DNA from: Acetatifactor muris
GTDB lineage: Bacteria > Bacillota > Clostridia > Lachnospirales > Lachnospiraceae
Direction: 5' to 3'
Length of the DNA stretch: 51,389 nt
Assembly: GCA_023664365.1 (NCBI GenBank)
Contig: JAMPFR010000018.1
Location: 1 to 51,389, forward strand
This document shows, piece by piece, positions 1-51,389 of this stretch (position 1 is its first letter; each line of letters starts with the position of its first letter). The position numbers and the translations under genes are program-made. Under the pieces are notes generated by a model, which was given only the letters and a program-made list of their open reading frames with translations, searched no databases and had not been told where the DNA came from.

Positions 1-47
1 AAAAAGTAGCATTTGCCCTTTTCTGTAAGAGTAAATGCCACTTTTTT
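1..47 (-). terminator. Rho-independent terminator of the five-gene defence operon
   Basis: The arms AAAAAGT-A-GCATTT and AAATGC-C-ACTTTTT form a hairpin with one mismatch. Read on the minus strand it ends in a T run, and it lies about 75 bases beyond the stop of the last operon gene. Because both flanks are A/T runs it could also stop transcription arriving from the other direction. Bases 48-120 hold nothing else I can identify. Confidence 0.75.
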
Positions 48-120
48 ATCAGCCGTTTTCAAAGTGGAAATAAACTTTTCACTTCAGCCAACGCATTTAA
101 TCGTCTGCAAATATGCTTTT

Positions 121-1740
121 TCAAGCGTCTGTTTTTGAAAAACTATCGTCTTTCATAATAGAATGAATCTGGCCTAAATATTCTTCCACAAATTGAACGG
201 ATTTACCTCCATACCTTAACTCATCACTTTCCAATTGCTTTCCGAATTCTTTTTCTGCCAATTCTTCATCACTCAAATATCCGTCTAATATATCCAGAAA
301 TTCATCCATATTCTTTGTGTATTCCTGTACGTCATCCCCCTCCATGTTACTATTTTTTTCTTTTAACATTTGAATCGTCATATTTCTTTCTTTTAAGAAA
401 TGGGAAATCAGCCAAATCGGATTATTCGACAAATTAGTTTGCAGGGATATATTCGGCAGATACTTCTGATAACACAGATATCCGCATACTTTTTCCAGAT
501 CCTCCGCCCTTTTTTGCACTGCGTGATAATCGTCAGGTATAACTTCTATCTGCTTGTAATAGTCAAAATCCAAGTAAATCTCCAATTCATTTTTGTCTCT
601 GTCAAACACTAATTTCAGATCATTACATAGACTCACATAATTTACTTTTTTGTTCACTATATCTGTTATCTTTTCATACTTTAAGCCACATTTGCAACTG
701 TACTCCCTTCCGTTCGGTTTTATGATACTTCCGCAGTTTGAACATTTCAAATAATTATGTTTTTCATTAATTACCAACAGGAAACGCTCCCATTCCTGAA
801 GATCATCGCACAGCCGAACCATATAAGACAACGGATCCTGCTCAAATATCATATAATCGTTTTCCAACCAATCGGTATGCCGAAAAATAGCCAAAGCAGA
901 TATTTCTACCATACATCTCTCCGAATTGTTCAAAGAAAAAATACTGCCGGCCGAATAAAAATTCAACAGAAAACTGATGGCCGATAGACAACCATGATCA
1001 TTTCTATCATATTTCGCTTCAATTTGATCCTCTTTTACCAATTGAAATAAAAGACTTTCTGCTAAGGCTGCCTTTATTTCTGTAAATGTAGTTTTTATAT
1101 GCGAAGATATAATCTTATAAAAGGGCGCATACTGATGAATCTGCTTTGCTTTACGCAAAAAATAATCCAAGGGATAACCAATGTCATGAAACATCGCACT
1201 GATAAAATAACTTTTATATAAAATCCGTTTTATTTCCTCCTTGTCTCTGCCAACCTGCGTTTTTATATACCGCGCCACAAAGTAATCCGAGGCGGAAATA
1301 CACTCCGTCATAGCATCTAAAAGACCATATTCCAGCATAAGAAGCGATCCCAAATAGGTATTACGGTATTGATGTTTGTAATGTTCGCGAATTCTTTTCG
1401 GCATCCCGGTTCTGGCATCATATTCCAAAAAAATATCATTCTCCAGCGAACCGTAATTATTTATCAGCAAACGCTCAATCCCCGGAATGCAATAATACTT
1501 TTGAAAAATACACAGGATATCGTCTGCCACGCAAAGTTCATTGCAGACTTCCCTGTCCGAATAGAAAGCTCTCCTTGTTTCATAAAGCTGTTCGAAATTA
1601 TAAAATGTCAAGCTTTTCTGCCAACTGTTTTCTTCTGAATTTTCAGCTTTCCTTGAGTTGAGAAAATCCAGCTTTCCTTCCAACAGACTGTGAAAATAAT
1701 CATACATTCCCTCATCATTTACAATCTTTTCTTCTTTCAT
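121..1740 (-). CDS. HD-domain phosphohydrolase-like protein with zinc ribbon; last gene of the five-gene operon
   Basis: This is a 539-residue protein. The full metal-binding pattern of an HD phosphohydrolase is visible: H123, H185-D186 in 'FHDIGYP', D248-H249, H288 in 'FRHTDW' and D312/D313 in 'RLCDDLQEW'. HD proteins hydrolyse phosphoester bonds, commonly in nucleotides or cyclic nucleotides; the substrate here cannot be read from sequence. A zinc-ribbon-like cluster follows (C333, C336, C349, C351), then about 180 residues without a recognisable domain. The start is preceded by AAAGGAAGG about 6 bases upstream. It lies 30 bases after the ParA-like gene. Its place at the end of an ATPase operon suggests an effector such as a nucleotide- or nucleic-acid-degrading enzyme. 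That role is inference. Confidence 0.75.
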   Translation of the reverse strand: MKEEKIVNDEGMYDYFHSLLEGKLDFLNSRKAENSEENSWQKSLTFYNFEQLYETRRAFYSDREVCNELCVADDILCIFQKYYCIPGIERLLINNYGSLENDIFLEYDARTGMPKRIREHYKHQYRNTYLGSLLMLEYGLLDAMTECISASDYFVARYIKTQVGRDKEEIKRILYKSYFISAMFHDIGYPLDYFLRKAKQIHQYAPFYKIISSHIKTTFTEIKAALAESLLFQLVKEDQIEAKYDRNDHGCLSAISFLLNFYSAGSIFSLNNSERCMVEISALAIFRHTDWLENDYMIFEQDPLSYMVRLCDDLQEWERFLLVINEKHNYLKCSNCGSIIKPNGREYSCKCGLKYEKITDIVNKKVNYVSLCNDLKLVFDRDKNELEIYLDFDYYKQIEVIPDDYHAVQKRAEDLEKVCGYLCYQKYLPNISLQTNLSNNPIWLISHFLKERNMTIQMLKEKNSNMEGDDVQEYTKNMDEFLDILDGYLSDEELAEKEFGKQLESDELRYGGKSVQFVEEYLGQIHSIMKDDSFSKTDA

Positions 1741-1770
1741 TTACCTTCCTTTCAACTTCTGCCATACTCT

Positions 1771-2661
1771 TCATCCCTCTTTTTGAGGCCATGAGTCATA
1801 AGCATCCAACCTGTTACTTAATTTAGCTTCATTCAGTATAATGCTTCCCCTCAGAAGATCTTCACTATATTTTTTGTAAAGAATATTGAATGAATGCACC
1901 TTTAGCGCCCGAGTAACATACTTTAAAATCTTCTCCCGCCTGAAAATAAAGGTTGGCTTGGTTTCTTCCTCTGCCCTCCTTGCCATTCCTTCACAATCAA
2001 ACAAATCATTTAAAAGCACCGTAATCGTCCTGTTATGCTGCCGTAAATAAGCGCTGTATTCGTTTATATTATCCACTGTCTTTCTGATATGCGATGCATC
2101 TGGCGTAGTGACATAAATTTCTTCTACCACTGTATTCCTTCTTTTATTTTTTTCTATTGTATATAATTCGTCCAAAATACTCTGCTCCACATAAGATATG
2201 CCCGGTGCACAGTCAAGCACAATCAGGGTCGTTTCTCCACACTGCATAATTTGATTAATCAGTGTCATTACCTTATTGCGAAAGATTCCTCCTTCCACAT
2301 TCGGATGCGCCCGAAGCCGATCCTGTCCCTCATAAGATTGCTTTATTCTTGACAGGGGATTCAAAACGGCTGCATAAAAGCGATTTCCCTCCTCATCCTG
2401 CTGAACCAGCTGTACCTTTTTAGACAATTTGAGGTTTGTCTCTTCTATGTCATTATAATAGTTCTGCCCCTTCTGATGGCTAATTGAAAGAGTATAATCC
2501 ACCCCCGTCCCCAATACATCCATATCAACATAATAAACGCTGCGATATCTCTTTTCCCTATACTCCGTTATACACCGACATAGGGCCGCTGTTGTCTTGC
2601 CTGCCCCTCCCTTGAATGAATTGATCATCACTATCCGATTCGGACTTCCTCCCTCTGTCAT
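1771..2661 (-). CDS. ParA/MinD-like (SIMIBI class) ATPase
   Basis: This 296-residue protein has a deviant Walker A motif, K17-GGAGK-T23-T24, the signature lysine form of the ParA/MinD/Soj family. It also has a 'VDMD' Walker A' segment (D46, D48) and a Walker B-like 'LIVLDCAPG' (D150). These proteins dimerise on ATP and switch partner proteins on DNA or membranes. No ParB-like gene or centromere-like repeat array is nearby, so plasmid or chromosome partition is unlikely. The start lies 1 base after the stop of the upstream gene, with a GGATAGGAGAG ribosome binding site inside that gene. Its co-transcription with the unknown large proteins and the HD protein suggests it is a regulatory motor of the system. 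Family call firm; role inferred. Confidence 0.85.
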   Translation of the reverse strand: MTEGGSPNRIVMINSFKGGAGKTTAALCRCITEYREKRYRSVYYVDMDVLGTGVDYTLSISHQKGQNYYNDIEETNLKLSKKVQLVQQDEEGNRFYAAVLNPLSRIKQSYEGQDRLRAHPNVEGGIFRNKVMTLINQIMQCGETTLIVLDCAPGISYVEQSILDELYTIEKNKRRNTVVEEIYVTTPDASHIRKTVDNINEYSAYLRQHNRTITVLLNDLFDCEGMARRAEEETKPTFIFRREKILKYVTRALKVHSFNILYKKYSEDLLRGSIILNEAKLSNRLDAYDSWPQKEG

Positions 2662-2662
2662 T

Positions 2663-5614
2663 TCACTCTCCTATCCTTTCGCATAAGCTTTCGTACAAAC
2701 CTTCCATTTTTATCCTTATCTGTTCATCTACAAGCTTTGTTTCTTCCGTTACTCGCAGAACTCCGGACAACATATCCTTTTTATAATATTCGCGAAATCT
2801 TGTAACAAAACTTCCATCCAACTCTTTTATTTCCTCAAAAAATTCCAGCATATCCAGCAATTCCATAATATCGGTATTTTTATAGAAAGAGCTTTCCTTC
2901 CGTTCCTGTATACCTTTTTCTACGGTGACTTCCAGATCTTCCGCCCCATATATGCTAAGCTGATGCAGCATTAGTGCCATGGTATAGTCCTCCACCGTTC
3001 CATACAATTCATTGATCAAAATTTCCCTGAATTTTCCTGCCAAATACCCTCTGTCTGCAAACGCATACTTCAGCGTCTCTTCCGCAAACATCTGGCATCT
3101 TCCCAATTCCTCATCTGTCAAATCCGCGTCCTTTACAACCATTATGCACTGAAAACAAAGCCTCCGTTCCGCATAAGACATCTGCAGAATAATTTCCTGT
3201 ATATTTTCCAATTCCAACAGTCGGCTGCAAATATTTTCTTCCCCGGAAAGTTCATCCAATACCATGCTCAGAGAAATCTGAATCGTTCCATTGCCCTGTT
3301 CCTTCAATTTCTGCCTGCTGTTCTGCTGTGAAAATGTCAAAATCACACTTTCATTTCCGCTTGCCCTGCTCTTTTTGACACAATAATTATTTTCCCAGTA
3401 AATATGACGCAGCAGATTCTCATTTGCGCTGATAATAACTGCTTCAAAATGTGGATCTTCTTTTACTTTATCGCTGATTTCCTTTACCCTTCGCAGATTC
3501 AGTTCCTGACTGCTCCACTTTGAAAGACTGACCTCACCTCCGTTCTGTATATGCTGCAAGGTATCCCATAAAAGTTCAACATAATTTTTCTCCTGAAAGA
3601 AAATATCCAGCTGCCTTTCAACATTAAACTCTTCCAGTTCCCTTTTTACTTCATTCGGATTATCCGTATACCGAACCATCTTCCGCGCATTATAAATTAC
3701 TCCTGTATCAGCAAAAAATATAATATCGCAGTTCTCCATCAGACCGCTGAGTTCCAGTTCGTTACTATCCTTCCTATAATGCCCTTGTATAAACCGGAAG
3801 TAAACATTTTCCACTTCCATGCCCAAATCATACAATTTGCTAAGTTCGCGCTTCAGTTCTCTTTCTTTGAGACTGACAATGTTAATCGTTATCCTGGATA
3901 TAAGATATTCATTGGCATTCATTATCTTTTGCAATTTCCCCAGCAAAAAAGATATACCGCGAAAATCATCCAAATCCACAATGCAGACCACCAGTTCCCC
4001 CAGATACGGATTCAACCTCAAATATTCTTCAATGATACCGTTAAACAGTCTAAAGTTCACCGGCGAATTCGATACTCGGCTTTCCTTTTCATAAAAGGTT
4101 ATCTTTCCCGGCGTTTCCAGACAGGAATAGTCCAACTGATACAGTTTACCCTTTTTTTGCAGAAATCTAATCGGAAACCATAATCTCTCCTGATTCACCA
4201 TATAAGAAGGGATATCTGATAATATATTCAGCCCGCCCGTCTCCCTGCATGCCGCTTCATATAATCTGTTCAACCGAAGAAAATACATACCCGCCGCCGG
4301 GTGATAAAACGGCATCTCAACATACCCCTCCCGAACCTTGCAAAACAATGTCTGCAGTTCCTCAATCAGTCCCGAACCATTACATACCTGGTTCATTGCC
4401 TCATCAGCCAGCAGCCATCCCAAGATTCTAAAATAATCCGATATGAATTTTTTCTGATTTTCACAATATTGAAAAAGTTTAACCGGCGTAATCTTTTGAA
4501 AATCCCCCCTCTCCAACGAACGATTATATTCTTCCAGCAACTCTGTCATCCACTCTTTCCACTTTACCTTTTTACCTGCCAGAATAGCATAATCATCTAT
4601 CAGCCCGCAAAGCCTTTCAATTTGCTTTCTTCCCTCAATGAGATCCTCGTCACTCGCAGAGAAAATATTATATGCTTCCTCAAAATATCCGCTCCCCTCA
4701 GATGATTCGGTTTCCGCGTTATTATCATCATCCGAATTTTCCTTCTCTGCCGCTTGAATTTCCTTCTCTGCCGCTTGAATATCCTCATACTCTTCCTTCA
4801 GATACATATCATAAGAATATCTGTATACTTTCTCCTCTTCCTGCTCCTTTTTCTGATTTTTCTCCGTCGGCTTTTTATACCGAAAATATTTTTCAATATC
4901 CTTATATTCAACACTCTTAAGCAGGCTTTCAATATCGTCCTTTGCCAGTGCCGACACCAGCCTTTTTCGCAGAGAATCCTCCAGTTTTTCATCCTCTAAC
5001 GCTTTCTCCAGCCTGCGGCGGACAAAGTCAGGTCTGGAATACTGAATCTGTCTCCTCAACAGGCCTTTCTTGGGATAGTCCCCTTTCGTCCTCCATACTC
5101 CGAAGCGATTTACCTCATCGTTCAGCTTTTCCCAGGAAATCTTTCCCTTTTCACTATCACACTGTACGCAATCTCCTACATAATCAATCAATTCCTTTAT
5201 TTCCATGGGTATATATTGAATCAATGTGTTCACATACTCTTTTAAATCTATTTTAACTCCATCTTCCAATCGAAAGACATTCGCCAGCAGTTTCCACAAA
5301 AGTTCTTTATCCTCAGGAATAATTGCACATTCCACAAAATCTTTAAGAGAGTCAATCCGCCTGACCGAATCACTACAGAGCAATACTATTTTTCTAAGTC
5401 CTTCACTGTTTCTGCAACGCACGGCTTCAGAATAGTCCGCCTGATCCACGCGTACCAGACAGCATCCTTTAACCTGAGGTATATCCGCGTCCTGCAGCAT
5501 TTCAGGCCCTATATCGTTAATTGCCAGAAACGCTTCTTCTTTTCCTTCCGTCAGAACCAGAATATACTGTTTAAGATACTCTGCAACAAGTTGAAATACT
5601 TTTTCCTCTTTCAT
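2663..5614 (-). CDS. Large protein of unknown function, core of the defence operon
   Basis: The start is placed at 5614, giving 983 residues, because ATG there overlaps the upstream TGA as ATGA. A start at 5686 is possible but would extend 76 bases into the upstream gene. I recognise no domain, no Walker A and no membrane segment. A highly charged, coiled-coil-like stretch lies around residues 250-310 (KNQKKEQEEEK and the repeat IQAAEKE), encoded in part by a 21-base tandem duplication. The C-terminal half is leucine- and glutamate-rich. It is the largest product of the operon and is likely a scaffold or sensor. A distant relation to the N-terminal part of DptH-type restriction proteins crossed my mind but cannot be supported here. 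Confidence 0.8.
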   Translation of the reverse strand: MKEEKVFQLVAEYLKQYILVLTEGKEEAFLAINDIGPEMLQDADIPQVKGCCLVRVDQADYSEAVRCRNSEGLRKIVLLCSDSVRRIDSLKDFVECAIIPEDKELLWKLLANVFRLEDGVKIDLKEYVNTLIQYIPMEIKELIDYVGDCVQCDSEKGKISWEKLNDEVNRFGVWRTKGDYPKKGLLRRQIQYSRPDFVRRRLEKALEDEKLEDSLRKRLVSALAKDDIESLLKSVEYKDIEKYFRYKKPTEKNQKKEQEEEKVYRYSYDMYLKEEYEDIQAAEKEIQAAEKENSDDDNNAETESSEGSGYFEEAYNIFSASDEDLIEGRKQIERLCGLIDDYAILAGKKVKWKEWMTELLEEYNRSLERGDFQKITPVKLFQYCENQKKFISDYFRILGWLLADEAMNQVCNGSGLIEELQTLFCKVREGYVEMPFYHPAAGMYFLRLNRLYEAACRETGGLNILSDIPSYMVNQERLWFPIRFLQKKGKLYQLDYSCLETPGKITFYEKESRVSNSPVNFRLFNGIIEEYLRLNPYLGELVVCIVDLDDFRGISFLLGKLQKIMNANEYLISRITINIVSLKERELKRELSKLYDLGMEVENVYFRFIQGHYRKDSNELELSGLMENCDIIFFADTGVIYNARKMVRYTDNPNEVKRELEEFNVERQLDIFFQEKNYVELLWDTLQHIQNGGEVSLSKWSSQELNLRRVKEISDKVKEDPHFEAVIISANENLLRHIYWENNYCVKKSRASGNESVILTFSQQNSRQKLKEQGNGTIQISLSMVLDELSGEENICSRLLELENIQEIILQMSYAERRLCFQCIMVVKDADLTDEELGRCQMFAEETLKYAFADRGYLAGKFREILINELYGTVEDYTMALMLHQLSIYGAEDLEVTVEKGIQERKESSFYKNTDIMELLDMLEFFEEIKELDGSFVTRFREYYKKDMLSGVLRVTEETKLVDEQIRIKMEGLYESLCERIGE
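4738..4779. repeat. 21-base perfect tandem duplication inside the 983-residue gene
   Basis: Two identical copies of TTTCCTTCTCTGCCGCTTGA plus one A lie head to tail at 4738-4758 and 4759-4779. They encode the doubled peptide EIQAAEK in the charged region. The unit length keeps the frame, so copy number could vary without inactivating the gene. Confidence 0.9.
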
Positions 5615-7170
5615 AGCAATCTGAACTCTCCCTTTGTCTCCGGCAATGTAACAATATACCCGCTGTCCGACAGCCTCACCAGACAATTAACACTGTCCAG
5701 TGTGTCCAAAAAAGCCTCTTCATTTTTTCCGAATTCCTGTTGCGTTACACGCACCTGATACTTCTTAAGCAGTTTATCGGTTTTCTTGTTTTTTCGGAGA
5801 TTGATTCCATAGCTCGTCTCCAGGAACTGCATAAATCCGTCTAAAAAGTCATAGGGCAAGTCCTTTTTTGCAAGATAAAGTCTTACAAGAAATGCTGTCA
5901 GTTCCCCGGACATGGCAAAATATTTAAATTTTGAGCGTGTCGGCGGATATACAAAGCCTATTTCTTTGCCGCTGCTTTGCAGCACACTGAAAATTCTTTT
6001 CTGGTTTGTTCCTGATATTTTCCCTGTCAATTGCAGGTAATATTCAACGAAATCTGCTATGGACAAATCCACATATTTCCCCGGTTCCAAGCCAAAAACA
6101 TTCTCCGCTTTTTGATATAGCTTGCTGTCATTCTTATACTTGGCGTCCAAAAAACGGTTTGCAAAATCCATCAGTTTCAAGTCATTGACACAAATTATTC
6201 CCTGTTTGTTAGAAACCCTTACAGAATCAATACGTTTCTGGGCTATCGATTCTTCCTGCTTTTCCCCGGTTTCACCTCCATGTATATCTGTTTCGCTGCC
6301 ATTTTTATCGGGATCCTCTCCGCCGTTTTGAGACGCCCCTTTCATTCTGTCCGCATAAAACTTAGCCAGCAAATTTGAAAAATCATCACGAAATGACTGG
6401 TAATTGGAAATACAGGCACGATGCAGTCCCCCTTCGTTCAAGCTGTTGCTGGTAGAGCCTTTACATAATAGAACAGGAGATTCCCTTACTCTGTTCACAA
6501 AAAACAGCACGACATAAAACGTCAGAAACACCGCCAAATCATCCAGTCTTTTATAGAAGTCCTGACTTATAAAATTATGATGTGTCAGCAGTATATTTAT
6601 ATCCTCATTAAACTGTCTGCTTAACACCCTGAAAAAAGAAATCTGCTTCAGATCCTCAAAACCGGAGGAACTATTTACCCTGCTGTCCCGTTTTTCGCCA
6701 TTTTCACAGAACCGGCTGACAATATTATAGATGCCTGTGGTATCTCCGTATAAATATTCATACAGCTTTCTCTGCATCTGTTCAGCATTCGAACGGTTTG
6801 ATTTATTACCGCAGGAAACCATATGATACAGCAAATGCCGTAAATTGATATTGGCGCTTCCCAACATATCCAGTGAAATCGGCATATATATTTTATCCTG
6901 CCCGCTTTTTATGCCTGACAGCAGCTCTCTTCCCGTAAAATATCGGAAAAACTCCTCAAAAGACCTTTTCAGGTCGTTTACGGCTTCCGGATCACTCTCC
7001 TGACAAACCAGTTTCTTTGAACGGCAAAACATCTCAAAACTGTAAGAATCCTCCTCATGCTTTCTGCTTTCGAAAAAATCTGACAGAAAGTTGTTTAAGA
7101 GAAGATATTTCGGCGTCTCCGGAGCGGAGACACCTACATGGGCCGCCAATGCATCTGTTTTTGAACTCAT
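5611..7170 (-). CDS. Protein of unknown function, second gene of the defence operon
   Basis: This 519-residue protein overlaps its neighbours by 4 bases (ATGA) at both ends, which implies translational coupling and a fixed stoichiometry. The N-terminal half is helical and contains an aromatic, hydrophobic stretch 'AVFLTFYVVLFFVNRV' near residue 220 that is more likely buried helix than membrane. A low-complexity linker rich in G, E, D and N lies around residues 275-305. The last 60 residues ('LDSVNCLVRLSDSGYIVTL') resemble a winged-helix ending but no fold can be assigned. Its size and position after a P-loop NTPase are reminiscent of DptG following DptF in phosphorothioation-dependent restriction loci. 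That comparison is from memory and unverified. Confidence 0.8.
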   Translation of the reverse strand: MSSKTDALAAHVGVSAPETPKYLLLNNFLSDFFESRKHEEDSYSFEMFCRSKKLVCQESDPEAVNDLKRSFEEFFRYFTGRELLSGIKSGQDKIYMPISLDMLGSANINLRHLLYHMVSCGNKSNRSNAEQMQRKLYEYLYGDTTGIYNIVSRFCENGEKRDSRVNSSSGFEDLKQISFFRVLSRQFNEDINILLTHHNFISQDFYKRLDDLAVFLTFYVVLFFVNRVRESPVLLCKGSTSNSLNEGGLHRACISNYQSFRDDFSNLLAKFYADRMKGASQNGGEDPDKNGSETDIHGGETGEKQEESIAQKRIDSVRVSNKQGIICVNDLKLMDFANRFLDAKYKNDSKLYQKAENVFGLEPGKYVDLSIADFVEYYLQLTGKISGTNQKRIFSVLQSSGKEIGFVYPPTRSKFKYFAMSGELTAFLVRLYLAKKDLPYDFLDGFMQFLETSYGINLRKNKKTDKLLKKYQVRVTQQEFGKNEEAFLDTLDSVNCLVRLSDSGYIVTLPETKGEFRLL

Positions 7171-8735
7171 GCTTCCGACTCCTTTTCAATCATTACCATA
7201 CTGCGGTTTCCAAACAGCATACTATTTTGCTCGATTAACTCCAAATTGAAATTCGTAAACCGCTTTTTCTTTTTCTCATCAAATCTGATATGCGCTTTCC
7301 TATATGTTTCCGGCATAGAACGCAATACTTTTCTGTAAAATGTATTCACCGTATATTCCTGAATAGAAACACCATTCCTATCAGTATGATAATCATCCGC
7401 AGAAAACATAAGAAACCTGAATAACGGATAATTTATCAGCATCTTTATCTCCTGTAATTTTGATTCCGTTTCACCCGGATATACATAGCTGAGATAAAAA
7501 CAATTTTCTGTTCCCGCAGAAAGTTCTTCCTTCCCCCGGTGCTGCAGATCCAAGTCATATCTTTTCCAAATTGTCTCCATGCTGCTGTCAATATCAAATT
7601 CCGTCTGAATACTTCCGTCAAATATACTGGGGGTATCGGCGACCGTCATTTTCAGATTTGTATTTCCCGCCCGGGTAATTTTGCTCAACCCGAGCTTCAG
7701 CTTCACCAAATTTTCATCTTCGCTATCCATTGTACTGAAAAAATACGGTTCCCTGCCATTGATGATATCCAAGACGGCTCGGTATTCCTTTATGTAATCC
7801 ACATACAAAAGCTCATACCTTTCGTCGGCATCGATCTCCGATTCAAAGAAAAGTCTTCTTTTCTCCGCCATGCAGTCTTCCCGGCTACTGTATTGCATAC
7901 CCGTATTTCTACTTCTTTTTTTCGCCGGATCCATGCTGTAAAACTTCTTTAATTGAAAATTCGTTGTAACGGCAAATATTTGATAATAATGAGGAATGGT
8001 TTGCCTGCCCGCCGCCTTACAGCTTTCGCAATCCTGCCCAAAAGTCACCATATAGGACAACAGAGATAAAAGCTCTCGAAAGGTAATGTGGCCTCCTGTC
8101 AGATAAACAGCATCACACAAGACTCTCAGCCCTTCCATCCCCTTATCCAACATAGCTATAATGTTCTTTCTGTATACACAATCTCCTTTAAAGGGGCAGG
8201 AAACATCCTCACACTCGCATTCCCTGTCAAAGGATAAAAACGCGCTTACAATATTCTGAAATAAAATCTTATCTGCCGCAAGATTTCTTCTTTCAAAATT
8301 TATGATATGCACATCTTCTCTTCCGCTTCTGATTTTTTTGAGTAACTCGGGATGCATCCGCAAAACTATTTTTGTAAAAATTCCGATATTGGCAGCAATT
8401 ATGTATTTTTTCCCATTCTCCCCCCCCAGAATTCTGTTTATTGCATCTATTAACTCATCCTTTTTCGCATCATTGATTTCCGAAAAATCCATGCATACTT
8501 CGAAATCATTCTTCTTTAACGGCTCTGCCAGATTACGCAGCAACCGTGTTTTACCGTCTCCTGCTTCACCCGTTAATAAAATAAATTTGACTTCCGAAAG
8601 CTTTTCCCTGACCTCCGCCTCCTCCGGCAGCGTTATATTAAAACTATCCATATTCCGCTCATCCATCATAAACGAATGTCCTTCATAGCTCCCACAGTAT
8701 TTAACAAGATTCTGAACCTTCTCTTTTATGTTCAT
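7167..8735 (-). CDS. P-loop NTPase with zinc-binding cysteine cluster, first gene of the defence operon
   Basis: This 522-residue protein has a clear Walker A motif (residues 56-63, GEAGDGKT) followed by an AAA/STAND-like layout: 'YIIAANIGIF' near 111-120 as a sensor-type strand, then a cysteine cluster C173-x-C175-x4-C180-x5-C186 likely to bind zinc. A second CxxC pair (C236, C239) follows. The C-terminal 250 residues have no recognised domain. Length, the 'GDGKT' loop and the order of elements recall DptF of phosphorothioation-dependent restriction, but no dnd modification genes are present. An in-frame run of eight G (8420-8427) encodes 'LGGE'. It opens the operon and has its own promoter. 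A nucleic-acid or phage-protein sensor is a reasonable guess. Confidence 0.85.
   Translation of the reverse strand: MNIKEKVQNLVKYCGSYEGHSFMMDERNMDSFNITLPEEAEVREKLSEVKFILLTGEAGDGKTRLLRNLAEPLKKNDFEVCMDFSEINDAKKDELIDAINRILGGENGKKYIIAANIGIFTKIVLRMHPELLKKIRSGREDVHIINFERRNLAADKILFQNIVSAFLSFDRECECEDVSCPFKGDCVYRKNIIAMLDKGMEGLRVLCDAVYLTGGHITFRELLSLLSYMVTFGQDCESCKAAGRQTIPHYYQIFAVTTNFQLKKFYSMDPAKKRSRNTGMQYSSREDCMAEKRRLFFESEIDADERYELLYVDYIKEYRAVLDIINGREPYFFSTMDSEDENLVKLKLGLSKITRAGNTNLKMTVADTPSIFDGSIQTEFDIDSSMETIWKRYDLDLQHRGKEELSAGTENCFYLSYVYPGETESKLQEIKMLINYPLFRFLMFSADDYHTDRNGVSIQEYTVNTFYRKVLRSMPETYRKAHIRFDEKKKKRFTNFNLELIEQNSMLFGNRSMVMIEKESEA
8420..8427. repeat. Eight-base C homopolymer within the lead ATPase gene
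   Basis: Eight consecutive C on the plus strand (G in the coding strand) fall within codons 103-106, just after the Walker A region. The frame is intact as given. Gain or loss of one base would truncate the protein to little more than its P-loop. Confidence 0.8.
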
Positions 8736-8806
8736 TTACATCTTCCTCTGTCTGATTCCATACACACCTGTAGTCTGTTGCTTTTACAAATTGACTTTAC
8801 AACACA

Positions 8807-8835
8807 ATTATATCTAATTATATTGTAAAATACAA
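8807..8835 (-). promoter_or_regulatory. Sigma-A promoter of the five-gene operon
   Basis: Read on the minus strand: -35 TTGTAT (8830-8835), 17-base spacer, -10 TATAAT (8807-8812). It lies about 70 bases before the ATG of the lead ATPase. The spacer contains the candidate operator described separately. The rest of the intergenic region 8736-9079 is AT-rich; apart from the sites listed I see no gene or RNA in it. Confidence 0.75.
8815..8830 (+). promoter_or_regulatory. Candidate operator, copy 1 (TARTTATATTGTAARA)
   Basis: TAATTATATTGTAAAA sits between the -35 and -10 of the five-gene promoter. It matches 14 of 16 positions of a second copy at 9053-9068. The arm TTTACAA at 8796-8802 is an inverted match to TTGTAAA (8823-8829), so the site may be part of a larger imperfect palindrome. 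Likely bound by the adjacent helix-turn-helix protein; this is inference. Confidence 0.5.
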
Positions 8836-8990
8836 TGTATATTTTTAAGCTTGTCCGCACAATCTCAATTTCGGAGCATCCCCTCTGAAACGGTTCGGTA
8901 TATCGCAATGCATGGAATACACTTATTTATCTGCACGATATTCAACCCATTTAATTTTGAACCAAATAATCACAATTCGCAAATTATAAA

Positions 8991-9005
8991 GTGACATATA
9001 GTCAC
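8991..9005. promoter_or_regulatory. Inverted repeat GTGACATATAGTCAC
   Basis: Perfect 5-base arms (GTGAC/GTCAC) are separated by 5 A/T bases, 75 bases before the regulator start. Form and position resemble the control boxes found upstream of restriction-modification controller genes. No functional evidence beyond symmetry and location. Confidence 0.4.
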
Positions 9006-9052
9006 GCATAAAAGCAATTTATTATGTATCATAAAAGTCAATTAATACAGAT

Positions 9053-9068
9053 TAGTTATATTGTAAGA
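9053..9068 (+). promoter_or_regulatory. Candidate operator, copy 2, abutting the regulator ribosome binding site
   Basis: TAGTTATATTGTAAGA repeats the motif found in the five-gene promoter and shares an exact 11-base core (TTATATTGTAA). It ends at the GAGAGGA ribosome binding site of the regulator gene, a position suited to autorepression. Confidence 0.5.
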
Positions 9069-9079
9069 GAGGATATAAA

Positions 9080-9571
9080 GTGGATTCACAGGATATATTT
9101 ATAGATAATCTCAATAGATTAGCGGCATATCATAATTTAAATACTTATAGAGAAGCGGCAGAATATTTTAATGTTACCGAAGACGCGCTTAAGCATTGGC
9201 AAAACAGAACAAGATGTCCGTCTCTTAAGAGGCTTGATCAGATAAGCAATAAAATAGGATGCCGGTCGTATGCATTGATACAAAAAAATGGTGAGATTTT
9301 TGCAGAAATCGAATTTCCGAGAAATAATTCCAGAGAAATACTGATAAAAAATTTGAAAGAATATTTTTTGCAGGAAGGACGCTTTTCGTGGAATGACAAA
9401 GTTGCATTGTTTTACGGTTTTGTTAGTGAAGATGCCTTAAAATCTTATTTCCGAAAAGAAAATTTTAAGACACCGCCGTTAAAGAAATTAGATGAGATGG
9501 CGGCAGCATTAGGGAAACCAACCTATGAGCTGATTAAGGAGGCTGTGTCAGATGAGAAAAAAGATACCTGA
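9080..9571 (+). CDS. Small DNA-binding protein with two tandem helix-turn-helix units; likely regulator
   Basis: This 163-residue protein starts at GTG, with GAGAGGA about 7 bases upstream. The sequence is an internal duplication: residues 5-68 and 85-153 align, with 'VTEDALKHW ... PSLKRLDQISNKIG' matching 'VSEDALKSY ... PPLKKLDEMAAALG'. Each unit looks like an XRE/lambda-repressor-like helix-turn-helix. It overlaps the following methyltransferase gene by 20 bases and diverges from the five-gene operon. A role as controller of both transcription units, similar to C proteins of restriction-modification systems, is inferred from this context and from the repeated operator-like motif. Confidence 0.75.
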   Translation: MDSQDIFIDNLNRLAAYHNLNTYREAAEYFNVTEDALKHWQNRTRCPSLKRLDQISNKIGCRSYALIQKNGEIFAEIEFPRNNSREILIKNLKEYFLQEGRFSWNDKVALFYGFVSEDALKSYFRKENFKTPPLKKLDEMAAALGKPTYELIKEAVSDEKKDT

Positions 9572-11936
9572 AAGTTTAAAGATCAGATTAAACAAAGTGA
9601 AAGATGCTATTGAAAATGTGCCCAATATTGTTCCTAATGAAATGCGGACAACTTTCAACTTTAAAGGTAGAAAATCCCCGGTCATTGCAGAACAGGTAAT
9701 AGAAACAATCAGCACCAAAGATACTATTATGTTTGAGCCTTTTATGGGCTCCGGTTCATTTGTATATGCTGCAATGGGAAAAGTGAAAAAAATTTATGCA
9801 ACAGAATTGGACAATTATACCTTTAACGTTGTAAGCGTATTGATGAATAAAGTGGATATGCTTAAATTAAACGACTTGTTCAATACTGTCAGGAAAAACG
9901 CATATGGACAAATAATGGCTTTATATGAAACTTCTTGTTGTAATCGTAAGAATTATATAAGCAAGCTTCTATTCGACCCCGAAGAAGGCAAAGAAGGATA
10001 TTTTAATCCTTCTGCTAATAGGGAAATTGCAGACGGTAAAAATATAAAACTGATAGAAAAATGTCCGGTGTGTGGAAAAAGAGCCAAAAAATTTGATAAT
10101 GGCGATTATCAGAAACTGATGGATTTAGAAAAAATAAATGTAGAAAGGTTTCCCGGAAATCAATACATAGTAAACAGCAGAATTAATATCACATCATCCA
10201 CAGGCGCTGATAAATACGACAGGATTTTTACACAGAGAAACAAAATTGCATTATTGATTTTACAGGATACAATTAACAATCTGGAGCCATCAGACGAAAG
10301 AGATGTACTGGAACAGGTTTTGGCAGCTACTCTTTCACTTGCGCGAATTGCCATGTATGGCTCAAGTACAGATATATTGTATCATGTAGTGGGACATGGC
10401 GCACAAGATATGAATGTCTGGCTCCTTTTCGAAGAAAAGTATAAAAGCTTTTGTAAGTTCAAATCAGCCTATCGTGATAAACAGATTGGAGTAACAGATT
10501 CTGATGTAGTAATCGTTAATAAGGATTATGCATCGTATATTGAAGAAAACAGGGATTTAAAAGCAGACCTTATATACACCGATTTTCCATACACCGACCA
10601 GGTGCCCTATTTAGAGAGAAATCAATTATATCGCATCTGGCTGGAGAAATTTTATGATTCTAAATATGCATTAACAGAGGATATGTTGAAGCAGGAAATA
10701 GTTTTGACAAATGCAGAATCAAGGCCGGAAAAAAGAGATATTCGAAATTATTACAAAGATATTGACAGTATGTTTTTTCATTTCAATAAGGTATTAAATG
10801 AAGGCGGGCTTGTATTTCTTACAATGAAACTTGGAAAAGCAAAGTATTTTAAGACTTATATAGAGATTATCAATCTGGCCCGAAAAAATGGTTTTGAATA
10901 TGTTTATCAAATTGGGTTGGAGAAAAAAGACCCGACAATAAGGAAACAATCAGCATTTACAAATACGTTTATGAATGAAATGATAGTTGTTTTCTATAAA
11001 TTACCACAGAACGATAGATATTGGTACGTCGGTGATGAGAATTATGAGTTTTTACTTGTCAAAAAAGTATATTCCTATTTAATTCGAACAAAAGAATATG
11101 TGACATTATCAAGTGCCGTAACACTGGTCTGCAATGACTTGAAAGCAAAATATTCTCATTTAGCAGACGAACAGGATATATTGAAAATAAAAACATTACT
11201 GCAGCAGTATTTTAAGGTGGATGCGGGGTGTATACAAATTGACGGCAACCAGTTATATTTGGATATAGAAGAAACGACGGATTTGTATACAAAGCTGTAC
11301 GATCTAATGCCGATTTTTATCCGACAGCTTTTGGATAGTAAAGGAAAATTTGTATTGGAAGATATTTACTTTGAATTAGTAAATTCGTTATGTGACGGCA
11401 ATCCTAAAACAATTATACAAATTTTGGAAGATGAAAACCATCAAAGAGATATCAGTAATTTAATATTAAATTACTGTGAGAAAGACGGACAGTATTATGT
11501 TGAAAGAAAAGATATAAGAAAACCGAATGAAGATGCTGTTGATATATCAACATTAAGCGGCATTGATTTTGAAGTTCTGGTACAAAATTTACTGAAAAAT
11601 GAAGGATATGAAAATGTTGTAAGGGTAGGCGGGGCAGGTGATCTGGGTGTTGATATTATTGCAGTCAAACGTTGTCAAAACAGATTATTACACTACCTAT
11701 TTCAGTGTAAGAGGTGGGCTTCAAATGTTGGTTCTGACCCAATACAAAGATTATATGCTGAACGAATGAGAAGAGGATTGGATTATGCAGTTTGCGTCAC
11801 AACTTCCGGATATACGAAGGACGGTAAAAGGGTGGCATTAGACCTTGAGATTGAGATTGTTGATGGAAATCAACTGATGCAGCGCCTTAACAAATATTTC
11901 CCGGGAGAATACTATAATGGAATTCAGGATATGTAA
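9552..11936 (+). CDS. DNA adenine-type methyltransferase fused to an Mrr-like restriction endonuclease domain
   Basis: This 794-residue protein has an S-adenosylmethionine-binding motif I (residues 61-68, FEPFMGSG) and, unusually far away, catalytic motif IV D344-FPY, a DFPY variant of the usual DPPY. Between them lie cysteine pairs (C129-C130, C171-C174) that may bind zinc and the segment IFTQRN. Residues 664-794 form an Mrr-type PD-(D/E)xK nuclease: E674, GGAGDLGVD with D701, and Q718-C-K720. The enzyme may therefore both methylate and cut DNA, or cut modified DNA. The start has AGGAGG 9 bases upstream inside the regulator gene, so the two are coupled. Family calls are firm; target site unknown. 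Coding sequence is AT-rich like the rest of the island. Confidence 0.88.
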   Translation: MRKKIPESLKIRLNKVKDAIENVPNIVPNEMRTTFNFKGRKSPVIAEQVIETISTKDTIMFEPFMGSGSFVYAAMGKVKKIYATELDNYTFNVVSVLMNKVDMLKLNDLFNTVRKNAYGQIMALYETSCCNRKNYISKLLFDPEEGKEGYFNPSANREIADGKNIKLIEKCPVCGKRAKKFDNGDYQKLMDLEKINVERFPGNQYIVNSRINITSSTGADKYDRIFTQRNKIALLILQDTINNLEPSDERDVLEQVLAATLSLARIAMYGSSTDILYHVVGHGAQDMNVWLLFEEKYKSFCKFKSAYRDKQIGVTDSDVVIVNKDYASYIEENRDLKADLIYTDFPYTDQVPYLERNQLYRIWLEKFYDSKYALTEDMLKQEIVLTNAESRPEKRDIRNYYKDIDSMFFHFNKVLNEGGLVFLTMKLGKAKYFKTYIEIINLARKNGFEYVYQIGLEKKDPTIRKQSAFTNTFMNEMIVVFYKLPQNDRYWYVGDENYEFLLVKKVYSYLIRTKEYVTLSSAVTLVCNDLKAKYSHLADEQDILKIKTLLQQYFKVDAGCIQIDGNQLYLDIEETTDLYTKLYDLMPIFIRQLLDSKGKFVLEDIYFELVNSLCDGNPKTIIQILEDENHQRDISNLILNYCEKDGQYYVERKDIRKPNEDAVDISTLSGIDFEVLVQNLLKNEGYENVVRVGGAGDLGVDIIAVKRCQNRLLHYLFQCKRWASNVGSDPIQRLYAERMRRGLDYAVCVTTSGYTKDGKRVALDLEIEIVDGNQLMQRLNKYFPGEYYNGIQDM

Positions 11937-11967
11937 ACAAAAATGCGAGGTCCACTCGCATTTTTGT
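11937..11967. terminator. Bidirectional terminator between two convergent methyltransferase genes
   Basis: A perfect 13-base stem (ACAAAAATGCGAG/CTCGCATTTTTGT) with a 5-base loop begins right after the TAA of the methyltransferase-Mrr gene and ends on the stop codon of the converging gene. T runs on both strands fit termination in both directions. Confidence 0.9.
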
Positions 11968-14846
11968 TATTTCCATTTGGCTGTAGAAGAATCCCAAGTT
12001 AAATGTTTATCAAATAAATCGACTAAGGAAGAATATTTGTTTGAAAATTTAGCAAGCCAACCGTTTTGAATTAAAATTTCCATAAGTCCATTGTCATATA
12101 ATTCAGGAGTAGACAATGAACCGTTAGATTTTACCATAAACTTAGCCTGTCGGATTATATTATGTTCGATTTCAGATATATTTTCCTCAGAATTATGTTT
12201 TATCGGAACATTATCTTTTAAAAAAATAAGTACAGAGTCACCATTTAAAGACTTTTTGGGACTAATAATATTTTTTAAAGTAACATTCTTATCGATATGT
12301 ATCTGAGTGATAAATCTAAAACAATTTCGTTCCAAAATAGCAATCAGTTCGTTCCAAACAGTTAAATCAGAATCATGAAAATACAAACATAAATAATGAT
12401 TAGGCTTTAGTTTCCGCGAACATATACGAAAAACCTGTTCTAATAAATAAAAATAATCGCTCCGGTTCTTGCTGCGGGAAGGAGCAGAGGAAACAACTAT
12501 TTCATCGCTTAAATTGTAATCTAAATTTAAGAAAGGTTTATATAACTGCATATATTCGGAATATAGAACCTGCTCTAAATAGGGCGGATCCGTAATAATT
12601 AAATCTACCCCATTATCAGGTATATCCTTTTCTGTTATGAATTGACTGCCTTTCTGCAACAATAAACACTTGCCGGAAACCAGAGCGTCATATGATTCGA
12701 CAATTCCGGCATCAGCATAATGTTCTTTCATAAATGGGATAATTGCGTAAAATTTTCTGATTTTTTTAATATATATATCTATAATGTTTTTCTCAACGCA
12801 ATCCGTTTTAGGTATCCATAACGGCCATTGGGAATTTGAATGTCTATCCGTTATTTTACAAAGATGTAATATGGACATCAGAATATATTTTAAAATAGGT
12901 TGATACTCTTCATCGCGGTTATGAATGATACCCAATATTTCATCTAATACAGATAAGTTGCGCCCTGTAAAAATATTTTTAATGTCATCATTTTCTGTTA
13001 CCGCTATCTTTGTATTGCAAACCAAAGCAGTATCGCCGATATTTTTCATTTTAGGAAGCGTATTCATTCTTGCATAGTCTTCGTCATCTGCAGATTTAAT
13101 GCCCTTTTTTGTACACTTGCAGGTATAATTGATTGCTTTGATGATTATTTTTGATCCTGTTCTCTCAGGCTTGTCAAATATTACTTTTGAAATAGTTCCT
13201 GTTTGTTTACACATGGGACAGGTGGTTTCATAATAGCGGGTCAGAAAATTAAGTTCTGATATAAAATTTTCAAGTTCGCTTTTAATATTTGGAATAGTAT
13301 TAACAGATAATAATAATTTTGAAATGAACAATGGCATATCGTTAATATCACAACCAATAGCACAGCGCGACAAATCTGCCTTAATAGCTTCAAGGGCTGT
13401 CACTCCGGAACCAAGAAACGGATCAAAAATAACGTCTCCTCGATTTGATAAAGCGTCAATTAATGCATCACAGATATTAAACGCCTTTTGCGACCAATAT
13501 ATGTGAGAGTTATACATTGCATTATTTTTATTCGGCACTAAGTCACCTAACATTTTTTTAAGCGACTCAATATTGACTTGGGATAAATTTTTATCTCCGC
13601 ACAGAATCAAATATTCAATAACTTTTTTAGGTTCACTGTTTCTATGGTTTGCATGATTATATTTTTGTGTCACTACATTAACACGGGCACTGGTATAATA
13701 TTTTTGTGCGAGTTCCACTAATTCATCAATTGAAATTGTGTATCTGTCAGTGGCTTGTTTCTCTCTGTTCTGAGGATATGCATAACTAATAGCAAGGTTT
13801 GTGTGTGTATGGGAACAAAAGTCAATTAAATTTTCCAATGATTGCCTGGCCGAACTGCGTTGGCTTAGTTTCGACTGATAACGTCCCTCCGTATATAAAC
13901 CTTTAGTATAGCCGCTTTTAGTAATGGTTAATGCCGGATATTCATATTTAGCCGCCACATTCAGCAGGTGATAGTATCTGGAATATTGCATATCTGTATA
14001 AGGCGGATCCGCATAAACCAATCCCACATTGGAAAAAATCTTTTCATCCAACAATTCTTCAAAATCAGAATTAAATATAACATTCTTTCCTGAAAATTTG
14101 GAAAGTGGAACACCAATATATTCCTTAAATTTTCTGACAAATAAATCATATATATTTTTTTTGCGCTGCATAAATAGCCGGTTTTGGTTCTTTTCAAGGC
14201 TAAGAGGTTGAGCCATATGTCCGTCTTTGGAAAAAACGGCTTCTTTCATCGCAAAAAATAAGCACGAAAGCAACGCAGACTTATACTGCATAAAATGAGT
14301 ATTGATAATTTTGATGATACAATCAATATCCAACGATTGTATTATTCCATAGTAGTTAGTGGCATAATATGTTGCAAACAAATAGAAATCACCGGTTTCT
14401 TTTATAGTATCAACCGTTAATGGACCTTTTGTGATTTCAGAATAAAAATTGTTCCATACTGTCGGATATGAATTATAAAGTGCGGTTAGTTCTTCATAAT
14501 TTTCATCATCTAAAGCCTGCTGCTCATATTCAATATAATCTATAATAGGCTTTGCCAGCTTTCTAATAGCGGAGGTATATTCCAAATCAAATGAATGAAT
14601 CATGTCAGATGCAGAAATTATATCGGTTTGATTTAACATTGCATCAGCAATTATGCTTGCATAATACTCAACATCATTTGCATAAACTTGATAGTTATCT
14701 CTAAATATATTGCTGACAGCTGCGGAGCCGGAGAAAATATCTAAAATTGCCTTGCCGTCTTGTATATATGGTTCTATATTTTTTTTAATAAAGCTGCTAA
14801 GGTTATTTTTACTGCCCTGGTAGTTTAAAATAGTAAAATTCTCCAT
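11967..14846 (-). CDS. Double DNA methyltransferase (D12-like domain fused to a zinc-insert DPPY methyltransferase)
   Basis: The start is placed at 14846 (GGAGG 7 to 12 bases upstream), giving 959 residues; an upstream in-frame ATG would include the promoter. The N-terminal half resembles D12-class adenine methyltransferases: 'NYQGSK' near residue 8, motif I 'DIFSGS' (36-41), and catalytic D280-PPY. The second half has its own motif I 'DPFLGSGVT' (475-483), cysteines C543/C546/C576/C578 likely binding zinc, an IFTGRN segment (626-630) and D753-PPY followed by 'EIVVSSAPSR'. This half is clearly related to the methyltransferase-Mrr protein. The two active sites could modify the two strands of an asymmetric site. 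Convergent with the methyltransferase-Mrr gene. Confidence 0.88.
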   Translation of the reverse strand: MENFTILNYQGSKNNLSSFIKKNIEPYIQDGKAILDIFSGSAAVSNIFRDNYQVYANDVEYYASIIADAMLNQTDIISASDMIHSFDLEYTSAIRKLAKPIIDYIEYEQQALDDENYEELTALYNSYPTVWNNFYSEITKGPLTVDTIKETGDFYLFATYYATNYYGIIQSLDIDCIIKIINTHFMQYKSALLSCLFFAMKEAVFSKDGHMAQPLSLEKNQNRLFMQRKKNIYDLFVRKFKEYIGVPLSKFSGKNVIFNSDFEELLDEKIFSNVGLVYADPPYTDMQYSRYYHLLNVAAKYEYPALTITKSGYTKGLYTEGRYQSKLSQRSSARQSLENLIDFCSHTHTNLAISYAYPQNREKQATDRYTISIDELVELAQKYYTSARVNVVTQKYNHANHRNSEPKKVIEYLILCGDKNLSQVNIESLKKMLGDLVPNKNNAMYNSHIYWSQKAFNICDALIDALSNRGDVIFDPFLGSGVTALEAIKADLSRCAIGCDINDMPLFISKLLLSVNTIPNIKSELENFISELNFLTRYYETTCPMCKQTGTISKVIFDKPERTGSKIIIKAINYTCKCTKKGIKSADDEDYARMNTLPKMKNIGDTALVCNTKIAVTENDDIKNIFTGRNLSVLDEILGIIHNRDEEYQPILKYILMSILHLCKITDRHSNSQWPLWIPKTDCVEKNIIDIYIKKIRKFYAIIPFMKEHYADAGIVESYDALVSGKCLLLQKGSQFITEKDIPDNGVDLIITDPPYLEQVLYSEYMQLYKPFLNLDYNLSDEIVVSSAPSRSKNRSDYFYLLEQVFRICSRKLKPNHYLCLYFHDSDLTVWNELIAILERNCFRFITQIHIDKNVTLKNIISPKKSLNGDSVLIFLKDNVPIKHNSEENISEIEHNIIRQAKFMVKSNGSLSTPELYDNGLMEILIQNGWLAKFSNKYSSLVDLFDKHLTWDSSTAKWK

Positions 14847-14867
14847 ACATATTGCCCTCCGCATATC

Positions 14868-14896
14868 ATTATATAGAGAATAGCAGGAAAAAGCAA
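14868..14896 (-). promoter_or_regulatory. Sigma-A promoter of the double methyltransferase gene
   Basis: On the minus strand: -35 TTGCTT (14891-14896), 17-base spacer, -10 TATAAT (14868-14873). The predicted transcript begins only about 15 bases before the ATG at 14846, which supports that start over the one at 14957. Confidence 0.8.
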
Positions 14897-14959
14897 TTAC
14901 AAACAGAAAAATCCCTTTATTTTCTTCGCATCGAAAAATATAAAAGAATACCTTCAATC

Positions 14960-14979
14960 AAAAAACTGATAAAATCAGT
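14960..14979 (-). terminator. Terminator of the 177-residue hypothetical gene
   Basis: The hairpin ACTGAT-AAA-ATCAGT is followed on the minus strand by a T run. It separates the GC-rich gene at 15004-15537 from the AT-rich island. Confidence 0.65.
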
Positions 14980-15003
14980 ATGATTTATTCAATTATCGCA
15001 TTT

Positions 15004-15537
15004 TCAGGATAAAATATGACACACACCCAAGTCCAGTCCCGCAGCCCGCAGCCGCCTCCCGATTTCCAGCATACGCTCATCCGCCCTGTGCCACACTCTC
15101 CGCTTCGGCCAGGGCAGCCCGTCAATATATTCCGCCTGTCTCTCCTCCAGGGCCGCCAGCACCTTCCTGTATTTCTCCGGGTCTGTGTGCCGCAGTATGC
15201 CAAACTCGCAGGTCAGAAAGCCGCCTTCCGCCTCCGGCAGGGGATTTGTCTCCACCACCCGCCGGAAACTGGCCTTGCCGTAGCTGTCGTACTCCCGGAC
15301 ATAACGCACTGTTTCCCTGGGTTCCGGCCGCCCCGGCTCCTCTAAAAGGATAACTCCGCTGTCCACCAGCCGCTTCCACACCGCCTCCTGTATTCGGGCA
15401 GGAGGTGTGGGAAAATCCAGCGTCTCCTGTATCTGCTTTACCGTGTATCCCAGATCCGTCAGGTGACGGATAGCGCCCCCGCTTGCCACGTCAAAGGCAA
15501 AGTCGGACAAGGCCCTGCGAAAGCTGTCGTTTTCCAT
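15004..15537 (-). CDS. Hypothetical protein, 177 residues
   Basis: I do not recognise this family. The protein is soluble, charged and arginine-rich; no signal peptide or membrane segment. The N-terminus ('GGAIRHLTDLGYTVKQIQETLDFPTP') looks like a helical, possibly winged-helix-like unit. The start has GAGGGGATAAG upstream. Base composition is GC-rich like the xylan locus, so it belongs to the host backbone rather than to the island on its left. A terminator follows it. It is transcribed on its own, since hairpins separate it from the GH43 gene. Confidence 0.6.
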   Translation of the reverse strand: MENDSFRRALSDFAFDVASGGAIRHLTDLGYTVKQIQETLDFPTPPARIQEAVWKRLVDSGVILLEEPGRPEPRETVRYVREYDSYGKASFRRVVETNPLPEAEGGFLTCEFGILRHTDPEKYRKVLAALEERQAEYIDGLPWPKRRVWHRADERMLEIGRRLRAAGLDLGVCHILS

Positions 15538-15600
15538 AGCTTATCCCCTCAAATCATAATAACTATATCTTACCTCATTCCGGCGCCGCCGTCCATAACA

Positions 15601-15639
15601 AAGCGGGCAAGCCCGCTTAAAAGAATGCTTCGCATTCTT
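15601..15639 (-). terminator. Pair of hairpins, probable terminators
   Basis: AAGCGGG-CAAG-CCCGCTT (15601-15618) and AAGAATG-CTTCG-CATTCTT (15621-15639) form two adjacent compact stems. On the minus strand the first is followed by TGTTATGG, the same tail type as the hairpin at 15677-15703. They lie between the GH43 gene and the 177-residue gene. Confidence 0.5.
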
Positions 15640-15676
15640 TCCCGGCCACGACGAAGTTTCCTCTTAGATAACAAAG

Positions 15677-15703
15677 CGGGAAGCAGCGCAATCCTGCTTC
15701 CCG
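15677..15703 (-). terminator. Terminator after the GH10-GH43 pair
   Basis: A 10-base stem CGGGAAGCAG/CTGCTTCCCG with a 7-base loop lies about 45 bases beyond the GH43 stop, followed on the minus strand by CTTTGTTATCT. The T-rich tail is short but suitable for an intrinsic terminator. Confidence 0.65.
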
Positions 15704-15746
15704 TTCACACTTCCAGATGAACCTGTCAAACTTTACAGTGCGGATC

Positions 15747-17378
15747 CTACGCCCGATAGGAAAAGCTCTTAAAGCATACCGCCTGCTCCCTGCAGTCCCG
15801 TTCTGCCACTGCATACATGCCCACGGTACAGCCTACGAAGCCCCCCGCCGTCTCTGTGGAAAGCGCCCGGATGTCTATACCGCCGCAGAGAAGGGCCCTG
15901 CCGGAAACGCATTCTCCCGTGGCTCTGACCGTCTGGTTGAAGGTAAGCTCTACGGCGGCGGCAAGGCCTTCCGCCCTCAGCGTCAGCTCCGCCTCATCAA
16001 AGCGTATCTCAGCTTCCTCCTCCGCCTGAATCAGATGCTGCCCCAGCATCCGGTCACTGCCGCCGCTGCAGAGGATGACCGCAGCCTCTATGCCTGTTTC
16101 GCCCCGGCCCAGCTCCACACGCAGGTGGTACTCATTGCTCTGCACCAGCGCCATGCCGGCCCGGCGCCCCTCCCGCAGATTCTCCATTTCCAGAACGGCG
16201 GACGCCCGGAAAGCATGATGCTGCTGCCTCACACAAATATAAGAGGGGCTGTCCTTCTCCTTCAGGGTCACGCTGCGGAAGGAAAGCTTCAGGCCCTCCC
16301 CGTCCAGAGCGTACATATCCTCTCCCGGATTGCGCAGCATGAGGAACTCATCCCCCAGCTTCTCCATGGCAGTAAAATCATAGCTGCGGCTGCTGCCGGG
16401 CACACAGCTGCCCGCTGTGTCAAAGGTATTGTCTTCCTCCGGATTCCACGCCGGCAGATGGATTTCCACCTCCTCCGTGAGAACCCCAACCCCCGGATTT
16501 ACCACAGGCCAGCCGTTCTCCCAGACCACTCTTGCCAGAAAGGTCTCCCGGCCCATGGTGGTATACCCTTCCAGGGGACGCACTGCCAGCATCACCATGT
16601 ACCACTCTCCAATCGGCGTCTCCACCATATCCCCATGGCCCACATACCTGACAGGATAAGCCTTTCCCAGATGCCGATGGGTCAAAATGGGATTGCAGAA
16701 ATTATTTTCGTAAGGGCCGTAGATCTCCCTGCTCCTGCACACCGTCACGGCATGATCCGGGCCTGTGCCGCCCTCCGCGTGGAGAATGTAATAATAGCCG
16801 TCTTTTTTATAAAGGTGCGGGCCCTCCGGCCAGTGAACCCCCCGCATGGCGCCGTTCCAGACATTATGCACCTCTCCCGTCAGCTTCATCTGCCCAAGAT
16901 CCAGCTCCCGAATCCAGATAAAATAATCTCCGTCGTATCTGCAGCCCGCAGGGTTCGGGTGGGTTCCGATATAATAGCACTTCCCGTCTTCGTCGAAAAA
17001 CAGACTGGGATCAATGCCGTCCGCCCCCTCCAGGTAGTATGGGTCAGACCAGGGGCCCGCCGGGTTTTTCGCCGTCACGATATAATTTCCCCCATAGGAC
17101 ACGTTGGTGCAGATCACATAATAAGTGCCGTCGTGATAGCGTATGGTGGGAGCAAACAGGCCCTGGGAATGGCCTGCGTTCTTCAACGGCAGCTGCTCCT
17201 GCCTGTGCATGGCGTTTCCAATCTGCTCCCAGTGGGCCAGATCCCTGCTGTGCATAATGGGCAGACCCGGGAAATAGGAAAAAGTGGAATGAATCATGTA
17301 GTAATCCCCGTCCACCCCGCAGATGGACGGATCCGGGTAAAACCCCGGCATCACAGGGTTCTTTGCTGTGACCGACAT
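15747..17378 (-). CDS. GH43 beta-xylosidase / alpha-arabinofuranosidase
   Basis: This 543-residue enzyme has the GH43 five-bladed propeller motifs: general base D16 in 'GFYPDPSI', D123 in 'GIDPSLFFDE' and general acid E185 in 'HWPEGPHLY'. The C-terminal 200 residues match the usual beta-sandwich domain of GH43 xylosidases. There is no signal peptide, so it acts in the cytoplasm on imported xylo-oligosaccharides, releasing xylose or arabinose. It lies 11 bases after the GH10 gene, and its AGGAGG site overlaps the GH10 stop codon, so the two are translationally linked. GH43 members cannot be split into xylosidase and arabinosidase by eye. Confidence 0.9.
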   Translation of the reverse strand: MSVTAKNPVMPGFYPDPSICGVDGDYYMIHSTFSYFPGLPIMHSRDLAHWEQIGNAMHRQEQLPLKNAGHSQGLFAPTIRYHDGTYYVICTNVSYGGNYIVTAKNPAGPWSDPYYLEGADGIDPSLFFDEDGKCYYIGTHPNPAGCRYDGDYFIWIRELDLGQMKLTGEVHNVWNGAMRGVHWPEGPHLYKKDGYYYILHAEGGTGPDHAVTVCRSREIYGPYENNFCNPILTHRHLGKAYPVRYVGHGDMVETPIGEWYMVMLAVRPLEGYTTMGRETFLARVVWENGWPVVNPGVGVLTEEVEIHLPAWNPEEDNTFDTAGSCVPGSSRSYDFTAMEKLGDEFLMLRNPGEDMYALDGEGLKLSFRSVTLKEKDSPSYICVRQQHHAFRASAVLEMENLREGRRAGMALVQSNEYHLRVELGRGETGIEAAVILCSGGSDRMLGQHLIQAEEEAEIRFDEAELTLRAEGLAAAVELTFNQTVRATGECVSGRALLCGGIDIRALSTETAGGFVGCTVGMYAVAERDCREQAVCFKSFSYRA

Positions 17379-17389
17379 AAAGGCACCTC

Positions 17390-18895
17390 CTAAAATTTTC
17401 TCTCCGTAAAGGCGTAGAACGCCGGTTTGGGCTGATAATTTTCATCAAAGAGCAGCGGACACTGAGGCAGATTTCCCGTGCTGCCGCCGCCCACGTCGGA
17501 GCGGTTCTGGAGCCAGGAATAATGGTCCACCGTTCCCCAGAGCGTTATCCCCGTGATATTCACGTCCTCCGTTTCATTCTGGGTCTGCATTACATTATAC
17601 AGAAGCTTATACCGTCCGTACTGGGCCTTGTACTCCTTTTCCTTCGCCTCGTCGCTGCCGTCATAATCGCTGCCGGCCTTCATATCCAGCTCCGTGAACT
17701 GCACATCCCCCACCACGGCCGCATACTGCCGGATGGCCCAGTCCAGCTCGTTAAACTTGGGGGACTCCATATTGTAATGTCCCTGCATGCCCATGGCGGT
17801 AATCCGGGTACCCTCGCCGGGCGCTCCTTCCCGGGACTTGATTTCCTTTAAAAGCTCCGTGATATGGCCCACCTTGCTGCTGACGCAGTCATTGTAATCG
17901 TTATAGTACAGCTCCAGAGCCGCCGGCGCATATTTGTTTGCATAGATAAAGGCATTGATTATAAATTCATTGCTCTGATAAATATGCCACCAGCTGGAAT
18001 TGCTGCCGTGGCGATCCTCCGAAAGGGACTCCTCCGGATTCTCACTGTCGGTCCGGTACACATGGTCGCCGTCGCTGCAGGCCTCGTTCACCACGTCCCA
18101 GCCGTAGAACATATCCTTATATTTGCTGTCCGCGCCGGTGAAATGAGTCAGCATGGTACGGATATACCACTCCAGCCGCTTGTCCATGGTCTCCTTGTCC
18201 GCATAATCCTTATTCTTGTCATAGTCCTGGTGGAAGAACCACTCCGGAGTCTGAGAATGCCATACCAGCACATGTCCCCTCACCATAATCCTGTCGTCAG
18301 GATGCTCCGCATTCCAGTCATAAAGCTTGTCCAGCATCCTCTCCGCCCTGGAATAGTCCAGCTTCGGCACTTCGATTGTCTCGCCGTTCAGCTCCGCCAG
18401 CTCCGTGCCCGGACATTTGCTCACGCTGTAGCCCACCATGGCGTCAGGCTTCAGCTCGTTTCCCAGGGTAATGGCGTTGAAATGGGTGGTAACAATTTCC
18501 CACACCTTTTCATCATTCAGCTCGCTTTCCGTAGCCGCACAGCCCATGCGGCAGCCCATAATATCCATTACCGCGTCTTTTAAGATCGGTACTTCCTCCA
18601 TCTCCTGCTGCTCCCCTCCTGACGCATCCTCCTGCCCCGGGACGCCGGAAGCCGGCTGCTGCATCCCGCTTGTTCCTGCCTCGTCTGTGCCTGCCCCGCC
18701 GGCTTCTTCTCCGCCCCGGTTTGTCTCATCGGATTCGGCGCCGCCTGTGATGTCCCCCGCCGGGCCCTCGCCGCCCTGCACCTGTCCCGGAGTTCCTTCG
18801 CCGCCCCGGTTCTGCCCGGGGGCGCCGCCGCAGCCTGCAAGCAGGGAAAACGCCAGCGCAAGGGCCAGTGCCGGGCCTGTTACCTTTTTCCGCAT
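17390..18895 (-). CDS. GH10 endo-1,4-beta-xylanase, surface lipoprotein
   Basis: The start at 18895 is chosen because GGAGG lies 9 bases upstream; it gives 501 residues with a lipoprotein signal peptide ending in LLAG-C22. A linker of about 80 residues rich in G, E, P and Q follows, spacing the enzyme from the membrane through the cell wall. The GH10 barrel covers roughly 100-500: 'HVLVWHSQTP' with H213, acid/base E271 in 'WDVVNEAC', nucleophile E402 in 'FTELDMK'. It cuts xylan chains outside the cell, making oligosaccharides for the importers encoded nearby. It diverges from the AraC-type regulator, which probably controls it. Confidence 0.95.
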   Translation of the reverse strand: MRKKVTGPALALALAFSLLAGCGGAPGQNRGGEGTPGQVQGGEGPAGDITGGAESDETNRGGEEAGGAGTDEAGTSGMQQPASGVPGQEDASGGEQQEMEEVPILKDAVMDIMGCRMGCAATESELNDEKVWEIVTTHFNAITLGNELKPDAMVGYSVSKCPGTELAELNGETIEVPKLDYSRAERMLDKLYDWNAEHPDDRIMVRGHVLVWHSQTPEWFFHQDYDKNKDYADKETMDKRLEWYIRTMLTHFTGADSKYKDMFYGWDVVNEACSDGDHVYRTDSENPEESLSEDRHGSNSSWWHIYQSNEFIINAFIYANKYAPAALELYYNDYNDCVSSKVGHITELLKEIKSREGAPGEGTRITAMGMQGHYNMESPKFNELDWAIRQYAAVVGDVQFTELDMKAGSDYDGSDEAKEKEYKAQYGRYKLLYNVMQTQNETEDVNITGITLWGTVDHYSWLQNRSDVGGGSTGNLPQCPLLFDENYQPKPAFYAFTERKF

Positions 18896-19000
18896 ATTCA
18901 TATACCTCCCCATCATCCAAGTACTGAAATTATAACTGATTCCGGGAAAAATTTCCCTGTATTTCTTGCGGTTCTCTGCCCATTTGTTGCTTTTTGGCAA

Positions 19001-19029
19001 TTTACAATTCCGCTTAAAAATGCTACAAT
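19001..19029 (+). promoter_or_regulatory. Promoter of the AraC-type regulator
   Basis: -35 TTTACA (19001-19006), 17-base spacer and -10 TACAAT (19024-19029) lie about 25 bases before the ATG at 19056. I could not identify an equally clear promoter for the divergent GH10 gene, as expected if it needs an activator. Confidence 0.6.
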
Positions 19030-19055
19030 ACAGACATACGAAAGGAAGGCTGATT

Positions 19056-19991
19056 ATGACAGTCAAAAGCACTCTGCAGAATCGTCAGATGTACAATAAC
19101 GCCAATTCGGATCTTGCGCAAAGCCGCATTCTCACAGGCACCGGACAGGAGTTTGTCCAGTATCGCCGGGACACAGCCATTCGTATCTGGCACAATGATC
19201 TGGACACGGATTTTGAGCCTCACTGGCACTCTGCCCTTGAAATTATCACGCCCATGGAAAACTGGTATGACATTATCATCGGCGACGCCACATACCACTC
19301 TGCCCCGGGCGACATCATGATTATTCCTCCCGGGGAGTTGCACGCCCTGAAAGCGCCTGAAACCGGGGACCGCTTCATCTTCCTGTTTGATATGTCTGCT
19401 TTTTCCAGACTTCACGGCTTTGCCGGCCTTCAGCCTGTTTTGTCCGCTCCCATACACATCACCCGGGGCGCCTACCCCAGAATTTATGACGACGCTTACC
19501 AGCTTCTCGCCCAGATGCGGAACGAATATTTTACCCAGAGCGAATTTGCGGAGCTGACCATCTATTCCCTTATGCTCAGCTTTTTCGTCAAGCTTGGAAC
19601 CAACCACATGAACAGTATTCCTCTCTTTTCCAACAGCAAGGTACACAAACAGAAGGAATATGCCGAAAAGTTCAACGCGGTCATGGATTACATTGACACC
19701 CATTACATGGACAACCTGAATCTGGATGATATTGCCAACTCCGTGGGCTTCAGCAAATACCATTTTTCCAGATTATTCAAGGAATACACCAATTACACCT
19801 TCTGCGCCTATATCTGCCACCGGCGTATCAAAATAGCGGAAGAACTTCTGGAACAGCAGGATTTGTCCATCACGGAGGTAGCCCTGCAGGCGGGCTTCCC
19901 CAGCATTTCCACCTTCAACCGGCTGTTCAAGCAGGCGAAGGGCTGCAATCCCAGTGAATACAGGGAGAAAAACAGTCCCCCCCGCTTATGA
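19056..19991 (+). CDS. AraC-family transcriptional regulator of the xylan locus
   Basis: The start at 19056 follows GAAAGGAAGG and gives 311 residues. The N-terminal half is a cupin sensing domain ('HWHSALEIITP', 'APGDIMIIPPGELHAL'). The last 100 residues carry the two AraC helix-turn-helix units ('NLDDIANSVGFSKYHFSRLF' and 'ITEVALQAGFPSISTFNRLF'). Such proteins usually activate adjacent sugar genes on binding a sugar. Its divergence from GH10-GH43 makes those genes its likely targets. It ends only 4 bases from the stop of the convergent ABC ATPase gene, with no terminator between, so antisense read-through is likely. Confidence 0.93.
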   Translation: MTVKSTLQNRQMYNNANSDLAQSRILTGTGQEFVQYRRDTAIRIWHNDLDTDFEPHWHSALEIITPMENWYDIIIGDATYHSAPGDIMIIPPGELHALKAPETGDRFIFLFDMSAFSRLHGFAGLQPVLSAPIHITRGAYPRIYDDAYQLLAQMRNEYFTQSEFAELTIYSLMLSFFVKLGTNHMNSIPLFSNSKVHKQKEYAEKFNAVMDYIDTHYMDNLNLDDIANSVGFSKYHFSRLFKEYTNYTFCAYICHRRIKIAEELLEQQDLSITEVALQAGFPSISTFNRLFKQAKGCNPSEYREKNSPPRL

Positions 19992-19995
19992 CGAC

Positions 19996-20880
19996 CTACG
20001 ACTCCGGATTGGAAATTACGATTTTCCCATCGTGCAGTCCGATACTGACCTTATTATCCTTCAACTGCAGACTCTCCAGGAATTCAGCGGGAATCTGCAG
20101 TCGTCCCGCCCGATCCAGAATGGCATACTCGTCCTGGGTATCCTCCTGCCTCCAGTCAATGGAGCTTTCCTGCAGCCTGTCTGCATAGGCCTCCTTCAGC
20201 ACTCTCTCGCTGCTGATTTTCCCGTCCCTGATGGCAACGACCCGCCTTACCTTCTTTGAAAGCGCCACGTCATGGGTGACGATGAGAATGGTCTGGCCTG
20301 CTTTATTCAGCTCTGAAAACACATCAAAGATATAGTTGGCAGTCTTCACATCCACGCTTCCCGTGGGCTCGTCCGCCAGCAGCAGCTTAGGCGAATTGGC
20401 AAGGGCTATGGCTATAGCCACTCTCTGTTGTTCTCCTCCGGACAGCATGTTCATGCGGCTCCGCCTTTTGGCGCTCATGCCCACCAGCTCCAGCAGCTCC
20501 AGGGCCCTGTCTCGCTTCTTTTTCAGGCCCGACAGGCTCATGGGCAGCATAATATTCTCCAACACCGTCATATAGGGCAGAAGGTTGCGTCCGTTGTTCT
20601 GCCATACAAACCCTACGGTGTTGCGCTTATACAGCACCAGCTGCTGCTCCGTCATGGTAAACAGGTTGCTGCCGGTCACAAGGAGGGAACCGGCGCTGGG
20701 GCGATCCAGTCCGCCAATCAGGTTCAGAAAGGTGGATTTTCCGCTTCCGCTGTTGCCGATAATGGCGGTGAGCTCTCCCTCCTCCACCTTTAAGTCCAGC
20801 CCCTGAAGAGCCAGTACCTCCGTCTGCTTCGTCTTATAGATCTTAACCAGGCCATCGGCCTGTATCATTGTCTCTGGCAT
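19996..20880 (-). CDS. ABC exporter ATPase with C-terminal AbrB/SpoVT-like domain
   Basis: The start at 20880 follows GGAGAGGAGAGG and gives 294 residues. ATPase motifs are complete: Walker A 42-50 (GNSGSGKST), signature LSGGEQQR (147-154), Walker B LLLADE and switch H203. This is the MacB/LolD type that pairs with FtsX permeases. Residues 251-291 ('LDRAGRLQIPAEFLESL ... DGKIVIS') look like an AbrB/SpoVT swapped-hairpin domain, a fold normally used to bind DNA. Here it may be a dimerisation or regulatory module. Last gene of the export operon; the second of two ATPases for one permease. Confidence 0.9.
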   Translation of the reverse strand: MPETMIQADGLVKIYKTKQTEVLALQGLDLKVEEGELTAIIGNSGSGKSTFLNLIGGLDRPSAGSLLVTGSNLFTMTEQQLVLYKRNTVGFVWQNNGRNLLPYMTVLENIMLPMSLSGLKKKRDRALELLELVGMSAKRRSRMNMLSGGEQQRVAIAIALANSPKLLLADEPTGSVDVKTANYIFDVFSELNKAGQTILIVTHDVALSKKVRRVVAIRDGKISSERVLKEAYADRLQESSIDWRQEDTQDEYAILDRAGRLQIPAEFLESLQLKDNKVSIGLHDGKIVISNPES

Positions 20881-20881
20881 C

Positions 20882-21592
20882 TTACCTCTCCTCTCCGGAT
20901 GTGCCTTTAAGAACCTGTTCCCCCGCCTCCAGCTCAATAATCATGTCCCCGGCTCCCATCAGCCCTACATCATGGGTAGTCATCAGGATCGTGATTCCCT
21001 CCGTCCGGGTCATCTCCTGAAACAGCTTTGTGACCTGTGCAGCCATGGCGCTGTCCAGCTCCGCCGTAGGCTCATCCGCCAGAATCAGCTTCGGCCTGTG
21101 GGCTATGGCCCTGGCTATGGCAACTCTCTGCTGTTCCCCGCCGGACATTTCCGCCGGCATATGATGCATCCTGTTTCCCAGCCCTACCAGCTTAAGACAC
21201 TCCTCCACCCGCCGGGTTCTCTCCTTTCCTGCCTTAATCCCTGCCAGCCGCATGGAAAACTCCACATTCTGAAAGGCGTTCATGGTGGGAATCAGGGAAA
21301 CCGCCTGAAACACGAACCCCATTTCCCTTCTCCGAAGCCTCTCCCTGTCCTTGCCCGACATTTTACCCACCTCTCTGCCGTCGATAAAGACGGTTCCCGA
21401 GGTAGGCTCATCCAAGGCCCCGATAATGTTCATCAGCGTAGTCTTACCGGATCCGGAGCGTCCTTTCAGAATCGTCAGGGTACTTTTCATGATCTCTGCG
21501 TTTATGTCCTTCAGCGCCTGAAACTCCCCGTCCGGAACGGGAAAAATACGGTTTATGCCGCTCACCTTAATCAAACAATCCTTTGCCATCAT
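20882..21592 (-). CDS. ABC exporter ATPase (MacB/LolD type)
   Basis: This 236-residue ATPase has Walker A GRSGSGKT (44-51), signature MSGGEQQR, Walker B LILADE and a 'TTHD' switch histidine. No extra domain. It overlaps the FtsX permease gene by 4 bases (ATGA) and precedes the second ATPase by 1 base, so the three are a single translational unit. The two ATPases differ enough that they probably form a heterodimer. Confidence 0.93.
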   Translation of the reverse strand: MMAKDCLIKVSGINRIFPVPDGEFQALKDINAEIMKSTLTILKGRSGSGKTTLMNIIGALDEPTSGTVFIDGREVGKMSGKDRERLRRREMGFVFQAVSLIPTMNAFQNVEFSMRLAGIKAGKERTRRVEECLKLVGLGNRMHHMPAEMSGGEQQRVAIARAIAHRPKLILADEPTAELDSAMAAQVTKLFQEMTRTEGITILMTTHDVGLMGAGDMIIELEAGEQVLKGTSGEER

Positions 21593-24414
21593 TCTTCCCC
21601 TAACTTTAACGCTTTTGTCACATTCAGCTTAAATATCAGCAAAATCAGAATCAGCAGGCAGAGAAGCATCACGCCGCCTATCACCCCGTAAAGCCTGCCC
21701 ATATCCGCCCCATTGATTACCAGCTTCATGGGAAGCACCTGGTCGGCAGCGGCATAAGCCTGCTGCAAAATGGGTACGAACATGCCGGAAGCAAGCTTTC
21801 CTATGCCGACGCCTGCAAGTACCGACAGTACGCCGGAAAAAATCTGTTCGTTCAGCAGCATATGAATCAGCTCGCCCTTATGCATACCGCAGGCCCGGAG
21901 TACACCGAAGATCATCTCCCGGGAGCGGATGGACATAATCCAGTAAATCAGATAGCCCACGGCACAGAGCAGGATGGTAACCAGAAAGCCCATGGTAAGG
22001 ACGCCGTTGGTGCCCTGGAGCAGCGGATCCTCCACCGTCTTTTCCAGCTCCGCCGCCTTGTCCGTGTATTTTGTGAGGCGGATGCCATTCTCCTGAAACC
22101 AGGCGTAGGCTTCCGCGGCGCTGCGGCCCTCCTTCAGGCCGATCCATACCTGATAGGGCCTGACGCCCAGCTTCTGCCGCAGCACGCCGTAATGAGTCAC
22201 CACCAGCAGATTCTCTTCGGTGGTGACGGTACCGTCGGGATTTATCTCCGTGACGGTGGGGGCATATCCCGGCCAGTAGGTGAAGAATCCCAGGATTTTA
22301 CCCGTCAGAGTTTTGGGGGAACCGTTTTTCCCGTCGGTTACATCCGCTATGCCGTAAGTAATCCTGTCCCCGATCTCACAGCCCAGCTTGGTGCGGAAAT
22401 TATCCGATACCAGGATTCCGTCCGCGTCCACTGCCAGATCATTGAGGTACTCGTAGTAATGCCTGTGATTCAGTTCATAATCCACCCAGGTCAGTTCCCC
22501 GAATTCTTTCGTATGTATACCCATCACCGTGGCGTTCTGTCTTGCGCCGTCTTTGGTTTCCACATAGGCCTCTGAGCTGAGCTGGACTCTCGTATAGCCC
22601 TCGGCAAAATCCATGGATGCGTATCCGGCATAATCCGGCTCCGAGTAATCTCCCGTATATGCGCCGTTCCTGTCCGTCACTGCCCGCCAGACCTCCTGCA
22701 CCATAATGTCCGCTCCGTTCATGTATTCCGCATTACTGTATGCATTCTGCAGTATGGTGCGGGCCACGGTGGCATGGTACATTCCCAGAGAAACCGTGAT
22801 GATGAGGAATAACATGATAAACTGCTGCTTTCTGCCGTTCTTTGCGTTCTCCATAAAGGAGGCATAGCTGGCAGGCCGCCAGAACCGCTTCCCCGCCATA
22901 TACACCAACTGTATCAGATAAGGCTGCATTCTTAAGAAAAGCAGTCCCAGCCCCACGATAAACAGGGACGAACTGACGTAGAGCAGCGGATCCAGGGACT
23001 TTCCCTCCAGAACGCTCTCTCCCAGCCCGGCGGAATTTCTGCGGAAGCTGAAATAACCGTACAGGGAAATGCCCAGAAGAATCACATCCAGAAATATTTT
23101 TTCCCACCAGCTCTTCTTTTTCAGAGCCTTCTGCTGCTTCAGCTTCACAATGGTGACCCGGCTGTGCTTTACCGCGGGAAGGGTCATGATCAGCAGCACG
23201 GCCAGCATGGCTGCCGCCGCGTAAAGCCATACCTCCCTTGTAAAGGTCAAGGTCAGCGTACTTAAGCTGTCAAACTCCAGAAAGCTTCTGGCGGATCCCA
23301 GGATACGGCTGAACACCGTCCCCAGGGGTATGCCCAGGCCGCCGCCCGCCAGGGTCAGAAGGGTACACTGATACAGATACAGCCGGAATATCTGCCCGCC
23401 GGAGCTGCCCCGGCTCTTGATGACCGAAATCTCGTTCCGCTCCATATCATACATCTGGCCGGAAATCATAAACAGGAACGCTCCCAGCATGATAAGGACG
23501 GGAATCTGCAGAATCATCAGCGTGGTGCGGATACGCGTCTGTTTCCTGCAGTAGCTGTCCAGAATATCACGGTATGCCGGTCTGTCCGCCGTATTGTTAA
23601 ATGGCCCCGTCTCCGTAAGATAATCCGTGGCGGCAATCAGACCTTCAACCTGCTCCGCCTTAATATCCTCATACTCAAACATGGGATAATAATAGCAGGT
23701 ATAGGAATACTTTCCGGCATTTTCCCCGGTGAACATGCCGCGGAACAGGTCCATGTCCATAACCGCCGTATTATCCAGACTCTCCGGATCCACCTGCCAG
23801 TAAAAGCCGCTGTCTGCTCCGGCGGCGAACACCCCCTTCACATACAGCTTAATCTGTCCGCCCTCCGGGTCTTTCATGTCATTGAACACCAGTGTTTCGC
23901 CTACCAGCAGCTTCCTATTAACCATTGCCGCCTGGCTCACCAGCACCTCGATACAGCCGTCCTCCGTCCGCCCGTCCTCAGAAAAAGCTTCGCCGCTTAA
24001 CAATTCTATATGCTCCGGCAAATCCGAAAAAGCTCCCAGCCGCAGACTGGCGTTTTCCAGTTCCTGTCTGTTCATGTCGGAATGAATATTCATGGGCGAC
24101 ATGCTGTAGTAACACACCGTCTCCTTTTCCGTTACCCCCAGGTCGCTGTAAATATGCCCCATCAGCTCCTCCATCCGGGCCACGGTAATTCCGCCCCGAT
24201 CCTTTTTGGAGATAACCGTCAGACTGTTCATGGCAGGCCACTTTCCCTCTGTGGAAAGGTAATTCCGAAATTCATCCTGCAGCATCCTGTCATAAGCGGC
24301 AGTCTGATAAAGGGGGAAGCTGACTACCGTGGCGATAAGCAATATGCTTCCCAACAGCAGGCACAGGTTCATCCATTTCTTGTGCCGCAGTTTTTGCAAC
24401 ATTATTCTATACAT
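21589..24414 (-). CDS. FtsX-like ABC permease of a MacB-type exporter
   Basis: The start at 24414 (GGAAGT upstream, 13-base overlap with the adaptor gene) gives 941 residues. A membrane segment near residues 15-37 is followed by a large extracellular domain, a multi-span FtsX block around 295-430, further spans near 440-560, a second extracellular domain and a final three-span FtsX block near 830-930. This is the duplicated FtsX topology of Gram-positive export permeases. Such systems use ATP hydrolysis in the cytoplasm to move or extract substrates at the outer face of the membrane. The substrate is unknown; the location in a xylan locus may be coincidental. Confidence 0.9.
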   Translation of the reverse strand: MYRIMLQKLRHKKWMNLCLLLGSILLIATVVSFPLYQTAAYDRMLQDEFRNYLSTEGKWPAMNSLTVISKKDRGGITVARMEELMGHIYSDLGVTEKETVCYYSMSPMNIHSDMNRQELENASLRLGAFSDLPEHIELLSGEAFSEDGRTEDGCIEVLVSQAAMVNRKLLVGETLVFNDMKDPEGGQIKLYVKGVFAAGADSGFYWQVDPESLDNTAVMDMDLFRGMFTGENAGKYSYTCYYYPMFEYEDIKAEQVEGLIAATDYLTETGPFNNTADRPAYRDILDSYCRKQTRIRTTLMILQIPVLIMLGAFLFMISGQMYDMERNEISVIKSRGSSGGQIFRLYLYQCTLLTLAGGGLGIPLGTVFSRILGSARSFLEFDSLSTLTLTFTREVWLYAAAAMLAVLLIMTLPAVKHSRVTIVKLKQQKALKKKSWWEKIFLDVILLGISLYGYFSFRRNSAGLGESVLEGKSLDPLLYVSSSLFIVGLGLLFLRMQPYLIQLVYMAGKRFWRPASYASFMENAKNGRKQQFIMLFLIITVSLGMYHATVARTILQNAYSNAEYMNGADIMVQEVWRAVTDRNGAYTGDYSEPDYAGYASMDFAEGYTRVQLSSEAYVETKDGARQNATVMGIHTKEFGELTWVDYELNHRHYYEYLNDLAVDADGILVSDNFRTKLGCEIGDRITYGIADVTDGKNGSPKTLTGKILGFFTYWPGYAPTVTEINPDGTVTTEENLLVVTHYGVLRQKLGVRPYQVWIGLKEGRSAAEAYAWFQENGIRLTKYTDKAAELEKTVEDPLLQGTNGVLTMGFLVTILLCAVGYLIYWIMSIRSREMIFGVLRACGMHKGELIHMLLNEQIFSGVLSVLAGVGIGKLASGMFVPILQQAYAAADQVLPMKLVINGADMGRLYGVIGGVMLLCLLILILLIFKLNVTKALKLGEE

Positions 24415-26603
24415 ACTTCCATTCCTTCCGTCAGACCCTGGGCCACCCAATAATTTTCATTGTCGGAGCCTCCCGCCACGAAGCTCTGATACAGCACCGT
24501 TCCATCCTGCTGCTTCAGCTTTACATAGGTGGTGCCCCCATAGGAAAGAACCGCCTTTTTGGGCACAATCACCACATTCTCCATCTCTCTGGTAGTCACT
24601 GTCACGCCGAACCTGCTTAAGCTCCACCAGCCGTCGCTGTTAAAGGCACTGCCCGCCATCTCCGCCGCATCCTCCGGGGATACCCTGATAAGGGCATAGC
24701 CCTCCCCGAACAAATCCGCGCTGACAGCGGCCTGGTTTAAGGTCACCACGGTTCCCGCGGTAGTCCGCATACCGCCGTCCGAACCCGTATACTCTATTTC
24801 AGCCTCGTTGCCGTAGCTTAAAAGTCCGTTGGGATCCTCCACCGCAATGTAGTCGGTACCCTGCTCCGCCACCACCAGAAGCCGCTGGCCCCTCTGCAGC
24901 AAATCGCCTTCCTTCAGGGTATTCACCCACAGCTCCGTGGACATATCCACAATGATGCCGTCATAGGGCGCCTTTACTTCCTCCGTCCCGTAGTCCGCTT
25001 TAAGCTCCGCCAGCTGCTTCTCCAGCTCCGCCACTGTCTCCCGCATCTGCTCTATGGCCTTTTGGTTTTCCTCGCTGCTGTCCTTTTCCAGCTCCGCCAG
25101 CCGCTCTCTCTGACGCTGAAGCGTCCGCTCCTGCCGCTCCAGCTCTACCTGGTCCCCCTTCACCCGTATTGTGAAAAGCACGTCTCCCTTTTTCACCTGC
25201 TGGTACAGATTCACCAGCAGCTCCCCGAAGTATACCGTCCCCTGAATGTCGGGACAGCCAACCCACTCCTGGACGGGATACACAAGGGTTCCCTGGGCGG
25301 TAAATTCATGGCTGACGCTGCCCGACTCCAGAAACACCGTTTTCCCCACTGTGGGAGCGTCTTTTTCCGTCAGTACCCTGTCTCCTTCCTCCAAGCCGGA
25401 AAGAATCTCCGTGTAAACGCCGTCCTGCATACCGGTTACCACAGGGGTATAGACCCGCTCGCCGTCCTTCAACACATAGACATAGGAACCGTCCTCCTCT
25501 TTCCCTACGGCATCCTTTGGCACGGACAGCACGTTTTCCCTGACCTCGTTTATCACCACCACCACGGCATAGCTTCCAATCTCCACGCCGGCAGCCTCCT
25601 CCGGCAGGTAAAAGGTGGTGTATACCTTACCGTTCTCCTCCTCCAGACGCTTGTACTCTTCGCTTTCCATGGGCTCGTACTCCACCTCATAGCGGGTTCC
25701 GCCAATGACGGCAAATACCTGCTTCGCACTGCCTATCTGGGCCTTATTGATAAAATCGCACTTTAAAAGCTTCTGATTTAAGTCTGCCACCGCCGCCATG
25801 GATCTGCCCGCATTCATATACTCGTTGCGGCTTAAAAAGCGGATATTTGCCACCACCCCTTTTTGCGTGGAAAGCACCGTGCTGTTGTCCCGCTCCTCCC
25901 GGAGACGCTGCAGCAGAAGCCTGTTATATTCCGCGTCCAGCTCATAAAGCTCTGTCCGCTGCTTCAGCTGCTCCTCCAGCTTCTGCCTTGCAATCAGGGC
26001 GTTCCTGTATCTGCGCTCATACCCCTGATTCTGATTTTCCCTCTCCCACTGCTCATATTTTTCCCGGTAAAGCTGATAGGCTGTCTCCCGGTCCTCCGTC
26101 CACGCAGCCGGCTCCTCCGGCTTCGCCTTTGTCCAGTTTTCTACCACCTGCCCCCAGAAGCTCTCGTCCCCCCGCTGCTTTTCCAGCGCTTCCTCCGTCT
26201 CCCGGCAATATTCCAGAAATTCCTTCTCATTCCGGGCAATGGTCTTTTCCATATCCTCGATCTGAGTCTCCAGATTTTCCACATTGGTGCGCAGCAGGGT
26301 CTGGCCCTTACTCACCTCATCCCCGGGAAGAGCCGTGTAGCTGTGGAAATTCATGCCGCTTTTTAAGGAACACTCCTCCGTATAGGGACATATCAGACCG
26401 TTGTATACGTTGGCGTCATAGAGGTTCCTCCGAGCCGCCGTCTCGTAGCTTTCCCCCACGCCCACGGGCTCCAGCAGCGTTACCTGAGGCAGGGGCGCTT
26501 CCGGCGTCTCCCCGCAGCCGGTCATAAGGGACGCCAGACAGGCGCCGGAGAGCAGAACTGCCGGAAGCCTTCCCCACAGCCGCCCACATCTCTTCTTCCT
26601 CAT
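24402..26603 (-). CDS. HlyD/MFP-family adaptor lipoprotein, large
   Basis: This 733-residue protein begins with a lipoprotein signal peptide (lipobox 'LMTGC'). It has a long coiled-coil hairpin around residues 105-235, lipoyl/barrel segments, and then a second adaptor-like copy with its own coiled-coil ('RQRERLAELEKDSSEENQ') and barrel ('VKAPYDGIIVDMSTEL'). It is about twice the size of a usual membrane-fusion adaptor and appears to contain two adaptor units. It overlaps the upstream adaptor gene by 4 bases. It presumably links the FtsX permease to the cell surface. Confidence 0.85.
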   Translation of the reverse strand: MRKKRCGRLWGRLPAVLLSGACLASLMTGCGETPEAPLPQVTLLEPVGVGESYETAARRNLYDANVYNGLICPYTEECSLKSGMNFHSYTALPGDEVSKGQTLLRTNVENLETQIEDMEKTIARNEKEFLEYCRETEEALEKQRGDESFWGQVVENWTKAKPEEPAAWTEDRETAYQLYREKYEQWERENQNQGYERRYRNALIARQKLEEQLKQRTELYELDAEYNRLLLQRLREERDNSTVLSTQKGVVANIRFLSRNEYMNAGRSMAAVADLNQKLLKCDFINKAQIGSAKQVFAVIGGTRYEVEYEPMESEEYKRLEEENGKVYTTFYLPEEAAGVEIGSYAVVVVINEVRENVLSVPKDAVGKEEDGSYVYVLKDGERVYTPVVTGMQDGVYTEILSGLEEGDRVLTEKDAPTVGKTVFLESGSVSHEFTAQGTLVYPVQEWVGCPDIQGTVYFGELLVNLYQQVKKGDVLFTIRVKGDQVELERQERTLQRQRERLAELEKDSSEENQKAIEQMRETVAELEKQLAELKADYGTEEVKAPYDGIIVDMSTELWVNTLKEGDLLQRGQRLLVVAEQGTDYIAVEDPNGLLSYGNEAEIEYTGSDGGMRTTAGTVVTLNQAAVSADLFGEGYALIRVSPEDAAEMAGSAFNSDGWWSLSRFGVTVTTREMENVVIVPKKAVLSYGGTTYVKLKQQDGTVLYQSFVAGGSDNENYWVAQGLTEGMEVCIE

Positions 26604-27697
26604 CTCCGAATCACCTTTTCCCCTTCCTCCAGACCGCTTCGTATCTCAATCATATCGTCTCCTGCCAGCCCGATTTCCACCCATCTGATCTGTCTCATGC
26701 CATCCTCGTCCGTCACATAGACATAATACCTGCCATCCCCACTGTTTACCGCAGTCTTTGGCACGCACAGCACCTGTTCCCGCTTTTCCAGCACAAACTC
26801 AATGGTGCCGGTGGTCCCCACCTCAATGCCGGTAGTCATGGGCCCGGCATATACGCTGAACTGCTGCACCTCACCCCATTCCTCAGGCGCATAGGGCAGC
26901 AGCTCGTACTGTCCGGCAGCGGCGCCGGTGATAACGGACATCTCCACCGTCTCCCCTTCCCGGAAGCAGTCATTGTATTCCGGCATCTCTGTCTCAAACA
27001 GGCACTGAGAATTATCCACAATAGTCATAATGACTTCTCCCTCTTTGGAGGTGGAATTTTCCAGACGATCCTGCAGCTTATAGACCATTCCCTCCATATC
27101 TGCATAGACCCTGCAATGGGCCAGCTCCTGCTTCAGCTCCTCCAGCTTGCGCCGATCCAGCTCCAGAGCGTCGCTGTCGTCCTCTCTCTGATAGCGGTAA
27201 TTTTTCTGTATATCCGCGATGGCCTGATCCCTGCCCGCCTCGTCATAATAGCCGTTGTAGGCGTAATTCACCCAGACCTGGGAAATGTCCAGGGCCTCGT
27301 TTATCTCCGTATACTCCAGGAGCAGTTCGTTCCTGGCAATGCGGTATTCCAGATCCTCGATCTGTTCCTCCAACGTCCCCGGAGACAGCTCTGCCAGCAG
27401 ATCTCCCTTCTTTACAATATCCCCTTCCGCCACATACACCTTATCCACCAGGCGTCCCGAAAGGGAAAAGCTGATTTCCTGATCCTTCTGCTGCCGATAG
27501 GTACACCGCATCTTTCCGGTGAGAATCACATCCCCGATTCCGGCATAGATAAAATCGTTGGAAAGCGTATCGTCAGAGTCCTCCACAATGACAAGGGGCT
27601 CCTCCGGAGCCTCTTCCCCGCAGCCGCACAGCGATAACCCGGCTATGCTGCAGACGCAGAATAGCCTGATTCCCGCAGACATCCTTATTTTTCCCAT
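26600..27697 (-). CDS. HlyD/MFP-family adaptor lipoprotein, small
   Basis: The start at 27697 has GGAGG 7 bases upstream and gives 365 residues with a lipobox 'LSLCGC'. The order of elements is standard for a membrane-fusion adaptor: first lipoyl half ('VYVAEGDIVKKGDLLAELS'), coiled-coil (about 115-200), second lipoyl half ('CRVYADMEGMVYKLQD') and barrel ('VGTTGTIEFVLEKREQ'). First gene of the export set, overlapping the larger adaptor by 4 bases. Confidence 0.87.
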   Translation of the reverse strand: MGKIRMSAGIRLFCVCSIAGLSLCGCGEEAPEEPLVIVEDSDDTLSNDFIYAGIGDVILTGKMRCTYRQQKDQEISFSLSGRLVDKVYVAEGDIVKKGDLLAELSPGTLEEQIEDLEYRIARNELLLEYTEINEALDISQVWVNYAYNGYYDEAGRDQAIADIQKNYRYQREDDSDALELDRRKLEELKQELAHCRVYADMEGMVYKLQDRLENSTSKEGEVIMTIVDNSQCLFETEMPEYNDCFREGETVEMSVITGAAAGQYELLPYAPEEWGEVQQFSVYAGPMTTGIEVGTTGTIEFVLEKREQVLCVPKTAVNSGDGRYYVYVTDEDGMRQIRWVEIGLAGDDMIEIRSGLEEGEKVIRR

Positions 27698-27726
27698 TCT
27701 CCCACCTCCGGCCTCCAACGCCTGCT

Positions 27727-28632
27727 CTATTTCCCGGTCATGGCACGGCGAAGCTGCAGCAGCAGCCCTTCCATCTTACCCCGGATGAATTCCCTGCTCT
27801 CATCCTTCACAAGGTAATACAGATACGTCTCCTTCACAAAGTCCTGAGGCATTCCCCGCCCCATGATTTTAAAGTTGACAAAGCCCCTGTCCGCATAGTC
27901 CCCGATCTCCTCGGCGGAAATAAAAGCTGGCCGCTTTTTGCAGTCCTCAAGGCTTTTATTCCGGCTGCGGTTGGGGCAGGGAAATTCCGTGTCGGATCCC
28001 AATTCCCCCAGCTGGGCCAGAGACTGATGGCGGTAATGCTCCGCCCGCCTGGGGCAGCCGGGAAAGCAGATTTCGTTCACCAGAATCTCCACCCTGCCCG
28101 CCTGCTTTTCCGCCGCCTCCAGCGCCTCCCTGTCATGGTTTAAGTCATAGTCCAGCACCACCAGGAAATAATCCTTTTCCAGTTCCTCCAGCAGTCCTTC
28201 CACCCCGGTAATCCGCTTGGTGGTGGAGGAAATCAGCGGATACGCCGGATAGCGCCTGCGGAGGTACTCCTCCAGGACGGGCGCGTTCACCAATGCCTGA
28301 TTTAAACCATTGTCCGCCAGCTTCATAATCAGATTGCAGTAGGGATCCTCCAGATGCTTCTCCTTTAACAGACCGTTTGTCCAGGTAAAGCGGACCGGAA
28401 TCCCCCTGCTGTTATAAATCCGCAGCACCGACTCTATCTCCTGCTTCCCGGCGCTGCCGAACACCGCTCGCCCGCCGTTCCATATGGCCCCCGGAAAGGC
28501 GCCGTAGACAGAGCCTATCCGATAGCCCTCCCGGAAGCACTCCGGGTAATCCTTCATCAGGTTCAGCAGAATCTGATTCAGCAGCCTGAAATAGCAGAAA
28601 CCGGGCAGATGCCAGTATACCTCTCTTTTCAT
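27727..28632 (-). CDS. Conserved cysteine-containing protein, paralogue of the next upstream gene
   Basis: This 301-residue protein is a clear paralogue of the 319-residue protein at 28634-29593. Shared motifs are 'LPG', 'FREG', 'WNGGR', 'DPYCN', 'ADNG', 'LEKDY ... VVLDY', 'ILVN..C...CPRR..HY' and a C-terminal 'GF.NFK..GR'. The C-x3-C-P-R pattern plus other conserved cysteines, together with the 'NFK.(E/M)GR' tail, recalls U32-peptidase-like iron-sulfur proteins, but I cannot confirm this. No signal peptide, so cytoplasmic. The start lies 1 base after the upstream stop, with GGAGG inside that gene. Confidence 0.75.
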   Translation of the reverse strand: MKREVYWHLPGFCYFRLLNQILLNLMKDYPECFREGYRIGSVYGAFPGAIWNGGRAVFGSAGKQEIESVLRIYNSRGIPVRFTWTNGLLKEKHLEDPYCNLIMKLADNGLNQALVNAPVLEEYLRRRYPAYPLISSTTKRITGVEGLLEELEKDYFLVVLDYDLNHDREALEAAEKQAGRVEILVNEICFPGCPRRAEHYRHQSLAQLGELGSDTEFPCPNRSRNKSLEDCKKRPAFISAEEIGDYADRGFVNFKIMGRGMPQDFVKETYLYYLVKDESREFIRGKMEGLLLQLRRAMTGK

Positions 28633-28633
28633 A

Positions 28634-29593
28634 CTATTCCTCCGGTATCCATTTTTTCGGCTTGTAATAATTCCATGTGATTACCTTGTTGACCGAAAGG
28701 CTGTTCAGCAGCAGAAGCCTTGCCTTGCCCTGGTGCTCCGGCTTTATCATATAGTGGCAGTAGGTTTCCACCAGATTAAAGGGATTGCCTGTCCTGCCCT
28801 CCAGCTTGAAATTCCGAAAGCCCATGGGAACATATTTCTCCCATATTTCATCCGGTGAAATATAGGTGCAGTAATCCTGAATGTCATAGATTGTATTGTA
28901 CTGTCCGTACTCGCAGTGCCAGGCATCCAGGGGAATCTGCTTATCCGCCGGCATCCTGCGGTTCTTCAGGATAATCCGCTGATTCTTCGATATATTCTCA
29001 TAGTGCTTTCCTCTTCTGGGACAGGCAGGGGAACACAGGGTATTTACCAGGATCTCACACCGCCCCCTGTCCCGGATTTTCTCAAGCTCTTCAAATCTGC
29101 CGTTGAAGTTGTAGTCTAAAACCACCATATAATAATCTTTTTCCAGCTCCTCGTTCACAAGATTTATATCCCGGATTTCCTTGCAGGTAGAGCTGTTCAG
29201 CTTATACCCGGGATAGTTTTCCCGGATGTATTTTTCCAGAACGGGGGAATAGACCATGACTTCGTTCATGCCGTTGTCCGCCGCCCGCATACAAAAATTG
29301 CAGTAAGGATCCTTCAGATCCTCCTCATTCAGAAGCATATTGGTATAAGTGTAGCGGATGGGAATGCCCTTGTCATTTACAGCCTTTATCACATTCCTTA
29401 TAAAAGCCCCGTCGCACTGGTCATAATTGGAAACTCTTCCCCCGTTCCAGAGAGAGACGGGAAACTCCCCGAAAAAGGAAGCAATCTTCACGCCCTCCCG
29501 GAAGAACTCCGGCCTGGTTTCCAGAAAATTTAAAAGCAGCATGTTCAATGGGAAATTCTGCCGCAGCCCCGGCAGATGAAAATTTACCTCCAT
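28634..29593 (-). CDS. Conserved cysteine-containing protein of unknown function
   Basis: The start at 29593 (AAGGAGG upstream) gives 319 residues. Key segments: 'SLWNGGR', 'DPYCNFCMRAADNGMNEVMV', 'ILVNTLCSPACPRRGKHY', 'HCEYGQYNTIYDIQDYC' and 'GFRNFKLEGRTGN'. It has more cysteines than its paralogue, compatible with a bound metal or iron-sulfur cluster; a U32-like fold is a guess. It follows a hairpin after the sugar-binding protein gene and may be transcribed with it by partial read-through. Possible substrates or partners cannot be read from context. Confidence 0.75.
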   Translation of the reverse strand: MEVNFHLPGLRQNFPLNMLLLNFLETRPEFFREGVKIASFFGEFPVSLWNGGRVSNYDQCDGAFIRNVIKAVNDKGIPIRYTYTNMLLNEEDLKDPYCNFCMRAADNGMNEVMVYSPVLEKYIRENYPGYKLNSSTCKEIRDINLVNEELEKDYYMVVLDYNFNGRFEELEKIRDRGRCEILVNTLCSPACPRRGKHYENISKNQRIILKNRRMPADKQIPLDAWHCEYGQYNTIYDIQDYCTYISPDEIWEKYVPMGFRNFKLEGRTGNPFNLVETYCHYMIKPEHQGKARLLLLNSLSVNKVITWNYYKPKKWIPEE

Positions 29594-29617
29594 CCTCTTC
29601 CTCCTTATATTCAGAAA

Positions 29618-29641
29618 GGGTGGTGCCCGGAAACACCACCC
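29618..29641 (-). terminator. Hairpin after the sugar-binding protein gene
   Basis: The stem GGGTGGTG/CACCACCC with an 8-base loop lies about 40 bases past the stop. The minus-strand tail is TTTC only, so it is probably a partial terminator or an RNA 3' stabiliser that lowers expression of the downstream genes relative to the abundant binding protein. Confidence 0.65.
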
Positions 29642-29679
29642 TCCCACCCATTATATTAGAAAACAGCATTCTGCAGGGT

Positions 29680-31177
29680 TTACTTGCTTGCCTCTTCTGC
29701 AGCGGTCTGCCATTTTGTGAGACAGCCTTCAACTGCTGCGGCAATATCGCCGCTGTTCAGGCTTCCGGTCCACAGCAGATCATTACCCATACTGATGTCT
29801 GCAATGAAGTCGTCGTACTTCACGGCAGCGCCCTCGCTCATCATTCTTGCCAGGGTCTCGTCAACGGTTCTCAAATCCCGTGCGCCGTCCAGATAACCGC
29901 TCAGCGCAGGATTGTAATCCTCATAGCCCGGGATTTCTTCCGTCCACAGATTGTAAGCAAACATAATGTTCCATGCTCTTGTCTCGTCATAGCATGCGGG
30001 AAGCGCCCATACATTGTCGGTATACGCGTTTACATAACCGCCGGCGTCCGGTCCGATAGGGAACATCAGGAAGCCGAAGTCATCCTCCATTGCGGCAAAT
30101 TGTCCGGTGCCGGTCATATTGTAAGCATCCTCCGGTACGAATACAATCTTTCCTTCATCCCTGAAGGCTGCGTAGAAATAATCCCACTCTGCGCCTTCGG
30201 GCTGAGGATAAGCGTAGGTGCTCAGCATCTGCTGGGCCCAGGTCAGGCCTGTAACGGTCTTGGGGTCATCCAGCTTGCACACATACTTGCCGTCCTCCAT
30301 GGCGAAGTAACGGCTGCCGTTGGCATACACTGCAGAGGTAAAGAAGTTGCCGTTGTTGCAGGCAAAGGGATAAATATCCTGCACGCCGTCATTGTCCACA
30401 TCGCCGCCTGCCATAATCTTCTTCATGACGTCCTCAAAGGTCTCCCAGGTCCAGTTATTGTCCTTCTGCATGTCATAGAGATCGTCAGCCGTCATGCCCG
30501 TGGTCTGCTCTAAGAGTCTCTTGTTGAAATACAGGCCGGAACGGGGCTCGGGATAGCCGGTCAGGAAGGCATAAATGGAATCCCCCTTGGAGAACAGATT
30601 GCACTGGCCGTTGAGCTGGAACTTTCTCTCGGAGAAATCCAGGCAGTCAAGCGTGCCCACATCATACATCAGACCCTGCTTCATAGCTGCGATCATCTCA
30701 GCTCCGCTGTGGCCTATAAAGATGTAGTTGTTGTCGTCGCCGCCGGTGGTAACGTAATTAACGAAGGACTCGGGACAATCTCCCCAGCCGCCCAGAGCCT
30801 GCTGACTCATGGTGAAATTATAGGTCTCCTGAATCCACTCGCGCCACTCTGTCCTTGCCTCGCCGTAATCGTCCTCGGAAGGGTTGTCTTCAAACCAGCT
30901 CCAGATTGTGATCTCCATGCCGCCCAGGTCATAGACATTGCCGTTCTCATCTGTCAGAACGGTATACTTGCTTACTTCTCCTTCTTCTTCCGGTGCGGAA
31001 GCATCGTCGCTGCCCGCAGGGCTCTCCTGCTGGGAATCACCGGCGGAGTCCGAAGGCGTACCGCTGCCGGATTCCTGGGAAGAATTACCCCCCCCCATTC
31101 CCGCAGCCTGCCATACTTACGGCCATGGCGGCTGCAAGAGAAGCAGCCATCAGTTTCCTAAACATTTTTCTCTTCAT
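29680..31177 (-). CDS. Sugar ABC transporter substrate-binding lipoprotein, reading frame broken at a 9-C tract
   Basis: The ATG at 31177 (AAAGGAGG upstream) opens a lipoprotein signal peptide ending 'SMAG-C-GN'. That frame runs into nine G on the coding strand and stops at TAA directly after. The remaining 470 residues continue in another frame from the tract onward. With eight G the two parts join into one 498-residue protein. The body is a family 1 extracellular binding protein ('EITIWSWFED', 'YYFNKRLLEQTTGMTADDL') with a D-x-D-x-D-G loop that may bind calcium. It lies downstream of two sugar permeases, its natural partners. Either a sequencing/assembly error or slippage. Confidence 0.85.
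31088..31096. repeat. Nine-base C homopolymer that separates signal peptide from mature binding protein
   Basis: Nine C on the plus strand lie exactly at the junction of the lipobox region and the low-complexity linker. Loss of one base restores the full frame. The linker position would tolerate gain or loss of whole codons. Confidence 0.85.
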
Positions 31178-31307
31178 TTTTTCCTCCTTTTTATCTTGGA
31201 ACATTAATTTGGAACACTACTTTATATATATCCCTTACATCCTCCCCGAGAGCACTTTTTCCGGGATGCCCTCTCTTCAGAACCGGGAAATATATCGTTT
31301 TTAAAGG

Positions 31308-32312
31308 TTACATCTTGATTCCCGAACTGCTCAGACTCTCCACAAAGCCCTTCTGGGCAAAGAGATACAGGATAATGAGCGGCAGGATAATCATCAGGGT
31401 GCCGGTGGACAGGATACAGTTTGCATAGGCCGTGGAAACCGTGCCTGTAGTCAGGCCTAACTGCCTGTTAATGTATACGCCCAGATTGTCAACTATCCTG
31501 TACAGCTCCGTGCTGAGCAGCGTTCTGTTTCCCAGGAACATATTGGAGTAAAAGCTGTCCGTCCACTGCCACACAAAGGCAAAGAGGAAACAGGAGGTCA
31601 GAATGGGCTTTGCGTCAGGAAGCATGATCCTGAAAAAGGTTTTCAGGGTGCCGCAGCCGTCCACATAAGCCGCCTCCTCCAGCTCCTTGGGAATATTCCG
31701 GAAGAACTGCCTTATCATATAGATATACAGTCCGTTTTTCAGTCCCATGCAGGTGGCGCTCAACAGGTAATAGGGAAGCACCGAACCTCTCAGATTAATG
31801 GCGCTGCCTCTGATCAGCTCCACAATCCCGAATATATCGAAAAATCGGAAGTTCAGATACAGGGAGGTGGAAATGGTCTGGGGCGGAATCAGGATGCTTA
31901 AAATAACGCAGGCAAACCAGAAGTTCCGGAAGGGAAACTTAAATCTGGCAAAGCCGTATCCCACCAAGGTACAGGCGGCAATCTGCACCACCGCTATGGT
32001 TAAAGAAATGATGAAGGTATTTGTCAGTCCCTTTCCGTACTTCATAATGCCGGCCGCCAGCTTGTAGTTATCCGTGGTGAAATGCAGGGGAAGGGATACC
32101 ACCACCGGGTCATACAGATCCGACTCCGACATGAAGCTGACGGAAATCTTATTCAGTATGGGCTGCAGAATCAGAAAGCACATGCCGAAGAGCAGCACAA
32201 ATCTGCAGATACTGACCCCGTAGCCCAGAACCGTCTTTTTCAGCAGATACCCGTTGGACTTCCGATTTCTATCCCAGAAGTTACTATATTTCTTTACCTT
32301 GACTTTACTCAT
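31308..32312 (-). CDS. Sugar ABC transporter permease, MalG/UgpE type
   Basis: This 334-residue protein has six predicted membrane segments and the EAA loop ('EEAAYVDGCGTLKTFFRIMLPDAKP') that contacts the ATPase. It overlaps the partner permease gene by 8 bases, with GGAGGG 9 bases before its ATG. With the partner permease and the downstream binding protein it forms an importer, probably for xylo-oligosaccharides. Bases 31178-31307, before the binding-protein gene, hold a possible hairpin and the ribosome binding site only. Confidence 0.93.
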   Translation of the reverse strand: MSKVKVKKYSNFWDRNRKSNGYLLKKTVLGYGVSICRFVLLFGMCFLILQPILNKISVSFMSESDLYDPVVVSLPLHFTTDNYKLAAGIMKYGKGLTNTFIISLTIAVVQIAACTLVGYGFARFKFPFRNFWFACVILSILIPPQTISTSLYLNFRFFDIFGIVELIRGSAINLRGSVLPYYLLSATCMGLKNGLYIYMIRQFFRNIPKELEEAAYVDGCGTLKTFFRIMLPDAKPILTSCFLFAFVWQWTDSFYSNMFLGNRTLLSTELYRIVDNLGVYINRQLGLTTGTVSTAYANCILSTGTLMIILPLIILYLFAQKGFVESLSSSGIKM

Positions 32313-33252
32313 AATAGTAAACCCTCCTTGAGATAATCAGCGAAGAAATTCCCACGATAGCGATTACGACCACAAAGTATATCCATGCCATTGCCGAGGC
32401 AAAGCCGTAATTTAAATTCTTCATCATGGTTTCCTGTATCTTCTCTATAACCTCGTTGTCCGAACGCATACAGAAGTCAATAACGGTATAAATCCAGTTT
32501 ACCAGGAACAGTGAGCTTACCATGGGGAAGGTAATCTTCCACAGGCTCTCCCATTTGGTACAGCCTTCAATGTCTGCAGCCTCGTACATGCTGCTGGAAA
32601 TGGTCTGGAGCCCGGAGAGGAAAATGATAATCTGTATGCCGGAGGCAATGGCCACGTCATAGATATTATCAATGATCTCAAAGACCGCCTCATAGGCCCT
32701 GACGCCCACACCCGCCGTCCTTAAGATTTCCTTCAGGGCGTCGGTGATATTGACTCCCTGGGCCGCCGTCTCCACGGAGGCCGAAATGCTGGCCATAAGA
32801 GAGTTGTCTGTCTCAAGTCCCAGCATAACGCCGGAGGAAAGAATCACCGGCAGGAAGAACACAGCCCTCACCAGCGCCCTTCCCTTAAACTTCTGGTTCA
32901 GTATCAGCGCCACAAAGAAGCTGAACACCATAATTGCCACCGAGTAGAGGAACATCCTCAATATTTCCTCATACAGAAGCCGGTTGAACTCCGGATCCAC
33001 CCGAAACGCCTGATTGTAGTTAAAAAGCCCTCTCCAGTATGTTTCAAAGGTTCCCGCACCCAGCTCCACATTACAAAAGCTCATATAGAGCGAATGGAAC
33101 AGGGGACGCACCATGAACACCAGGAAACCGATGATAAACGGCGCCACAAACAGGTAACCGGATATTGCCTTCCGTCTCTGAAGACCCGTCAACTTATTCT
33201 GCTGTTTCTTCATAGCACTCTGTCCTTCTTTCTTCTTATTTCCCCGTATCAT
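32305..33252 (-). CDS. Sugar ABC transporter permease, MalF/UgpA type
   Basis: This 315-residue permease has six membrane segments and the loop 'YEAADIEGCTKWESLWKITFPMVSS'. The ATG at 33252 overlaps the upstream stop by one base (TAATG); an alternative ATG at 33213 with AGAAGGA upstream is equally plausible and would remove a charged 13-residue extension. The first periplasmic-side loop is longer than usual and contains 'ASISASVETAAQGVNITDAL'. Confidence 0.92.
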   Translation of the reverse strand: MIRGNKKKEGQSAMKKQQNKLTGLQRRKAISGYLFVAPFIIGFLVFMVRPLFHSLYMSFCNVELGAGTFETYWRGLFNYNQAFRVDPEFNRLLYEEILRMFLYSVAIMVFSFFVALILNQKFKGRALVRAVFFLPVILSSGVMLGLETDNSLMASISASVETAAQGVNITDALKEILRTAGVGVRAYEAVFEIIDNIYDVAIASGIQIIIFLSGLQTISSSMYEAADIEGCTKWESLWKITFPMVSSLFLVNWIYTVIDFCMRSDNEVIEKIQETMMKNLNYGFASAMAWIYFVVVIAIVGISSLIISRRVYYYE

Positions 33253-35849
33253 TACCGAACCACCTTATAATCTCTCGCAGGCACCGTCACCCCCGGCGCC
33301 GCCTCCGCATCGCTGTATCCGTAATTTACATATACCTTTGTGCCGTCCCGGTAGGTGGTGCAGTACAGGCCGGATCCCAGAATCTCGTGGCCGGTCATTT
33401 CCTGGTTGTAGGTATGTCCCAGCTCTTCGTTATATCTGGTATAAATCTCCATCATCTTATCGTGCCATGCGCTGTAATCCGCGCCGAAGTATTCGGTATA
33501 AAGAGTCTTCTGCAGGGTAAAGGCGCTCTCCTGCATCAGCGTAAACTGTAATCCGGCTCCGTATTCCGCGGAACGCAGCAGCTCCTCCTCCACGTCTCCC
33601 GCAAGATTGATTGCTTCTCCGGTATAGTTCAGATACCCGTGCACCGCCAGCTGGTAGAAGGGCACATATTCATCCAGAATGGTATATTCGCTGCCCTGAA
33701 GATCCATATTGGTAATCATGTCGCTGTAAACCGCCGCGTACTCGTTGCCCATGTTAATCATAATGCTCCGGCCCCCGTCCGCCGCCTGCTTCAGCTTTTC
33801 CACCTGTAGATCCTTCACCTGCTGTCTGGAATACATTTTCTTATTATAAAAGTCGGAAGACAAATCCTGCCCCAGATCCCGGAAGGACACGCCTGCGCCG
33901 TACTCGTCCGTAACCTTCAGCAGATTATCCGCCATCTCCATAGCCAGATCCGTGTGGAGCAGCCAGTAGCTGTCAGCCCACTCTGCGGCGGAGTAGGTAA
34001 TGGGACTGTATTCAAAAAGCTCAGCCCTCTCCTTGGACAAAAACCTTGCGGCGTCCCGGTAGGAGAAAAATCCGTCAAAAATGGTACTGTCATAGGCGTA
34101 CTGGGTAACCCCGTCCAGATATACCTCCACGCCCAGGGACTCAGCCTTTTCAATCATGGTTTTCAGCCCTTTGCTGCCTCCCAGGTCGGAAACCGCCTTT
34201 GCCTTCTTCAGCAGCTTCTGGCTGACGCCGCCGTTGCACCAGCCGGAAAGCTTCACGGATATATTACTCATACCCTCTGACGTCAGCTCCTCCAGCATGG
34301 CCTCCGCTTCCTGCCAGGTAGTCAGCTCCAGCGGCCTGGATACCGGCACTCCCAATATCTGCTTCACCTTATCTACCGCACCTACCAGCTCCAGCACCAC
34401 CGGCGTATCGGTATCGTCGTTCATGGTAAAATAGCTGCCGTATTTATCCTTCAGATATCCCTGATAGGCCTTTGCCATATCCGTATAATCGGGACTGTCC
34501 ACAAAACGGTATCTCTGGGTCAGCGTCTCATCGGGCAGATCCTTCTGATAAACATAAATAGCCTCATTGGTCAGAGTGTCGTTCATGCTGTACTGTTGTC
34601 TGACGCAGACACTGTATACCGAGTTGACATAATTATAACTGTTCGTCTTGCCGCTGACATTGGCCTGCATGGAGGCATAGGGCGAACCCTCCTCCAGAAT
34701 GCAGAGGAAAGAAGCATCCCCTCCGGAAATGCCGAAGGCATTAAAGTAATTCCTGGTATTATGAACCACCGCGTCCCTGCTCAGGCACATATCCCAACCG
34801 TACATATTGGCATAATAGTTGTTCTGGACAGTCTTGCCGTTATTAAAGTTAATAATGGCGCCGCCGCCCTCGGGAACCAGTATATAGCCCTCGTCCTCTT
34901 TGCCGCCTGCTCCGAAATAGGGCAGCGGAGTGATGGTATAAATAGGATATTCCGATTTAAACTCAAGATCCGCCAAGGGAATCTCCACCACCAGATCATT
35001 GTCCTCCAGACGATACACCATATCCACATTGAACACAGGCTTATCCGAAGAGCTTTCCGCCTGGTTCAGCTCCTTATCCGCCTCGAAATCCTCATAGGTA
35101 TATCCCAGGCTCTCAAATACCTGCTCCATCCTTGTTCTTACAGCCGTGCCGGTGCCCTCCCGCAATACATAGATGGGCTCCGTCTCCAGCACAGGGTAAC
35201 TGGCAAGCAGCTCTTCTTTATTATCGTTCCTGCCCAAATCATTGACGTCATACTTTTTGTAATACCGCTTAATAAGCGTTCTGTCCTCATTGGTCATGGC
35301 GTCAAACCATTTCTCCAGATCCGCAGCCCTGCTCACCGGAGGAATCACATATTCCCGCTCCAGGTTGCCCAGGGAGTACTTGACCCGGATATAATCCTCT
35401 CCCGTCTCCAGCTCGTAAAGCCCGTTGGCGGTACTCTGGTCGTAGCTGTTGAACTTTACTTCCATACCGCCCGTCATGCAGTAAGACATAAGCAGGGTTG
35501 ATTTTAAGTTTGATTTCTCCAGGGCAAGCGCCAGCGTATCGGAATCCGCATCCTGGGGATTGGAATACCAGACCTTTCCCGTAGACTTCACCTCCAGGGT
35601 AAACTGGGTGGTTGCAGGATCCATCACCAGCTTCAGGCTGTCGTTTTCCAGAACAAGATCCTGGTCTCCCCCGTCATAGCCCCGGACATGAATACTTTCC
35701 TCTTCCTCCTCCGTATCAGTATAGTTCAGGACGACGACAACGCCCACCGCAATGACAGCGCAGAGGATTGCAGGAAAAATCAGACTTTTCAGCCGACTGA
35801 TTACCGCCTCTTTCCTCTGGGACCTTTTTACTGTTTTTTCTTTCTTCAT
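33252..35849 (-). CDS. DUF5696-like membrane-anchored extracellular protein, possible glycoside hydrolase
   Basis: This 865-residue protein has an N-terminal membrane anchor (about 24-45), followed by a large extracellular region. The beginning ('LENDSLKLVMDPATTQFTLEVKSTGKVWYSN') is a beta-sandwich of the kind that precedes glycosidase barrels, and the region 520-760 ('YLDGVTQYAYDSTIFDGFF', 'GAGVSFRDLGQDLSSDF') is consistent with a TIM barrel. I associate this architecture with DUF5696 proteins found beside sugar ABC transporters in Clostridia and Paenibacillus. No activity is known to me. It lies between a Yip1 protein and two sugar permeases, so a role in presenting or trimming substrate at the surface is likely. 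Confidence 0.78.
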   Translation of the reverse strand: MKKEKTVKRSQRKEAVISRLKSLIFPAILCAVIAVGVVVVLNYTDTEEEEESIHVRGYDGGDQDLVLENDSLKLVMDPATTQFTLEVKSTGKVWYSNPQDADSDTLALALEKSNLKSTLLMSYCMTGGMEVKFNSYDQSTANGLYELETGEDYIRVKYSLGNLEREYVIPPVSRAADLEKWFDAMTNEDRTLIKRYYKKYDVNDLGRNDNKEELLASYPVLETEPIYVLREGTGTAVRTRMEQVFESLGYTYEDFEADKELNQAESSSDKPVFNVDMVYRLEDNDLVVEIPLADLEFKSEYPIYTITPLPYFGAGGKEDEGYILVPEGGGAIINFNNGKTVQNNYYANMYGWDMCLSRDAVVHNTRNYFNAFGISGGDASFLCILEEGSPYASMQANVSGKTNSYNYVNSVYSVCVRQQYSMNDTLTNEAIYVYQKDLPDETLTQRYRFVDSPDYTDMAKAYQGYLKDKYGSYFTMNDDTDTPVVLELVGAVDKVKQILGVPVSRPLELTTWQEAEAMLEELTSEGMSNISVKLSGWCNGGVSQKLLKKAKAVSDLGGSKGLKTMIEKAESLGVEVYLDGVTQYAYDSTIFDGFFSYRDAARFLSKERAELFEYSPITYSAAEWADSYWLLHTDLAMEMADNLLKVTDEYGAGVSFRDLGQDLSSDFYNKKMYSRQQVKDLQVEKLKQAADGGRSIMINMGNEYAAVYSDMITNMDLQGSEYTILDEYVPFYQLAVHGYLNYTGEAINLAGDVEEELLRSAEYGAGLQFTLMQESAFTLQKTLYTEYFGADYSAWHDKMMEIYTRYNEELGHTYNQEMTGHEILGSGLYCTTYRDGTKVYVNYGYSDAEAAPGVTVPARDYKVVR

Positions 35850-35894
35850 GATTACTCCATCCTCCCGTTTATACCGGACGTTTTCTTCTTCACG

Positions 35895-36548
35895 CTACAT
35901 TCGGAACAGCAGCTCTTTCCCCAGGGAGATGAAATAGGACACGCCCTGCAGAACCATGCTGAAAAACAGCATCAGGATAAATACGATTACAAGCATTGCA
36001 AACAGGGTAGCTACCATAAACAGAATATTTTTCCCCGCGGAATATTCATGTATCTGTCCCATGCCCGCTATGAACAACAGAGCGCACCACACCAGAGACA
36101 TGGCACCCAGCACCATATAAAACGCCGCCTCGTCCTTCGTCACGAAATTACTGAATATCATCAGCGGAACCTGCACCAGCACATAAGGCGTCAGACAGTA
36201 GCAGCTTGCCATATACACCTGCCCCAGCCGGCCCTTGCCGTCGAACAGGGTAGTCAGCGCCCAGTTTCCCACCACGAACATCATCAACGGGAACACAACG
36301 CTGGCAAGATAGAGAAAAATGTTCAGTTCCTCCCAGTACACCTTCATAAAGAGAAAACTGGTGTATTTCAGCTTCATCACTCTGACGATCAGCGTCAGAG
36401 CCAGAATGGTGTTCGCCGCCGCGTAAGTCCCCCTTTTCTCATGGGTCAAATCCCAAAAGCCGTCCAGTGGATGGGTGGTGCAGTACAGCGCAAACTTCAG
36501 TGAATCTAAATATTTTTGCAGCTTTGCTTTGGTTGTTGAAGCTATCAT
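35895..36548 (-). CDS. Yip1-family membrane protein
   Basis: This 217-residue protein has five or so membrane segments in the Yip1 arrangement ('PLDGFWDLTHEKRG' before the first span, 'YCLTPYVLVQVPLMIF' in the middle). The start follows CGGAGG. Bacterial Yip1 proteins have no established reaction; they recur next to DUF5696-like and NHL-repeat proteins in sugar-transport operons, as here. Confidence 0.82.
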   Translation of the reverse strand: MIASTTKAKLQKYLDSLKFALYCTTHPLDGFWDLTHEKRGTYAAANTILALTLIVRVMKLKYTSFLFMKVYWEELNIFLYLASVVFPLMMFVVGNWALTTLFDGKGRLGQVYMASCYCLTPYVLVQVPLMIFSNFVTKDEAAFYMVLGAMSLVWCALLFIAGMGQIHEYSAGKNILFMVATLFAMLVIVFILMLFFSMVLQGVSYFISLGKELLFRM

Positions 36549-36565
36549 ACCCGGCCTCCGTTATT

Positions 36566-38068
36566 CTAGCGTCTGAAGATATCGGCGATATCTATCTCGT
36601 GCTTGATTGCTTTTACCTTACCGATGGACATGGGGATCAGGAACAACGCCAGAATCACCACGACAATCACCGCAATGTGATCCTCCACCCACTCCTTCCT
36701 GTACTGCTTGTAAGCCTTGGAGTAGTTGTCTGCGTCATATTTCAGTTCAAAATAGTCCAGGGCCTCCCCGTATTTCTCCTGGCTCAGCAGCGCCCTGCCG
36801 ATACCGATATAAGCGAGGTCATAGTTGCCGTTCAGCTTCATAACCTCCTGCCAGGTTTCCCCCGAAGCCTCATACTCTCCTGCATTGAACTGATCCATGG
36901 CCCGGTATACCAGACTTCCGAAGTTGGTAGGGCTCAGCAGCGTCAGGCTGCAGTCCATGGAATCCAGCACCAGCAGGTCGGCGCCCATATGATCCAGGGC
37001 GGAGGGCATCTTGAAATATCCGTCCATATTACCGCTTCCGCCGCAGGCAAACAGCATTCTGCCCTGGTCGTTATAGCCGAAGAGACGGCCTCGCTTTTCG
37101 TCCAGGCACACATACACATCGTTGTCCATGGCTGTCACGTCTTTAAAGCTGGAAGGACCTTCATAGCCGCCTCCCGATCCCATGTACAGATCGCCGTAGA
37201 CAGGCCATTCACCGTTCCGTACCAGAATGTCGTTTCCCAGAAGGTTCAGCCTGCGCACCGCGGAATCCACATTATCCTTCAAATCCTCCTCTATCTGTTC
37301 TCCTTCCACCACATAGATAAAGCCTTCATAATCCATGTAGAGATTATCGTATTCCGTGGGGACGAAGGATTCCATTCTCTCTCTCTGGGCCTGGGTTGCC
37401 AGCTTTTTCCAGATATAATCCGTCCAATTGAACCTTACCTTGGTGGCTCCTATGAAGCCGGAGAACTCCCCGTCTCTCTCATATTTAATCAGTCCCTTGT
37501 TGATACCGCCCGCCACACAGTACACGCGATCCGCGGTATCAATGGCAATCTTGGAGGGCTGAAAGGCCGCTTCCGGATCCAGTGTGGAATCCACCGGCTT
37601 GTCAAACTGCATGAGATAATTCAAATCCTTATCCAGCTTTAAGATACGGGCGTTTCCCCTGTCCGCTATGAAGAAAGCCCCTTCCTCCGAAACCGCAATA
37701 TCCGTGGGAGAGGAAAAGGTAGTCACCTCCACGTCTCCCTTGAATTCGTCGATAATCCGCCTGACCTCCAGCGTATCCTCGCCAACTCTCTCCAGCTCAA
37801 GGATACGGTTGTTCCCTGTATCGCAGAGATAGATCAGATTTCCCGTCACAAACAGTCCCTGAGGAGCGGAAAGATTTTTGTCCAGTCCCAGATCTGCGGA
37901 GGTGAACACGCCGATTACCGTATAAAAATCCGGCGACCCCTGAACATCCCCCCACCAGTCGTAATTATAGGTATAATTTTCTTCGCCTGCGCAGACCGCC
38001 ATGGAGGAGGATCCCAATATCACGGCGCCCAGTGCCAGCGCACCGATTCTCTTAATCATCTTTTTCAT
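36566..38068 (-). CDS. Secreted, C-terminally anchored NHL-repeat/TPR protein
   Basis: This 500-residue protein has a signal peptide (cleavage near 'SMAVCAGEE'), then NHL-type propeller repeats ('LSAPQGLFVTGNLIYLCDTGNNRILEL', 'FSSPTDIAVSEEGAFFIADRGNARILKL'), a short TPR-like region ('AMDQFNAGEYEASGETWQEVMKL', 'LLSQEKYGEALDYF') and a C-terminal membrane span ('IAVIVVVILALFLIPM') with a cytoplasmic tail. NHL propellers bind proteins or polysaccharide. Co-encoded with Yip1 and DUF5696-like proteins; the three probably form one membrane assembly. Confidence 0.85.
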   Translation of the reverse strand: MKKMIKRIGALALGAVILGSSSMAVCAGEENYTYNYDWWGDVQGSPDFYTVIGVFTSADLGLDKNLSAPQGLFVTGNLIYLCDTGNNRILELERVGEDTLEVRRIIDEFKGDVEVTTFSSPTDIAVSEEGAFFIADRGNARILKLDKDLNYLMQFDKPVDSTLDPEAAFQPSKIAIDTADRVYCVAGGINKGLIKYERDGEFSGFIGATKVRFNWTDYIWKKLATQAQRERMESFVPTEYDNLYMDYEGFIYVVEGEQIEEDLKDNVDSAVRRLNLLGNDILVRNGEWPVYGDLYMGSGGGYEGPSSFKDVTAMDNDVYVCLDEKRGRLFGYNDQGRMLFACGGSGNMDGYFKMPSALDHMGADLLVLDSMDCSLTLLSPTNFGSLVYRAMDQFNAGEYEASGETWQEVMKLNGNYDLAYIGIGRALLSQEKYGEALDYFELKYDADNYSKAYKQYRKEWVEDHIAVIVVVILALFLIPMSIGKVKAIKHEIDIADIFRR

Positions 38069-38085
38069 ACGCCACCTCGTCCCCC

Positions 38086-38994
38086 TTAATCTTTCAGACC
38101 GGAACTGGCCATGGTCTCCAGAATCTGGCTCTCGGAGAAAATAAATATTGCAATGGGTACGGCCATGAGAACCACCAGCACGGCTGCGCCCTGCCCCGTT
38201 CTGGCGATACCGCCGCCCTGAATCTGCTGCATGGCAAATACCAGCGTCTTCTTTTCCTCGGAATAGATAAAGGTGGACGCCTTGTTATTCCAGAGCCCCT
38301 GCACGGAAAAGATAATCAGCGTCATCCACGCAGGCTTTACATTGGGCATAACAACACTTCTGAATACCTTCCACTCACTGGCGCCGTCTATCTTTGCCGC
38401 CTCGACCAAAGACATGGGCAGGCCCTCCATAAACTGCTTCATCAGGAACAGGCCCATGGGTGAAGCAAAAGCGGGAATGATGATAGCCCAGTAAGTGTCC
38501 ACCCAGCCCAGCTTGTTAATAATCAGATAGTTGGGGATGGCGGTAACATATCCCGTGAACATCATGGCAATGGTAACCAGCTTGAAGAATGCCTGACCGC
38601 CGGGAAACTCATATTTTGCCAGGACGAAAGCCGCCATGGAAGCGATAATCAAATGCCCTGCCGTACCCACCGTCGTGATAAACACTGTATTGAACAGATA
38701 TCTGGAGAAGGTAACCCAGGACTTGCCCATGGTGACGAACAAATCCGAAAAGTTATCCAGCGTAGGGTTCTGAGCCAGAATCTTAGGCGGGAACCGGAAC
38801 AGCTCATCCAGGGGCTTCAGCGCGTTTGACACCGCAAATATAATGGGGAAAAACATGATAAAGGCCACCAGGGCAAGGAACAGATAAAGCGCCAGATCCC
38901 CCGCTATGGAACGGTTGGGCTTTCTCCTCTTTATCAGCTTCTTTCGATACTCTTTTTCCACGACTGCTTCTTTTCCGTTTTTCTTTTTGCTCAT
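38086..38994 (-). CDS. Sugar ABC transporter permease, MalG/UgpE type (second importer)
   Basis: This 302-residue permease has six membrane segments and the EAA loop 'VEAAKIDGASEWKVFRSVVMPNVKP'. It follows its partner permease by 1 base. A second complete permease pair within 7 kb of another implies two importers with different binding proteins and possibly different oligosaccharide lengths or decorations. Confidence 0.93.
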   Translation of the reverse strand: MSKKKNGKEAVVEKEYRKKLIKRRKPNRSIAGDLALYLFLALVAFIMFFPIIFAVSNALKPLDELFRFPPKILAQNPTLDNFSDLFVTMGKSWVTFSRYLFNTVFITTVGTAGHLIIASMAAFVLAKYEFPGGQAFFKLVTIAMMFTGYVTAIPNYLIINKLGWVDTYWAIIIPAFASPMGLFLMKQFMEGLPMSLVEAAKIDGASEWKVFRSVVMPNVKPAWMTLIIFSVQGLWNNKASTFIYSEEKKTLVFAMQQIQGGGIARTGQGAAVLVVLMAVPIAIFIFSESQILETMASSGLKD

Positions 38995-38995
38995 A

Positions 38996-39934
38996 TCAGG
39001 TCCCTACTCTTCTCAACAGACTTTGGATTGCTTTGTTACAAAGATACATCATCAGGAACAGAATCGTTGCAATGGCACATGCGTAACCCATCTCGAATCT
39101 GGTGAAGCCGTAGTCGTACAGATGGGTAACGATGGTCCGGGCCGCATAGTCCGTACTGGGATACCCGCACAGCGCCATGGTGACGTCGCAGACGCCGAAG
39201 GACTGGGTAATAGTCATAATGGCGCCGAACATCAACATGGGCTTCATGTTGGGAAGGGTAATATACCACAGTTCCTGCCAGCGGTTCTTAATGCCGTCCA
39301 TGTACCCGGCCTCAAACTGGGATCTGTCCACGCCCTGCAGGCCTGCCACAAAGGAAAGGAATCCGGTTCCCAGGCTCATCCACAGGATGACCAGCATACA
39401 GACGGGCAGCATGTAATCCGGATTAATCAGCCAGAGCACCGGCGTGTCGATAATCCCCAGCTCCATCAGGAAGGAATTCACATAGCCGTAAGCGTCTCCC
39501 CGGAAGAATACGGAGAAAATCACATAACAGTTGCCTGCAATGGAGGGCGCATAGAATACAATAACCGCTATACTCCGCACCCACCTGGGCAGCTCGTTGA
39601 TCAGCCAGGCGAACAGGAAGGACATAATATACCCCAGAGGGCCTGTGACAACAGCTATCAGCAAAGTATTTTTGATAGCCTGGAGGAAAATGTCATCCTC
39701 CAGCACCAGGCTGATGTAGTTCTGAAGCCCGATAAATCTGGCCGGTTCCAGAATATTGTAGTAAGTAAAGCTGAAGAAAATGGAAATCACCACCGGCGCA
39801 ATGAAGAACAGTGTGAACAATATTGCATAGGGCGCCAGGAAGGCATAACACATTTTGCTTCTCTTCGCCTTTTTCAAAGCCACCTGCATATTGTGCCTGC
39901 GCAGGATAAAATATTTTTTAATGTATTCTTTCAT
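38996..39934 (-). CDS. Sugar ABC transporter permease, MalF/UgpA type (second importer)
   Basis: This 312-residue permease has six membrane segments and an EAA-like loop 'FEAGYMDGIKNRWQELWYITLPNMKP'. The ATG follows AGAGGGG by 7 bases and lies 12 bases after the binding-protein gene. A basic N-terminus precedes the first span. Confidence 0.93.
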   Translation of the reverse strand: MKEYIKKYFILRRHNMQVALKKAKRSKMCYAFLAPYAILFTLFFIAPVVISIFFSFTYYNILEPARFIGLQNYISLVLEDDIFLQAIKNTLLIAVVTGPLGYIMSFLFAWLINELPRWVRSIAVIVFYAPSIAGNCYVIFSVFFRGDAYGYVNSFLMELGIIDTPVLWLINPDYMLPVCMLVILWMSLGTGFLSFVAGLQGVDRSQFEAGYMDGIKNRWQELWYITLPNMKPMLMFGAIMTITQSFGVCDVTMALCGYPSTDYAARTIVTHLYDYGFTRFEMGYACAIATILFLMMYLCNKAIQSLLRRVGT

Positions 39935-39946
39935 CTTTATACCCCT

Positions 39947-42910
39947 CTATTCTGCTACCGGCATGCCGAATTCGTTCCGTTTCTTGTCTATCTCGTCATT
40001 TATCTTAATAGAGTAGTCGATAATGGTATTTCTCACGTCGTCCTTATCGTTCAAAACCTTGCGGATGGCGTTTGCAATGTGGCGTCCCGTATAATAACCG
40101 CCGGGAACCTCCCTGATGCCCACCGTCTGTTCCCACTGTTCGTTCAGCACCTCAATGTCATCGGCGCTCCAGGACAACTGCCGGAAGGCGTCCCTGTTTG
40201 CGGTGTTGTATCTGGCGGAGGAGCCGAGTAGCGCCTCTATCTCTCGCCCGAACCGCACCTGGGTATCCGCATCCGCCCACCATTTCATGAATTCCCAGGA
40301 TTTCTGCTTCAGACTCTCATTGTCCGTGGCGATCATCATGGTGGCAGCTCCGGTGATGAAATCGGAGCGGTCTATGTAGGTATTGCCGTTCTCATCCGTT
40401 TTCTCCGTGCCGGGAATCAGAGTGAAGTCCCAGAGTCCTCTGATTTCGGGGGCGGATACCATCAGCGTGTTGTACACCGAGTAAGCCTGAACCCCTATGG
40501 GCATCTCGCCGGAGCGGAATCGGCTGACAAAATCATATATTGTAGGAATTCCGTAATCGTTAAAATACTTTACATAATCTTCAAAGGCCTGAACCCCCGC
40601 CTCGGTATCCACCGTGGTCCTGGTGCCGTCTGCATTATACAGGTCGCCGCCGTTCTGGAAGAGCAGCGCAAAGTACATGGACAAATCAGGGGTATTGGAG
40701 GCAACGGCCGTGGTAGCCGAGGCCGTGCTGCTGGAGCCCGCCGCCGTGGGCAGCCCCACCGACAGGTTGTTGCCCTGAATGGTGGGCATCATTTCCTCCA
40801 GCTCCTTCCAGGTCTGGGGAACCTCCAGTCCCAGCTCCTCCAGGACGTCCGTGCGGTAAAACAGCACATTGAAGGTCTGGGTCTCCGGTATGGCGTAAAT
40901 GCCGCCGTCCAGAGAATACTGCTCATAGGAGCTTGGGGTGTAAGGAGCAAGCACTTCCTCCCAGCCCTCAAACTGGGTAATATCCTCAGAGGCGTTGCGC
41001 AGCGCATAGTTTACGGGCTGATCGGCCCCCACGGAAAGCACCACATTGGGGCCTCTTCCCGCGATGACTGCATTCAGCAGCGCATCCGCTCCCACAATCT
41101 CTACGTTTACTTTAATTCCCGTATCGGGTGTGAAGGATTCGTCTACCATGGATTTCAAAATCGTTCCCTGGTCCCGGCCCGTCAGAACCCAGACCTTGAT
41201 GATCTCCTCTTCCTTCCCCTCCTCATACACATCTCCTACGGCGTTATAGTCCACCACAAAGGAAGCGCCGAAGGACTTCAGTTCATGCCAGAGCTGCATA
41301 AATCCGTTGGATTTCTTCTGCTTCACTTCAGCGTCCACACCGCTGACCACCAGATAATCAATGTCCAGCTTGGTCTCGCTCATATTTAAGGTAGCCGTGC
41401 CCACTGCCGTGATATTATCCTTGAAGGTAACAAACTCTGTGGTAATCTTCTGGGGCTTTTCACAGAACCGCTCCATCTGCTGGGCCACGGTCTGGGCCGT
41501 TGCAATCTGGTCCGCCTTCTGACCGCTGTAAGCCACCATATCATCCACGATTTTAAAGAGCCGTTTGGATTCCAGATCCATGGCCTCCATAATCTCGGGG
41601 TAATTCCTCTGAATCTGATAATCTCTGTACTGGTCGGGATTCGCGCCGGTGTAAACAAGGATCTTCCTGTATATCTGGTTTAAGCGGAAGGTGGAATCCT
41701 CCAGATCCTCCAGAATGGAACCCAGACCTCCCAGCGCCGCTTCCATGCGGATGGTGTGCTTTCCCGCCGTCAGATAAAACTGAAAAGGTGTGCCGTCCTC
41801 ATCGGCCAGCTTCTTGTATTCCCAGTCATTACTGTATTCAAAAGGAACCGCCTGCAGCTCGGAGAAAGGAATCTCCCCGTCTATGTATACCATCCTGTTG
41901 GACACGCTGCCCCGGGCGTAATTCTGACGTCCCTTGAACATGATATTGTAATAGCCGTCCTCGGGCACCTCAAATTCCCATTCAATCCACTGCCCGGCGC
42001 TCCTCCAGGCGTCGCCGCCCACATAGTTCAAAACGGTCTTTGTCACGCTGTTGGGCTGGGTGGTAGGTGAAGACCTGTCGTATTTCGCGTACAGGGAGGA
42101 TTCGGAACGTATAGTGGAATCTTCCCCCTCAATTACCTGTACATAATTTCTGGCTGCCTCGGACATGGATACCGACGGCTGCTTTGCCGTATATTCCTCA
42201 TAGGAATCCAGCTGAGAGACGGCAGCCACCACCAGCTTTCTCAGCACCATGGGCTCATTTTCCGCCTCCAGGCTGATTTCGTTCTTTCCCTGCTCAAGAT
42301 AGAAAAGGTAAGGCTCCGTGATATACCCTCTGTCATCTCTGAAATAAGAGTTCTGCCAGTCATATACCTCCACCTGGGTGGGACGGATCTGGTTGCCCTG
42401 ATTGTCAACCCTGACCTGGCCGCCGTTGGTCCAGATTCTGGTAAAGGAAACATTTCTGGCGTCTCCGAAAGGAATCTCTCCGTTAATATAGATGACCCTC
42501 TCAGCCGCCACGCCTCTGGACTCAGGGATCAGGTACTCCATATAGACGTTGTAATAACCGGTCTCGGGTACGTCCACCTCCCAGCTTACGAAAGAGCCGG
42601 TATCGGTATAAAGAGCCTCCGGAACACCCTCATAGTCCGTCACCTTCTTCACTTCCCCGTCTCCGGAAGCCGTGTAGTCAAACAAATCCACTTCTATGTT
42701 CTGTGTAGCGTATACCGCACCTGCATGGGCATTCAGGTACCCCGAATAGGTTCCCTCCCTCTCCATGCCCTCCACATCCGTGTTGAGATCCACGCCGGCA
42801 TATTTGTCGTGAAAATCCTCCACACCCCGCAGAGACATAAGGACAGCGACCAATACAATCGCCGCCACAACCGCTGCCGCTATCATCGCCTTCTTAACAG
42901 AACTTTTCAT
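39947..42910 (-). CDS. Sugar-binding protein with two N-terminal carbohydrate-binding-like modules
   Basis: The start at 42910 (GGAGG 5 bases upstream) gives 987 residues. There is an uncleaved-looking N-terminal membrane anchor and no lipobox. Two similar beta-sandwich modules follow (about 85-240 and 265-420), each with 'GYYN(V/I)', '(R)V/MVYI(N/D)GEIPF' and a closing 'F/YLEQGKNEISLEA' type strand, resembling CBM6/35-like modules. After a helical spacer, residues 570-980 are a family 1 solute-binding protein ('VWVLTGRDQGTILKSMVDESF', 'YAIPETQTFNVLFYRTDVLEELGL'). The fusion would let the transporter hold polymeric xylan near its binding site. Partner of the two permeases immediately downstream. 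Confidence 0.88.
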   Translation of the reverse strand: MKSSVKKAMIAAAVVAAIVLVAVLMSLRGVEDFHDKYAGVDLNTDVEGMEREGTYSGYLNAHAGAVYATQNIEVDLFDYTASGDGEVKKVTDYEGVPEALYTDTGSFVSWEVDVPETGYYNVYMEYLIPESRGVAAERVIYINGEIPFGDARNVSFTRIWTNGGQVRVDNQGNQIRPTQVEVYDWQNSYFRDDRGYITEPYLFYLEQGKNEISLEAENEPMVLRKLVVAAVSQLDSYEEYTAKQPSVSMSEAARNYVQVIEGEDSTIRSESSLYAKYDRSSPTTQPNSVTKTVLNYVGGDAWRSAGQWIEWEFEVPEDGYYNIMFKGRQNYARGSVSNRMVYIDGEIPFSELQAVPFEYSNDWEYKKLADEDGTPFQFYLTAGKHTIRMEAALGGLGSILEDLEDSTFRLNQIYRKILVYTGANPDQYRDYQIQRNYPEIMEAMDLESKRLFKIVDDMVAYSGQKADQIATAQTVAQQMERFCEKPQKITTEFVTFKDNITAVGTATLNMSETKLDIDYLVVSGVDAEVKQKKSNGFMQLWHELKSFGASFVVDYNAVGDVYEEGKEEEIIKVWVLTGRDQGTILKSMVDESFTPDTGIKVNVEIVGADALLNAVIAGRGPNVVLSVGADQPVNYALRNASEDITQFEGWEEVLAPYTPSSYEQYSLDGGIYAIPETQTFNVLFYRTDVLEELGLEVPQTWKELEEMMPTIQGNNLSVGLPTAAGSSSTASATTAVASNTPDLSMYFALLFQNGGDLYNADGTRTTVDTEAGVQAFEDYVKYFNDYGIPTIYDFVSRFRSGEMPIGVQAYSVYNTLMVSAPEIRGLWDFTLIPGTEKTDENGNTYIDRSDFITGAATMMIATDNESLKQKSWEFMKWWADADTQVRFGREIEALLGSSARYNTANRDAFRQLSWSADDIEVLNEQWEQTVGIREVPGGYYTGRHIANAIRKVLNDKDDVRNTIIDYSIKINDEIDKKRNEFGMPVAE

Positions 42911-42946
42911 AGTTTCCTCCATTAATTCAGTCATAAATGCCATTGG

Positions 42947-42975
42947 AATATAGAAAGAACATGCTAACTGCACAA
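42947..42975 (-). promoter_or_regulatory. Promoter upstream of the second importer
   Basis: On the minus strand: -35 TTGTGC (42970-42975), 17-base spacer, -10 TATATT (42947-42952), about 35 bases before the ATG at 42910. It provides an internal start for the transporter genes separate from the upstream enzyme genes. Confidence 0.6.
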
Positions 42976-43070
42976 AAAATTTATCTGAATCCGTCTTAAA
43001 TGAGTTACTTTGTGTAAAAAGTATACCATGGCGGGCCGATAACATCTCCTCAAATATTGCTTTCATCCTC

Positions 43071-46052
43071 TTAGATTTTGCTCATTATTGTCTCTTCCGG
43101 CCCGAAATAGGATTCGGGAACAGACATACCCTTCCGGTAAATCAGGATTTTTTCCAGTACCGTCCCCGCCTCCAGGGCGCCGATCACCAGCTCCTGCACC
43201 CCTTTTTCAAAAGGAAGGGTCACCACGGTCCTGTGCTCCTGGTTCAGGGCTCCGGCGCTCCATCTGCCGTCCCCGCTGTCCCCGGCCCTGTAATCCGCCG
43301 GAAGGATCTCCGCCCTTACCGCTCTCCCTTCTCCTGCCGCTGCCATCAGATGCAGTCCCTGGCCGTTTACCAAGGGATTGACCGGAGCAGTCACCAATTC
43401 AACCTGATACTCTCCGGCGCTCTCCGCCAGGAAACGGTAAACCAGCTCCGGCTTTTCCTCTTCCTCCGCAAATGCCGCCGTGCCGGGGAACACCTTCACG
43501 CCGCAGCCGTATTTCCCGTAATCCTCAATGGTGTGAAAGCTTCCCCGGACTGTGTCCTTTTTCCTGCAATAATGCTCCGCCCCTATTGCGATCACGCCCC
43601 GGCGCTCCAGGAAAGTCATTTCCGGAAGCTTATGACTGCCGGCTTCTTCACTTATGTCTGCCCCGGGAACCGCTCTGCCGGTAATTTCCACGGCCACCCT
43701 TGCGTCGCCGCCCTGCACTATCAGCCTGACCTTCTGCGCTTCCTCCGGCAGTAAGTCCCTGCGGCACCGAACCGTTACCTCCTGCAGCGTCGCCACATCG
43801 CCCTGCATAGGAGAAACGGTCAGCCATTCGGGAAGCAGCTGCCCGGATTCCGCCCCGGCGAATCCTCCCTCCCGGGTAATCTCATAGTGCAGGCAGCCGC
43901 CGCCTCCGTTTGCCACCTCCAATACCGCCTCTTCACAGCCTGCGTACAGAAAGTCCGGAATTTCTATCACCATGGGCGCCCCGTATACCTTCGTAGCCGT
44001 CCTCTCCTCATCCCTGCGGGACACGCTTAAGCGGGGACAATGGGCAGGCTCAACCTCCATCACCACGGGGTATCGGTAGTCATCCTCATTCCACCGGGTA
44101 AATCCGATGTGCTGCGCCAGCTGCATCCCGTTCCACTTGCCGCCCCGAAATGCCGCCCATTCTTCCCCGTATTCCCTGTCCTTTGCAATACATTCCCGCG
44201 TCAGGCTTCCGTAAACATTTGCCACGGGCCTTCCCTGGGCAGCATAATGATGGTTTTTGCCCGCGTACAGGTGCATTTTCAGCAGATTCATACTGGCCAT
44301 GGCGGAATAATGCACCATGCTGTAATATCCCCGATTATCCTCCAGCTCCTCCATAATCTCCATGGACAGCTTTTCCACTTCCTCCGCCTTCTTCAGCATC
44401 CTGTCCGTCTCTCCGTAATGACAGGGATGATAAATCCCGGCATGAAGGGCTTCCGGCCTGCGCAGACTGTTGATTCCGATATAATTGGTAAACACCTTCC
44501 CGATTTTCTCCCTGACAGCGGGAGACGCACCGGGAAAGGCCTGACCGGCCCATTGACTCACATAGTCTATGTAGCTGCGGGGATTGCCATAGCCCCATTT
44601 ATCGTAGTCATAGGCCAGCGCCAGGAAATACCCCAGAGGCACCTCGTGGAATTTCAGATCTCCCACGTTTACGATCCACACGTCCCTGACGCCATACTCA
44701 TACACCTGGCTCATCTGCTCCCAGATTCTGGAGCAGGGCGTGGAATCCACCCACTCATAGGATATGGGCCCGCCGTGATAGTCCAGATGATAATACATGC
44801 CGAAGCCCCCCTTATGGCTCCGCATTTCCTCTGTGGGAAGGGTGCGCACATACCCGAAATTGTCCTCACAGAGCATACAGGTCACGCCGTCCAGACCTTC
44901 CCAGTCCTTCAGTCCCGGCGTTTTTCCGTCTCCGTAAAAGTAAGGCTCCACTTCCTTATACAGGGCCAGCAGCATGGGAATTTCCCCTTCCTCGCGCTTT
45001 ACATGCCGATCTATCAGGGCCTTCTGCTTGGTAATAATGTCTTTTAACAGCCTGACGTTTTCGCTGACGTCGGCCTCCTCCCCCAGCATGGAGGTATCCC
45101 GCTCTCCCCGCATTCCGATGGTAATGATATTTTCATAGCCGCCGCTGCGCTTTAAAGCGTCCTCCCAATAGTTCAGAAGTCCCTGCTCGTTGGTATAGAA
45201 ATTCCAGGCGTTTCCGTATCTGCTGCCCTCGCCCCGCACCTTGTCCCATTCCTCGCTGGCCCGCAGGCAGGGCTCATGATGGGAATAGCCCATGACTACG
45301 CCGTATATATCAGCCAGCTCCTCATTCCTGCTTCCCGGCCCGTCCAGGGGAAAGCTGGCGCTCCACATGGCAGGCCACAGATAATTCCCCTTCAGCCGCA
45401 GCAAAAGCTCAAACACATGGTCGTAGGCCTCCGCGTTAAATCCCCCGAAATGCTCCATGACCCAGTTGCCGAAGCAGGGCCATTCGTCGTTGATAAAAAA
45501 GCCCCTGTATTTCACACTGGGTTCTCCGGAAACCGTCTCTATGTCTTCCCGAATGACAAGCCTGTCCCGGCGGATCGGCTCCGCGTCCCCCCAATAGCAC
45601 AGGGGAGACACCCCGATATATTCCGACAGGGAAAACATGCCGTATATGGTTCCCCTCTTATCACTGCCGCAGATCAGCAGTATACCCGGATTGCCGTTTT
45701 CCGGGGCAATCAGCTTAATCTGATAAACCTCCCGTTTCCTGTGGTTTCCTTCCTTCCGCAGTACGCCGGTATCCACCAGGCCCCTCCGGGCAAGCTCCTC
45801 CAGCATGGGACTCTTCCCCAGGGTTGCGCACAGAATGATCCAGCTTCCTTCGCCGGAGGGAAGCTTTTCCTTGCCAGAGGGAAGTTGTTCCTCCCCGGAG
45901 GGAAGCTCTCCCTCCGTGACCACGGAAGGCGCTGCCCCCAGCACCTTCCCGAAGTCCTCCGCCACCTTTCCCGCAACCCTTCTGACCCCTTCATAGCCGC
46001 AGCTTTCCACCACCAAAACAGGCATGCTCTCCCTTGTCAATTCCATCTCCAT
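43071..46052 (-). CDS. GH115 xylan alpha-1,2-glucuronidase
   Basis: This 993-residue protein has the hallmarks of GH115: 'YRGFFINDEWPCFGNWV', 'LLRLKGNYLWPAMWSASF', 'GVVMGYSHHEPCLRA', 'NIITIGMRGERDTSM' and 'YHLDYHGGPISYEWVDSTP'. These enzymes remove 4-O-methylglucuronic acid from xylan or xylo-oligosaccharides. No signal peptide is present, so it acts on imported substrate. Residues 48-69 contain three repeats of a LPSG-E motif not typical of the family, in a loop near the N-terminal domain. It lies 28 bases after the esterase gene. Confidence 0.93.
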   Translation of the reverse strand: MEMELTRESMPVLVVESCGYEGVRRVAGKVAEDFGKVLGAAPSVVTEGELPSGEEQLPSGKEKLPSGEGSWIILCATLGKSPMLEELARRGLVDTGVLRKEGNHRKREVYQIKLIAPENGNPGILLICGSDKRGTIYGMFSLSEYIGVSPLCYWGDAEPIRRDRLVIREDIETVSGEPSVKYRGFFINDEWPCFGNWVMEHFGGFNAEAYDHVFELLLRLKGNYLWPAMWSASFPLDGPGSRNEELADIYGVVMGYSHHEPCLRASEEWDKVRGEGSRYGNAWNFYTNEQGLLNYWEDALKRSGGYENIITIGMRGERDTSMLGEEADVSENVRLLKDIITKQKALIDRHVKREEGEIPMLLALYKEVEPYFYGDGKTPGLKDWEGLDGVTCMLCEDNFGYVRTLPTEEMRSHKGGFGMYYHLDYHGGPISYEWVDSTPCSRIWEQMSQVYEYGVRDVWIVNVGDLKFHEVPLGYFLALAYDYDKWGYGNPRSYIDYVSQWAGQAFPGASPAVREKIGKVFTNYIGINSLRRPEALHAGIYHPCHYGETDRMLKKAEEVEKLSMEIMEELEDNRGYYSMVHYSAMASMNLLKMHLYAGKNHHYAAQGRPVANVYGSLTRECIAKDREYGEEWAAFRGGKWNGMQLAQHIGFTRWNEDDYRYPVVMEVEPAHCPRLSVSRRDEERTATKVYGAPMVIEIPDFLYAGCEEAVLEVANGGGGCLHYEITREGGFAGAESGQLLPEWLTVSPMQGDVATLQEVTVRCRRDLLPEEAQKVRLIVQGGDARVAVEITGRAVPGADISEEAGSHKLPEMTFLERRGVIAIGAEHYCRKKDTVRGSFHTIEDYGKYGCGVKVFPGTAAFAEEEEKPELVYRFLAESAGEYQVELVTAPVNPLVNGQGLHLMAAAGEGRAVRAEILPADYRAGDSGDGRWSAGALNQEHRTVVTLPFEKGVQELVIGALEAGTVLEKILIYRKGMSVPESYFGPEETIMSKI
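45853..45915. repeat. Three tandem 21-base repeats within the GH115 gene
   Basis: Three units at 45853-45873, 45874-45894 and 45895-45915 share CC-G/A-GAGGGAAG and a variable 3' half. They encode repeated 'LPSGEE/LPSGKE' heptads. The length is a multiple of three, so expansion keeps the frame. Confidence 0.85.
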
Positions 46053-46080
46053 ATGCCGATTACCTCTTTCCCCTTCCGCC

Positions 46081-47835
46081 TTACTCTACATATCCGAAGC
46101 CGAGAATCGTAAACTCCTTCTCTTCGTCTCCTTCAGCCATATCGATCTCCACATGATGCAGCTTTCGTTCTCCGCCCCGGAAGCAGATAACCGGATTGCA
46201 GTGAGTCCAGCCGTTGACGTGGGGATCCGCCGTGAGAACCGTCTCCCCGTCCACCCGTACCCGGGCCCGCCCGAAGCCGCCGCTGCCGGAGTCCTTATAG
46301 ATAAGCAGCAGCGCGGTACAGGTAATATCCAGACAAAAGGGCCTGCCGGTATTATCTCCTCCCGCCCTGTGCATCCAGTTATTGGGAAATTCCTTTGTGG
46401 GAGCAAGATCTCTGTCCATCTCCACCGCCTGGAGTTCTTCATCCATGTAACGGAAATCCCCGCAGTCAACCCGGACTCCCGCTGTGCTGCTTTCTCTGTC
46501 AAACAGCTTCACGTTCTCGAATTCTCCTCCCAGAGGCGGCGCCACAGCGTCCGGCTTAAGCGTATCCTCCTGCCCGGGCAGCTGATCCACTGTCTGCAGC
46601 AGATACCCGATACAGTCCGCCATAACGGTATGACCCAGATTGGTAGGATGATAGCAGTCATAGAAAAACTGTGACTTGCCGAACACCTTCCCCTCCCCTG
46701 CCCTTTTATAGAACTGCTCCACCACTCCGTCCCGTATGCTTACCATGGGCAGGTCATAGGCCCTGCCCACGGGCGACAGCCGCTCCTGCAGGTTCCAGTC
46801 ATTGTCAAACACCGCAAACAGCAGAATCACCGCCGGACAGTTGGGCGCCTTTAAGATCCTTCTCACCAGGGAATCATAGCATTCTCCCTTTGTCTCGTCG
46901 CCATCGTCATTGACCGCAAATTCTACTACCACAATATCCGGCTCCACGCTGCCGTCCCGCAGCACATCCCGCTCATACCGCAGCATGCCCAGCTCGGAAG
47001 GCGTTCCGCCTACGCCCGCCTTGATATAACGGATATTTTCTTCCGTTCCCCTGCCTGTAAGGGCGCACAGTCTTTCAAAGGTTTTGTAGGCATAGCAGCC
47101 GGTATTGATGGGCACGGCTCCCGCCCCCTGGGTGATGGAGCCTCCGATAAAGGCTATGGTAATCTCCTCTCCCCGTCTGGCCCTGTCAATGGCCCTTTGC
47201 AGTCTTGCCGAATTGCCCGTCTGCAGCAGCGACTTCCTCTGTACCTCCAGATAAGCCTCTGTCTCCAGATTCACCGGCTCTTCCTCCGTTTCCTCCGGAG
47301 CCTCATAGCCCTCATTCAGATATAACTTCACCGAAACATCGGCCAGCTCTCCCGCAGCAGGAAATTCAAACCGTATCTGCCCCGGCACATTGTCGTCCTC
47401 AGACCATTCGTAGTCCGCAAGCTTCAGTATCCGCTCCGTTCCGTCAGCCGGCAGGGCTTCCCGGATCAGAGTGCCGGAGGTATAGGTATCCCTTTTCCCG
47501 TACATCTGAAATACAAAATCAACCCTCCGGTTCTTACCCTGTTCCATCTCCACCGTAACGCCCATGGCGGATACCAGCTTTTTAAAGCCTGCCGCCGTGC
47601 TTAAAAGCTCCAGCATGGCTTCATCCTTCACATTTCCCACCACCCGGGCGCAGCTCAGCATCCTTCCGCCGTCCATATACAGGAACTGAATGCCTCTTCC
47701 GTCAGGCTGCACAGAGCCTGCAATCTCCTTATGCCGCATAATGTAGAAGCCCGGCTGCTTCTTTTGGGGATCCTTGGGCGCCTTGGGCCCGCCGGCTTCC
47801 CTGTTCTCATCTAAAGGTACTGTCATCTCTCTCAT
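46081..47835 (-). CDS. SGNH-family carbohydrate esterase, probable acetylxylan esterase
   Basis: In this 584-residue protein, the SGNH domain (about 220-415) shows the nucleophile S233 in 'FIGGSITQGAG', the oxyanion glycine around 276, N309 in 'FAVNDD', and D393/H396 in 'YDCYHPTNLGH'. The N-terminal 200 residues and the C-terminal 160 residues are beta-rich, the latter similar to jelly-roll accessory domains of carbohydrate esterases. No signal peptide. Deacetylation of imported xylo-oligosaccharides is the likely role, from its place among cytoplasmic xylanolytic enzymes. It starts 7 bases after the GH3 stop. Confidence 0.85.
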   Translation of the reverse strand: MREMTVPLDENREAGGPKAPKDPQKKQPGFYIMRHKEIAGSVQPDGRGIQFLYMDGGRMLSCARVVGNVKDEAMLELLSTAAGFKKLVSAMGVTVEMEQGKNRRVDFVFQMYGKRDTYTSGTLIREALPADGTERILKLADYEWSEDDNVPGQIRFEFPAAGELADVSVKLYLNEGYEAPEETEEEPVNLETEAYLEVQRKSLLQTGNSARLQRAIDRARRGEEITIAFIGGSITQGAGAVPINTGCYAYKTFERLCALTGRGTEENIRYIKAGVGGTPSELGMLRYERDVLRDGSVEPDIVVVEFAVNDDGDETKGECYDSLVRRILKAPNCPAVILLFAVFDNDWNLQERLSPVGRAYDLPMVSIRDGVVEQFYKRAGEGKVFGKSQFFYDCYHPTNLGHTVMADCIGYLLQTVDQLPGQEDTLKPDAVAPPLGGEFENVKLFDRESSTAGVRVDCGDFRYMDEELQAVEMDRDLAPTKEFPNNWMHRAGGDNTGRPFCLDITCTALLLIYKDSGSGGFGRARVRVDGETVLTADPHVNGWTHCNPVICFRGGERKLHHVEIDMAEGDEEKEFTILGFGYVE

Positions 47836-47842
47836 ACGCCGC

Positions 47843-50008
47843 CTATCCTTTCCTCACTGCAGTCACGGTAAACCGGATTCCTCTGCTTCCGGTCAGTTCC
47901 TCCGTCCTTTCATCCGGCTGCCCCAAACTTACGCTCACCAGAAATCTGCCGCCGCCTTCCACCTTTTCGCCCTTTTCGTTTATCACGGTAAAAGCATCCC
48001 GATCAAGCTCCAGCTCTACTTCCCTGCTTTCGCCGCTCTTCAGGAAAATCCTGGAAAATCCGCAAAGCCTGTGGTTGGGAACGGCGTCCCGGGATTCCGT
48101 ATCCTTTATGTAAATCTGAATTACCTCTCCTGTGTCCGCAGCGCCTCTGTTGGTGGCCTTGACCGTGACGGTCAATCTCTTTGATGTATCCCATTCCAGG
48201 CTTCCGCTTATATCCCCGACAAACAGCTTCCCGCCGCAGCATACCTCGTCTACGGTCACATTGCCGTAGGTCAGCCCGTAACCGAAGGGATACAGCGGCT
48301 TTCCCTGAAAGTACCGGTAGGTTCTCCCTTTCATGGAATAGTCCTCAAAGGCGGGCAGCTCCTCCACGTCATTGTAAAAGGTCACCGGCAGCTTACCGGA
48401 GGGCGACAGCTCTCCAAACAGCAGCTTTGCCACCGTCCGGCCTCCTCTGGCCCCCGGATACCAGGTCTGCACCACTGCGTCCCCATGCTCCTGCATATAT
48501 CGCAGATCCATGGCGCTTCCGGTCATGTTCAGCACCACCACCGGTTTGCCTGCGCCCATCACTGCCTCCGCCAGCTCCCGCTGGGGCAGGGGCAGCAGCA
48601 GATCCACCTTGTCACCGGAGGCGTAGCTGTTGCCGGTATCGCCTTCCTCTCCCTCCAGCGTCTCGTCCAGTCCCAGACACAGAATCACCACATCGCTGTT
48701 CTTCGCCACATTCACCGCCTCGCTGATGCGATCCTGCCGCAGGGCCAGAGACTCCACCTTATCCTTAAACAGATGACAGCCCTCGGAATAGTAAACCCTG
48801 ACGCCGTCCCCCACATAATCCTGAATTCCCTCCAGAACGGTAATATATCTGGAGGAGGTTCCGTGATAATTTCCCACAAGGGCGGCCCGGCTGTCGGCAT
48901 TTGGCCCGATTACGCCAACGGCCTTCAGCTTTTCCTTCTTAAGGGGCAGAATCCCGTTATTCTTCAGCAGCACCACGCTCTCTGCAGTGGCCCGGTCTGC
49001 CAGCTTCAGATGCTCCTCACATTCCAGCCGGTCAAATCCGATGCCGTCATATTCCGTTTCCTCGAACAGCCCCAGAAGGAATCTTGTGGTAAACAGCCTC
49101 TCTGCAGCCTCCGTGATCTCCTCTTCCGTCACCAGCCCGTCCTGAAGGGCGCTCAATATATGCAGATAGGTGCTGCCGCAGTTTACGTCACACCCCGCCT
49201 TCAGCGCCATAGCCGCGGACTCCTCCGCGGTATCCGTTACCATATGATGGGTATGGAAATCTCTGATGGCCCAGCAGTCGGATACATAATGGCCCTGAAA
49301 GCCCCAGGCATCCCGCAGAATATCCTGCATCAGGGTTTTGCTGCCGCAGCAGGGCTCTCCGTTGGTCCTGTTATAGGCCCCCATCACCGCCTCCACCTCA
49401 GCTTCCTTTACCAGCTTTTCAAAGGCCGGAAGGTAGGTCTCATATAAATCCTTGGGGGACACCCTTGCGTCAAAGCTGTGCCGCAGGGCCTCCGGCCCGG
49501 AATGCACCGCAAAGTGCTTGGCACAGGCCGCCGCCGTCAGGTATTCTCCATCTCCCTGCACTCCGCTCACAAAGGCTTTGCCCAGCTCACCGGTCAGATA
49601 GGGGTCTTCCCCGTAGGTTTCATGCCCTCTGCCCCACCTGGGATCTCTGAATATGTTCACGTTGGGGGACCAGAAGGTCAGACCCTTATAAATGTCCCTG
49701 TCACCCTGGCTGCTGCTGGAATTGTATTTTGCCCTGCCTTCTACGGCCACGGTCTTTCCCATGGCCTCCAGCAGCTCCCCGTCAAAGGTGGCCGCCATTC
49801 CTATGGCCTGGGGAAAGCTGGTTGCCACCCCGGCTCTCGCCACGCCGTGAAGCCCCTCGTTCCACCAGTTGTAGGCAGGTACGCCCAGCCGGGGAATGGC
49901 AGGCGCGTCATACCGCAGCTGGGAGGCCTTTTCCTCCAGCGTCATCCGGCCCACCAGGTCATGCGCTCTTTTTCTCGCTCTTTTTCTTGCTTCTTCTCTG
50001 CTCCTCAC
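47843..50008 (-). CDS. GH3 beta-xylosidase / beta-glucosidase
   Basis: This 721-residue protein starts at GTG with GGAGG 7 bases upstream; the ATG just before it is out of frame. GH3 features are the N-terminal barrel with 'KHFAVHSGPE', 'VMGAYNRTNGEPCCGS' and nucleophile D244 in 'YVSDCWAI', the alpha/beta sandwich, and a C-terminal fibronectin-III-like domain. The 'SDCWA' form is frequent in beta-xylosidases. No signal peptide, so it acts on imported oligosaccharides. Confidence 0.93.
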   Translation of the reverse strand: MRSREEARKRARKRAHDLVGRMTLEEKASQLRYDAPAIPRLGVPAYNWWNEGLHGVARAGVATSFPQAIGMAATFDGELLEAMGKTVAVEGRAKYNSSSSQGDRDIYKGLTFWSPNVNIFRDPRWGRGHETYGEDPYLTGELGKAFVSGVQGDGEYLTAAACAKHFAVHSGPEALRHSFDARVSPKDLYETYLPAFEKLVKEAEVEAVMGAYNRTNGEPCCGSKTLMQDILRDAWGFQGHYVSDCWAIRDFHTHHMVTDTAEESAAMALKAGCDVNCGSTYLHILSALQDGLVTEEEITEAAERLFTTRFLLGLFEETEYDGIGFDRLECEEHLKLADRATAESVVLLKNNGILPLKKEKLKAVGVIGPNADSRAALVGNYHGTSSRYITVLEGIQDYVGDGVRVYYSEGCHLFKDKVESLALRQDRISEAVNVAKNSDVVILCLGLDETLEGEEGDTGNSYASGDKVDLLLPLPQRELAEAVMGAGKPVVVLNMTGSAMDLRYMQEHGDAVVQTWYPGARGGRTVAKLLFGELSPSGKLPVTFYNDVEELPAFEDYSMKGRTYRYFQGKPLYPFGYGLTYGNVTVDEVCCGGKLFVGDISGSLEWDTSKRLTVTVKATNRGAADTGEVIQIYIKDTESRDAVPNHRLCGFSRIFLKSGESREVELELDRDAFTVINEKGEKVEGGGRFLVSVSLGQPDERTEELTGSRGIRFTVTAVRKG

Positions 50009-50057
50009 AACATATCCTCCGCTGTTTTATTTTATACTATTGTTTTATGCTATTATT

Positions 50058-51227
50058 TTACCAGATTCTGTATCTCCCGCTCAGAGCAAGAAAGGCAAAA
50101 AGATACAGGCAGTTGTCATAATACCTGCGCTCGCCCTTCCGCATGGGCTGGTTCCAGAACCGCTCCACCCACATGCGGGCAGTCCGGCCCGCCGGGGACA
50201 ACTCCGCCCCGTCTAAGCTCTCCTGCACCGCAAGAGCGCTCTGGGCCGTTGTGGCCGTGATGGCTACGGGATGCAGGGCCTCCTGTGCAAGAGGCGTTCC
50301 GTCCACCTCAAAAATGCGGAAAGGATTGTCTCCATGGGTTACGCCCAGACAATTCTGCAGCCGCTCCGCAGCGGAACGCTGCCCCTTATCCACACCGTAC
50401 CACTCGTAATCCAGCCCGATATTGGCCGCTGTTCTGTAGGAATCGCTGTAGAACCAGTCATGCCGATCTTTCGTCCAGGGGATATGAACCGTGGGCCGTC
50501 CGTCAAACTCCGCATATTCCGGAGAAAGACCGCTGACCGGGTGACATGCCTTTGCCAGATAGTCCCTGCTGGCCTCCGCCGCTTCCTTCCAGAAGGCCCG
50601 ATCCGCCTCGTCGGCCCATTCGGCAAACAGCTCATAAAAATGGGGCAGATGATAGGAGGGATCGGTAAAGCTGACCCCGGGCACAAAGAGAATCTGTTTA
50701 TTTTCACGGTTCCACATGGGCTGTCCGGGCCGTCCGTTCTCTCCCTTGTGCAGACAGGCCCTTAAGATCTCCCGGGCTTCTCTTTCATAATCAAAAATTC
50801 CCTCTCCGCCGCCCCAACGGTGGGCGGCAAAAAACAGAGCCATGGCAAAAAATTCTTCCCCGTCGGAGGCGGGCCCCCAGGCATTTTTGCTTCCGTCCGT
50901 TCCGCAGGACCAGGCAAAATACCCCTCTCCGTCGCCTTCCGTCATCTGCATATAGGTTTTGGCCCATTTCCAGATGCGGTTGAACTCCTCCTGCATATCC
51001 AGCTGCACACACAGCATCATGCCATAGGACATTCCCTCCGTCCTGGCGTCCAGATTCCCGGTATCTTCGATATAAGCCATATCTTCCCCCACGGGGAAAT
51101 ATAGCTTTTCTCCTTCTCTGTAAAAAAAGGTGTCCACAATATCCGCCAGCCTTTTTTCAATTTCCGCCTCGCTCTTTCCGATTTCGGCGAACACATTCCG
51201 ATACTCTTTCTTCCCGTAGATATCCAT
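50058..51227 (-). CDS. GH8 reducing-end xylose-releasing exo-oligoxylanase
   Basis: The start at 51227 follows AGGAAAGG by 5 bases and gives 389 residues, the usual length of the Rex group of GH8. 'DARTEGMSYGMM' carries the general acid E64, 'ASDGEEFFAMAL' carries D122, and 'YSDSYRTAANIGLDYEW' carries the base region. These enzymes remove xylose from the reducing end of xylo-oligosaccharides. Cytoplasmic. First gene of the long minus-strand run and preceded by a hairpin. Confidence 0.93.
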   Translation of the reverse strand: MDIYGKKEYRNVFAEIGKSEAEIEKRLADIVDTFFYREGEKLYFPVGEDMAYIEDTGNLDARTEGMSYGMMLCVQLDMQEEFNRIWKWAKTYMQMTEGDGEGYFAWSCGTDGSKNAWGPASDGEEFFAMALFFAAHRWGGGEGIFDYEREAREILRACLHKGENGRPGQPMWNRENKQILFVPGVSFTDPSYHLPHFYELFAEWADEADRAFWKEAAEASRDYLAKACHPVSGLSPEYAEFDGRPTVHIPWTKDRHDWFYSDSYRTAANIGLDYEWYGVDKGQRSAAERLQNCLGVTHGDNPFRIFEVDGTPLAQEALHPVAITATTAQSALAVQESLDGAELSPAGRTARMWVERFWNQPMRKGERRYYDNCLYLFAFLALSGRYRIW

Positions 51228-51259
51228 AAACACCTTTCCTTTCTTACACTCTATAATAA

Positions 51260-51297
51260 GAAAAGGCATACCGGCCTGGAACCGGCATTGCCTTTTC
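51260..51297 (-). terminator. Hairpin between the xylulokinase-like gene and GH8
   Basis: Arms GAAAAGGCA/TGCCTTTTC and an inner CCGG/CCGG pair form an interrupted stem. The minus-strand tail is TTATTATAG, moderately U-rich. It may end the upstream transcript or attenuate read-through into GH8. Confidence 0.55.
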
Positions 51298-51328
51298 CGT
51301 TACTTTCCCGCCCTTCTACAGAAAAAAT

Positions 51329-51389
51329 TCAAAGCAGCTTTTCAAACAAAGGCTTGCAGGCCGGGTAGATTTCCTTAAACTGTCCGTAG
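51329..51389 (-). CDS. C-terminal fragment, probable xylulokinase
   Basis: An open frame enters from the right edge and ends with 'YGQFKEIYPACKPLFEKLL' and TGA at 51331-51329. The Y-x3-Y-P-x-x-K-P-x-F pattern resembles the C-terminal end of xylulokinase, and the pathway fits: xylose released by the enzymes here would be isomerised and phosphorylated. Only about 19 codons are visible, so the call is tentative. Confidence 0.5.
   Translation of the reverse strand, partial: YGQFKEIYPACKPLFEKLL

What the first reader, a model, noticed from the sequence alone, without database searches (positions are those of the whole stretch)
121..8735. Five-gene ATPase/ParA/HD operon as a candidate undescribed defence system
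Seen: one minus-strand operon with its own promoter and terminator, 4-base or 1-30-base gene junctions, encoding a P-loop NTPase with a Cys cluster, two large proteins with no recognisable domain, a ParA/MinD-like ATPase without ParB, and an HD phosphohydrolase with intact H/HD/DH/H/D residues plus a zinc ribbon. Established: defence systems often pair sensor ATPases with nucleotide- or nucleic-acid-degrading effectors and lie beside methyltransferases. Inference: these five act together and the HD protein is the effector. I know of no named system with this set.
Basis: partly seen in the sequence, partly recalled or inferred. Interest (0 to 1): 0.88.

Follow-up and report, generated by a model that had tools for sequence, protein, structure and literature searches.

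The report
Phage-defence-like operon with swapped effector
Five neighbouring bacterial genes form a mobile unit that looks like a known DNA-guarding defence machine (DndFGH/SspFGH) whose DNA-pumping and cutting end has been replaced by a ParA-type switch and an HD-type enzyme, a combination we could not find described.

Summary
The operon is real. Genes A-B-C-D-E (8735-121, minus strand) are complete and in the same order in 13 loci: the window and 12 others, one on a Calditrichota contig. Between two species the block is 93% identical while most of the flanks held do not align, so it moves as a unit. Three proteins gain relatives: A is DndF/SspF-like, B DndG/SspG-like, and C matches (modestly) the N-terminal half of DndH/SspH but lacks its C-terminal half, where the nuclease and HerA/FtsK translocase lie. 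D is ParA/MinD-like. E is an HD protein with all putative metal ligands and four zinc-ribbon cysteines invariant in 19 of 19 aligned sequences. D-E also occurs in a second architecture, X-D-E', X being a short C; the window's own genome carries both. Best reading: an FGH-type counter-invader system with a new effector module. Defence function and the effector's substrate are inferred. Phosphorothioate modification is not a general partner: dndC passes its cut-off in 1 of 19 genomes, the window's own. The paper searches made here found no description of this combination.

The parts
7167..8735 (-). Gene A: DndF/SspF-like P-loop protein, 522 aa, Cys cluster C175/C180/C186/C236; N116 conserved where Walker B would carry Asp
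   Evidence: PADLOC SspF in 14 of 14 aligned A proteins; hhalign vs Ssp-type F 99.6% E 1.6e-24, vs Dnd-type F 99.1% E 9.6e-19; residues. Pfam's own label is nSTAND3, 28.8 bits against cut-off 27.2
5611..7170 (-). Gene B: DndG/SspG-like protein, 519 aa, PADLOC similarity in the C-terminal ~120 aa
   Evidence: PADLOC SspG PDLC02799 in 8 of 14; hhalign 95.8% E 8e-9 (Gssp), 95.9% E 5.1e-9 (Gdnd)
2663..5614 (-). Gene C: 983 aa, related to the N-terminal half of DndH/SspH; Rossmann/methyltransferase-like domain ~495-767 without the glycine-rich SAM loop; no Walker A, no FtsK part
   Evidence: hhalign C columns 64-320 vs Hssp 91-387 E 7.9e-5 (61.4%), C 376-578 vs Hdnd 631-829 E 5.4e-5 (66.6%), reversed decoys under 1%; model and VIA matches; residues
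1771..2661 (-). Gene D: ParA/MinD-like ATPase, 296 aa, KGGxGK[TS] with signature lysine
   Evidence: Pfam ParA 7.2e-6, 26.0 bits, just under its cut-off 27.1; K17, K22, D46, D48, D150, D188 in 20 of 20
121..1740 (-). Gene E: HD-domain hydrolase with zinc ribbon, 539 aa, likely effector
1..46 (-). Hairpin plus T run, likely intrinsic terminator of the operon, at the contig end
   Evidence: fold -19.7 kcal/mol, z -5.65
8796..8829 (-). Imperfect palindrome overlapping a TATAAT, possible operator/promoter; no similar one seen in 13 other loci
9080..9571 (+). Neighbour, not part of the conserved block: HTH_3 protein
   Evidence: HTH_3 5.6e-5
9552..11936 (+). Neighbour: DNA methyltransferase fused to an Mrr-type endonuclease domain
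   Evidence: Mrr_cat 1.2e-22, N6_N4_Mtase 1.6e-6
11967..14957 (-). Neighbour: 996-aa protein with methyltransferase domains, PglX-like

Best explanation
An FGH-type counter-invader (anti-phage / anti-plasmid) operon in which A (F), B (G) and C (a shortened H) form a DNA- and nucleotide-sensing complex. The part of H that cuts and pumps DNA (REase plus HerA/FtsK) is absent; two separate proteins take its place. D, a ParA/MinD-type ATPase, acts as the ATP-dependent DNA-associated switch or recruiter. E, an HD metal enzyme with a zinc ribbon, is the effector, most likely a nuclease on the engaged DNA. Shown: conserved operon, unit transfer, homology of A-B to F-G and (more weakly) of C to the N-terminal half of H, intact ATPase and HD residues, second D-E context. 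Inferred: complex formation, D as switch, E as effector, its substrate, and the defence function. My estimates: FGH-type core 0.9; defence 0.85; E the effector 0.75; E acts on DNA/RNA 0.5.
For: Order A-B-C-D-E complete in 13 loci: window, L009-L018, L020, L022 (L022 and L007 are the same contig stretch). Block 93.4% identical over 8.7 kb between L009 and L010, with the flanks not aligning apart from one 168-bp piece; downstream only about 560 bp of L009 was available. hhalign: A-F, B-G and C-H match, every other pair 12% or less, all reversed decoys under 1%. Plain tblastn of an A relative hits 8 plasmid records, one of them an annotated dptF, and six of the eight have an annotated FtsK or DUF87 gene downstream. 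C keeps an MTase-like Rossmann domain without the SAM loop, as described for DndH in PMC10853773 (section 21); A keeps the N-for-D Walker B and Cys residues like those described there for DndF (section 20). E's metal residues 19/19, D's ATPase residues 20/20. Defence or TA genes among ten hand-picked flank proteins: AbiEii, Abi_2, RelB, SIR2+NACHT, an MNT-type pair; also a serine recombinase and a phage integrase. SspFGH is experimentally anti-phage (PMC8092258).
Against: No functional data. C-H similarity is modest (61-67% probability, E ~5e-5 to 8e-5; it was 84.6% and 2.9% for Dnd- and Ssp-type H with fewer sequences), PADLOC finds no family in any of 13 C proteins, and X does not match H directly. 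Pfam's label for A is nSTAND3, a broad NTPase family, above its cut-off. Flank genes were hand-picked, without a control. E matches no Pfam HD model above cut-off (6 of 19 members at all, best 0.067), and Foldseek gave no PDB match at E<=0.001. The system is rare: C in 2 of 398 phylum genomes, one the window's own. No general modification partner was found.
Confidence: 0.45

Rival explanations
1. Same FGH-like sensing core, but E hydrolyses a small nucleotide (dNTP or a nucleotide second messenger) instead of nucleic acid, giving abortive infection or switching a signal off, as an HD dNTPase does in Clover.
For: Best structural matches of E are cyclic-nucleotide phosphodiesterases. One type II locus (L023) has a CYTH gene (4.8e-18) directly after E' and an SMODS-like gene (4.6e-5, 24.1 bits, below its cut-off 26.5) on the same strand. 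Nucleotidyltransferase-family genes lie downstream of E in two type I loci: AbiEii in L012, an MNT-type pair in L007. A distant E-like HD protein lies beside a TIR protein in L049. HD dNTPase effectors exist in Clover (passages of the preprint PMC12265719).
Confidence: 0.3
2. Not immunity: a segregation or maintenance module of a mobile element, with D as partition ATPase and A-B-C as DNA-binding partners.
For: ParA-type D; the block moves as a unit; recombinase and integrase near two loci; HerA/FtsK domains of H proteins relate to DNA segregation (PMC10853773 sections 21-22).
Against: No tblastn match of window C or E in 72,556 plasmid records, none of E in 50,697 phage records, no confirmed relative of E in IMG/VR. 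F and G relatives are parts of restriction systems. Remnant loci suggest turnover as in accessory defence genes.
Confidence: 0.12
3. The unit restricts unmodified DNA and depends on a modification elsewhere (Dnd phosphorothioation, or the neighbouring methyltransferases) for self-protection, as SspFGH does.
For: F-G-H relatives; the window genome has dndBCDE with pbe-like genes on contig C98; two methyltransferase genes lie beside the operon.
Against: dndC passes the cut-off in 1 of 19 genomes with type I or II (8 of 19 have some match at E<=0.001, as do 5 of 14 controls). An SspD model rings in 7 of 19 and in 7 of 14 controls; of its nine hits one is the DndC and two were typed as BREX BrxP, the other six were not typed. 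A crude motif screen saw the methyltransferase pattern only in the window. Genomes are draft, so absence is weak. DndFGH is itself described as often decoupled from modification (abstract of PMC10853773).
Confidence: 0.13

Closest known systems
SspFGH (restriction half of SspABCD-SspFGH; PMC8092258)
   Same: Order F-G-H; A aligns with F over most of its length (99.1%) and at 99.6% with more sequences; B with G; C with the N-terminal part of H
   Different: C (983 aa) lacks the FtsK-like C-terminus (Ssp-type H here 1535-1810 aa); extra D and E; no general Ssp/Dnd modification partner found
DndFGH / DptFGH (PMC10853773)
   Same: F features (N in Walker B, Cys insert), G C-terminal domain, a shared P-x-x-HP region in C and H and a SAM-loop-less methyltransferase-like domain
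   Different: No REase-HerA/FtsK part in C (Dnd-type H here 1675-1858 aa); ParA/MinD and HD proteins instead; MinD, HD domain and HD phosphohydrolase do not occur in that paper's main text
Clover (CloA HD dNTPase + CloB NTase; preprint PMC12265719)
   Same: HD-family hydrolase proposed as immune effector; nucleotidyltransferase-family genes flank two of the loci (L007, L012)
   Different: Operon of F-G-H relatives; E has a zinc ribbon; E was not compared with CloA, nor the flank genes with CloB
MADS (PADLOC mad7/mad8)
   Same: Weak PADLOC matches: mad7 to 3 of 14 B proteins, mad8 to window A at 0.0096
   Different: No MADS model among the PADLOC matches of C, D or E in the window; mad2 only in the neighbouring 996-aa methyltransferase (7.9e-12)

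Membership tests
DndFGH/SspFGH | F-type P-loop protein | tested here: met
   hhalign 99.6% / 99.1%; PADLOC SspF 14 of 14
DndFGH/SspFGH | G-type protein | tested here: met
   hhalign 95.8% / 95.9%; PADLOC SspG PDLC02799 8 of 14
DndFGH/SspFGH | H protein with HerA/FtsK C-terminal ATPase | tested here: not met
   C 983 aa, no GxxxxGK[ST] in the two C proteins tested, window and G043; only the N-terminal half of H aligns; no PADLOC family in 13 of 13
DndFGH/SspFGH | REase domain in H | tested here: inconclusive
   No Pfam family for window C; C aligns only before the H region that should hold it; a diverged nuclease was not excluded
SspABCD-SspFGH | Phosphorothioate modification genes as partner | tested here: inconclusive
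   dndC over cut-off in 1 of 19 genomes, the window's own, on another contig; SspD-model hits in 7 of 19, six of nine hits untyped; draft genomes
HD metal-dependent phosphohydrolases | H...HD...H...H...D residues | tested here: met
   19 of 19; that these are metal ligands is recalled from the superfamily
HD metal-dependent phosphohydrolases | HD fold | tested here: inconclusive
ParA/MinD ATPases | Deviant Walker A with signature lysine | tested here: met
   K17 and K22 in 20 of 20; Pfam ParA 7.2e-6 but below cut-off
ParABS partition | ParB and parS | not tested
   No dedicated ParB/parS search was made
Clover | CloA dGTPase with CloB nucleotidyltransferase | not tested
   E and CloA, and flank nucleotidyltransferases and CloB, were not compared

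The most novel reading that the evidence does not exclude
D-E (ParA/MinD + HD-zinc-ribbon) is a portable effector cassette, plugged by an H-derived adaptor either into an FGH sensor (type I, A-B-C-D-E) or used alone with the adaptor (type II, X-D-E'). It acts on nucleotides or a nucleotide signal, and both forms can sit in one genome: a previously unrecognised family of counter-invader systems.
Probability: 0.3. Interest if true: 0.85.

Novelty: new variant of a known kind. Interest (0 to 1): 0.7.

Why it matters
DndFGH/SspFGH are read as machines that scan DNA and then pump and cut it through H. A natural version that keeps the sensing part but swaps the cutting-pumping half for a ParA-type ATPase and an HD enzyme would show that the FGH core is a general sensor that can be wired to different effectors. 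It gives a way to ask what F and G sense, in most genomes without phosphorothioation in the way. It also points to D-E as an effector pair to look for elsewhere.

Tried and rejected
Annotation libraries: Pfam, NCBIfam and PADLOC give nothing for C in the window and PADLOC nothing for 13 of 13 C proteins. PDB by sequence: no match for E, C or A alone; profiles gave none for C and B and only weak, unconvincing ones for E and A (E-values 0.03-0.5). Foldseek found no PDB match at E<=0.001 for E or C, and no BFVD match at that level for E; C was not searched in BFVD.

Rows set aside: L007 and L022 are one contig stretch, counted once. L019 and L021 are two contigs of one genome; C there is in two ORFs with a 144-aa ORF between, so it is not counted as complete. 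L029 and L030 hold only E remnants. Four weak E hits and three are partial and treated as distant HD proteins (the four were looked at, the three were not). Of the plasmid F-G-H records fetched, L057 (no annotation) and L059 were left out, and of L058 only F was used. Off the diagonal the largest values were A-Hssp 11.6% and D-Hssp 7.7%, both at the FtsK end of H.

Full report
CHECK OF THE OBSERVATION. The best start of C is ATG 5614, which overlaps the stop of B. A hairpin with a T run follows E (46-1; -19.7 kcal/mol, z -5.65, no shuffle as good); the simple scan, limited to short loops, did not list it. A promoter is not demonstrated: the consensus scan is close to its shuffles (35 against 27.0, sd 4.9) and upstream of A gives only a 9-of-12 match. 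The window is G000:C84:1-51389, and the operon ends at its left edge.

THE BLOCK RECURS. A first search with C in 398 phylum genomes found 2 with a match, the window's own and G043; G043 carries A-B-C-D-E in order (identities 21-35%). A two-sequence alignment of E was used to scan one genome for each of 84,980 species; the scan seeds on two short peptide patterns, 153 stretches matched and 22 loci were confirmed, so it will have missed diverged members. Iterated profiles of all five proteins on the ORFs of 60 aa or more of these loci gave: complete A-B-C-D-E in 12 of the 22 (L009-L018, L020, L022), to which the window adds a thirteenth; two loci (L019, L021) that are pieces of one genome with an interrupted C; six with D and a longer E' but no A, B or C (L023-L028); two with only E remnants (L029; L030, a 29-aa match). 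Because E was the bait, the search is blind to blocks without E. Ten of the thirteen complete loci are titled Lachnospiraceae, Blautia or Eubacterium, one is another Clostridia MAG (L022, the G043 contig), one is a 1.7-Mb Calditrichota contig (L020), and the window's own taxon is not told. Prevalence is low: 5 of 392 order genomes had any E-profile match, only G000 full length, and 4 of 296 in the phylum of the Rikenellaceae genome, only that genome full length.

IT MOVES AS A UNIT. Between L009 and L010 the operon is 93.4% identical over 8736 bp and the alignment stops about 70 bp before A and about 190 bp after E; of the flanks only a 168-bp piece also aligns. The upstream flanks held were about 3 kb; downstream only about 560 bp of L009 was held. 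L029 keeps a 389-bp and a short piece of E, the latter part of 8 kb that is 97.6% identical to the right flank of L011: a decayed copy.

A SECOND ARCHITECTURE. In L024-L028 a gene X (694-839 aa) precedes D and E'; in L023 X lies downstream. X matches C over C columns 374-916 (hhalign 97.6%, E 3.1e-12), so X looks like C without its N-terminal third. The window's own genome carries X-D-E' on contig C93, and one Lachnospiraceae genome carries both forms (L017 and L024). In the E tree the seven type II sequences are one side of a branch with support 100/99, which suggests that the two wirings are old. Distant E-like HD proteins occur in four other genomes without A-D or X in the stretches fetched, one beside a TIR_2 protein. 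In L023 a CYTH gene (4.8e-18) follows E' directly and an SMODS-like gene (4.6e-5, below its cut-off) is the third gene after E'.

SURROUNDINGS. Ten hand-picked flank proteins were scanned: AbiEii in L012, Abi_2 in L009, RelB in L014, SIR2+NACHT in L016, an MNT-type pair in L007, a serine recombinase in L009, a phage integrase in L020; two gave nothing. This is suggestive, without a control. The window's own neighbours are a methyltransferase-Mrr fusion and a PglX-like methyltransferase; a crude motif screen saw no comparable neighbour elsewhere.

PHOSPHOROTHIOATION. SspFGH damages DNA lacking phosphorothioate and is paired with SspBCD (PMC8092258, Results part 1 and Discussion read); DndFGH is described as commonly decoupled from DndABCDE (PMC10853773 abstract). 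dndC over its cut-off is present in 1 of 19 genomes carrying type I or II, the window's own, in a dndBCDE-pbe locus on another contig; 8 of 19 had some match, and 5 of 14 controls. An SspD model rings in 7 of 19, also in 7 of 14 controls; of its nine hits one is the DndC of G000, two were typed as BREX BrxP, six were not typed. So a phosphorothioate partner does not look general, with the caveat of draft genomes and untyped hits.

MECHANISM. I think A-B-C sense invader DNA or nucleotides as F-G-H are proposed to do, and that D-E replace the pumping and cutting half of H, with D as ATP-dependent switch and E as metal-dependent effector. The nuclease reading follows from what E replaces and from its zinc ribbon; the nucleotide-hydrolase reading follows from the PDE-like fold match, from Clover (passages of preprint PMC12265719) and from the single CYTH/SMODS locus. 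The data do not decide.

NOVELTY. Searches of the paper library: DndFGH with MinD (no paper); phosphorothioate/DndFGH/SspFGH with HD domain or ParA ATPase (14 papers with three terms, ten listed; in those ten HD domain and ParA ATPase occur nowhere); antiphage defense with MinD-like, ParA-like or HD (two papers, neither on such a system by title and abstract start); anti-phage, HD domain, ParA, five-gene, defense system (21 papers, 15 listed, of which I opened only passages of PMC12265719 and parts of PMC10853773). In the BREX survey PMC12839542 the terms HD domain, HD phosphohydrolase, MinD and SspF have no occurrence (passages). None of this describes the combination. The library lacks most subscription papers, so this is absence in these searches only. 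I file it as a new variant of the FGH kind, not as a member of DndFGH/SspFGH, because the HerA/FtsK part is missing.

Noticed in passing
L035 (G000:C98:25000-38793): The window's genome also holds a dndBCDE locus with pbeA- and pbeC-like genes, a separate phosphorothioate defence system.
   Followed up: partly
L046 4474-9912 (G000:C93): Second, type II copy X-D-E' in the window's own genome.
   Followed up: yes
L023 8694-17102: D-E'-CYTH-unknown-SMODS-like-X on one strand in a Rikenellaceae contig: possible nucleotide-signal link (SMODS match below its cut-off).
   Followed up: partly
L049 7518-11111: Distant E-like HD protein beside a TIR_2 protein (15 bp apart, same strand).
   Followed up: partly
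L021 5553-5987: A 144-aa ORF, transposase-like by eye, lies between two parts of gene C: the copy looks interrupted.
   Followed up: no
L029 10003-10481 and L030 10001-10078: Remnants of gene E; L029 shares 8 kb of right flank with intact L011, L030 shares one upstream gene stretch (542 bp, 71%) with intact L010: decayed copies.
   Followed up: partly
window 9552-14957: Methyltransferase fused to Mrr-type nuclease, next to a 996-aa protein with methyltransferase domains, PglX-like: probably a separate restriction-modification unit.
   Followed up: partly
window 1-88: Contig end matches contig C117 (1-55, minus) and a 31-bp stretch (58-88) recurs at C117:202-232 in the other orientation; may mark the insertion border of the operon or only an assembly overlap.
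   Followed up: no
L053, L054, L059, L058 (haloarchaeal plasmids): F-G-FtsK operons directly follow a DruA/DUF4338 gene.
   Followed up: no
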